38,861 nucleotides of DNA, taken from positions 1 through 38,861 of the IMG/VR virus record IMGVR_UViG_3300009419_000035. One strand, given 5' to 3'. The translations under genes and the position numbers were made by a program. This DNA is from a virus. Within the stretch, counting starts at the first letter, position 1; every line of letters starts with the position of its first letter. Shown here in pieces: positions 1 to 38,861 of this stretch. The notes under the pieces are model-generated. The model saw only the letters and a list, made by a program, of their open reading frames with translations. It ran no database searches and was not told where the DNA came from.

Positions 1-1092
1 ATCGATCGCTACGATCCAATCCTAATCTCGCTCGTTCGTCGTGCGTTGCCAAACCTAATGGCATATGACGTTGCTGGCGTTCAACCTATGACTGGTCCAA
101 CTGGTCTTATCTTCGCAATGAAGTCGAAGTATGCGACACAAGACGGCACAGAAGCACTCTTCAACGAAGCAGATACTGACTTCGCTGGTACAGGAACTCA
201 TGCTGGTTCAAACCCAGTTGATGGTTCTTACACCACAGGTACTGGTATTGCTACTGTTGACGCTGAGCAACTTGGCGAATCAGGCGGAACTGACTTCAAC
301 GAAATGGCGTTCTCGATCGAGAAGACAACTGTAACTGCTAAGACACGTGCTCTTAAAGCAGAATACACAGTAGAACTCGCTCAAGATCTCAAGGCAATTC
401 ACGGTCTTGACGCTGAAGGCGAACTTTCAAACATCCTTTCACAAGAAATTCTTGCTGAAATCAACCGCGAAGTTATCCGTACGATCTACAAGGTTGCTAA
501 GACAGGTGCTGCTTCGACTGCAACTGCTGGTACTTTCGATCTTGACGTTGACTCAAACGGTCGTTGGTCGGTTGAGCGTTTCAAGGGTCTTCTGTTCAAC
601 ATCGAACGTGACGCTAACGTAATCGCTCAAGACACTCGTCGTGGTAAGGGTAACTTCATTATCTGTTCGTCAGACGTTGCTGCTGCTCTTGCAATGGCAG
701 GTATGCTTGACACAGGTGGTGCACTTAATGGTTCGCCAACTCTTCAAGTTGATGACACAGGCAATACCTTCGTTGGTACGCTGAACGGTCGTTACAAGGT
801 ATTCGTTGATCCTTACTCAGCAAACACTGGCGCTGCATCGCAGTTCTATGTTGTTGGTTATAAGGGTGCCAATGCTTATGACGCTGGTATCTTCTATTGC
901 CCATACGTTCCACTACAAATGGTTCGTGCTATCGACCCTAACACCTTCCAACCAAAAATTGGTTTCAAGACTCGTTACGGCATGATCGCTAACCCATTCG
1001 TAACTCAGTCGAACGGTACAACTGACGGTGATACATTCACTGCCAACCGCAACCAATACTATCGTCGCGTTAAGGTTACTAACCTTATGTAA
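1..1092 (+). CDS. 23: Major capsid protein gp23, 5'-truncated by window
   Basis: This is the main shell protein of the T4-like head; in the family it is cleaved by the prohead protease and forms the hexamers of the icosahedral capsid. The frame is open from base 1 and the first codons read IDRYDPILISLVRRALPNL, so the gene begins outside the window; the ATG at 46 is internal. The stretch VQPMTGPTGLIFAMKSKY is a hallmark of gp23, followed by conserved AEYTVELAQDLKAIHG and INREVIRTI. About 363 of the roughly 520 residues of T4 gp23 are present. The gene ends at TAA 1090-1092 and is followed by a strong terminator. Identification is firm from conserved motifs; the gp21 cleavage site would lie upstream. 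Confidence 0.97.
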   Translation: MDRYDPILISLVRRALPNLMAYDVAGVQPMTGPTGLIFAMKSKYATQDGTEALFNEADTDFAGTGTHAGSNPVDGSYTTGTGIATVDAEQLGESGGTDFNEMAFSIEKTTVTAKTRALKAEYTVELAQDLKAIHGLDAEGELSNILSQEILAEINREVIRTIYKVAKTGAASTATAGTFDLDVDSNGRWSVERFKGLLFNIERDANVIAQDTRRGKGNFIICSSDVAAALAMAGMLDTGGALNGSPTLQVDDTGNTFVGTLNGRYKVFVDPYSANTGAASQFYVVGYKGANAYDAGIFYCPYVPLQMVRAIDPNTFQPKIGFKTRYGMIANPFVTQSNGTTDGDTFTANRNQYYRRVKVTNLM

Positions 1093-1131
1093 TCGATACC
1101 TCTCCGTTAGAGAGAGGGTTGCTAAGAAACT

Positions 1132-1160
1132 GGGGGGAGCAGAAATGCTCTCCCCATTTT
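1132..1160 (+). terminator. Rho-independent terminator after gp23
   Basis: A 10-bp stem (1132-1141 with 1146-1155, one G-U wobble) closes a GAAA tetraloop and is followed by ATTTT. It lies 40 bases after the gp23 stop and just before the late promoter of the next gene, so it separates the capsid transcript from the tail-tube gene. Confidence 0.85.
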
Positions 1161-1163
1161 CAT

Positions 1164-1171
1164 TATAAATA
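1164..1171 (+). promoter_or_regulatory. Late promoter TATAAATA
   Basis: An exact match to the T4 late promoter -10 box, followed by G as in the other extragenic copies of this window. It sits between the gp23 terminator and the tail-tube start, with the ATG 22 bases downstream. In T4 this box is read by the phage sigma factor gp55 with clamp gp45 as activator. Confidence 0.8.
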
Positions 1172-1193
1172 GTATGAAACAAATGAGGGTAAC

Positions 1194-1778
1194 ATGGTAT
1201 TAAAAACATCACTAGGTGTAACAGAAGCAAACTGGGTTAATCAACAACCCAGCGATCTCGATTATCTTAAACCAAATGGATTTAAGTTTCAGATCCACAA
1301 TCTACCAAATGTTTCATACTTCTGTCAGGCAGCAAACATTCCTGCTATTCAAATTGGTTCACCTGAATTCCAAACACCTCTGTCAAATATTCCAGTTCCT
1401 GGTGATAAATTGACATACGGCGACTTGGTAATTCGATTCCTTGTTCAAGAGAACATGAGCAACTACCTCGAACTATATAACTGGTTGGTTGGTCTAGGAT
1501 TCCCAGAGTCTAGAGAGCAATACAAAAACTGGAATGAAGCGCAACGTTATAGATTTCCTGCTATCTCAGATAAACGCCTCGGTGCACTAGGCAACTTCTC
1601 TGATGCCGACTTCTTCATTCTTGACTCGGACAATAATCCGAATGTTAAAATTACATACTATGATGTGTTTCCTGTCAGTCTCGAGGCATTAGACTTCGAT
1701 ATTAGTTCTGGTAGAGCAGACTTCTTGGTTGGTATTGCTGCATTTAAATATCGCCAATATACTGTTGAGGCACTTTAA
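1194..1778 (+). CDS. 19: Tail tube protein, gp19/gp54 family
   Basis: A 194-residue virion protein of the T4 tail-tube type. Tube proteins stack as hexameric rings inside the contractile sheath and form the DNA channel. The core reads FQIHNLPNVSYFCQAANIP, then VPGDKLTYGDLVIRFLVQEN and YLELYNWLVGLGFPE, the arrangement seen in tail-tube paralogues of marine T4-like phages. It is longer than T4 gp19 (163 residues). The ATG at 1194 has GAGGG at 1185-1189. The gene is alone between a terminator and an early promoter and has its own late promoter. Because these phages carry several paralogues, it could instead be the baseplate tube initiator gp54; gp19 is the more general name. Confidence 0.75.
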   Translation: MVLKTSLGVTEANWVNQQPSDLDYLKPNGFKFQIHNLPNVSYFCQAANIPAIQIGSPEFQTPLSNIPVPGDKLTYGDLVIRFLVQENMSNYLELYNWLVGLGFPESREQYKNWNEAQRYRFPAISDKRLGALGNFSDADFFILDSDNNPNVKITYYDVFPVSLEALDFDISSGRADFLVGIAAFKYRQYTVEAL

Positions 1779-1781
1779 AGC

Positions 1782-1810
1782 TTGACATTCCAAACAAAAT
1801 TTAGTATACT
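1782..1810 (+). promoter_or_regulatory. Sigma70-type promoter for uvsY-uvsW
   Basis: TTGACA (1782-1787), a 17-base spacer ending in TTTAG, and TATACT (1805-1810). It starts 4 bases after the tail-tube stop and 27 bases before uvsY. Eleven of twelve hexamer bases match consensus. Confidence 0.85.
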
Positions 1811-1836
1811 TATATTATTTTTCTATTGAGGGCATT

Positions 1837-2277
1837 ATGAAACTATCTGAAATTCAAGAGTCATGGACTAAAGACTGTAAGATCGATCAATTAAATCTTG
1901 GTCCAGAGTCAACCAAAACCCCAGAGTTGCACTCTAAGTATCTCAACATACTATCAAATTCTAAACTGCAACTGCGCAAGGCAGAGGCAGATTATTATCG
2001 CTTGCGCAGAACTAAGATGCGGTATTATCGTGGAGAACTTACACGCGAAGAACTCGAAGAACATGGATGGAATCAATACCAAGGTCTCAAACCACTGAAG
2101 AATGAGATGGATGATGTTCTTCAATGTGATGAAGAGATGATCAAGCAACAGGACAAGATTGATTATATCAAAGCAGTTCTATACCAATTAGAGCAGATTC
2201 TGCGGTCACTAAATAGTAGGACATGGGATATTAAGTCTGCGATTGAGTGGACCAAGTTTACAAATGGATTAATGTGA
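1837..2277 (+). CDS. uvsY: UvsY recombination mediator
   Basis: A 146-residue protein that matches T4 UvsY (137 residues) in length, charge pattern and position before uvsW. In T4 UvsY loads the recombinase UvsX onto gp32-coated single-stranded DNA. The N-terminal pattern LSEIQESWTKDCKID and the Lys/Arg-rich helix RLRRTKMRYYRGELT resemble the T4 segment around ALKARLDYYSG. The start has GAGGG 7 bases upstream. It overlaps the next gene and is driven by the promoter at 1782. Its partner UvsX is encoded at 24000. Confidence 0.9.
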   Translation: MKLSEIQESWTKDCKIDQLNLGPESTKTPELHSKYLNILSNSKLQLRKAEADYYRLRRTKMRYYRGELTREELEEHGWNQYQGLKPLKNEMDDVLQCDEEMIKQQDKIDYIKAVLYQLEQILRSLNSRTWDIKSAIEWTKFTNGLM

Positions 2278-3776
2278 CCGATCTAACCATCACGAAAAAA
2301 GATGAAGTGTATCTTAATGTGGAATGCGACCCCAGTATTTCACAGGAACTATCAGAGTATTTTACGTTTGATGTTCCAGGTGCAAAATTTATGCCCACCT
2401 ACCGTGCTAAGTTATGGGACGGTAAGGCACGTTTGTTTAACATGTGGACCAAAGAACTATACGTAGGACTTCTTCCATATCTCAGAGAATTTTGTCAGCG
2501 TAATGAGTATGAGATGGACGTTCAGATCGAACGTATCGGCGATCCCATAACCTACGAAGAACTGGTTGAATATGCTGACTCGCTGAATCTTCACTCACAA
2601 GGTAATCCGATCGAAGCGAGAGACTACCAGTTGGACGCTGTTAAGTATGCGATTCGCATCGGCAGAACTCTGCTACTGTCGCCAACTGCATCGGGTAAGT
2701 CGCTGATCATTTATCTTTTGATGCGTTACCATCAAAAGTTTGGACGCAAACAATTAATTATTGTTCCAACCACATCTCTGGTTGAACAAATGTATAAGGA
2801 CTTTCAAGATTATGCCTCGGAAACAGACTGGAAAGCAAGTTACAATTGTGCGAGAATCTATTCAGGGTTCGAGAAGTCGAATGAGTATCCCATTACAATA
2901 TCAACATGGCAGTCAATCTACAAATTACCTAAAAAGTTTTTTGATGGGTTTGATGTTATATATGGAGACGAAGCGCATCTTTTCAAAGCGAAATCGCTAA
3001 CATCAATCTTCAACAAATGCACCAAGACTAAGTTCCGGATCGGAACAACAGGAACTCTTGATGGAACTAAGACGCATAAGTTAATCCTCGAGGGATTGTT
3101 TGGCAAGGTGCACAAAGTTATCTCTACCAAAGAATTGATGGAGCAGGGGTCAGTCGCCGATCTGGCGATTGCTTGCCTCGTTCTTGATTATCCCGACGAA
3201 GAAAAGAAGGCGCTGGCGAAGTATACCTATCAGGAAGAAATGGACTGGTTGGTAACACACAAAAAACGGAACAACATAATCAAGAATCTGGCAACGACAC
3301 AGAAGGGCAACACGCTAGTTCTGTTTCAGTTTGTCGAGAAACATGGCGCAGTTTTGTATGACTTGATCAAAGAGAAGATCGGAAATTCCCGTCAAGTATT
3401 CTTTGTCCATGGTGGAACTGATACTCAGCAGCGCGAGAAGGTTCGTGAGATTACTGAGAAAGAAAAAGATGCAGTCATCATTGCATCGTATGGCACCTTT
3501 TCAACGGGAATAAATATAAGGAATCTGCATAATGTCATATTCGCTTCTCCGTCGAAATCCAGAGTAAGAAATCTCCAGTCGATTGGTAGAGGGTTGCGTA
3601 AGGGAGATGACAAAACTTCCTGTCGCCTTTTTGATATAGGTGATGACCTATCTTGGAAGAGCAGAAAAAATTATACTCTACTACACATGATAGAGAGAAT
3701 TAAGTTATATAATGAAGAAGGTTTTAAATACAAACTCGTGAGGATATCTACTGATGGAAACTCCAAAGGTACTTAA
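2274..3776 (+). CDS. uvsW: UvsW superfamily 2 DNA helicase
   Basis: An ATP-dependent helicase that in T4 drives branch migration and unwinds R-loops, helping switch replication from origin-dependent to recombination-dependent. It has a UvsW-type N-terminal domain, helicase motif I as SPTASGKSL, motif II as GDEAHLF, motif III as GTTGTLDG and motif VI as SIGRGLRKGD. The GTG at 2274 gives 500 residues, close to T4 UvsW (503), and overlaps the uvsY stop by four bases; another in-frame GTG at 2247 would add nine residues and cannot be excluded. The 3' end overlaps the next gene by 23 bases. Confidence 0.93.
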   Translation: MTDLTITKKDEVYLNVECDPSISQELSEYFTFDVPGAKFMPTYRAKLWDGKARLFNMWTKELYVGLLPYLREFCQRNEYEMDVQIERIGDPITYEELVEYADSLNLHSQGNPIEARDYQLDAVKYAIRIGRTLLLSPTASGKSLIIYLLMRYHQKFGRKQLIIVPTTSLVEQMYKDFQDYASETDWKASYNCARIYSGFEKSNEYPITISTWQSIYKLPKKFFDGFDVIYGDEAHLFKAKSLTSIFNKCTKTKFRIGTTGTLDGTKTHKLILEGLFGKVHKVISTKELMEQGSVADLAIACLVLDYPDEEKKALAKYTYQEEMDWLVTHKKRNNIIKNLATTQKGNTLVLFQFVEKHGAVLYDLIKEKIGNSRQVFFVHGGTDTQQREKVREITEKEKDAVIIASYGTFSTGINIRNLHNVIFASPSKSRVRNLQSIGRGLRKGDDKTSCRLFDIGDDLSWKSRKNYTLLHMIERIKLYNEEGFKYKLVRISTDGNSKGT

Positions 3777-4122
3777 ATTTAAAAATGGCGACCTAGTAAT
3801 CGCATCGATAAGGGACAGTGATACCAATGAATTATTCTGGATGGATAATCCCATTGCGGTAGTTCCCTATCCTGTCATTCAAGAAGATGTTGTTGGGGAA
3901 ACGTTTCTTCTGAAACCATGGATTGGTATTACTACAGAGAAAACTTTCCTGATTCCCAAATCCGAAATAATTACTGTCTGTGTATTGAGAGAAAATCTCC
4001 TCGCCCAGTATGAGAGATATATCTCAGGGGAAGTAAAACTTCCCGAGGAAACGCAAGAGACAAACGTCGACATGGAAATGTTGCACTCCCGACTACTCAG
4101 AAGCAGGAACCTACTCAATTAA
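3754..4122 (+). CDS. Sm-like fold conserved phage protein
   Basis: A 122-residue protein of unknown function. The start VLKFKNGDLVIASIRD followed by hydrophobic strands and a late tyrosine helix (LLAQYERYI) is the layout of small Sm/Hfq-like beta-barrel proteins seen in marine T4-like phages. A second, diverged relative is encoded at 19780. It overlaps uvsW by 23 bases, so it is probably translationally coupled to it. Its 3' end lies 40 bases from a minus-strand consensus promoter that would make RNA antisense to it. The Sm-like assignment comes from pattern memory and is not certain. Confidence 0.6.
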   Translation: METPKVLKFKNGDLVIASIRDSDTNELFWMDNPIAVVPYPVIQEDVVGETFLLKPWIGITTEKTFLIPKSEIITVCVLRENLLAQYERYISGEVKLPEETQETNVDMEMLHSRLLRSRNLLN

Positions 4123-4161
4123 GCAGTAGTAAAGCTATTATTCATCATACTCGACATAGTC

Positions 4162-4190
4162 ATTATACCTCGAATCGCGAGTGTTGTCAA
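4162..4190 (-). promoter_or_regulatory. Perfect-consensus minus-strand promoter
   Basis: On the minus strand: TTGACA (4190-4185), a 17-base spacer ending TTCGAGG, and TATAAT (4167-4162). All twelve bases match the sigma70 consensus. The flanks GCTTGAC and TTCGAGGTA-AATGA match the plus-strand promoter at 10584, so it belongs to the same phage promoter class. The start would be near 4155 and transcription would run antisense into the Sm-like gene and uvsW. Confidence 0.75.
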
Positions 4191-4223
4191 GCTATATACT
4201 GAAATAATAGTGAAAAAAAATCA

Positions 4224-4252
4224 TTGACTAATTAGAAAAAGTATAGTATAAC
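4224..4252 (+). promoter_or_regulatory. Sigma70-type promoter for gene 55
   Basis: TTGACT (4224-4229), a 17-base spacer ending AGTATAG, and TATAAC (4247-4252). It lies 23 bases upstream of the gp55 ATG and is divergent from the minus-strand promoter at 4162-4190. Confidence 0.75.
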
Positions 4253-4274
4253 GTATGTATAGATGGAGTTATAA

Positions 4275-4886
4275 ATGACTGAAATACCAGAAAAGAATGT
4301 GAAAAAACCATTCAAGAAGAACAAGAAAAACAACATACATTATGTAGATAACTCTAAGTTTCTAGAAGAGATTACTAAGTATCGAAATAGTGTGCTTGCC
4401 GCAAAAGAAGCAGGAACATTGAAACCACGTGTTCCTAACTATATCGGAGAATGCTTTCTAAAGATCGCAACTCACTTGGCATACAAGAGTAACTTTATCA
4501 ATTATACCTATCGAGAAGAAATGGTTTCGGATGGTATTGAAAATTGTATTACTTACATTGATAATTTCAATCCTGAAAAATCTAATAATCCCTTCGCATA
4601 TTTCACTCAGATAACATACTATGCATTCCTCCGTCGTATCGCGAAGGAGAAACGCCAGCAGCAAACTAAGTATCGATACATGAGAAACATTGATGTCCAT
4701 GACTTGATCACTCAAGACCACGATACAGGCGATTACGGCAATGAGTTTATTGACTATGTTAAGAAGCAGATGGACATGATTGATGAGTTTGATAAACCCG
4801 ATGCACCAAAGGTCAATAACTTACCGAAGCGTCGACCGAAATATTTAGACCAAAAAATCATTGACAATTCTCTTGATATAGAGTAG
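4275..4886 (+). CDS. 55: gp55 late-transcription sigma factor
   Basis: A small sigma factor (203 residues; T4 gp55 is 185) that directs host RNA polymerase to late promoters of the TATAAATA type. The core YREEMVSDGIENCITYIDN and NPFAYFTQITYYAFLRRI is the conserved sigma region 2 segment that binds core polymerase and the -10 box. The N-terminus is very basic (about nine lysines in the first 24 residues). The ATG has GGAG upstream. Activation in T4 requires the clamp gp45, encoded at 14894. The stop codon lies inside the -10 box of the next promoter. Confidence 0.95.
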   Translation: MTEIPEKNVKKPFKKNKKNNIHYVDNSKFLEEITKYRNSVLAAKEAGTLKPRVPNYIGECFLKIATHLAYKSNFINYTYREEMVSDGIENCITYIDNFNPEKSNNPFAYFTQITYYAFLRRIAKEKRQQQTKYRYMRNIDVHDLITQDHDTGDYGNEFIDYVKKQMDMIDEFDKPDAPKVNNLPKRRPKYLDQKIIDNSLDIE

Positions 4887-4889
4887 AAT
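4861..4889 (+). promoter_or_regulatory. Promoter inside the 3' end of gene 55
   Basis: TTGACA (4861-4866), exactly 17 bases, TAGAAT (4884-4889). The TAG stop of gp55 (4884-4886) forms the first half of the -10 box. It would drive the membrane protein and the 47-46 operon. Confidence 0.7.
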
Positions 4890-4921
4890 GGATTTATTAA
4901 AGATTGTTAAAGGAGTTGTAT

Positions 4922-5251
4922 ATGACTGAAGTAAAAACTAACAAGTACGTTGTGTGGTTGAGTGAAAATTGGTTTACAGCATTTTTGTTTCTTGCGTTTG
5001 TATCGATCATCGGTACATTAATCGCTGATGTCATTGACCATAGGAATGGTGTTCAAGGTGTTTCTACGCAGAATCCAGGATGCATCTATCTTGAGTCAAG
5101 TGATCTCGGCGATGGTCAACACTACATGATCTGTGACGGACAAATTGTTCTTAAGCGTCTCGCAGAAGAAGGTGGAGTAGAACCAACCACCGAAGAAAAG
5201 TTGGAGGAAGTGGTTCCTACTGAAGCGAAACCAACTACAACTGCAAAGTAA
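4922..5251 (+). CDS. Small single-pass membrane protein
   Basis: A 109-residue protein not recognised by family. A hydrophobic segment (WFTAFLFLAFVSIIGTLIAD, about residues 17-36) is a single membrane span. It is followed by a short domain with two cysteines (NPGCIYLE and MICDGQ) and an acidic, threonine- and proline-rich tail ending TEAKPTTTAK. The ATG at 4922 has AAGGAG 6 bases upstream; an upstream TTG at 4904 overlaps that site and is rejected. It sits between gene 55 and genes 47-46, downstream of the promoter at 4861. The basic N-terminus and later acidic part leave topology open. Confidence 0.75.
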   Translation: MTEVKTNKYVVWLSENWFTAFLFLAFVSIIGTLIADVIDHRNGVQGVSTQNPGCIYLESSDLGDGQHYMICDGQIVLKRLAEEGGVEPTTEEKLEEVVPTEAKPTTTAK

Positions 5252-5266
5252 TTAGAAAGTTCGAGT

Positions 5267-6322
5267 ATGAAGGTTGCGTTGATCACAGACACTCACTTTG
5301 GTGCTAGGTCAGATTCTATTCCGTTCGATAACTTCTTCGCGAAGTTTTATACTGAGGTGTTTTTCCCGCACCTTGAACAAGCAGGAATTAAAACTATTAT
5401 TCATCTTGGTGATGTTTTTGATCGTCGCAAGTTTATAAACTATAACACACTAAAAAAGTGTCGTGAGTATTTCTTCGATAAAGCACGAGATCTTGGTATT
5501 GACGTGCACATGATCGCAGGAAACCATGACACATTTTTCAAGAATACGAATGAAGTAAACTCACTAGACCTGCTACTTCGTGAATATGGTAACGTGATTA
5601 CATATTCTGAGGCAGAAGAAATTAAACTCGACGGAAAGAATCTACTGCTTGTTCCATGGATTTGTTCAGGTAACTATGCAGAAACCATGGAGGTTGTAGA
5701 TAAAAGTAATGCACAAGCAGTATTTGGACACTTTGAGTTTTCAGGTTTCGAAATGTATCGTGGGCATAAAAATGACCACGGCATGGGCACTGCAGAGTTT
5801 GACAAATTTCCTCTTGTTTGCTCTGGTCATTTTCATCATCGGAGTCGGTCTGGTAACATTGTCTATCTTGGTAATACCTATGAGTTTACTTGGAGCGATT
5901 ATAATGATCCACGAGGGTATCACCTCTATGATACGGAAACGAATGAGATAGAATTTCATGAGAACCCATTTAAAATCTTTCTTAAAATCTATTATGATGA
6001 CACTACTGGTGACCCTAGTTTGCTTGATCTTAGCACACTTGTGGGGAGTTGCGTTCGATTAGTTGTCGTAAAGAAAACAGACTTCTATAAGTTTGATCGT
6101 TTCGTTGACAAGTTGTATGATTGCAACCTGATCGAATTAAAAATTATTGAAGACTTCTCAGAGTTTGAGACCGAGGCAATGGAAGATGAGAAACTTGACA
6201 TTGAGGATACAATGACAGTTCTTTCTGATTTTGTTGACACAGTTTCAACCGACCTTGATAAAGACAAGATTAAAAACCTACTGAGAACTTTGTATATTGA
6301 GGCACAGCACGTTTCTGTATGA
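5267..6322 (+). CDS. 47: gp47 recombination nuclease subunit (Mre11/SbcD-like)
   Basis: The nuclease half of the T4 gp46-gp47 complex, which resects double-strand ends for recombination-dependent replication and helps degrade host DNA. Metallophosphoesterase motifs are in order: ALITDTHFG (residues 4-12), HLGDVFDRR, MIAGNHDTFF, VFGHFEFSG and CSGHFHHRS, which supply the Asp, His and Asn metal ligands. The length of 351 residues is close to T4 gp47 (339). The stop overlaps the start of gene 46 as ATGA, the usual coupling of this pair. The ribosome site is weak. Confidence 0.96.
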   Translation: MKVALITDTHFGARSDSIPFDNFFAKFYTEVFFPHLEQAGIKTIIHLGDVFDRRKFINYNTLKKCREYFFDKARDLGIDVHMIAGNHDTFFKNTNEVNSLDLLLREYGNVITYSEAEEIKLDGKNLLLVPWICSGNYAETMEVVDKSNAQAVFGHFEFSGFEMYRGHKNDHGMGTAEFDKFPLVCSGHFHHRSRSGNIVYLGNTYEFTWSDYNDPRGYHLYDTETNEIEFHENPFKIFLKIYYDDTTGDPSLLDLSTLVGSCVRLVVVKKTDFYKFDRFVDKLYDCNLIELKIIEDFSEFETEAMEDEKLDIEDTMTVLSDFVDTVSTDLDKDKIKNLLRTLYIEAQHVSV

Positions 6323-8034
6323 TTTATTTTAAAACAATACGATGGAAGAATCTTCTATCAACTGGTAATACGTTTACTGAAATTTATTTGAATCGCTCAC
6401 CGAGCACTCTGATTGTTGGTGAGAATGGTGGTGGTAAATCGACTTTCCTTGATGCGCTATGCTTCGGTCTGTTTGGTAAACCATTCCGTAATATTAATAA
6501 ACCACAACTACTAAACTCAATCAATAAGAAGAATCTTGTTGTTGAGATTGAGTTCTCAGTAGGCGGTAAAGACTATAAGATTGTTCGTGGTATTAAACCG
6601 AATGTCTTTGAGATTGAATCTGGTGGTGAAGTAATCAATCAGGATGCTGCTGCCAGAGACTATCAGAAGTATCTCGAAGAATCAATTCTGAAATTTAATT
6701 ACAAGTCATTTACACAGATTGTTATTCTGGGTTCTGCATCGTTTACTCCATTCATGCAGTTGCCACCGTTTACTCGTCGTGAGATTATCGAAGACATTCT
6801 TGATATTCAGATCTTCACTACGATGAACACAGTTCTGAAGGATAAGATGACTGCTCTCAAGGATCAGGTTAGCGAAGCAGAAAACAAACTAGAAGTCTTG
6901 AAGCAGAAGGCAACTATTCAAAAAGAATATGTTGACACGCTGGAAGCAAACAAGGAAAAGAGAGTTGATGAAATTATCTTCCGAATCGAAGAGGGTGAGT
7001 TATCCATCGCGAGTTTCCAAAGTCTTGTTACTGCGCTCGAAGATAAAAAGATTACGCAAGAAGATGCCCGTGCAGTGCTCGGTGACCTTGCCAGTAAGCA
7101 AAAGAAACTCGAACAATTCAAAACCAAGTTTTCCACCCAACTCCGCGATCTTCAAAAGGAGGTGGCGTTCTATAATGAAACGGACGAATGTCCTACGTGC
7201 CAGCAGGGTATTGCCCACGACCATAAAGAAACAATCGTATCGTCTCGCCAAGAGAAAATCGAAGAACTTTCTTCAGGAATGGAGAAACTCCAGGAAGAAT
7301 TTACAAAACTCGAAGAACTTATCGCCCAGGATAATGCTCTGGTTGAAAAGATACAAGAACTGAATAAAGAAATTCTCTCAAATAACAATGAGATTATTAT
7401 CGTGCAACGTCTTGTTCAGGCGCTCAACCTAGAATTGAATGACATTCAAACTAAGACTGCTGACATTGATGTCGAGAAGGATAAGTTAAAGCAACTCGCA
7501 AAGGAAGTTGTCTCTCAAAATACCGAGAAGGCAAGACTGAATGAAGAAAAGCATTACATGGAAGTTGTCTCGACACTCCTCAAGGACACTGGTATTAAGA
7601 CTAAGATTATTCGGCAGTATCTTCCAGTTATCAATAAGTTGGTGAATAAATATCTTCAAGCAATGGACTTCTTTGTGCAGTTTAATCTGGATGAAAAGTT
7701 TGATGAAACTATCAAGTCTCGCCATCGTGATGACTTTAGTTACGCTTCGTTCTCGGAAGGTGAAAAGCAGAGAATCGATCTGGCACTCCTGTTTACCTGG
7801 AGAACTATTGCTAAGATGAAGAACAGCGTAGCAACTAATCTGCTTATTCTCGATGAGGTATTTGATTCCTCACTAGACAATAATGGCACCGATTATGTTA
7901 TGGCGTTGTTAGATACTGTTGGGGAAGATACTAATGTCTTTGTTATCAGTCACAAGGGTGATCAACTGTTTGACAAGTTCCGCAGTTTGATCAAGTTCGA
8001 AAAGAAAAATAATTACAGTGAAATGGTGGTATAA
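6319..8034 (+). CDS. 46: gp46 recombination nuclease ATPase subunit (Rad50/SbcC-like)
   Basis: The ABC/SMC-type ATPase partner of gp47. The Walker A loop is GENGGGKST (residues 34-42). Two long coiled-coil arms flank a zinc hook CPTC at residues 291-294, through which two complexes dimerise. The signature motif is SFSEGEKQRIDLAL (near residue 478) and Walker B is LLILDEVFDSS (near residue 506). The length of 571 residues is close to T4 gp46 (560). It overlaps gene 47 by four bases and the deformylase gene by one base (TAATG). Confidence 0.96.
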   Translation: MIYFKTIRWKNLLSTGNTFTEIYLNRSPSTLIVGENGGGKSTFLDALCFGLFGKPFRNINKPQLLNSINKKNLVVEIEFSVGGKDYKIVRGIKPNVFEIESGGEVINQDAAARDYQKYLEESILKFNYKSFTQIVILGSASFTPFMQLPPFTRREIIEDILDIQIFTTMNTVLKDKMTALKDQVSEAENKLEVLKQKATIQKEYVDTLEANKEKRVDEIIFRIEEGELSIASFQSLVTALEDKKITQEDARAVLGDLASKQKKLEQFKTKFSTQLRDLQKEVAFYNETDECPTCQQGIAHDHKETIVSSRQEKIEELSSGMEKLQEEFTKLEELIAQDNALVEKIQELNKEILSNNNEIIIVQRLVQALNLELNDIQTKTADIDVEKDKLKQLAKEVVSQNTEKARLNEEKHYMEVVSTLLKDTGIKTKIIRQYLPVINKLVNKYLQAMDFFVQFNLDEKFDETIKSRHRDDFSYASFSEGEKQRIDLALLFTWRTIAKMKNSVATNLLILDEVFDSSLDNNGTDYVMALLDTVGEDTNVFVISHKGDQLFDKFRSLIKFEKKNNYSEMVV

Positions 8035-8549
8035 TGGAACTACTTAAATTTACAGATCCTGCTCTTCGCAAGATTCCAGAGATCTTTGATTTTGAAACAC
8101 AGAATGCACAAGAACTTGCTGATAAATTGTGGGAGGAATCTAGAAGGTTACGGGGACTTGGTCTTTCTGCCAATCAAGTTGGTATTGATTCTAAAGTTTT
8201 TGTGATGGGATCTGACGATACTAATCGTAAGAACGTGTTTAATCCACAGGTAGTTTCTGTCTCTAAAGAAACAGAACTTGCCAAGGAAGGATGTTTATCT
8301 TATCCTGGATTGTGGTTGGCAGTAAAACGACCCAAGGAAGTTACGATGTCATACCAGACTGTTACTGGAGAATATGTGGTTGAAACTTTTACGGGTCTCC
8401 CCGCAAGAATTGCCCAACATGAATTTGATCATATGGAAGGATTGAACTTCTCTGATCATGTATCACAGTTGAAACTGGATATGGCACTCAAGTCTTTAAA
8501 CAAACGAGCAAGAAAGTATCTGAGGAAATATGTCAAACAAAACGTATGA
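8034..8549 (+). CDS. def: Peptide deformylase
   Basis: It removes the formyl group from the first methionine of new proteins, using a metal held by one Cys and two His. All three family motifs are intact: GLSANQ (residues 43-48), EGCLS (85-89, metal ligand Cys87) and QHEFDH (128-133, His129, Glu130, His133), so the enzyme should be active. The length of 171 residues is normal for a full PDF. Deformylases are known from T4-like cyanophages. The gene is coupled to gene 46 (TAATG) and overlaps the following gene by 20 bases. Confidence 0.95.
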   Translation: MELLKFTDPALRKIPEIFDFETQNAQELADKLWEESRRLRGLGLSANQVGIDSKVFVMGSDDTNRKNVFNPQVVSVSKETELAKEGCLSYPGLWLAVKRPKEVTMSYQTVTGEYVVETFTGLPARIAQHEFDHMEGLNFSDHVSQLKLDMALKSLNKRARKYLRKYVKQNV

Positions 8550-8898
8550 TTTTGGATTCACATTTGAAGATCCAACCGAAACTGTAATTCATGTTCAAGA
8601 ACCGTATAGTTCTCAGAAAATAGACGCTGACGATCTCAAAGATGAGATTATGGCAAAACTCTATGACATTGAGTCTCGTATTTTGACAGCAGACCAGTCA
8701 ACAATGATCTCTGAACACAAACGACTCGTTGAAATGGAAGTTACAGAGAAACTAAAACAAGTCGAAGATCTAATTCTTCCCCTACTTTACAACCTGATGA
8801 AGAATCCTGAGAAGGAGTATATTCATTGGCCAAACAGGATACCAATTATTGATGCACAAATTGACAAGATCACCGCGATCACGAGACACTATGAGTGA
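8530..8898 (+). CDS. Conserved marine T4-like phage protein with WPNR motif
   Basis: A 122-residue protein of unknown function. It starts with an acidic N-terminal part (DFGFTFEDPTET), continues with charged helices that look coiled-coil prone (about residues 36-85), and ends with IHWPNRIPIIDAQIDKI. A WPNR-type end is recurrent in small proteins of marine T4-like phages near def or clpP genes, from memory. The ATG at 8530 has GAGGAAAT just upstream. It overlaps def by 20 bases and the ClpP-like gene by 8 bases, so the three are translated as a unit. Confidence 0.7.
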   Translation: MSNKTYDFGFTFEDPTETVIHVQEPYSSQKIDADDLKDEIMAKLYDIESRILTADQSTMISEHKRLVEMEVTEKLKQVEDLILPLLYNLMKNPEKEYIHWPNRIPIIDAQIDKITAITRHYE

Positions 8899-9502
8899 TG
8901 GCGATCTGCCTCATTTCCCAAGAGCGAAGTTTTTTCAGCAACCAGTAGCAACTGCTGTAACATTTTATCTTTGCGGCGAAATTAAACCTGCTGAAGAATA
9001 TGTTGAATGGTTTCAGATTCTGCGAGCAGCAGGTGAAACTGATATAATTTACATTCGTATTAACAGTGAAGGTGGTGACTTGTTCTCTGCTTTACAACTG
9101 GTTCGTGCGATTCAGGAATCAAATGCCACTATCGTCTGTTCAGTCGAGGGTATTTGTATGAGTGCTGCTACGTTAATTTTCTTGTCAGCGGATAGGTTCG
9201 AACTATCTGACCATACTATGTTCATGTTCCACAATTATTCCAGCGGTACGATCGGTAAGGGTGGTGAGATGTATGATCAAATCACTCACTTCAGGTCTTG
9301 GTCAGAAAAACTGTTTGATTATTTCTACAAAGACTTTTTGACACAAGATGAAATTAAGTCTATGCTTGATAACAAGGACATCTGGTTAGATGCTGATGAA
9401 GTCGCCAAGCGGTTAGAAAAGCGCATTGCGGCGCAAGAACCAACACAAGAAACCGAAACTCCTAAACCAAAACGTGCAAGAAAAAAATCAGTAAACGAAT
9501 AA
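8891..9502 (+). CDS. ClpP-like serine protease
   Basis: A Clp-protease proteolytic-subunit fold of 203 residues. The catalytic triad can be read: Ser91 in GICMSAATL, His114 in FMFHNYSSG and Asp163 in DNKDIWLDADE. The C-terminus is a basic tail (PKPKRARKKS), unlike housekeeping ClpP. The ATG at 8891 is preferred over an in-frame upstream ATG at 8849, which would place a non-ClpP stretch deep inside the previous gene. No Clp ATPase is encoded in this window, so it may use a host unfoldase, act alone, or serve in virion maturation. The assignment to the family is firm, the role is not. Confidence 0.9.
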   Translation: MSDGDLPHFPRAKFFQQPVATAVTFYLCGEIKPAEEYVEWFQILRAAGETDIIYIRINSEGGDLFSALQLVRAIQESNATIVCSVEGICMSAATLIFLSADRFELSDHTMFMFHNYSSGTIGKGGEMYDQITHFRSWSEKLFDYFYKDFLTQDEIKSMLDNKDIWLDADEVAKRLEKRIAAQEPTQETETPKPKRARKKSVNE

Positions 9503-9508
9503 ATAGGC

Positions 9509-9537
9509 TTGACTTTTTCTAAAAAGACAGGTATACT
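9509..9537 (+). promoter_or_regulatory. Class A promoter for HAD gene
   Basis: TTGACT (9509-9514), 17 bases, TATACT (9532-9537), within the shared context GGCTTGACTTTTT and CAGG just before the -10. The expected start falls at about 9544, the A of the ATG of the next gene, which implies a leaderless mRNA. Confidence 0.85.
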
Positions 9538-9543
9538 GAGTGC

Positions 9544-10155
9544 ATGATTGGTTTTAAAGATTATATATTCGAACGTAAAGAGGGTTCTGGTCTAACCATT
9601 TGGGATATTGACGAGACCCTCTTCAACACAAAGGCACTCATCTATGTGATGAAGGGTGGAGAAATCCTCCGTAAGTTGTCTAACCAAGAGTTTAACACCT
9701 ACAAGTTGGGTGCTGGTGAGTCGTTCGACTTCCGCGAGTTCCGCGATGCTAAGCATTTCCGCGACACTTCTGAACCTATCGTAAAAGCAATTAACAAACT
9801 AATCGCGATTCATAAGAACGTAAAGGCAAGGGGTAGCAAGATGATTGTTATCACTGCTCGTGCTGACTTTGACGATCGTGACATGTTTCTAGATACCTTC
9901 CGTAAGCAGGGTATCGATATTGATGACATCCATGTGCATCGCGCTGGTAATCTAAACGCACCGAATTCCGCTGCCGGAAAAAAGATCTTCATTAAACAGT
10001 ATCTCGACACAGGCAAGTATGCTCGTGTTCGTTTGTTTGATGATGCGATCTCGAATCTTGACATGTTACTCGATTTGAAAAATGAATATCCAGATGTAGA
10101 CTTTGAAGCGTATCTTGCACACCATGATGGAACCATGACAAGATATCGTAAATAA
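9544..10155 (+). CDS. HAD-superfamily phosphatase-like protein
   Basis: A 203-residue haloacid-dehalogenase-fold protein. Motif I is WDIDETLFNT (nucleophile Asp21, acid/base Asp23), motif II is VITARADF, a lysine follows in AAGKKIFIK, and the late acidic motif is RLFDDAISNL, so all catalytic parts are present. Similar HAD proteins occur in marine T4-like phages and some are linked to nucleic-acid end repair; the substrate here is unknown. The first codon is close to or at the predicted transcription start. It stands alone between two class A promoters, so it is probably a single-gene unit. Confidence 0.85.
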   Translation: MIGFKDYIFERKEGSGLTIWDIDETLFNTKALIYVMKGGEILRKLSNQEFNTYKLGAGESFDFREFRDAKHFRDTSEPIVKAINKLIAIHKNVKARGSKMIVITARADFDDRDMFLDTFRKQGIDIDDIHVHRAGNLNAPNSAAGKKIFIKQYLDTGKYARVRLFDDAISNLDMLLDLKNEYPDVDFEAYLAHHDGTMTRYRK

Positions 10156-10159
10156 GGGC

Positions 10160-10188
10160 TTGACTTTTGTCAGGTTCTAAGGTAGAAT
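10160..10188 (+). promoter_or_regulatory. Class A promoter for secreted protein
   Basis: TTGACT (10160-10165), 17 bases ending TCTAAGG, TAGAAT (10183-10188). The context GGGCTTGACTTTT is shared with the promoters at 10584 and 12932. Confidence 0.85.
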
Positions 10189-10210
10189 GGAATAATAGAA
10201 GGAGAAAGTT

Positions 10211-10558
10211 ATGATTAAGTCCGTTGTTTCAAGTTTGATTGCTCTCGCTGTAGTTGCGACCCCTGTTGCTGCCGAAGCACAGAATCGTGGTGGAAATGGT
10301 TGGGAACAGCGTAGGGATGACCGCCAGCATAGACGTTCGCGCATCAGCACTGGTGAGGCAATCGCCATCGGCGTAGGCGCATTTATCCTTGGTGCTGCGA
10401 CAACCAGCAATCGTCGCAACGATCGTGCAAACGACCGTGAAGTCTTTGACCGTGAGTATGATTATCACTATCGACGTCCTGTCTGCCGTGAAATTTTTAC
10501 CAGTGGTATCGATAGATATGGCGACTACTACGAAAAGCGTATCACCCGCTGTAATTAA
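10211..10558 (+). CDS. Secreted glycine-zipper small protein, host-like
   Basis: A 115-residue protein with a clear Sec signal peptide (residues 1-23, cleavage after AEA) and a glycine-zipper-like hydrophobic stretch at residues 48-63. The Arg/Asp-rich middle is followed by a C-terminal segment with two cysteines about 17 apart and a YGDYYEKRITRC end. This layout resembles small periplasmic or envelope proteins of alphaproteobacteria, so capture from the host is plausible. The ATG has AAGGAG upstream. It has its own class A promoter. Possible roles are envelope alteration or superinfection effects; none is proven. Confidence 0.8.
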   Translation: MIKSVVSSLIALAVVATPVAAEAQNRGGNGWEQRRDDRQHRRSRISTGEAIAIGVGAFILGAATTSNRRNDRANDREVFDREYDYHYRRPVCREIFTSGIDRYGDYYEKRITRCN

Positions 10559-10583
10559 TTTATCCTGAAAGTAATTTTAGGGC

Positions 10584-10612
10584 TTGACTTTTGCCTCGTT
10601 TCGAGGTAGAAT
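10584..10612 (+). promoter_or_regulatory. Class A promoter for CobT-like gene
   Basis: TTGACT (10584-10589), 17 bases, TAGAAT (10607-10612). The spacer contains a perfect dyad, CCTCG-TTT-CGAGG (10594-10606), directly against the -10 box. Confidence 0.85.
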
Positions 10613-10640
10613 GAAATATATTAATTGATGAGGTTCCGTG

Positions 10641-12902
10641 ATGTCTATTTCCCATAAGTCTACCCTTGCTAAGTTGCTCGCCACTGAGAACCTTCGGATT
10701 GAACATCAGAAGGTAAAGACTGCGATGTTCGACCTGAAGAATCGCACCCTTATCCTCCCTATCTGGAAAGATATGTCGTCCGACCTTTATGACCTGCTTA
10801 TTGGTCATGAGGTTGGTCACGCATTGTTCACACCTGCTCAGGGTTGGCACGGTGAGATTGATGCTCGCGGCATCGGTATCAAGTCCTATCTGAACGTTCT
10901 TGAAGATGCTCGTATCGAGCGCAAGATTAAGGACAAGTTTCCTGGTATCCGTCGCAACTTCTTTGCTGGGTATCAGGAACTGTTCGAGAATAACTTCTTC
11001 GGCGTTAAGGGATATGACCTCAACAAGTTGCGTCTCATTGACCGCATCAATCTGCACTATAAGGTTGGTTCTTTCCTCAATGCTCCATTCAGCGCTGATG
11101 AGAACCAGTATCTTGCTCGTGTTGATGCGTTGGAAACATGGGATGATGTTGCTGCGCTCGCAGTAGAACTCTACGAACTTGCTAAATCTGAACCCGAGCA
11201 TAACTTTGATTCGTCAAACTTTATGGGCGAACTTATGGACGATTCAGACGGTGACGACGATGCCTCGTACGATGTCGATAAATGGTTCTCCGACATGGAT
11301 GATCAGACATCTGGTGATGGTGGCGAAGGCGAGTCGGGTGAAGGTGAATCTGCTGATGCTGATGCTGATTCTGGTGATAAAACTGGTGAAGATGCTAAGT
11401 CTGATGCTAAGTCCGATGCTAAGTCTGCCGACGACGCAAATGAAGATGGCGCTGTTGCTCCCACTCAAAGTGAAAAACTTCCTGGTTCAAACGATACACC
11501 AGTCCTGAACGAAGACCCTGTCTCTATCACTGATCAGAACTTCCGCGAAATGGAAGATACGTTCATCGACTCAAAGTCGCGTGAGTATGCGTATGGTATT
11601 CTCCGCAAGGTTGATACCAAGAACTATGTCATTCCTATGGATTGGGTTCTTGATAGGATGCGCCCGACTGTGTATGCTGACAGGTGGTTTACAAAAACTG
11701 TAGATTATGACCCAGTTGCACAGGAAGTTTTCTCCGAGTTCCGCAACAACAACCAGAAGTATATTAATACCATGGTTCAAGAATTTGAAATGCGTCGTCG
11801 CGCTTCAGAGTTTGCTCGTGCGCAGACTTCTAAGACTGGTCGTCTTGATGTTGACCGTGTTTGGGCACATAAAATCAGCGAAGACTTGTTCGCTCGCAAC
11901 ACAGTTGTGCCTAATGGTAAAAACCATGGTATGCTTTTGTTCCTGGATATGTCTGGTTCGATGGCATCAAACATGAAGGGCACGATTGAGCAGTTGGTTA
12001 CGCTCATGATGTTCTGCCGCAAGGTTCGCATCCCGTTTGAAGTTTATGGTTTCACCAACAATGGTGTTGTCAACGACAAGTATTCCAAGTCTGATGCCAT
12101 GCGTGCAAATCGTGCTAGTGACACGGTTTCATCTGGCAAGGAACTTGAAATTGGTGACAGTTCGTTCAATCTGTTGCAGTTTGTTTCGGATAACTGTTCG
12201 TCTGCTAAGTTTAATGAAGTAGTTCGTACTCTTCTTATGTGCGCCAAGGGATATGACTATTCTGTTCGTCCTTCTCGTCGGACTGAAAGATTCGTTCGCA
12301 ATTCAGACATAATGGGTCTTGCTTCGACTCCACTCGAAGAATCAATCATGGTTGCTCGTTCGATTGCTGAAAAGTTCCGTGCTAAAAATCGTGTAGAAGT
12401 TCTCAACACTGTGTTCCTCACCGATGGTGATGGCGATAACAATATCACTGTCGGAGGCCGTTATGGAACGTTCCATGTCAACATCACAGATGCAAGCACC
12501 AATGCTTCGGTGACAGTTAAGTATAATGATGAAGTTTATCGCACTCAACTGCAAGTTGCTCTTCTAGAACTCTACAAGAAGGCAACTGGTTCGCGTGTTA
12601 TCAATTTCTACATCGCTCCTTACAATCCTAAGTGGGTAGCAAAACGTATGCACAATTCTGCTGAAGATTTCGATACCAAGTGGAAGAATGAATGGAAACA
12701 AAAGTTTTTCCATACCACAAAATCATTTGGTTTCGATGATCGCTTTTTGATTCCTGGTGGCGGCGAGTTGACTATTGGTGAAGATGTCTTTGACACTGAC
12801 AGCAGCGACCCTAAAGATCTTCGTCGGGCATTCAAGAAGTTCCAAAATACTAAGCAAACCAACCGAGTTCTGTTGAACAAAATGATTCAGGCAGTCGCCT
12901 AA
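10641..12902 (+). CDS. CobT-like VWA protein with HEVGH metal motif
   Basis: A 753-residue protein. The N-terminal domain has HEVGH (residues 56-60) and a downstream LEDARIE (87-93), a gluzincin-like metallopeptidase arrangement that also resembles the ARVE segment of CobT. An acidic low-complexity linker (about 200-270, including three DAKS units) leads to a C-terminal von Willebrand A domain with MIDAS motif DMSGS (436-440), preceded by GRLDVDRVW. CobT-type proteins pair with a MoxR-family ATPase such as the CobS-like protein at 13232. The ATG at 10641 is 7 bases after GATGAGG; GTG 10638 is too close. A true cobaltochelatase role is doubtful without CobN; a chaperone or protease role is more likely. 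Confidence 0.85.
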   Translation: MSISHKSTLAKLLATENLRIEHQKVKTAMFDLKNRTLILPIWKDMSSDLYDLLIGHEVGHALFTPAQGWHGEIDARGIGIKSYLNVLEDARIERKIKDKFPGIRRNFFAGYQELFENNFFGVKGYDLNKLRLIDRINLHYKVGSFLNAPFSADENQYLARVDALETWDDVAALAVELYELAKSEPEHNFDSSNFMGELMDDSDGDDDASYDVDKWFSDMDDQTSGDGGEGESGEGESADADADSGDKTGEDAKSDAKSDAKSADDANEDGAVAPTQSEKLPGSNDTPVLNEDPVSITDQNFREMEDTFIDSKSREYAYGILRKVDTKNYVIPMDWVLDRMRPTVYADRWFTKTVDYDPVAQEVFSEFRNNNQKYINTMVQEFEMRRRASEFARAQTSKTGRLDVDRVWAHKISEDLFARNTVVPNGKNHGMLLFLDMSGSMASNMKGTIEQLVTLMMFCRKVRIPFEVYGFTNNGVVNDKYSKSDAMRANRASDTVSSGKELEIGDSSFNLLQFVSDNCSSAKFNEVVRTLLMCAKGYDYSVRPSRRTERFVRNSDIMGLASTPLEESIMVARSIAEKFRAKNRVEVLNTVFLTDGDGDNNITVGGRYGTFHVNITDASTNASVTVKYNDEVYRTQLQVALLELYKKATGSRVINFYIAPYNPKWVAKRMHNSAEDFDTKWKNEWKQKFFHTTKSFGFDDRFLIPGGGELTIGEDVFDTDSSDPKDLRRAFKKFQNTKQTNRVLLNKMIQAVA
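11391..11426 (+). repeat. Three 12-bp tandem repeats (DAKS units)
   Basis: Three adjoining copies of a 12-base unit, GATGCTAAGTC(T/C), encode DAKS three times in the acidic linker of the CobT-like protein. The neighbouring GCTGATGCTGATGCTGAT run is also repetitive. Copy number could vary by slippage without breaking the frame. Confidence 0.9.
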
Positions 12903-12931
12903 ATTATTTACCCCGAAGCGAAAGAAAGGGC

Positions 12932-12960
12932 TTGACTTTTCTGCCGTTTCGGGGTAGAAT
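12932..12960 (+). promoter_or_regulatory. Class A promoter for 59-aa gene
   Basis: TTGACT (12932-12937), 17 bases ending TTTCGGGG, TAGAAT (12955-12960). CCCCGAA (12911-12917) upstream of the -35 is the inverted complement of TTCGGGG (12948-12954) in the spacer, so the promoter could form a dyad across the -35 region. Confidence 0.85.
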
Positions 12961-12988
12961 GGTATATAAGATGAGAAAGGAAATGTTG

Positions 12989-13168
12989 ATGACTGATTTT
13001 ACTTCTTACGCTGATGGGTTCGCCACTGCTCGTGATGATTTTGAAAATGGTTGGGTTGAGTCTATTGAACTTGATTTTATTGTCTCTCAACTTCGCGTGA
13101 TGGTTGGTGCTTCTGATGCCTATATCGCTGGTTATCTTTCCTATCTTTATAGTGAAAAAGCGGCTTGA
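12989..13168 (+). CDS. Small acidic protein (59 aa)
   Basis: A 59-residue protein of unknown family. The ATG at 12989 is 8 bases after AAGG and reads MTDFTSYADGF; longer frames start inside the promoter at 12932 and are rejected. The sequence holds many acidic and aromatic residues and a hydrophobic C-terminal half (YIAGYLSYLY). It is flanked by its own class A promoter and by another whose -35 box contains its TGA stop. Its place between the CobT-like and CobS-like genes under the same promoter class suggests a partner or regulator of that pair, which is inference only. Confidence 0.7.
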   Translation: MTDFTSYADGFATARDDFENGWVESIELDFIVSQLRVMVGASDAYIAGYLSYLYSEKAA

Positions 13169-13193
13169 CTTTTATACCGTTCTAGGGTATATT
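13165..13193 (+). promoter_or_regulatory. Class A promoter for CobS-like gene
   Basis: TTGACT (13165-13170), 17 bases ending TCTAGGG, TATATT (13188-13193). The stop TGA of the 59-aa gene (13166-13168) is part of the -35 box. Confidence 0.85.
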
Positions 13194-13231
13194 GAATATA
13201 TTAAATGATGATGTGATGTGAGGATATTTTT

Positions 13232-14377
13232 ATGATGAATCGTGATGCTTTGGTTGAGTTCCTTTCCGACAATAACACCAACAATGGTGTTTTCCGTAAG
13301 CGTGATATTGTTGCCGCTGCCGAATCTCTTGGGATGAAGTATCCTGGTTGGATTTTTCAGCGCGACCGTATGATCAAGCGTGGTACGTATGACCTGTCTC
13401 CGTTGATGGTAGGTGCTAAGTCATCTGTCGTTCAACTCCCTGCCACTGCTCCTAAGATGGTTATCCAACCGAAGTTGCAGACAGTGATCGAGAACCTCGT
13501 TCCGCACGTTGATCCGACCTATGTTCCCTTTGGTTTCTACAACGATCTTCGGAAGGTTGTGAAGTCGAACAACTTCTACCCAACGTTTATCTCTGGTCTG
13601 TCGGGTAACGGTAAGACCACCATGATCGAGCAGGTTTGTGCTAAGTTGAAGCGCGAATGTATGCGTGTTAACATCTCCATTGAAACTGATGAAGACGACC
13701 TGATTGGTGGTAACACCCTCGTCGACGGTAACGTTGTTTATCGTGAAGGTCCAGTTCTCACTGCTATGAAGCGTGGTGCTATCCTCATCCTTGACGAAAT
13801 CGACCGTGGTTCGAACAAGATGATGTGTCTCCAAGCAATTCTCGAAGGTAAACCATACTTCAACAAGAAAACTGGTGAGACAGTTTACCCCAAGGCAGGG
13901 TTCAACGTTATCGCTACGGCGAACACCAAGGGTCGTGGTTCTGACGATGGCAAGTTTATGTCTGCCCAGATTCTTGACGATGCGTTCCTTGAGCGTTTTG
14001 CCATCACTGTTGAGCAGGAATATCCTTCGCTAAAGATTGAGAAGCAGATTATCCTCAACAAGATGGAAAAGGTCAATAAGGTTGACGATGAATTTGCTGA
14101 CAAGTTGGTAACTTGGGCAGATATTATCCGTAAGACCTTCTATGAAGGTGGTGTTGAGGAACTCATCTCGACTCGTCGTCTTGAGCACATCGTCAATGCT
14201 TTTGCTATGTTCGGTTCGCGTGCTAAGGCAATCGAACTTTGCGTCAATCGCTTCGATGCTGACACTAAGTCCGCTTTCCTAGACCTCTATAAGAAAGTCG
14301 ACAGCGATGCAGCGCCAGATGATGGCGTAAATGAAGACGCATATTTCCAGTCTGTTAATGAAGAAGTCCCGTTCTAA
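13232..14377 (+). CDS. CobS/MoxR-like AAA+ ATPase
   Basis: A 381-residue AAA+ ATPase. The Walker A is GLSGNGKTT (residues 122-130), Walker B is ILILDEIDRGS (184-194), and the segment IGGNTLVDGNVVYREGP before Walker B is typical of MoxR/CobS proteins; an arginine-finger region follows (DAFLERFAI). MoxR ATPases form hexamers that act with VWA-domain partners, here very likely the CobT-like protein at 10641. CobS-like genes are common in marine T4-like phages. The ATG at 13232 is followed by a second ATG at 13235; AGG lies about 10 bases upstream. The preceding class A promoter gives it its own transcript. Confidence 0.88.
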   Translation: MMNRDALVEFLSDNNTNNGVFRKRDIVAAAESLGMKYPGWIFQRDRMIKRGTYDLSPLMVGAKSSVVQLPATAPKMVIQPKLQTVIENLVPHVDPTYVPFGFYNDLRKVVKSNNFYPTFISGLSGNGKTTMIEQVCAKLKRECMRVNISIETDEDDLIGGNTLVDGNVVYREGPVLTAMKRGAILILDEIDRGSNKMMCLQAILEGKPYFNKKTGETVYPKAGFNVIATANTKGRGSDDGKFMSAQILDDAFLERFAITVEQEYPSLKIEKQIILNKMEKVNKVDDEFADKLVTWADIIRKTFYEGGVEELISTRRLEHIVNAFAMFGSRAKAIELCVNRFDADTKSAFLDLYKKVDSDAAPDDGVNEDAYFQSVNEEVPF

Positions 14378-14386
14378 GGAGATATA

Positions 14387-14887
14387 ATGACAATTAAATA
14401 CAAGTATGACGAGGGTGATCTCCTACGGGAGATTACCCAATATATTGATGCCACCTATGGTGAGCATTACTCACAGAATCAATACCAAGCAACCGAGTTT
14501 ATTATCGACGGTGGTCATGGTATTGGTTTTACTGTAGGCAATATCCTGAAGTATGCCCAACGCTACGGTCACAAAGGAACACCTGAAGACTGGCGTAAGG
14601 ATTTGTTGAAAGTCATTCACTATGCAATCATTGCGATGCATGTGCACGACAAGGAACAACAGAGTAGTATACCTGATCCATTTGAAAAAGTCAATAGTAA
14701 ACCTTATGAATTGAAGACCTCGTTGTCGTATTCAGATACTATTACTGTCAAACCAGAATATGCGACTGCCCCCAACTGGCATTTACATAACATGGGAACC
14801 ACTTCTCTATTGACTTCCGACACTATTCCCAGTATAATTGAATTTACTGCAGAAAACAGTAAGAAAACTAAAAAGAAGAAAGACTAA
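14387..14887 (+). CDS. DUF3310-like protein
   Basis: A 166-residue protein. The central block HGIGFTVGNILKYAQRYGHKG followed by DWRKDLLKVIHYA matches the DUF3310 pattern found in many phages (also called SaV-like), often next to nucleotide-metabolism genes; its function is not known. The C-terminal third is hydrophilic and ends in a lysine run (KKTKKKKD). The ATG follows AAGGAG by about 7 bases, 9 bases after the CobS-like stop. A strong promoter for the next gene lies in its 3' part (14810-14838) and a weaker antisense promoter candidate at 14666-14694. Confidence 0.8.
   Translation: MTIKYKYDEGDLLREITQYIDATYGEHYSQNQYQATEFIIDGGHGIGFTVGNILKYAQRYGHKGTPEDWRKDLLKVIHYAIIAMHVHDKEQQSSIPDPFEKVNSKPYELKTSLSYSDTITVKPEYATAPNWHLHNMGTTSLLTSDTIPSIIEFTAENSKKTKKKKD
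14810..14838 (+). promoter_or_regulatory. Promoter inside DUF3310 gene, for gene 45
   Basis: TTGACT (14810-14815), exactly 17 bases, TATAAT (14833-14838). Eleven of twelve hexamer bases match. It lies 55 bases upstream of the sliding-clamp start and should give the clamp its own transcript. Confidence 0.7.
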
Positions 14888-14893
14888 TATATT

Positions 14894-15553
14894 ATGAAGA
14901 TTTCATCCGACACCCTTGCACTTCTAAAGAACTTTGCAAGTATTAATACCAACATCCTTGTTCGTCAGGGTAATGTTCTTTCCACTGTCAGTGCAGGTAA
15001 GAATATCCTCTCTCGCGCAACAGTCTCAGAAACTTTTGACCGTGAGTTTGCGGTCTATGACTTGAACAACTTCCTTGCGTTGCTGAGTCTCTGGGAAAAT
15101 CCTGAGATTGACTTTGAAGAAACAGGTATGTTCCTTCGTGAAGGTAAGTCTGAGTTTGAGTATGGTTATGCTGATCCCAGTGTAGTTACCGCTGCTCCAG
15201 ATAAGACTCTCGAGATTGATCCATTCTTCGACTTCACCTTGTCTGCTGCTGACATCAGCATGGTGCAGAAGGCAGCGAACGTTCTCTCTGCTCCGACCAT
15301 GAGTATTGTCTCTAAGGATGGCAAGGTGACATTGAGCGTTAGCGACCCAAGCAATCCACGTGCCAATGCGTATCGTAAGGAATTGACTACAACTGATGTT
15401 GGTGACTTTGATTGTCGACTAAAGGTTGAGAATCTGAAGGTCATTACAGATGACTACACTGTTGCTCTCGGTCGCAAGAAAGCAATGCACTTTAAGCATG
15501 CATCCAAGAACCTTGAGTATTGGTTGGCAATGGAACCATCGTCAGTAGTTTAA
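14894..15553 (+). CDS. 45: gp45 sliding clamp
   Basis: The trimeric ring that holds DNA polymerase on the template and, with gp55, activates late transcription. The length of 219 residues is close to T4 gp45 (228). The conserved start MKISSDTLALLKNFASIN, the internal AVYDLNNFLALLSLWENP and the end HFKHASKNLEYWLAMEPSS are characteristic of the T4-type clamp. The ribosome site is weak (GAAGAAAGAC upstream), and the gene is served by the promoter within the preceding gene. It is separated from its loader genes 44-62 by a 61-aa gene and an SDR gene, which is unusual. Confidence 0.95.
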   Translation: MKISSDTLALLKNFASINTNILVRQGNVLSTVSAGKNILSRATVSETFDREFAVYDLNNFLALLSLWENPEIDFEETGMFLREGKSEFEYGYADPSVVTAAPDKTLEIDPFFDFTLSAADISMVQKAANVLSAPTMSIVSKDGKVTLSVSDPSNPRANAYRKELTTTDVGDFDCRLKVENLKVITDDYTVALGRKKAMHFKHASKNLEYWLAMEPSSVV

Positions 15554-15566
15554 TTGGAGATTTAAT

Positions 15567-15752
15567 ATGAACAAGTTGGAAATTTCGTTCAGTTCGCGTG
15601 TACCGTATAACAACGATGATGAACATCTTAATCGCTCGACGAGTATGGATTTTGATTTAGATCTTAGCAATCCATACGAAGTTATTCGACAGTTTAATAA
15701 GTTTCTGAGTCTCAACGACATCGATCTTACTGTAGTGGAAGATGATTCCTGA
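15567..15752 (+). CDS. Small hypothetical protein between clamp and epimerase
   Basis: A 61-residue protein that I do not recognise. It is acidic, begins MNKLEISFSSRVPYNNDDE and contains an amphipathic helix around PYEVIRQFNKFLSLNDID. The ATG has GGAG 7 bases upstream and starts 13 bases after the clamp stop; the stop is 2 bases before the GTG of the epimerase gene. The good ribosome site and tight packing support a real gene. Confidence 0.7.
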   Translation: MNKLEISFSSRVPYNNDDEHLNRSTSMDFDLDLSNPYEVIRQFNKFLSLNDIDLTVVEDDS

Positions 15753-15754
15753 CT

Positions 15755-16492
15755 GTGAGAGTTCTTATAACAGGTCATGAAGGATTTATCGGGCGGAATG
15801 CTTTACGCATTCTGTCCGACTCCTTTGATGTGATTCCCTATGAGGGAGACATTCGAGAGTTTAAAATCTCTGAGTATTATGGAGCAGTGCTTCACCTTGC
15901 CGCACTAGCAGGTGTGCGCAAGAGTTGGTTGGACCCTGACGAATATTGGGACGTGAACGTCAAAGGATCGATGCAAGTCTTTTCGGAATGCGAACGTCTC
16001 AATCTTCGATGTGTTTATGCTTCTTCGTCATCAATTTATGAGTGGTGGCAGAATCCATATGCTACTACCAAGAAAGCAATGGAAGAAATTGCTCCAAAAT
16101 ATTCAGTAGGAATGCGCTTTCACACTGTCTATGGACCTGACTCCCGCCCCGATATGTTCTATGATATGATGCTCAATAACAAAGTTGAGTATCTTACTGA
16201 TCATAAACGAGACTGGACTCATGTTGAAGATGTTGTTTCAGCGATAAAAATTATATTGACAGATACCCGTATTCAGGGTAAATTGGATATTGGGACAGGT
16301 AATCCTGTCTCTGTTGTTGATGTTGCTCGTGAATATGGATATCGTGATGTCCCTATTCGTGAAGTAACTGGTGAACGAATTGTCACACATGCTGACAATT
16401 CACAATTGAGAAACTTGGGATGGTCTCCTAAGTATAACATAATGGAAGAAGTGAAAAATGAACGTATCAAAAGAACAGTTCCTCTGGGTTGA
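15755..16492 (+). CDS. NAD-dependent sugar epimerase/dehydratase (SDR)
   Basis: A 245-residue extended-type short-chain dehydrogenase. The Rossmann motif is TGHEGFIG (residues 6-13), the catalytic pair is Tyr102-x3-Lys106 in YATTK with serines at 91-92, and VYGPDSRPDMF resembles nucleotide-sugar epimerases. It is shorter than typical members (about 310), with a compact C-terminal part. The start is GTG at 15755, 2 bases after the preceding stop, with only a weak ribosome site. It overlaps gene 44 by 35 bases. A likely role is conversion of a nucleotide sugar for glycan or DNA modification, but the substrate is not readable. Confidence 0.85.
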   Translation: MRVLITGHEGFIGRNALRILSDSFDVIPYEGDIREFKISEYYGAVLHLAALAGVRKSWLDPDEYWDVNVKGSMQVFSECERLNLRCVYASSSSIYEWWQNPYATTKKAMEEIAPKYSVGMRFHTVYGPDSRPDMFYDMMLNNKVEYLTDHKRDWTHVEDVVSAIKIILTDTRIQGKLDIGTGNPVSVVDVAREYGYRDVPIREVTGERIVTHADNSQLRNLGWSPKYNIMEEVKNERIKRTVPLG

Positions 16493-17399
16493 AAAGTATC
16501 GTCCTCACAAACTTGATGATTGTATTCTCCCCGATGATCAACTAAAGACATTCCGCGAGTTCGTTGCGACTGGTGAAATTCCAAACATGCTTCTCTGCGG
16601 TTCAGCAGGTGTAGGTAAGACTACGATTGCTCGTGCGATTTGCGAAGAACTTGGATGTGACTATATCATCATCAACGGTTCAGAAGAATCAGGTATTGAT
16701 GTTCTTCGCACCAAGATTCGAGAGTTCGCTTCGTCAGTTTCCTTTGGCGGTAAGACTAAGGTAGTTATTCTAGACGAAGCAGATTATCTCAATCCAAACT
16801 CTACGCAACCTGCCTTGCGTGCATTTATCGAAGAGTTTGCAAACAACTGTCGGTTTATCTTCACATGTAACTTTAAGAACCGAATCATTGCTCCTCTTCA
16901 CAGTCGGACTGCTGTCATCGAATTTAAGTTGACAAAGGCAGACCGTCCTAAGATGGCAGGTCGTTTCATGAAGCGTCTGTCTGACATTCTTGCAACTGAG
17001 AATGTTACATTCGATGAGAAGGTTGTCGCTGAAGTTCTCAAGAAGCACTTCCCCGACTATCGCCGTGTTCTAAACGAACTGCAACGTTACAGTGTCTCCG
17101 GAACTATTGATGAAGGTATCCTCGTCAATGTTCAAGAAGTCAACATGAAAGAACTTGTTACCTCATTGAAGAGCAAAGACTTCAAGAAGATGCGTAACTG
17201 GGTGGTCGATAACATCGACAATGACCCAAATCTTATCTTCCGCAAGATCTATGATACCATTCTAGATGATGTCAAGTATCCTTCGCAGTTGGTTCTGCTG
17301 CTTGCAGATTATCAGTATAAGGCAGCGTTTGCTGCTAATCCTGAGATCAATCTTGTTGCTTGTCTCGCTGAAATTATGGCAGGGATGGAGTGGAAATAA
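16458..17399 (+). CDS. 44: gp44 clamp loader large subunit
   Basis: The AAA+ ATPase subunit (four per complex with one gp62) that opens and loads the gp45 clamp. The Walker A is GSAGVGKTT (residues 48-56), Walker B is VVILDEADYL (102-111), and the arginine finger lies in APLHSRTA. The start MNVSKEQFLWVEKYRPHKLDD is typical of the family. The length of 313 residues compares with 319 in T4. It begins inside the epimerase gene and its TAA overlaps the ATG of gene 62 by one base. Confidence 0.96.
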   Translation: MNVSKEQFLWVEKYRPHKLDDCILPDDQLKTFREFVATGEIPNMLLCGSAGVGKTTIARAICEELGCDYIIINGSEESGIDVLRTKIREFASSVSFGGKTKVVILDEADYLNPNSTQPALRAFIEEFANNCRFIFTCNFKNRIIAPLHSRTAVIEFKLTKADRPKMAGRFMKRLSDILATENVTFDEKVVAEVLKKHFPDYRRVLNELQRYSVSGTIDEGILVNVQEVNMKELVTSLKSKDFKKMRNWVVDNIDNDPNLIFRKIYDTILDDVKYPSQLVLLLADYQYKAAFAANPEINLVACLAEIMAGMEWK

Positions 17400-17854
17400 T
17401 GACTGGAGTGCTCGATGGTTTGGGTGCTCCGAAAGTTGAATATGATGCTGAGGAGTACAAAGAAAAGAAGAAGGGTATATCTCCTTTCGACTTCATTAAA
17501 GATATAAACTATGAAAAGAAGAATCTAATAGTTGACGATTGGTCTGAGAAACAATACAATCCTTGGATCATTAATCGTGGGTTGACATTCAGTATTGACA
17601 CTGTTCACCCTGCCAATGAAATGAACTGCCGTTCCCATCTCGATAAGAGCATGCAAAACATGTATCTTATAAATACTATTCGCGCTAGAAAACGATTTGA
17701 CAAATGGATCAAAATCGAGGACGATGCCGAAGTGGAGATGGTGAAAGAGTATTATGGTTACAGCAATGACAAGGCTCGCCAAGCACTCACAATTCTCTCT
17801 GAAGAACAAAAAAAATATATAAAAGAGAAATTGTTTAAAGGTGGTAAAAAATGA
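17399..17854 (+). CDS. 62: gp62 clamp loader small subunit
   Basis: The single non-ATPase subunit of the T4-type clamp loader. Conserved segments are SPFDFIKDINYEKKNL, NPWIINRGLTFSID and HLDKSMQNMYLINTIRARKRF. The ATG at 17399 has GGAG 8 bases upstream and overlaps the gp44 stop as TAATG; a GTG at 17390 overlaps that site. At 151 residues it is shorter than T4 gp62 (187). It overlaps regA by four bases. The box TATAAATA at 17668 and a weak promoter at 17532-17560 lie inside it. Confidence 0.93.
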   Translation: MTGVLDGLGAPKVEYDAEEYKEKKKGISPFDFIKDINYEKKNLIVDDWSEKQYNPWIINRGLTFSIDTVHPANEMNCRSHLDKSMQNMYLINTIRARKRFDKWIKIEDDAEVEMVKEYYGYSNDKARQALTILSEEQKKYIKEKLFKGGKK

Positions 17855-18267
17855 GCGAAGATTTTTTTGACATTGACTTTCCAGGGTACGCACCGCTGGA
17901 AGTCAACTTAAAGAATCCTGATGACTTCTTGAAAGTTCGCGAGACCCTTTCCCGTATTGGTGTTGCATCAAGAAAAGAAAAGATTCTTTATCAATCATGT
18001 CACATTCTACACAAGCAGGGCAGATATTTCATCGTGCACTTTAAAGAACTCTTTGCCTTGGATGGTAAAGATGCAGACTTTAGCGACAATGATTTACAAC
18101 GTCGAAACACGGTAGCACATCTTCTTTCGGATTGGGGATTAATTACTATTCTAAATCCAGAGATTCATGAAGACAAAGCACCACTAAATCAGATTAAAGT
18201 AATTGCGTTCAAGGAAAAGAATGAGTGGGAACTTGTTCAGAAATATAACATTGGTCGCAAAAAATAA
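17851..18267 (+). CDS. regA: RegA translational repressor
   Basis: An RNA-binding protein that in T4 blocks translation start of many early mRNAs, including those of 44, 45 and itself. The match to T4 RegA is strong: FLKVRETLSRIGVA, ILYQSCHILHKQGRYFIVHFKE and a C-terminal EWELVQKYNIG. It has 138 residues versus 122 in T4, with an N-terminal extension SEDFFDIDFPGYAPLE. It overlaps gene 62 by four bases as in other T4-like phages. A promoter starts at the base after its stop. Confidence 0.96.
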   Translation: MSEDFFDIDFPGYAPLEVNLKNPDDFLKVRETLSRIGVASRKEKILYQSCHILHKQGRYFIVHFKELFALDGKDADFSDNDLQRRNTVAHLLSDWGLITILNPEIHEDKAPLNQIKVIAFKEKNEWELVQKYNIGRKK

Positions 18268-18298
18268 TTGACTTTCTTCTAAAAGTATAGTATAAATA
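18268..18298 (+). promoter_or_regulatory. Combined early and late promoter before hsp20
   Basis: TTGACT (18268-18273), 17 bases ending AGTATAG, then TATAAATA (18291-18298), which serves both as a sigma70 -10 (TATAAA) and as an exact late box. Either start would fall near 18303-18305, at the base of the following hairpin. Confidence 0.75.
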
Positions 18299-18300
18299 GA

Positions 18301-18331
18301 GGGTGGAGTGCTTCGGACTCCACTCTTTTTT
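18301..18331 (+). terminator. Hairpin with U-run after regA
   Basis: A 9-bp stem (18301-18309 with 18317-18325, one G-U) around a loop holding a C-TTCG-G element, followed by six T. It can end the clamp-loader/regA transcript. It also lies at the 5' end of transcripts from the promoter at 18268, where it would act as a leader hairpin. Confidence 0.75.
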
Positions 18332-18356
18332 AATCTCGCTTAATAGGAGAACAATT

Positions 18357-18845
18357 ATGAAATTTAATACAACTAATTTGGCAGACTTCGACCGTTATTT
18401 CGTTGGCGCAGATCGCGTCATGAAAAGATTAGCAGATATTGCTGATCAATCGTCGCAAATGATGCCAGTAAAATATCCCCCATACAATATCAAGAAAGTC
18501 GATGAAGATCGCTACGTAATCGAACTGGCAGTTGCTGGTTTCGGTAAGTCGGAGATTGATATTGAATTGCAAGAAGGCAAGTTGACCATCAAAGGAAAGT
18601 GCGACTCGCCTGAATCCACTGAATATCTTTACAAGGGAATTGCTGAGCGAGGATTCAAACGTGAATTCACTCTCGCCGACAATGTTGAAGTAAAGAGTTC
18701 TTCGCTGGTCAATGGTATGCTGAAGATTTGGTTGGAAGCATTTATTCCAGAAGAAAAGAAAGCAAAGAAAATCGACATCAGCGATGAGGATAATGAGTAT
18801 CCGTCACAGGCTGCCGAATTCTTAGCAGAAGGTAAAACAAAGTAA
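18357..18845 (+). CDS. Hsp20 small heat-shock protein (IbpA-like)
   Basis: A 162-residue ATP-independent chaperone of the alpha-crystallin family, which holds unfolded proteins. The domain begins YPPYNIKKVDEDRYVIELAV, includes KGIAERGFKREFTLAD and NGMLKIWLEAFIPEE, as in IbpA/HspH types, and ends with a helical tail. The ATG at 18357 is 7 bases after AGGAG; upstream extension would read through the hairpin and is rejected. Hsp20 genes are well known in T4-like cyanophages. The gene has its own dual promoter and is followed by a hairpin, so it is a single-gene unit. Confidence 0.93.
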   Translation: MKFNTTNLADFDRYFVGADRVMKRLADIADQSSQMMPVKYPPYNIKKVDEDRYVIELAVAGFGKSEIDIELQEGKLTIKGKCDSPESTEYLYKGIAERGFKREFTLADNVEVKSSSLVNGMLKIWLEAFIPEEKKAKKIDISDEDNEYPSQAAEFLAEGKTK

Positions 18846-18854
18846 TTTAAGACT

Positions 18855-18881
18855 GGTGGGTGGGATTAATTCTCACCCACC
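18855..18881 (+). terminator. Strong hairpin after hsp20
   Basis: An 11-bp stem, GGTGGGTGGGA (18855-18865) with TCTCACCCACC (18871-18881) and a TTAAT loop. No T run follows, so it may be a terminator helped by other factors or an RNA-processing or stability element. Confidence 0.6.
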
Positions 18882-18907
18882 ATTAACAATGAAGGTGATC
18901 ATATGTA

Positions 18908-19735
18908 ATGTTAAATTTGACTGAACCTCTTCCTTGGAATCTAACGCATCACAGGTACTGTGTTGTTGGTGTTGCGAGATCTGGAACACAACTTACTGAA
19001 GCATTACTTAACTATTCTATTGGTAAAAAGTTTGAAGGTGTTGTGACGCTTGAAGATTTCATGAACTTTAATACTGCTTATTTTGCCAATCTCGACATAG
19101 ATGAAAATAACAAACTGTCATTTAACATGGTTACTGATGGTGACGGTAAACTAAAAATGGCTGCCAATAGAAATGTCGAACAACTTCCTGCGTTAGGAAA
19201 AGATTGGATCGATAAGGTATCGCGAGCAGACCCAACGCAACCATTGACATGTCGTATATTCTTAGATGATAGATTGACGTTTATTTCTCTTGTTGATGGT
19301 CTGGAGTTTCTAAAGAAACAGAATTTTAAATTTGTATATGTTAATCGTAACTTCGAACATAAGATTCTTAGTTCTTACTTTGCTAAGAAAACTATGATTT
19401 TCAGAAGTGGAAAAAACTCTGCTGTGTTAGACGTGGATATTCCAGAATTAAAGACGATGATCCTTGGTCGTTATCTTATGGAAGAACACAATAAGAGAGT
19501 CATGACTAATATTGTCGGCAGTCATATTGTTGTGGAATATGATGAATTGACTTCGATGGCAGCACACTTAGATGAAAATGAGAAGAAACTGGCATTCGGA
19601 ATCTTCAATGAAAAACAATTACCTCTCGATCCATACGAACAAATTGCAAATGCTGACGAGGTGAAAGAAGTTTTTGCAACTTTTTACCCGAACATGGTAA
19701 ATCTATCCTCTCAATTACTAGGGGCAAATCGATAA
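18908..19735 (+). CDS. Sulfotransferase-like protein
   Basis: A 275-residue protein. The N-terminal VVGVARSGTQLTEALL resembles the phosphate-binding loop of sulfotransferases, and FVYVNRNFEHKILSSYFA resembles the 3'-phosphate site (Arg...Ser). The substrate is unknown; such enzymes would move sulfate from PAPS to a sugar or other acceptor. The ATG at 18908 overlaps a minimal start-stop ATG-TAA at 18903-18908, which sits at the better distance from the ribosome site. The gene follows hsp20 and its hairpin, without a recognised promoter of its own. Confidence 0.55.
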   Translation: MLNLTEPLPWNLTHHRYCVVGVARSGTQLTEALLNYSIGKKFEGVVTLEDFMNFNTAYFANLDIDENNKLSFNMVTDGDGKLKMAANRNVEQLPALGKDWIDKVSRADPTQPLTCRIFLDDRLTFISLVDGLEFLKKQNFKFVYVNRNFEHKILSSYFAKKTMIFRSGKNSAVLDVDIPELKTMILGRYLMEEHNKRVMTNIVGSHIVVEYDELTSMAAHLDENEKKLAFGIFNEKQLPLDPYEQIANADEVKEVFATFYPNMVNLSSQLLGANR

Positions 19736-19779
19736 TGATTGCTTCTTTCTCAACTAAATAACAATATGAAGGTGAATAC

Positions 19780-20079
19780 ATGAGTAATATTAGATGTGTG
19801 AAGTTAATCAGTGGTGATGAAATTATCGCTGATATCGACGAGACAATTGATGGTCTTGTCATTTTAAAGAAACCTATGCAGATTATGATGATTCCTAATC
19901 AGAACAATCAATTCGGTATAGGTCTAGCACCATTCTGCCCATACGCAAAAGATGACATGGTTCCTCTACGTTCTGGTGCAGTTATCACAGTTTTTGAACC
20001 AGAGACTGGAATGCTAAACGAGTATAATACTCGCTACGGTTCAGGTCTGGTCGTTCCGGAAAGTAAAATTATCCTATGA
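19780..20079 (+). CDS. Sm-like fold conserved phage protein, second copy
   Basis: A 99-residue protein of the same type as that at 3754: CVKLISGDEIIADIDE, then a strand LVILKKPMQIMMI and a C-terminal YGSGLVVPES. It lacks the long helical tail of the other copy. The function is unknown; a small beta-barrel that binds RNA or protein is the usual guess. The ATG has GAAGGTGA 6-13 bases upstream, and the last codons overlap the nuclease gene as ATGA, so the two are translated together. Confidence 0.65.
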   Translation: MSNIRCVKLISGDEIIADIDETIDGLVILKKPMQIMMIPNQNNQFGIGLAPFCPYAKDDMVPLRSGAVITVFEPETGMLNEYNTRYGSGLVVPESKIIL

Positions 20080-20720
20080 AACCATTAATCGCTCTCGCAT
20101 TATTCCTGCTTCCAGGAACAGCATTCGCTTCTCCATGTGATCAGTTCTATCCGAATGGTAAGGAAATCGTAGTTCCAAACACTAAGGTTCTCTGCAACTC
20201 ATTCTTCGCAATTGTATATGATGATGACCGCAATGCTAATATCTTTTCGACCGAAATCGCACAAGAACGTTTGAAGAAAACTCCACGTACTGACGACTTC
20301 CGTGCTGATAAGCGCATCGCTGACTCACCAACACCTGCTGACTATACCAACTCTGGTTATGACCGTGGACACATGGTTCCTGCAGCAAATGCTGATGATC
20401 CAAACGAGATGTCAGATACTTTCTTCATGACAAACATGACACCGCAATTGCCTTCTGTCAATCGTGTCGCTTGGAAGAATCTAGAAGAACGTGTTCGTTC
20501 TGTTCCTTTCAAGTGGGTTGTAACTGGTGCACATTACTCTGCGACACCCAAAGTAATTGGCAAGAACAAGGTTCCAGTTCCAGACTTTCTTTACAAGGTT
20601 GCATTCTTCGAGAGTGGAAACGTTGCAGTCTATATCGTAGACAATCTAGTTCCCAAGTCACAGGTTTCAACTATGAAACTGGAAGAACTAGAAGCAAAGA
20701 TAGGATATAAGTTACGATAA
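20076..20720 (+). CDS. Secreted DNA/RNA non-specific endonuclease
   Basis: A 214-residue nuclease of the Serratia nuclease (NUC, beta-beta-alpha metal) family. A Sec signal peptide occupies residues 1-19 (TAFAS-P cleavage). The catalytic DRGH is at 96-99 with a downstream TNMTPQ (Asn120) and NRVAWKN, all intact, so the mature enzyme should cut DNA and RNA in the periplasm or outside. Cys21 and Cys40 may form a disulfide. It overlaps the Sm-like gene by four bases. Possible roles are exclusion of other phages' DNA or salvage of nucleotides; toxicity to the phage's own DNA is avoided by export. Confidence 0.93.
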   Translation: MKPLIALALFLLPGTAFASPCDQFYPNGKEIVVPNTKVLCNSFFAIVYDDDRNANIFSTEIAQERLKKTPRTDDFRADKRIADSPTPADYTNSGYDRGHMVPAANADDPNEMSDTFFMTNMTPQLPSVNRVAWKNLEERVRSVPFKWVVTGAHYSATPKVIGKNKVPVPDFLYKVAFFESGNVAVYIVDNLVPKSQVSTMKLEELEAKIGYKLR

Positions 20721-20725
20721 ATCCC

Positions 20726-20754
20726 TTTACTTTTGTTATGTTTTATAGTATAGT
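20726..20754 (+). promoter_or_regulatory. Promoter for DNA polymerase gene 43
   Basis: TTTACT (20726-20731), 17 bases ending TTATAG, TATAGT (20749-20754). It has the AGTATAG/TATAGTATAG context of class B promoters and lies 25 bases upstream of the gp43 ATG. Confidence 0.75.
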
Positions 20755-20779
20755 AGTATTTGAATGACGAGGGTTTTAT

Positions 20780-23317
20780 ATGAAATTTTATACATGCGCA
20801 CACCAATATGGTTCCAAGGTTTTAGTCCGAGGCGTCCATAATGGTGTGCGCTTCACCAAACGAGATGACTTCAGTCCCACCCTGTTTGTAAAATCAAAGG
20901 GTGGCGCAGAAACACAATACAAGTCTCTGTATGGAGAAAATCTCCAACCGATTGAATTTGAAGATAACAATGCTGCCAAGCAGTTTGTTCAGACATATGG
21001 TCAAGCAGAGAATTCTGAAATCTTTGGCCAAACCAACTATGGTTACCAGTATATTACAAAGAAATATCCTGGAGAAATTCAGTGGGATATGTCTCAACTT
21101 AATATTCAGACTATCGATATCGAGACTTCAGCAGAGCATGGGTTTCCTGATGTAAACAATCCTATCGAAGAAGTTCTTCTGATCACGGTAAAGAATCTTA
21201 TCACTCGTCAGATTATCACCTTCGGTTGTGGTGAGTTTGATGACAAGAACTCTGAGATTGTCCAGACTCTGAGGGATTCAGGTAACAAGTTTCTCTATGT
21301 AAAATGCGACGATGAGCGCGACTTGCTAGAAACCTTCCTGCGTTTCTATTCTGACAATCACCCAGACATTATTACAGGTTGGAACTGCGAACTCTTCGAC
21401 GTTGCGTATCTAATCTCTCGGATCGATCGTCTGTTCTGCACCGAAGAAGATACAACCATGCGCAAGAAGTTCTCGCCATGGGGTCTGGTTCGTCGTAAGA
21501 ATTTGACAATCATGGGTCGCGAACATATCTCTTATGATATTACTGGTGTTGCAGTTATTGACTATCTCGATCTCTATAAGAAGTTTACGTATACTCGACA
21601 AGAAAGTTACAAGTTGGATCACATTGCCAAGGAAGAACTTGGTAAGAAAAAACTTGAGCATCCGTATGAAACATTCCGCGAGTTCTATACAAAAGACTGG
21701 ACACGGTTCGTAGAGTATAACATCATCGACGTTGAGATCGTTGACGAACTTGAGCGCAAGATGAAACTGATTGAACTTGTGCTTACGATGGCATACGATG
21801 CTAAGTGTAATTATACGGATGTGTTCTCACAGGTTCGCACGTGGGATTGTATTATCTACAATCACTTGCATGATCAAAATATCCAGATTCCCCAGAAGAA
21901 AGAAAACAGGGGTAGGACTATTGAGGGTGCATATGTGCAAGAACCAAAGGCAGGAAGGTATGACTGGGTTGTTTCCTTTGATGCTACCTCGCTGTATCCA
22001 TCAATCATCATGCAGTACAATCAATCACCAGAGACTTTCGTTCAGGGTGTAGTAAAAGACACAACGGTGAAAGGATTGCTCAAGCATAGTTATAATCTCG
22101 AAGATCTCAAACAAGATGATGTTTGCATGACTGCTAATGGTTATTGTTATACTCGTAAAAAGATGGGAATGTTTCCTGAGATTGTTCAGAAGTTCTTTGA
22201 TGACCGACAGCGGTATAAGAAACTGATGATTATCGCACAGAAAGAATATGAGGAAACTAAAAATCCCAAACTAAAGAACGACATCTCGAAGTATAATAAC
22301 TTTCAGATGGCAAGAAAGATTCAGTTGAACTCACTGTTCGGTGCGTTGGCAAATGAGTATTTCCGCTACTATGATGCTCGCATTGCCGAGGGCATCACTA
22401 CGACTGGTCAGTATATTATTCAGGAAGTAGGTAAGGCACTTGACGTCTATCTTAACAAGGTCGTAGGAACAAATGGACACAACTACTCTTTCTACAGTGA
22501 TACTGATTCTTGCTATATTTCCTTGGACCCTCTTGTTCGTAAGTTCTATGGCAATCTATCACGTGATAAACTCATTGATGTTCTCGATAAAATCTGCGAG
22601 GAGAAAATCACAGAGGCAATCAACAAGAGTTGCGATGGACTTGCGGACTACACGAATGCATTTCAAAAGAAAATTGTATTCAAACGTGAGGCAATCGCAG
22701 AACGTGGTCTCTGGGTTGCGAAGAAAAGGTATGCACTCAACGTCTACGATAATGAAGGTGTCCGATACAAAGACCCGAAACTTAAAGTCATGGGTCTCGA
22801 GATCGTTCGTTCTTCCACTCCAGCACCTGTTCGCGAAAGTCTCAAGGAAGCAGTAAGACTATCATTGACTGCAGATGAAGCAACTCTACAGAAGTTTATT
22901 GAGCACACTCGTGGGTTGTTTAATAAAATGGAACCTGAAGATATTGCTTTCCCGCGAAGCGTCAATGGACTTGTTAAGTATACCTCAAGAGCAGACATCT
23001 ATGCAAAGGGAACACCGATGCATGTTCGTGGTGCGCTGATGTATAACTATTTACTCGAGAAGCACAATCTTACTATGAAGTATGAAGCAATCCAAGAAGG
23101 CGAGAAGATTAAGTTCCTATACTTAAAGGAACCAAATACTATTCGTGAAAATTGTATTGGTTTTATTGGGAAAATTCCAAAAGAGCTTGACATTCATAAG
23201 TATGTAGATTATAATACAATGTTCAATAAGAGTTTTCTTGAACCATTAAAACAAATTGTAGAAGGCATTGGTTGGAATACAGAACCTGTTGCCACGCTAG
23301 AGGATATGTTTGGATGA
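20780..23317 (+). CDS. 43: gp43 DNA polymerase (family B)
   Basis: The replicative polymerase with 3'-5' proofreading. Exonuclease motif I is TIDIETSAE (Asp113, Glu115), motif II GWNCELFDVAYL and motif III YNIIDVEIVDE. Polymerase motif A is FDATSLYPSI (Asp401), motif B KIQLNSLFGALAN, and motif C YSDTDSCY (Asp574, Asp576), all intact. It has 845 residues versus 898 in T4. It starts after a GAGGG site and has its own promoter. The end overlaps the methyltransferase gene as ATGA and carries a hidden promoter at 23187. No intein or frameshift is seen. Confidence 0.97.
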   Translation: MKFYTCAHQYGSKVLVRGVHNGVRFTKRDDFSPTLFVKSKGGAETQYKSLYGENLQPIEFEDNNAAKQFVQTYGQAENSEIFGQTNYGYQYITKKYPGEIQWDMSQLNIQTIDIETSAEHGFPDVNNPIEEVLLITVKNLITRQIITFGCGEFDDKNSEIVQTLRDSGNKFLYVKCDDERDLLETFLRFYSDNHPDIITGWNCELFDVAYLISRIDRLFCTEEDTTMRKKFSPWGLVRRKNLTIMGREHISYDITGVAVIDYLDLYKKFTYTRQESYKLDHIAKEELGKKKLEHPYETFREFYTKDWTRFVEYNIIDVEIVDELERKMKLIELVLTMAYDAKCNYTDVFSQVRTWDCIIYNHLHDQNIQIPQKKENRGRTIEGAYVQEPKAGRYDWVVSFDATSLYPSIIMQYNQSPETFVQGVVKDTTVKGLLKHSYNLEDLKQDDVCMTANGYCYTRKKMGMFPEIVQKFFDDRQRYKKLMIIAQKEYEETKNPKLKNDISKYNNFQMARKIQLNSLFGALANEYFRYYDARIAEGITTTGQYIIQEVGKALDVYLNKVVGTNGHNYSFYSDTDSCYISLDPLVRKFYGNLSRDKLIDVLDKICEEKITEAINKSCDGLADYTNAFQKKIVFKREAIAERGLWVAKKRYALNVYDNEGVRYKDPKLKVMGLEIVRSSTPAPVRESLKEAVRLSLTADEATLQKFIEHTRGLFNKMEPEDIAFPRSVNGLVKYTSRADIYAKGTPMHVRGALMYNYLLEKHNLTMKYEAIQEGEKIKFLYLKEPNTIRENCIGFIGKIPKELDIHKYVDYNTMFNKSFLEPLKQIVEGIGWNTEPVATLEDMFG
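23187..23215 (+). promoter_or_regulatory. Perfect-consensus promoter inside gene 43
   Basis: TTGACA (23187-23192), exactly 17 bases, TATAAT (23210-23215), preceded by GC as in the class A promoters. All twelve hexamer bases match. It is about 100 bases before the methyltransferase start and would also feed uvsX and 41. Confidence 0.75.
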
Positions 23318-23997
23318 AAAGAGCAAAACATATTTACGGTTTGATTACAAGAAGGGATGTGGATGCTCTTGGCGAAGCAGTTACATATCTTCCGCAGTCT
23401 GGAAAAATTGTAGAAGTCGGTGCGTGGACAGGTAAAAGCACGGTTGCTTTCGCAGAAGCATGTTTGAAGCAAGGTAAAGAATACAGCATACATACCATTG
23501 ATAGATTTGGCGGGGGAAATCTTCTACGATATCAGGCAGACATTGTGTTAAATCCAAATTTTCCAGATATACTGATGCGAAATTATGGTGCAACCCTCGA
23601 GCAATATTTGGACTATGCATGTAAACCAAGAAAGTTAAAGTATTATGTCAATAACTTTATACTCTCACCGCGAGAACAGAAAGAGCAATTCCTTGCGAAT
23701 ATTGCTCCTTGGAAAAACATAACATATGACCACACAGAATTTGAAGTTGACAAGTATATTTTTGACGAGCAAATAAATTTAATGTTTTATGATGGCGATC
23801 ATACATATGATGCGACATATTCTGCTTTGAATTATTGGAATAAACGATTGGTCGTAGGTGGCATATTGTGTTGCCATGATTATGAACCAGTATATGAGGG
23901 TGCGATGAAAGCAATTCAACAGTTTGCTCAAGAAAATGACAAGGAATTGATTGTCCCGAAAAAATCAACAGTAGTTATAATTAAAGACAAGGATTGA
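23314..23997 (+). CDS. Class I SAM-dependent methyltransferase-like protein
   Basis: A 227-residue protein. The SAM-binding motif I is IVEVGAWTGKST near residues 30-41; the acidic segment of strand 2 is HTIDRF; and the later MFYDGDHTYDAT and VVGGILCCHDY follow the pattern of the Methyltransf_24/cephalosporin-hydroxylase-like group. The acceptor is unknown; relatives act on sugars and other small molecules. The ATG at 23314 overlaps the gp43 stop as ATGA, with AGAGGA about 10 bases upstream. It is inserted between polymerase and recombinase genes. It could be a glycan methyltransferase working with the SDR and glycosyltransferase of this window. Confidence 0.8.
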   Translation: MKRAKHIYGLITRRDVDALGEAVTYLPQSGKIVEVGAWTGKSTVAFAEACLKQGKEYSIHTIDRFGGGNLLRYQADIVLNPNFPDILMRNYGATLEQYLDYACKPRKLKYYVNNFILSPREQKEQFLANIAPWKNITYDHTEFEVDKYIFDEQINLMFYDGDHTYDATYSALNYWNKRLVVGGILCCHDYEPVYEGAMKAIQQFAQENDKELIVPKKSTVVIIKDKD

Positions 23998-23999
23998 AA

Positions 24000-25070
24000 A
24001 TGAATGCATTAATCGATAAAATTAAAAAGAACAGCACCATTAAGGAGACCAACGTTCTCTCTAAGAGTAAGTTGTTCAGCACCAAGGATCTGATCCAGAC
24101 ATCAGTTCCTGCGTTGAATGTTGCCTTGTCTGGTAAACTGGATGGTGGATTGACTCCAGGATTGACTGTTTTTGCTGGTCCATCGAAGCACTTCAAGACA
24201 GCGTTTGCTATGATGCTAGTTAAGAGTTTCCAAACAAAGTATCCTGATGGTGTCATCCTGTTCTATGACTCTGAGTTTGGTGCGCCACAATCATACTTCG
24301 AGAACTTTGGTATTAATACTGACATGGTTATCCACACACCAATCACTGACATTGAACAGTTGAAGCATGATGTGATGCAGCAGATTAATCAGTTCGAACG
24401 TGCCGATAATGTTATGATTGTTGTTGACTCTGTTGGTAACTTGGCATCTAAGAAGGAAGTCGACGATGCTCTCGATGGTAAGTCGGTTGCTGACATGACT
24501 CGTGCTAAACAGATGAAGTCGCTGTTCCGTATGATCACACCGCACCTTACCATCAAGGATATTCCTATGGTCGTGGTCAATCATACTTACATGGAAATTG
24601 GTATGTTCCCCAAGGCAATTGTGTCGGGTGGAACTGGTATCTATTACTCTGCTGATAACATCTTCATTATTGGTCGCCAACAAGAGAAGCAAGGCACCGA
24701 GGTGGTTGGTTACAACTTTATCATCAACGTCGAGAAGTCTCGTTACGTTCGTGAGAAATCTAAGATTCCGATTGAAGTTACCTTTGAAGGTGGTATTAGT
24801 AAGTGGTCTGGTCTACTAGACATTGCTCTGGAATCTGGTCATGTCATTAAACCGTCGAACGGTTGGTATCAGAAGGTTGGTGAAGAAAAGAAGCATCGCC
24901 TGAATGATACTTACACTAAGGAATTCTGGATGCCTGTTCTGACCGACCCAACGTTCGGCGAGTGGATTGAAAATCGTTATCGCATGGGCAATGGACAAAT
25001 GATGGAGGGTGACAATGTGGACATTTCTGATGAAGATATTTCAGAAGAATACGAAAATCAAGATATGTGA
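24000..25070 (+). CDS. uvsX: UvsX RecA-like recombinase
   Basis: The strand-exchange recombinase of T4, 356 residues here versus about 390. The Walker A is GPSKHFKTA (residues 60-68), the Walker B segment is VMIVVDSVGN, and the C-terminal KWSGLLDIALESGHV is typical. The ATG at 24000 has AAGGA 7 bases upstream; a TTG at 23994 gives a slightly longer frame and is rejected. UvsY (1837) is its loader. The last 56 bases overlap the small zinc protein gene. Confidence 0.96.
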   Translation: MNALIDKIKKNSTIKETNVLSKSKLFSTKDLIQTSVPALNVALSGKLDGGLTPGLTVFAGPSKHFKTAFAMMLVKSFQTKYPDGVILFYDSEFGAPQSYFENFGINTDMVIHTPITDIEQLKHDVMQQINQFERADNVMIVVDSVGNLASKKEVDDALDGKSVADMTRAKQMKSLFRMITPHLTIKDIPMVVVNHTYMEIGMFPKAIVSGGTGIYYSADNIFIIGRQQEKQGTEVVGYNFIINVEKSRYVREKSKIPIEVTFEGGISKWSGLLDIALESGHVIKPSNGWYQKVGEEKKHRLNDTYTKEFWMPVLTDPTFGEWIENRYRMGNGQMMEGDNVDISDEDISEEYENQDM

Positions 25071-25245
25071 TCAATGCGGGGTCGCTCTGAAAAAGAACGA
25101 CCCTGCTATTTGCCTTCACGGTATCGAAGAGGGTCTCGAGTATGAGATCTTTGTTTGTGAACCATGTTGCATTAAAATTGCACATGAATATGATGAAATA
25201 GAGGATTTAAAAATTGCAGAAGATCGAGACGATTATACTGAGTAA
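25015..25245 (+). CDS. Small zinc-ribbon-like protein
   Basis: A 76-residue protein, partly encoded within the 3' end of uvsX in another frame and overlapping the start of gene 41 by 32 bases. Cysteines occur as CDQCG (residues 20-24), AICLHG and CEPCC, a likely single zinc site, followed by an acidic C-terminus. The ATG at 25015 follows GGAGGG by 5 bases, a strong site. The overlap with both recombination and helicase genes suggests translational coupling; a role in DNA binding is possible but not shown. Confidence 0.75.
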   Translation: MWTFLMKIFQKNTKIKICDQCGVALKKNDPAICLHGIEEGLEYEIFVCEPCCIKIAHEYDEIEDLKIAEDRDDYTE

Positions 25246-26605
25246 ATTGTTTTCTGATGAAGACTATGCTCGCAAGGTAATTCCATTCATAACACCAGAA
25301 TATTTCCATGATACTTCCGAGCGCAAGATTTTTAATTATGCCAGAGAGTTTATCGAGAAGTATAACTCACTGCCGACAGTCGAAGCAATTGAAATCGCAG
25401 TGCAGAATGACCGTGGTATAAACGAAAATGAATTTAAAAGTATCAATGAGAAACTGACACATCTTGATGATTCTCTTGACGTGAATGAGAAGTGGTTGCT
25501 CGAAGAAACTGAAAAGTTCTGTAAGGATAAGGCAGTTTACAATGCAATCATGAAATCTATTCAGATTATCGATGGTGATGATAAACAACATACTCAAGAT
25601 GGTATTCCGTCCATCCTCCAGGATGCATTGAGTGTTTGTTTTGACAACAACGTCGGACATGATTACCTCGACAATTCTGAATCACGATATGACTTCTATC
25701 ACCGTGTTGAAAACAAGTTGCCGTTCGATCTTGACATGTTCAACAAAATTACTAATGGCGGTCTGCCAAACAAGACTTTGAATATTGCGCTTGCTGGCAC
25801 TGGTGTTGGTAAGTCTTTGTTTATGTGTCACATGGCAGCAGGTGCCTTGGGTCAGGGTAAGAACGTTCTGTATATCACCATGGAAATGGCGGAAGAACGT
25901 ATCGCTGAACGTATCGATGCGAACTTGATGAACGTAAACATTCAGGATCTAAAGGATCTGTCAAAGTCCATGTTCGATAATCGGATTGATAAGATTAAGA
26001 AAAAGACTGAAGGTAAACTGATCATCAAGGAATATCCAACTGCTAGTGCGCATGTCGGTCACTTTAAAGCATTGCTAAACGAACTACAACTGAAGCGCAA
26101 CTTTAATCCTGATATTATCTTCGTTGATTATCTTAACATCTGTGCATCTAGTCGGTTCAAGGCAGGTGCTGGTGTCAACTCTTATACATATGTCAAGGCG
26201 ATTGCTGAAGAACTTCGTGGGTTCGCAGTTGAGTTTGATTTACCTGTTGTTTCTGCCACTCAAACTACTCGTGGTGGTTATGCCAACAGTGATGTGGATC
26301 TGACTGATACTTCGGAATCATTCGGTTTGCCTGCGACTGCTGACTTGATGTTTGCTCTCATCTCTACTGAAGAACTCGAGAACATGGGGCAACTTATGGT
26401 CAAGCAGTTGAAGAATCGCTATAATGATCCTGCTATAAATAAAAGGTTCATGGTTGGGATCGACCGTGGTAAAATGAAACTGTTTGATCTAGAGTTATCT
26501 GCTCAACAAGGTATCACCGATTCAGGACAAGAAGATGCTGTTCCTGTATTTGAGCGAACTCCATCAGGATCTCGAACAAGGGAGTTGTCTAAATTTGACT
26601 TCTAA
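25214..26605 (+). CDS. 41: gp41 replicative helicase (TTG start)
   Basis: The hexameric 5'-3' DnaB-like helicase of the T4 replisome, working with primase gp61. It has 463 residues (T4: 475). The Walker A is AGTGVGKS (residues 194-201), Walker B FVDYLNI, and the conserved RYNDPAINKRFMVGIDRGKMK is near the end. Alignment with T4 MVEIILSHLIF places the start at TTG 25214 (LQKIETIILSKLF), which has GAGGA 8 bases upstream; no ATG is available before residue 71. A late-type TATAAATA lies inside at 26434. Confidence 0.95.
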   Translation: MQKIETIILSKLFSDEDYARKVIPFITPEYFHDTSERKIFNYAREFIEKYNSLPTVEAIEIAVQNDRGINENEFKSINEKLTHLDDSLDVNEKWLLEETEKFCKDKAVYNAIMKSIQIIDGDDKQHTQDGIPSILQDALSVCFDNNVGHDYLDNSESRYDFYHRVENKLPFDLDMFNKITNGGLPNKTLNIALAGTGVGKSLFMCHMAAGALGQGKNVLYITMEMAEERIAERIDANLMNVNIQDLKDLSKSMFDNRIDKIKKKTEGKLIIKEYPTASAHVGHFKALLNELQLKRNFNPDIIFVDYLNICASSRFKAGAGVNSYTYVKAIAEELRGFAVEFDLPVVSATQTTRGGYANSDVDLTDTSESFGLPATADLMFALISTEELENMGQLMVKQLKNRYNDPAINKRFMVGIDRGKMKLFDLELSAQQGITDSGQEDAVPVFERTPSGSRTRELSKFDF

Positions 26606-27185
26606 TTTTATAGAGTTATATCCGAACGTATTGACTGCTGAGGAATGCGCCGAGGCATGTGATAGAATCGATGATATTATTTCGCGCCCAAATCCTGGGA
26701 ATGCTTGTGTTTTATCTGACGATAGTTCTAGAACCGATTGGAATATATTTGTTGGTAGATATGGTTCATTGAAAGCAACAGAGGATAAGATAGTCGAAGC
26801 ATTGGCACGTGGTTGGCGCAAGTATAATACTAAATATTCTGCATCTTCTAAAGCATTTTTTGAAGTCTTGTCACCAGGATGGAAATTCCAGCGCTCAGAC
26901 ACAGGAGGAGGATTCCATCAATGGCACCACGAACAAGGATCGGGTAGAGAATCTCCAGGAAGATTTGCAGTTTGGATGTTATACTTGAATGATGTTGAAG
27001 AGGGTGGACAAACTGAATTCAAACATCAAGAATTAGCATTTACGCCTACTGCTGGAACATTGGTTATATGGCCCGCTGCGTATACCCACATCCATAGAGC
27101 AAATCCAGATCTAATCGGGAAAAAATATATTGCGACGGGATGGTTTGTTTATCCTGAAAAAGATAGATTTCGAGAAAACCGTTGA
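26595..27185 (+). CDS. 2OG-Fe(II) oxygenase (prolyl-hydroxylase-like)
   Basis: A 196-residue dioxygenase of the prolyl 4-hydroxylase type found in T4-like cyanophages. The first iron ligands lie in FHQWHHEQG (His111 or His112 with Glu113, in place of the usual HxD), the distal His in YTHIHRA (165 or 167), and a 2OG-binding Lys may be in KKYIATGW. The first domain residues fit the TTG at 26595, 10 bases after GGGAG; an ATG at 26535 is possible and would deepen the overlap with gene 41. The substrate may be a protein, sugar or nucleobase. The TGA stop lies inside the next promoter. Confidence 0.85.
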   Translation: MTSNFIELYPNVLTAEECAEACDRIDDIISRPNPGNACVLSDDSSRTDWNIFVGRYGSLKATEDKIVEALARGWRKYNTKYSASSKAFFEVLSPGWKFQRSDTGGGFHQWHHEQGSGRESPGRFAVWMLYLNDVEEGGQTEFKHQELAFTPTAGTLVIWPAAYTHIHRANPDLIGKKYIATGWFVYPEKDRFRENR

Positions 27186-27210
27186 CAAATTCTAATAAGT
27201 ATAGTATAGT
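27182..27210 (+). promoter_or_regulatory. Class B promoter for tRNA-Arg
   Basis: TTGACA (27182-27187), 17 bases ending AGTATAG, TATAGT (27205-27210). The expected start near 27217 is about 6 bases before the tRNA, a very short leader. Confidence 0.85.
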
Positions 27211-27222
27211 TGAATAGTAATT

Positions 27223-27299
27223 GGTGCCATAGCTCAGCTGGATAGAGCAAGAGCCTTCTAAGCTCTAGGTCGTAGGTTCGAATCCTACTGGCATCACCA
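27223..27299 (+). tRNA. tRNA-Arg (TCT)
   Basis: A 77-base cloverleaf. The acceptor stem GGTGCCA pairs with TGGCATC, the D arm is GCTC-GAGC, the anticodon arm AGAGC-CTTCTAA-GCTCT has TCT at 27257-27259, and the T arm GTAGG-TTCGAAT-CCTAC is standard. The 3' CCA is encoded (27297-27299). It reads AGA, an arginine codon used often in this genome's accessory genes. Confidence 0.95.
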
Positions 27300-27320
27300 T
27301 TTTTAAAACAAGGATAGATT

Positions 27321-27692
27321 ATGACTGAAGAAACTGAAACACAAGAATTAAATCTGAAGTTGGTCGCAACCACACTTGTATGGACCAATGCGGGAACCGA
27401 AGACATGCCTCTGTGGAGAGCATCGGGTGGTAAGGAATATATCATTGCTCGATTTGATTATGAACCAACACTACCAGAGATTGGTAAGGTAATGGATTCT
27501 AAGCGACACATGATTGAGAATCATTATCCACAACTCCACGAAACTCTTTCGGGGTGGCAACTGTATGTTGACGAATCAATGACACACAATGAATACATGC
27601 AGTATCACTTGACGCAATCAGTGGACTTCCCTGCGACTGACTTGACTGTTGTCGATGCATCCGAGGAGATGGCGGGAATTGTCGCAGAATAA
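27321..27692 (+). CDS. Hypothetical protein after tRNA
   Basis: A 123-residue protein that I do not recognise. It begins with a Glu/Thr-rich N-terminus, then LKLVATTLVWTNAGTEDM and PLWRASGGKEYIIARFDYE, and ends in an acidic segment (VVDASEEMAGIVAE). No signal or membrane span is visible. AAGGAT lies about 6 bases before the ATG. It follows the tRNA in the same transcription unit, and its last 14 bases overlap the glycosyltransferase gene. Confidence 0.7.
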   Translation: MTEETETQELNLKLVATTLVWTNAGTEDMPLWRASGGKEYIIARFDYEPTLPEIGKVMDSKRHMIENHYPQLHETLSGWQLYVDESMTHNEYMQYHLTQSVDFPATDLTVVDASEEMAGIVAE

Positions 27693-28398
27693 TATAACAA
27701 TTATTCAAACGTACTACAATGAAAGATCCTATCTCGAAACTCAGATTGAGAGATGGAATTACTATAATACTCCAGTAAATATTATATTAATTGATGATGG
27801 TTCTCAGATAGAACCTGCAGAAAATGTTCTTGCAGAACACACATTAAATGATAATATTAATTTTTCATTGTATAGAGTTACTGAAGATATAGGATTCAAC
27901 AGTCATGGTTGTCGCAATCTTGGTGCAAGACTAGCACAATCTAACTGGTTGTTGTTTCTAGACATAGACTACACGCTACAACCAGCAGATCTTAAAAGAT
28001 TGCAAACCGAAACCCTCGATCTTAATTCTTGGTATGAACTCAATGCCAAGTTTAAAGGTCGAGGGAACACGTATATGGCATTAAATCAATTTCTTATACC
28101 GAGAAAACTATTCTTAGATTCTGGTGGATATGATGAATCGTTTGTGCCATTTCATCATGGAGATCGCGAACTGTTATCACATCTTGAGCGAAAATATCAA
28201 AAAAATAATCTAGATTGGTTGGTTTTGACTTGCCGTCGCGGTGGTCGAAAGGCAAGGGTGGATGATACGATTAAGATTCCAGTCTATGATGATGAGAACA
28301 TGTTAATATATACTCCACGATTTGACATAGAATCTATTGTGCACACAGACACTAAGTTGAATTTTCCATGGGAAGAAGTTGTTATAAATAGGGGGTAA
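27679..28398 (+). CDS. GT-A type glycosyltransferase (TTG start)
   Basis: A 239-residue family-2-like glycosyltransferase. A nucleotide-binding strand NIILIDDGS and the metal-binding FLDIDYT (a DxD motif) are visible, with the connecting NSHGCRNLGARLAQSNWLL typical of GT-A folds. The start is uncertain: TTG 27679 has GAGGAG 9 bases upstream and puts the first strand (ITIIQTYYNE) near the N-terminus; an upstream ATG at 27655 is possible. It ends just after the late box at 28383. It may modify phage or host surface glycans with the SDR and methyltransferase. Confidence 0.8.
   Translation: MSQNNITIIQTYYNERSYLETQIERWNYYNTPVNIILIDDGSQIEPAENVLAEHTLNDNINFSLYRVTEDIGFNSHGCRNLGARLAQSNWLLFLDIDYTLQPADLKRLQTETLDLNSWYELNAKFKGRGNTYMALNQFLIPRKLFLDSGGYDESFVPFHHGDRELLSHLERKYQKNNLDWLVLTCRRGGRKARVDDTIKIPVYDDENMLIYTPRFDIESIVHTDTKLNFPWEEVVINRG
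28383..28390 (+). promoter_or_regulatory. Late promoter TATAAATAG
   Basis: TATAAATA followed by GGGGG, at the very end of the glycosyltransferase gene and 26 bases before the next ATG. It should drive the downstream block through the spanins and large head-like protein late in infection. Confidence 0.8.
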
Positions 28399-28416
28399 CA
28401 TTATATTGGGAACCCT

Positions 28417-29535
28417 ATGCAAAGTTTCATATCATTTCTTTCCGAAGCAGCAATTCTTCACATTGAGCATCCATCCGATAGATTATTCGATGGACCACAA
28501 GCAGCAAAACATGCACTGAGAACTCTGAAGCAGGTTGCTTCAAGCAAAGCACCAAGCATGACTCGTAAGATTGATGACAAAATGTCATTCAATGTTATTC
28601 GTAGAGCAGACGGTAAAGTTGGTGTCAAGTATAAAGGGACAGGTTCTTCTTACAATTTCTCCCAAGATGATATCGAAAAGCAGCATGGTCATAAACCATA
28701 TCTCGCTAAACCACTTGGGTTACTTCTACAACATCTTCCTAAAGTTATTCCGACTACTCCAGGAGAGTATCAGGGCGGATACATGTCAGATCGAGAATCT
28801 AGAGAGCATGAGGATGGGAAGATTTCTCACACACCAAACACAATTAAATATGACACAGACATCGATAGTCCAGAGGGTAAGGCGCTTGCCAAATCTAAAG
28901 TAAGTGCTGTAATTCACAGCAAATTAACTTCTTCTGGTGCCAAACCTCTGACAAGTTTAGCAGGATTTAATAATCATCCTGATGTTCATCTTGTCCAACA
29001 CCTTGTGTCAAAAGACCAAAACAGAATCCCGAAAGAATATAAGACTAAAGCAGATGAACATCTGAAACAGGCAGAACAACTGATGGCATCGCATACTCAT
29101 GATCATCATGTTGGGCACGAGCAAACTCTCAGACAGTATATTAATTCAACTATTACTTCTGATGATACGCCCTCAACACAGGGGTATAAGAGTTATCTTG
29201 CCAAATGGCATCAGAAAAAGATTGATGCAGTAAAGACTGAAAAGTCAAAGACAGCAAAGAAAAAGGTGATGGATGACATGATTGATCATGTCTCTAAGAA
29301 CCAACAACAATTCTACAAAACATTCGAAATACATCGCCACTTGCAACAAGCAACTAACCACCTTGCCAGAGGAATAGATTCTTCTGGAGCAGGTGGTTTC
29401 CGCACATCAATTGGGGGTGCTGCATCAGGCGGCGAAGGTTATGTCTTCAATGGTCTGAAAGTTGTTGACCGTGAAGGATTCTCGGCAGCGAATCGTGCAC
29501 GTAGTGAAATCTTGAGAGCGAGCAGAGGACAATGA
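28417..29535 (+). CDS. Ligase-like nucleotidyltransferase-fold protein (DUF6267-like)
   Basis: A 372-residue protein. KIDDKM (residues 51-56) sits where KxDG lies in nucleotidyltransferase and ligase folds, and the C-terminal GGEGYVFNGLKVVDREGF (about 338-356) resembles the EGxV motif with a following lysine. The middle is helical and rich in His and Lys. Similar proteins of unknown role occur in marine T4-like phages, often with an NMN adenylyltransferase gene as here (the next gene, ATGA overlap). Loss of the Gly after Asp (KIDD) may weaken or change activity. It lies immediately after a late promoter. Confidence 0.6.
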   Translation: MQSFISFLSEAAILHIEHPSDRLFDGPQAAKHALRTLKQVASSKAPSMTRKIDDKMSFNVIRRADGKVGVKYKGTGSSYNFSQDDIEKQHGHKPYLAKPLGLLLQHLPKVIPTTPGEYQGGYMSDRESREHEDGKISHTPNTIKYDTDIDSPEGKALAKSKVSAVIHSKLTSSGAKPLTSLAGFNNHPDVHLVQHLVSKDQNRIPKEYKTKADEHLKQAEQLMASHTHDHHVGHEQTLRQYINSTITSDDTPSTQGYKSYLAKWHQKKIDAVKTEKSKTAKKKVMDDMIDHVSKNQQQFYKTFEIHRHLQQATNHLARGIDSSGAGGFRTSIGGAASGGEGYVFNGLKVVDREGFSAANRARSEILRASRGQ

Positions 29536-30164
29536 GCGAAACACATCACTTGACAATAGGTAGATTCGCACCTGTTCATGCTGGGCATGCGCTGATGATC
29601 AATCATGTTTTAAATGCAGCAAGACAAGACAATGCACAACATACTATTCTTACTACTGCGACACATGATGGCAATAAAAATCCACTGACTCCAGATCTTA
29701 AAGTCAAGCACCTAAAGCGTGCATTTCAAACAGCGAATGTTGAAGCATTGAGTAAGGGCGCACCAACATTGCTCCACCACTTGTCTAAATTGCACAGTCA
29801 AGGTGTCAAACATCTAGTTGTCCATGCTGGATCTGATAGAGCGCATGAGTATCACGCATTAATAAACAAGTATAATAATGTTGAAGGTCGTCACGGACAT
29901 TTCAATTTTGATTCTATCAAAGTCAAGACAGTTGGTGGAACTAGAACTGATGCCGACGAAGGTGTCGCTGGTGCATCTGCGACTAAGATGCGCAAGGCAG
30001 CATCTTCTGGTGACGAGAAAACTTTTCATTCAATGGCGCCAAGTTCTATGTCAACAGCGCATAAACGTGAGATGTATAAAGACGTTCGTCGTGGACTTGG
30101 GATCCAAGAGTCAGTTTCATTTAAACAATTCCTAGATAAATATGTGATGATTAAAGGAAATTGA
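29532..30164 (+). CDS. Nucleotidyltransferase of the NMN adenylyltransferase type
   Basis: A 210-residue HxGH nucleotidyltransferase. The N-terminal IGRFAPVHAGH holds the HxGH motif (residues 16-19), and GASATKMR (146-153) corresponds to the ISATxxR motif that binds the triphosphate. The family makes NAD+ from NMN and ATP or cytidylates phospho-compounds; the first is likelier because such genes in T4-like phages are usually annotated so. The C-terminal 35 residues (VSFKQFLDKYV) are a phage-style tail. It overlaps the previous gene by four bases. Confidence 0.8.
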   Translation: MSETHHLTIGRFAPVHAGHALMINHVLNAARQDNAQHTILTTATHDGNKNPLTPDLKVKHLKRAFQTANVEALSKGAPTLLHHLSKLHSQGVKHLVVHAGSDRAHEYHALINKYNNVEGRHGHFNFDSIKVKTVGGTRTDADEGVAGASATKMRKAASSGDEKTFHSMAPSSMSTAHKREMYKDVRRGLGIQESVSFKQFLDKYVMIKGN

Positions 30165-30165
30165 T

Positions 30166-30678
30166 ATGCTCAGAATGATTCCATTACCATATAAGTTACT
30201 AGCAGGTGTTGCTTTAATACTTGGTGTCTTTGTTTATGGTTACATGAAGGGATCTGCTCATGCTGAGTTGGAACTACAAAGATTTGCTGCTAAGAATGCA
30301 ACATTAACTGCAGAAATGGAAAAGAAAAATTCAGAGATCTCCACTGAAGTGGTGACTCAATATGTTGACCGTGTAAATACAATTAGGGAAAAAGAATATG
30401 TCTATCGCGATATCGCCAAAACTGTTGTGCCTTCTCAGTCTGTCCTTTCTAATGGTTGGGTGTTCACGCACGACGCTAGTGCCACAGGCAGTGATGCCGA
30501 CGCCACCAGAAGTTCTGATGCGTCCCCCTCAGGTATTGCAGACAATCAAGCCCTCTTCACCATCGTCGGAAACTACGCAACCTGTCAAGCAAACGCCGAG
30601 CAATTGATTGCTCTTCAGAAATGGATTGCGGATAACAAGGAAGCGATCGACGAATTAAATAAGAAGGCGAAGAAATGA
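30166..30678 (+). CDS. Inner-membrane spanin (Rz-like)
   Basis: A 170-residue protein with an N-terminal membrane span (LLAGVALILGVFVYGYM, residues 11-27), a long helical segment (33-85) suited to a coiled coil, and a hydrophilic C-terminal part. It fits the inner-membrane spanin that joins an outer-membrane lipoprotein to fuse membranes at lysis. The decisive evidence is that a small lipoprotein gene is wholly nested in another frame (30398-30607). AAGGA precedes the ATG. It overlaps the next gene by four bases. No holin or endolysin is nearby. Confidence 0.8.
   Translation: MLRMIPLPYKLLAGVALILGVFVYGYMKGSAHAELELQRFAAKNATLTAEMEKKNSEISTEVVTQYVDRVNTIREKEYVYRDIAKTVVPSQSVLSNGWVFTHDASATGSDADATRSSDASPSGIADNQALFTIVGNYATCQANAEQLIALQKWIADNKEAIDELNKKAKK
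30398..30607 (+). CDS. Outer-membrane spanin lipoprotein (Rz1-like), nested
   Basis: A 69-residue protein encoded in the +1 frame inside the Rz-like gene, as Rz1 is in lambda. A lipoprotein signal peptide ends in LMVGC (Cys22), the lipidation site; the mature 48 residues hold ten prolines, typical of outer-membrane spanins. AGGGA lies 9 bases before the ATG. With the inner-membrane partner it should bridge the periplasm at lysis. T4 itself encodes spanins by partly overlapping genes, so a fully nested arrangement here is notable. Confidence 0.85.
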   Translation: MSIAISPKLLCLLSLSFLMVGCSRTTLVPQAVMPTPPEVLMRPPQVLQTIKPSSPSSETTQPVKQTPSN

Positions 30679-33464
30679 ACGAAGATCTTAGAAAATGGTT
30701 CGGCAAAGGTAAAGAAGGCGACTGGGTTCGCGTAGGCACCGACGGTGAGATCAAGGGTGATTGCGCACGGGAACCAGGAGAAGGCAAACCGAAGTGCATG
30801 CCACGTTCTAAGGCCCATAGTATGGGAAAAGATGATAGAGCAACTGCTGCTCGTAGAAAAAGAAGAGAAGATCCAGTTGCTGATCGTAAAGGAAAGGGTA
30901 ATAAACCTGTCATGGTAAACACTGAAGAATTTATGATGGAAGGTAATGAACCTACTAATCCATCTTTATGGTCAAAGGCAAAGTCTTTGGCGAAACAAAA
31001 GTTTGATGTTTATCCATCAGCATATGCGAATGGTTGGGCAGCGAAGTATTACAAGTCCAAGGGTGGTGGATGGAAGTCTGTCAGCGAAGAGGCAATCGAC
31101 GAGAAGTGCTGGGATGGTTACAAACGTGTCGGCATGAAGAAAAAAGGTAAGCGCATGGTTCCTAACTGTGTGCCTGAAGCAACAGATATTATTGCCAAAG
31201 CAAAAGCCGCAGTAGCAAAAAAAGCAGGCGCGAAACTAAAGATGGATCCAGATACTGGAACACCTGATCATTTCACTGCTGCGATGCGTCGCAAAAAAGG
31301 TTTACCAGAAGAGGCAGACTCTAAGAAGTATCCTAGAAAGGGATTCCCTGAACCTGGAGACTATGGTTATCATCCGAATCCTGGTCTGAAACCACAAGAG
31401 AGCGATAGCGACGAAGACATGGATGTGGCATACAAGAAAGCAACCGAGAAAGAGGGTCGCAAACCATTGAATGCAAAGATTACTGAAGCATTGACTCGTG
31501 TTACCTCTGGTAACAAGGGATATGGATACCATGGTACTGTAGAAGCACGCGACGATGCTGAGAAAGATAAGAGATATTCTGCCATGCATCGTTATGCTAA
31601 GAAACTAGTGGGTGCTGCTGGACATCTTCAAGATGCAAAGAAACCAAACGTAATGGTAAAACACTTCCTTGATTCTGCGCATGGTCGCCACATTGCTGAC
31701 AATCCAACCGATAAAAACATCACTAGCAGATTCGCCCACTTCAAGAAGTCATATAATCCTGCGATGCATGAAGAAGTTGAAATTGAAGAAGGTGTGACTA
31801 ATCCAGAAATCAAGAAAGCATATGCTGATCTTATAAAAACTCCTGGTGGTTCTTCTGAGCGTAAATCTGCCATCCGTCGTTACAAGAGTCTTCGTCAGAA
31901 TGCTGTCAAAGAAGAATCGGAACTCGAAGAAGCATACGGCATGTGGAAGGTAGACTTCCCTAAGCAACATGCTGGTAAGGCAGTCGCTGCTGGTTCGGTT
32001 CACGTTAAGGCACAGAACACTGCTCATGCTCACAAGGTTGCTGCTAAGAGAGTCGGTGTTGATCACAAGATGTTCAAGTCGAAGGTTACTAAGTCGAGCA
32101 TTCTTCCAGAAGAACTCGAACAAGTCAATGAATATAATAACTATCGTAAAGCAGGCAAAGATCCATTCGCTGCAAGAAAGCAGTATATAGCAATGGATAG
32201 AGCAGAGAAAAAGGGTGTGATGCCTGGATCTTCAACTTCTACTGCTGATGCTATTGCTGCATTCAAAGCGAAGGGTGGTAAGATTACTAAACTTGACACC
32301 AAAGGTAATATGAAAGAAGAACTCGGCAAGGACAACGAATGGGGAACTGATGCTCTCCGTAAGAAGTATGCTGCTATGACTCCTGGTCAAGAATCAATGG
32401 CAGCAGATAAGATCCCATCATTCGATCCACGTTACGACAATGTAACTACTCAGCATCTTGGTCTACACCCTGTTCGCGAAGGTTATCTCGCTGAAATCTC
32501 AGCAAAGGCATCTATCGCTAGAGATGAATTCAGAAGAAAAATGCAGAAAGCACTGACTGATCCAAAGAATATTGCACGTGCAAAGAAAGTTCTTGCGAAA
32601 AAGAAAGAAGCAGAGAAAGCAAAGGAAGCACCTCACCTCGTAATGCAACTACGTAAAGTAGTAAGCATTGGATCGAAGGTTCAATTCCAAGATGGTCAAC
32701 ATCACACAATTGCTCCTAACCATGCTGATGTATTTATGAACAAGTATAACTCTGCCAAGTCTTCTATCGAAAAAGAAGCACTACAAAAACGTGCGCATAA
32801 ATCTCATGCTGAATTTATGAGAACAATTGCTGAAGAAGCGCATGAGAATTGCGGAACTCCTGACTGTTGCCAGATGTGCGACACTGCAGAAATGGGAACA
32901 CACCACGTTGATTCCTATGAAGCGCACAAGGGTTCAGGTGATCAAATCTCACCAGTAATTTCACATGATGATGAAGACATCCGCTTCCAAGATTTCGATG
33001 AAGAAGCATTCGAAAAAGAACTAGAAGCAGATGTCCTTGCTCTTTCGTGGGATGATTTAGTAGATCTATATGATGAAGATGAAATCGAATACGACGAATC
33101 ACCTGATGAAGAAGGCGAAGATCTAGAGGAAGGTATCACTCCTGCTGGTCGCCTCAAGAAAAAGTTTAATGCAATGCGTTCTAAGAGTCGCCGAATGATG
33201 GCACGAAATATTGCTATCAAACGTGTGTCGACACCAGAAAAACTAAAATCGAGATCAATTCGTGCTGCTCGTCGCATGGTATACAAGAGACTGTTGCGTA
33301 ACAGAGATATGTCAACAGTATCTTCTGCTGAAAAGACACGTCTTGAAGCACAGATAAAGCGTATGGCACCAATGGTTGCTCGTCTATCTGTCAGAGTCAT
33401 GCCAGCAGTTCGTAAACTTGAGCAATCAAGAATCAAGAACAGCAGAACCAGAAAGAAAAAGTAA
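30675..33464 (+). CDS. Large multidomain internal-head-like protein
   Basis: A 929-residue protein of unknown function. The N-terminal WFGKGKEGDWVRV with CMPRSKAHSM is the DUF5872-like module, followed by FDVYPSAYANGWAAKYYK, a motif known from marine T4-like phages. Later parts hold a Cys cluster (C726, C731, C732, C735), a long acidic region (765-820) and a very basic C-terminus (821-929). Four (L/I)xE-(G/A) sites (271/272, 372/373, 419/420, 819/820) fit cleavage by a T4-type prohead protease, so it may be processed inside the head. The basic tail could bind DNA. It follows the spanin with ATGA overlap. Confidence 0.7.
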   Translation: MNEDLRKWFGKGKEGDWVRVGTDGEIKGDCAREPGEGKPKCMPRSKAHSMGKDDRATAARRKRREDPVADRKGKGNKPVMVNTEEFMMEGNEPTNPSLWSKAKSLAKQKFDVYPSAYANGWAAKYYKSKGGGWKSVSEEAIDEKCWDGYKRVGMKKKGKRMVPNCVPEATDIIAKAKAAVAKKAGAKLKMDPDTGTPDHFTAAMRRKKGLPEEADSKKYPRKGFPEPGDYGYHPNPGLKPQESDSDEDMDVAYKKATEKEGRKPLNAKITEALTRVTSGNKGYGYHGTVEARDDAEKDKRYSAMHRYAKKLVGAAGHLQDAKKPNVMVKHFLDSAHGRHIADNPTDKNITSRFAHFKKSYNPAMHEEVEIEEGVTNPEIKKAYADLIKTPGGSSERKSAIRRYKSLRQNAVKEESELEEAYGMWKVDFPKQHAGKAVAAGSVHVKAQNTAHAHKVAAKRVGVDHKMFKSKVTKSSILPEELEQVNEYNNYRKAGKDPFAARKQYIAMDRAEKKGVMPGSSTSTADAIAAFKAKGGKITKLDTKGNMKEELGKDNEWGTDALRKKYAAMTPGQESMAADKIPSFDPRYDNVTTQHLGLHPVREGYLAEISAKASIARDEFRRKMQKALTDPKNIARAKKVLAKKKEAEKAKEAPHLVMQLRKVVSIGSKVQFQDGQHHTIAPNHADVFMNKYNSAKSSIEKEALQKRAHKSHAEFMRTIAEEAHENCGTPDCCQMCDTAEMGTHHVDSYEAHKGSGDQISPVISHDDEDIRFQDFDEEAFEKELEADVLALSWDDLVDLYDEDEIEYDESPDEEGEDLEEGITPAGRLKKKFNAMRSKSRRMMARNIAIKRVSTPEKLKSRSIRAARRMVYKRLLRNRDMSTVSSAEKTRLEAQIKRMAPMVARLSVRVMPAVRKLEQSRIKNSRTRKKK

Positions 33465-33751
33465 TGTTATCTTTCAAACAATTTATTGCTGAAGCAGCAG
33501 TTGATGGCAAAGGTCATAAGAGTTCTACTGGTGGTCTAACCCAGAAGGGTCGTGACTATTACAACAACAAGTATGGCGGCAATCTACAGGCACCAGTAAC
33601 AACCAAACCTTCTAAGTTGAAGGCAGGCAGTAAAGCAGCGAATCGTCGCAAGTCTTTCTGTGCTAGAATGTCTGGCGTCGATGGTCCAATGAAAGATGAA
33701 AAGGGTCGTCCGACTCGCAAGGCACTAGCACTAAGAAAATGGAATTGTTAA
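33464..33751 (+). CDS. Small basic conserved protein (DUF6321-like)
   Basis: A 95-residue basic protein. The pattern GGLTQKGRDYYNNKYGGNL, then APVTTKPSKLKAGSKAANRR, KSFCARM and a C-terminal LRKWNC is strongly conserved in marine T4-like phages and matches DUF6321 as I recall it. The function is unknown; the charge and Cys/aromatic motif suggest nucleic-acid or head association. Its ATG overlaps the previous stop by one base (TAATG), so it is coupled to the large protein. Confidence 0.75.
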   Translation: MLSFKQFIAEAAVDGKGHKSSTGGLTQKGRDYYNNKYGGNLQAPVTTKPSKLKAGSKAANRRKSFCARMSGVDGPMKDEKGRPTRKALALRKWNC

Positions 33752-33752
33752 T

Positions 33753-34190
33753 ATGGATGAACTGAACACATCAATGAAGATAGTGCTCGCAAATACTTTT
33801 GCGATGTATTTTAAAGCGCATGGGCATCACTGGAATGTAGAAGGCAAAGACTTCTCCCAGATGCACGATTTCTTTTCTGGTATTTACGAAGAACTATTCG
33901 CTGCAGTTGATCAGATTGCTGAGCAGATTCGTGCGTTAGATGATTATGTTCCATATGGTCTAGATACTGTGTCTAGTATTGCAACTATTAAAGATTCATC
34001 AATCAATGGTAACAGTATTCCGTCGATGCTTCAAGATCTTATGGATGCCAACGCATCAGTCATTGAAGCATTGAATGCTGCACATAAATTGGCGGAAGCA
34101 GAGGGTAACAGAGGTCTTGTTAATCATATCGAAGGGCGTCTTGATGTTCATGCTAAGCATGGTTGGATGCTTCTCGCAACCTCAAAGTAA
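33753..34190 (+). CDS. Dps-like ferritin-fold protein
   Basis: A 145-residue four-helix protein of the Dps family (DNA-binding protein from starved cells). The helix 1-2 block YFKAHGHHWNVEGKDFSQMHDFF then YEELFAAVDQIAEQIRALDD carries the inter-subunit ferroxidase ligands (His, Asp and Glu). Dps binds DNA and oxidises iron with peroxide, protecting DNA. Dps-like genes occur in other large phages. Here it lies in the late block, 2 bases after the previous stop, and may be packaged or may protect replicating DNA; neither is shown. A late promoter for the next gene starts at its stop. Confidence 0.9.
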   Translation: MDELNTSMKIVLANTFAMYFKAHGHHWNVEGKDFSQMHDFFSGIYEELFAAVDQIAEQIRALDDYVPYGLDTVSSIATIKDSSINGNSIPSMLQDLMDANASVIEALNAAHKLAEAEGNRGLVNHIEGRLDVHAKHGWMLLATSK

Positions 34191-34198
34191 TATAAATA
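34191..34198 (+). promoter_or_regulatory. Late promoter TATAAATAG
   Basis: TATAAATA followed by GA, starting one base after the Dps gene and 26 bases before the ATG of the repeat protein, which has GAGGA at 34211-34215. Confidence 0.8.
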
Positions 34199-34223
34199 GA
34201 TAAAAGATTAGAGGAATCATTTA

Positions 34224-35648
34224 ATGAGACTAGAACAAGTTATCAGGTCAACAATGACTGAAGCGATGGACATGGACGGCAGACTCGACCAGTTGGTTCG
34301 TGCTGGTTTGATGCCAACAAGTTCGCTGCCACTTTTGAAGCGTGCCATTTCTAGAATGCATGCTGGTATGTCACTTCAGGGTGCTGAGCGCGATGTAATG
34401 AACATGTTCATCAGTTCGATGATGTTTATTGTTCTCGGTGATGATACCGTATTCAATAAGGCACGTGCTGGTGCCAAGACTTATGCTACTGAAGCAAAAG
34501 AAAAGACAGAGTATGACTACGAAGGTGACATGGCAATGGGTCAACTGAAGTCGATCATTGCCAACTCGCAGCGTATGCATGATATGCTTTCTGATGACAC
34601 CAATCTTCCTGAGTGGGTTCAGTCGAAGATTACTTTGGCAGAAGATTATATCTCGACTGCAAGCAACTACATGCAGGGTGAGATGAACGAAGAAAAAGAT
34701 ATGCCATTCGATGGACCATATAGAAAAGTCGGCGAGCGCAAAGACAAGTATGGTAACACAATAAAGAATGCTGCTAAGCACCTTGCTAAGAAAGCAATGA
34801 ATGCACAGACTCAGAAGAATGAAGAAGTCGAGGTAATCGACGAACTCTCAAAGAAGACCTTGGGTTCTTATGTTAAGAAAGCATCAGGCGCTGAAAAACC
34901 AAAGAATGTAATGAGTCCAAAGAATGTTCCTCTGACAAACATCGCTGCATACCAAGGCGACAGCGAAACAGGACACTTCGGTAAGAGATTCAACCAACAT
35001 ACTTACGATAAAGCAGAGCGTCTCCGTAAGAATCGTGAGACAGGTATCAAGAGAGCAGTTGATAAACTTGCTAAGGAAGAAGTCGAACAGGTCGATGAGA
35101 TCTCGAAGGCAACAATGGGTCGCTACATAAATAAAGCAAAAGATTCCATTGACATGACATCATATAGAAGCGGTATAAAAGATGGAACAGCGATTTCTTC
35201 GTCGACTCCATATAAATCAAATAATCCGCTAGAGAAAAAACTCTCAAAGCGCCACAAGGGTATCGAAACTGCTGTCAAGAAACTGACTAAGGAAGAATCC
35301 GAAAACCTTGACGAACTGTCAAAGGCAACAATGGGTCGTTATATCAATAAGGCTGCCACAAAAATGGGCAGTCAAGGTGTTACAGCAGGTCTGAAGATTG
35401 CTGCAGACGAAAAGTCAAGCAAGAACTTCAAGGACATGGGCAAGCGCGAAAAGGGTATCTCGAGAGCAGTTAACAAACTGACCAAAGAAGATATTGATGC
35501 AGTAAAGAAAATGAACGAGTCATATAAGACTGCATTTGAAACTGCTCTTAATGAATATGGCATCAAGTCTCCCTCGGAACTTGATGAGTCGAAGAGAAAA
35601 GAATTTTTCAACTACGTAGATCTAGAATTTAAAAAGGGAGACAATTAA
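34224..35648 (+). CDS. Repeat-containing virion-associated-like protein
   Basis: A 474-residue protein. The N-terminal 150 residues match a conserved module of marine T4-like phages (LPEWVQSKITLAEDYISTASNYM). Residues 202-422 hold three repeats, each starting as [IV]DE[LI]SK.TMG.Y[IV].KA and ending KR..GI..AV.KL.KE. The C-terminus has NEYGIKSPSELDESKRKEF and NYVD, another shared end motif. All parts are charged and helical. The function is unknown; the late promoter and location suggest a head-internal or structural role. It ends with TAATG overlap to the next gene. Confidence 0.75.
   Translation: MRLEQVIRSTMTEAMDMDGRLDQLVRAGLMPTSSLPLLKRAISRMHAGMSLQGAERDVMNMFISSMMFIVLGDDTVFNKARAGAKTYATEAKEKTEYDYEGDMAMGQLKSIIANSQRMHDMLSDDTNLPEWVQSKITLAEDYISTASNYMQGEMNEEKDMPFDGPYRKVGERKDKYGNTIKNAAKHLAKKAMNAQTQKNEEVEVIDELSKKTLGSYVKKASGAEKPKNVMSPKNVPLTNIAAYQGDSETGHFGKRFNQHTYDKAERLRKNRETGIKRAVDKLAKEEVEQVDEISKATMGRYINKAKDSIDMTSYRSGIKDGTAISSSTPYKSNNPLEKKLSKRHKGIETAVKKLTKEESENLDELSKATMGRYINKAATKMGSQGVTAGLKIAADEKSSKNFKDMGKREKGISRAVNKLTKEDIDAVKKMNESYKTAFETALNEYGIKSPSELDESKRKEFFNYVDLEFKKGDN
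34827..35489 (+). repeat. Three tandem protein repeats in the 34224 gene
   Basis: Repeats begin near 34827, 35082 and 35295 and are 65-85 codons each. Copies 2 and 3 share a nearly identical 20-base stretch encoding SKATMGRYINKA (near 35106 and 35319), while the middle of each unit differs in length and sequence. This indicates duplication with recent exchange between copies. Confidence 0.85.
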
Positions 35649-37204
35649 TGTCCGCATGGGGTAAATCAGATAGAAAATCAATTTCGGGTACAGTAACACT
35701 TACTGCACCTTCAATTACATTTAACGCCGCGACAGGTCATGCTGCTGGCGTTTATACTTCGGCAGATCATCCATTCCAACTGGGCGATCCTGTTGTATAT
35801 TCAAACGGATCAGGAACTTCGGTCGTTGGTCTAACGTCTGGTAGCACATATTATGTTACCAACGTAACAGCAAACACTTTCATGGTTGCTGCCACAGAGG
35901 CAGGTGCAAAACACAATGTTCCAACAGCAATCATTTCAACAGATGGTATTGGATCTTCGCATACGTTCACGTTACCTCTTGCACTTGGTCGTGGAACTCT
36001 GACAGGTACTGACACTTTCTTTATTGATGATGGACATCAAGTTGGTGACATTGTTCGTGTTGGCACACAAGAAATGATTTATACCGCAATTGCCAGCGAA
36101 ACATCCGCTACTGTTATCAATGCAAATCCAGGAACAACTCTGACTGCATTCTCTGGTCAGGATTATCGTGTTAGCGAAAAACCAACGTCGATTGCTTCTG
36201 TTGCAACGACTGACTTTGAGTCGACTCAAGTATTCGGTGTTAGACCTTCCGAAATTCACGGCGACCAAACAGGCGGTTACATTTCAGCGGTTGCTCTGAT
36301 CCAAGGTGGTACACGTTACCTTGAAGCACCTGCTGTTGGTTTCACTGGTGGTGGCGGTTCAGGTGCTGCGGCAACTGCAACTATTGCTGCTGGCTCTGTT
36401 ACTGCAGTTACTGTAACAGACAATGGTTCTTCATATGAAACTGCTCCTACAGTAAATCTTTCAGTACCACGTCGCACTGTTCCAATTGCTGGCGTTAATA
36501 CTACAACAAATGTTCTTACTTATGCCGATCACGGATTGACTGCTGGTGAGCACCTCAAGTATTATCATAATGGTGGTACTGCTATTGCTGGACTAACAAA
36601 TGCGGCATCCTATTATCCAGGACAAGTGTCTACAAATGCTTTCAGACTGTATGACAGTGCTACTCGTGGTGCCAACGCTGTTGCAACCATGGTAATTGCT
36701 ACTACTGGTGTTAACACAACTACTAATGTTTTCACTTCAACTGCTCACGGACTAGTTAATGGTGCAGAACTTAACTACAGCAACCAAGGTGGCACTACAA
36801 TCACTGGTCTGACTTCGGGTACTGATTACTTTGTTGTTAATAAGACTAACGATACATTCCAACTAGCACTGACTTTGGGCGGTAATGCTATCGATATCAG
36901 CGGAACAGGTAACAACTCGCAGACGTTTGCATCGACTGGTCAACTCGACCTAACTGGTACTGGTAATGACAACCAGTATTTCGACCTTCAGACTGCAACA
37001 ACTGCTACTGCTCGTGCAGCACTCGGTGTAAACCAAGGCGACGAAGTTGGTGAATCTGGTGCTGTTGCTCACACTGGTTGGGTCAAGCGTAAGGTTCTAA
37101 CTGGTGCTCACGCTGGTCGTATCCAGTATGAAGTTCTAGTTGCTATGTCTAAGAACGGTATCTCCAGTGATGCTGCTGATGACATTGAGTTCCCAGAGGA
37201 TTAA
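35648..37204 (+). CDS. Large beta-rich virion-type protein
   Basis: A 518-residue protein rich in Thr, Gly, Ala, Val and Ser. The N-terminus MSAWGKSDRKSISGTV recurs in marine T4-like phages. At least three related beta modules are seen (about residues 35-86, 283-346 and 353-415), each with GVNTTTNV or similar, HGL..G..L.Y, GGT.I.GLT and a strand before the end; another module holds GGGGSGAAATATIAAG. Such repeats are common in tail-fibre-like, neck or capsid-decorating proteins. No transmembrane part or signal is visible. It overlaps the previous stop by one base. Confidence 0.75.
   Translation: MSAWGKSDRKSISGTVTLTAPSITFNAATGHAAGVYTSADHPFQLGDPVVYSNGSGTSVVGLTSGSTYYVTNVTANTFMVAATEAGAKHNVPTAIISTDGIGSSHTFTLPLALGRGTLTGTDTFFIDDGHQVGDIVRVGTQEMIYTAIASETSATVINANPGTTLTAFSGQDYRVSEKPTSIASVATTDFESTQVFGVRPSEIHGDQTGGYISAVALIQGGTRYLEAPAVGFTGGGGSGAAATATIAAGSVTAVTVTDNGSSYETAPTVNLSVPRRTVPIAGVNTTTNVLTYADHGLTAGEHLKYYHNGGTAIAGLTNAASYYPGQVSTNAFRLYDSATRGANAVATMVIATTGVNTTTNVFTSTAHGLVNGAELNYSNQGGTTITGLTSGTDYFVVNKTNDTFQLALTLGGNAIDISGTGNNSQTFASTGQLDLTGTGNDNQYFDLQTATTATARAALGVNQGDEVGESGAVAHTGWVKRKVLTGAHAGRIQYEVLVAMSKNGISSDAADDIEFPED
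36494..36892 (+). repeat. Duplicated beta module
   Basis: Two adjacent modules encode GVNTTTNVLTYADHGLTAGE and GVNTTTNVFTSTAHGLVNGA with shared spacing, followed by GGTAIAGLT and GGTTITGLT. A third, less similar copy lies near 35750-35905. The repeat is at protein level; DNA copies have drifted. Confidence 0.75.
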
Positions 37205-37210
37205 TAACTA

Positions 37211-37663
37211 ATGGCAGACAGTAAAGTAACCGCCATGAATCCAGCGACATCGGTCTCCGCGACCGATGTCCTGTATCTCGTGAAACCAAACACAAGTCCA
37301 TATGATCATAAGGTTACTGTTGCCAATTTGTTTGGTGGCATTCCAGTTCCCGTAGTTCTGGAAGACGATCTGATTCTTGGTGGCACCGTGCAGACAATGA
37401 GTTCTGCTGGTGCCATCAGCGTTTCTACACTAGTAACCAGAATCAATTCACCTGATGGTGCTGGAACTTTGACTATCCCTGATGGGGTTGATGGGCAAAT
37501 TAAAGTTATCGTAATGGTAAGCAATAATGCTAATCATGCATTGACAATCAATTCTAATATTGGTCATACTTCTATTGTTTTTAATTCGATAGGTGATACT
37601 GCTAAATTAATGTTCTTGGCAGGAAATTGGTATTTCCTCGGGGGAACGGCGACAGTTACATAA
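37211..37663 (+). CDS. Virion-type hypothetical protein
   Basis: A 150-residue protein. The start MADSKVTAMNPATSVSATDVLYLVKPN followed by KVTVANLFGG is recurrent in marine T4-like phage structural or fibre-associated proteins, and the rest is beta-rich with ALTINSNIGHTSIVFN and a C-terminal aromatic strand (NWYFLGG). It shares the Ala/Thr/Val bias of the preceding gene. The ATG has AGAGGA upstream and is 6 bases after the previous stop. Its role is not certain; a small fibre or attachment component is likeliest. Confidence 0.65.
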   Translation: MADSKVTAMNPATSVSATDVLYLVKPNTSPYDHKVTVANLFGGIPVPVVLEDDLILGGTVQTMSSAGAISVSTLVTRINSPDGAGTLTIPDGVDGQIKVIVMVSNNANHALTINSNIGHTSIVFNSIGDTAKLMFLAGNWYFLGGTATVT

Positions 37664-37664
37664 T

Positions 37665-38027
37665 ATGCTGGAACTAAATAATGATACCTTCTTGATTTAT
37701 GCTATTAAAAATTATGACAATCCCAGTTGTAATGGGATGCCTGATTTGGAAGAAGATTTAAAAAGATTTAAATACATAAAGCGATTGTTTAAACGGTATG
37801 AAAATACTGATGTTTTAAATGAACGATTGATACTGAATCATATAATTGTTCTATATAATGTGTTTGGTAATGCTGCAACTAAGATGCTATTCTATAAAAT
37901 AGAAGAGAGATATTGGCACTACTTGAAAACATTCCTCGTTTTTCTTAACAGAATGACGAGCAGTTCTATGGTTGAGGTCAGTTTAGACCAGAATATAGTA
38001 ACAAGGTTAAGAGAACTTAATGTCTAG
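37665..38027 (+). CDS. Conserved T4-like phage helical protein
   Basis: A 120-residue helical protein. MLELNNDTFLIYAIKNYDNP, RFKYIKRLFKRYE and LILNHIIVLYNVFG closely follow a protein shared by many marine T4-like phages; its function is unknown. The ATG is one base after the previous stop (TAATATG) and the last 8 bases overlap the next gene. Confidence 0.75.
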   Translation: MLELNNDTFLIYAIKNYDNPSCNGMPDLEEDLKRFKYIKRLFKRYENTDVLNERLILNHIIVLYNVFGNAATKMLFYKIEERYWHYLKTFLVFLNRMTSSSMVEVSLDQNIVTRLRELNV

Positions 38028-38571
38028 ATTTGTAGATGCACTGATAACATATCGTATTCTAAGGTTGTTGACTACACCCTTCGATCAACAGGATGCATTT
38101 CGTCTAGGATTGATCGATAAGCATGGTAATCGATTGAAGAAAGAGAGTGAATTAAATACTAATGAAGAACAAGAGGCATATAGTCTACTTCATAGAATGG
38201 TATTCAGATTAAAACGAATCATTGAGAAGGTTCCTATGGACAATAAGAACTTCCTTTCGTTTGCCACTGCAGTTGCTCTGGTACGAGAAGGTATCGAATA
38301 TGATGACGAAATATTAGAGGAAGTTTTTTATATGACACAAGAACGCCAAGATGTTAAGGATCTCGCTGAAGAACTCGAGTCAGGAAAGATTCAGTCATTC
38401 AAGCAGTTTGTTGAAGAGATGGGCGTTGCTGGTGGTGGAGTTGCTGGGATTGGTATTCCGAATCCAACAAAAGCAAACCAAGCAGAACCTGGACTTACCA
38501 AGAGTCAACAGAAAAAATATAAAAAGAAAAACAAAGCAGGTGTACCTGCTACATTGATTAGAAGGAAGTAA
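38020..38571 (+). CDS. Conserved T4-like phage protein
   Basis: A 183-residue protein. YRILRLLTTPFDQQDAFRLG followed by LLHRMVFRLKRIIEKVP matches a widely conserved small protein of marine T4-like phages found near structural genes. The last 60 residues differ in style: a Gly/Val-rich stretch (GVAGGGVAGIG), then a basic end (KKYKKKNKAG). It overlaps the previous gene by 8 bases. I do not know its function. Confidence 0.75.
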   Translation: MSRFVDALITYRILRLLTTPFDQQDAFRLGLIDKHGNRLKKESELNTNEEQEAYSLLHRMVFRLKRIIEKVPMDNKNFLSFATAVALVREGIEYDDEILEEVFYMTQERQDVKDLAEELESGKIQSFKQFVEEMGVAGGGVAGIGIPNPTKANQAEPGLTKSQQKKYKKKNKAGVPATLIRRK

Positions 38572-38572
38572 C

Positions 38573-38861
38573 ATGAAGGGTTTATTGGATTTCGTTAAAG
38601 TCTCGAACAATATCGACTCTCTAGAAAAACTAGAGATCGAAAAGGGTAAAGTCCAGATAATGATCATGAAGATGGCAGCAGTTACGCTGGGATCTATCAT
38701 GCTTTCTGTTGTGATCATGATGTTGATCGGATTGTTTTTACCAAATGCAATGATCGATAACAATGAGATCTTCAAGATTATTGGTCCAGCATTCTCGATG
38801 ATTGTTGGTGCCTTTGTTGGTGCATTTGCTACCATGATGAACATGAAAGTTTCTGAGTTCG
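38573..38861 (+). CDS. Two-span membrane protein, cut by window end
   Basis: An open frame of 96 codons reaching the window edge. The ATG at 38573 has AAGGA just upstream and is one base after the previous stop. After a charged N-terminus (LEKLEIEKGKVQ) there are two hydrophobic spans (about residues 33-55 and 69-88), separated by a short loop NAMIDNNEI. It could be a holin-like or conserved membrane protein; the missing end prevents a decision. Confidence 0.7.
   Translation, partial: MKGLLDFVKVSNNIDSLEKLEIEKGKVQIMIMKMAAVTLGSIMLSVVIMMLIGLFLPNAMIDNNEIFKIIGPAFSMIVGAFVGAFATMMNMKVSEF

Follow-up and report, generated by a model that had tools for sequence, protein, structure and literature searches.

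A σ70-type promoter is located on the minus strand just upstream of gp55, the gene for the late-transcription sigma factor, in the 38,861-nucleotide stretch of T4-like phage DNA analysed here (the window), and it is directed back towards an Sm-like gene and uvsW. The same place and orientation are occupied by such a promoter in most gp55-bearing relatives, which infect bacteria of oceans and lakes. This conservation lies far beyond chance, and the phages probably use the promoter. Its main role may be cis-antisense control of the uvsW and Sm-like genes, to which we give a probability of roughly one half.

Antisense promoter and flanking genes

Between 4190 and 4162 the minus strand reads TTGACA (4185-4190), a 17-base spacer, ACACTCGCGATTCGAGG (4168-4184), and TATAAT (4162-4167), exactly as reported in the initial annotation. 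The spacer contains CTCG..CGAG. A start-site element, GACTATGTCGAG (4150-4161, minus strand), follows and forms a weak inverted repeat around the predicted transcription start, the G of a TGT at 4155, 7 bases past the -10 box. The window contains only two exact TTGACA/TATAAT promoters with 15-19 bases between the boxes, where 0.03 are expected from dinucleotide shuffles; the other is in the sense direction at 23187. The sequences TTCGAGGTA-AATGA and GCTTGAC, said to be common to this site and the plus-strand promoter at 10584, are indeed present in both.

The gp55 gene (4275-4886, plus strand; phrog_234, 1.5e-59) is preceded by its own sense promoter (4224-4252, plus strand), composed of TTGACT (4224-4229), 17 bases and TATAAC (4247-4252). 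The two promoters are back-to-back with their -35 boxes 33 bases apart, as had been described. The first bases of the predicted antisense RNA (4155 to 4123, minus strand) would be intergenic, and the first gene beneath it is the Sm/LSm-like gene (3754-4122, plus strand; PF20198/DUF6561, phrog_471). If transcription continues, the next gene overlapped is uvsW (2247-3776, plus strand), whose identification as a helicase gene is borne out by a UvsW_N domain. The AlphaFold model of the DUF6561/phrog_471 protein (mean pLDDT 75.6, residues 1-90 mostly >80) matches the Sm/LSm-like crystal structure 3by7 (Foldseek E 3e-6, TMt 0.86), so the name Sm-like is a fair one. A σ70-like promoter at 1782 belongs to the uvsY/uvsW genes, and no TATAAATA motif is found directly upstream of them, the nearest in the window being at 1164; uvsW may therefore not be strictly late in this phage.

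Conservation among relatives

Relatives were collected via gp55, and isolates via their annotation. A promoter was called when at least 10 of the 12 hexamer bases matched, with 16-18 bases of spacing, on the strand opposite gp55 and just upstream of it. This arrangement was detected in 202 of 247 gp55-bearing loci, compared with 6.9% of 4132 windows drawn at random and matched for length and strand. Carriers among isolates are the cyanophages Syn9, Syn19, ACG-2014j, S-SKS1 and S-SM2 and the pelagiphage Mosig; the methylophage Melnitz has weaker -35 and -10 boxes and the same start motif. In T2, gp55 has different neighbours and no antisense promoter is present there. Presence follows the space available, with the promoter found in 192 of 209 loci that have at least 60 bases between gp55 and the gene upstream of it and in 6 of 33 where the gap is shorter. 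Some of the large-gap loci that lack it probably reflect mis-detected upstream genes. Judging from the 27 loci with a gap <60 bases that lack it, the promoter is dispensable in some phages.

A σ70-type early promoter with 16-18 bases between the boxes is shared by the window and 154 unique sites in relatives, among which the -35 box is TTGACA in 109, the -10 box is TATAAT in 70 and the spacing is 17 in 98. Between lineages the hexamers are kept and the spacer sequence is free to differ. Conservation of both hexamers and of the 17-base spacing in related phages, which the initial annotation had put forward as a check, is complete in 21 unique close relatives, where only three spacer bases (4175, 4177 and 4178) vary. 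Positions 4154-4173 include no variable columns in these relatives, the adjoining coding region being variable at 15-55% of its columns, and an alignment of 7 sequences gave the same pattern. The fixed place and orientation in very divergent phages, with hexamers kept while the spacer drifts, point to selection for promoter activity at this site.

The view that this is a genuine phage promoter is strongly supported by the retention of hexamers and spacing in both close and distant relatives, and the site is very probably functional as a promoter. A chance match is ruled out by the expectation from shuffles, the number of loci carrying the promoter and its invariance in the close relatives.

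The distance between the two back-to-back promoters is not constant in the relatives. In Syn9 (L255 23700-23769; Syn9 123700-123769) the two promoters have -35 boxes that almost touch, in the sequence TTGACAAACTTGTCAA, and two polymerases could therefore probably not bind both promoters together in this phage.

Sense copies of the promoter

A scan of the Mosig genome found the combination of promoter and start site nowhere except upstream of gp55; in cyanophages the combination recurs within genomes. The pattern formed by the -10 box and AACACTGNCAGGGTTG occurs in 40 stretches in IMG/VR, in each of which TTGAC is correctly spaced upstream. Roughly half of these stretches have it antisense ahead of gp55, and in many others it precedes an open reading frame in the sense direction, as does the Syn19 copy at 17298, upstream of cpeT. 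In S-SKS1 the first 21 bases, ACCTTTGTTAGGGTTGAAGAG, are the same in the antisense copy and in one that precedes a helicase gene. The window, a 38.9 kb fragment, contains one copy of its own start-site element, TATAATGACTATGTCGAG, which is matched in ACG-2014j by a sense TATAATGACTATGTTGAG before a small gene. Scanning with the window element recovered 97 stretches with 80 readable sites, 58 of them antisense to gp55 and 22 elsewhere. A downstream open reading frame of at least 40 codons is present at 19 of the 22, its ATG typically 17-30 bases past the start. Since the sense copies are upstream of open reading frames, the promoter direction is the one in which the element is read.

Sense copies of the window element or a close variant also precede a protein of unknown function, MSMQLMSHAFTTTSTRKRK... 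(133-136 aa, phrog_27048), as at position 7292 of L400 (minus strand) and in L324 and L369.

At least four of the five bases before TGT agree between the gp55-antisense promoter and another promoter of the same genome in 8 of 12 genomes, against a mean of 1.7 and a maximum of 6 in 5000 re-dealings between genomes. The antisense site thus looks like one of the early-promoter cassettes of these phages, duplicated and kept antisense.

Strong early promoters repeated within a genome, as in PeSLs, are found in the relatives, and the site could be a mobile cassette of this kind, serving recombination or inherited in place, whose antisense firing has little effect. The occurrence of the same cassette at several places and in several genomes is consistent with this, as are the 21 bases common to the S-SKS1 copies, and PeSLs shuffle modules in T4-type phages according to the statements on them in PMC4503421 (citing Arbiol 2010 and Comeau 2014). 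We nevertheless regard a mobile cassette of little effect as rather unlikely, given that very divergent phages share one place and orientation for it and have kept the hexamers while the spacer has drifted.

Inverted repeat at the start site

TGT is located 4-6 bases past the -10 box (mode 5) in 196 of the 202 sites, so that its G coincides with +1 or adjoins it. The predicted start, TG(+1)T, is flanked by the arms of a short inverted repeat, which differ between phages and remain complementary. Examples are AACGG-TGT-CCGTT in Mosig, AACC-ATGTAAG-GGTT in Syn19, GGTCT-ATGT-AGACC in L175, CAGC-ATGT-GCTG in L025 and AAGAG-TGTAG-CTCTT in L010. Stems are 3-5 pairs with no T tract after them, and loops range from 3 to 8. 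The repeat of the window itself is weak (GAC..GTC or ACT..AGT), and in one group (several of L020-L047) a repeat is nearly absent.

Pairing was assessed with flexible geometry and at least 4 contiguous pairs, using as the null 3' flanks re-dealt among sites, a test that controls only partly for relatedness. Pairing was found in 46 of 90 unique sites, where 9.9 were expected (sd 2.8, maximum 21 in 1000 re-deals), and, when one site was kept for each distinct 5' flank, in 31 of 59 (5.5 expected, maximum 14 in 2000). The arms comprise 28 distinct sequences. To our knowledge, a covarying repeat across the start site is in no standard description of σ70 promoters.

Simple antisense control leaves this repeat unaccounted for. 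It is possible, though we suggest it only tentatively, that the repeat marks a separate type of promoter. Its arms, at about -6 to -2 and +3 to +9, would pair with the start in the loop, and this pairing would tune initiation or escape by host RNA polymerase. The gp55-antisense copy would be kept to switch between early transcription and the late programme of uvsW/gp55. Ordinary RNA polymerase would suffice to test the covarying repeat in vitro.

A dyad across +1 might instead be an operator at which a dimeric phage regulator controls the antisense promoter and a few sense early promoters, and the arm shared by sense and antisense copies in 8 of 12 genomes would fit such a site. The loop varies from 3 to 8, however, and arms differ between copies in one genome (TGGTTGTCC and AAGGTGTCGCCTT in G003), features that suit a hairpin better than a protein half-site. 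As no candidate regulator gene was found either, an operator seems very doubtful. The repeat also folds on the plus strand just past the Sm-like stop codon, where it could form the 3' end of the uvsW/Sm-like mRNA, the promoter match being secondary. This would be extremely improbable and is largely refuted by the sense copies, since at other loci, where the strand corresponding to this one is not the mRNA, the element travels with -35 and -10 boxes and a downstream start codon, and the hairpin has no T tract behind it.

Predicted antisense RNA

The RNA had been proposed to be regulatory, the only nearby minus-strand frame having 12 codons. That frame is present, but its ATG at 4157 precedes the predicted start at 4155. 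No frame of at least 10 codons with a ribosome-binding motif was found near the start in 125 of 159 unique loci, which speaks against a protein product.

In a profile across lineages, whose TGT columns are fixed by anchoring, only the two hexamers and about -6 to +15 carry information content, which is near background from about +16. The body of the RNA thus appears to be constrained only by the genes underneath. No conserved antisense terminator was detected; candidates occur in 26 of 168 loci, compared with 9 for the opposite strand, and their places differ. A terminator-like hairpin is located in the window at 3487-3468 (minus strand), inside uvsW and about 670 bases from the antisense start, and only some other lineages have a hairpin like it at a comparable position. 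Rfam gave no match above chance for the antisense RNA. Unusual folding was not found in it; a long-range fold at 4056-4156 has a z of -1.6, and its 3' partner region varies in relatives.

A strong promoter without an open reading frame could nonetheless produce a trans-acting small RNA, and in the close clade the first 50 bases of the RNA are nearly fixed. A conserved seed or structure with a terminator would mark such an RNA, and the searches between lineages recovered neither past about +16, nor did Rfam or folding lend it support, making a trans-acting RNA quite improbable. The proposal of a regulatory RNA in place of a protein therefore stands as regards the missing conserved small frame and does not extend to a defined RNA with a conserved body, structure or terminator. 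With an orientation antisense to the Sm-like and uvsW genes, conservation that fades by about +16 and neither conserved frame nor terminator, antisense transcription acting in cis would fit better than a defined small RNA.

Proposed role

Under cis-antisense control, host RNA polymerase would fire early in infection from this σ70 promoter, starting at about 4155 on the minus strand and proceeding towards uvsW. Antisense transcription would oppose sense transcription of the Sm-like and uvsW genes through collision, sense-antisense duplex formation or both. The uvsW/Sm-like mRNA would stay scarce or short up to the time when early promoters are silenced by late modification of the polymerase. 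The firing of the promoter, its timing and its effect on uvsW/Sm-like expression are what we infer from the sequences compared. A reason to hold uvsW back early would come from T4, in which UvsW is expressed late and clears R-loops from origins (PMC3016281).

The same connection allows another reading, in which the antisense RNA primes replication: past the promoter it would form an R-loop that starts the leading strand and is later removed by UvsW. In T4, oriF and oriG combine a promoter with an unwinding element and oriE relies on an early promoter; R-loops of this kind are unwound by UvsW (PMC3016281). The promoter described here adjoins uvsY/uvsW, and the inverted repeat in the displaced strand could conceivably hold an R-loop open. 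Against this, the A+T-rich unwinding element of a T4 R-loop origin was not found downstream of the promoter, where A+T is 0.67-0.72 against a background of 0.655. GC skew does not turn at gp55 in Mosig or Syn9, the detrended minimum of Syn9 being about 22 kb away, and the sense copies of the cassette precede ordinary small genes. A primer thus appears unlikely.

The sea holds T4-like cyanophages and pelagiphages in abundance. A host-type promoter kept antisense at the late-sigma locus by phages that infect cyanobacteria, SAR11 and methylotrophs would represent a specific, testable control point. Cyanomyoviruses are without motA and asi homologues (PMC2984593), which bears on how they time gene expression.

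Other promoter-like sites in the window

A second antisense promoter-like site, absent from the initial annotation, is found at 14694-14666 (minus strand), reading TTGACT, 17 bases and TATACT, followed by ACTCTGTTG. It is inside the gene at 14387-14887, just past its phrog_480 domain and upstream of gp45. In the relative L471 most of the spacer bases of this site differ, and hexamers and start stay. Plus-strand promoters at 9509, 10160, 10584, 12932 and 13165 are of one type, GGCTTGACT-17-TA(G/T)A(A/C/T)T, and several of these have an inverted repeat within the spacer, for example CCTCGTTTCGAGG at 10584. A promoter at 27182 (plus strand; TTGACA, 17 bases, TATAGT) directly precedes a tRNA-like sequence, GCCATAGCTCAGCTGGATAGAGCAA.

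Comparison with known systems

The stem-loops of PeSLs in T4-type phages were reportedly described by Arbiol in 2010 and Comeau in 2014 as transcription terminators. The cassette resembles PeSLs, as far as these are characterized in PMC4503421, in combining a strong σ70 early promoter with a stem-loop and in being copied around the genome. It differs in that the stem, of 3-5 pairs and without a T tract, spans +1, in that the scan of the window lists no terminator-like site at 4150-4190, and in its constant antisense place before gp55. T4 oriF (uvsY), oriG and oriE are similar in having a promoter near uvsY/uvsW and a transcript that need not code (PMC3016281), and differ from the present site, which has a host-type promoter and neither an A+T-rich unwinding element nor a skew change.

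Sense and antisense transcription of T4 gene 32 is said to have been described by Belin in 1987; to the extent of that description, it is likewise antisense transcription in a T4-type phage, at a different gene. A further parallel is CfrI of cyanophage S-PM2 (Millard 2010), which in the account given in PMC2984593 is an antisense RNA of about 225 nt from the psbA/homing endonuclease locus of a T4-like cyanophage, proposed to regulate the genes that it overlaps. Whereas the CfrI RNA was measured, at psbA, the promoter described here is a predicted one, located at uvsW/gp55 and found in cyano-, pelagi- and methylophages.
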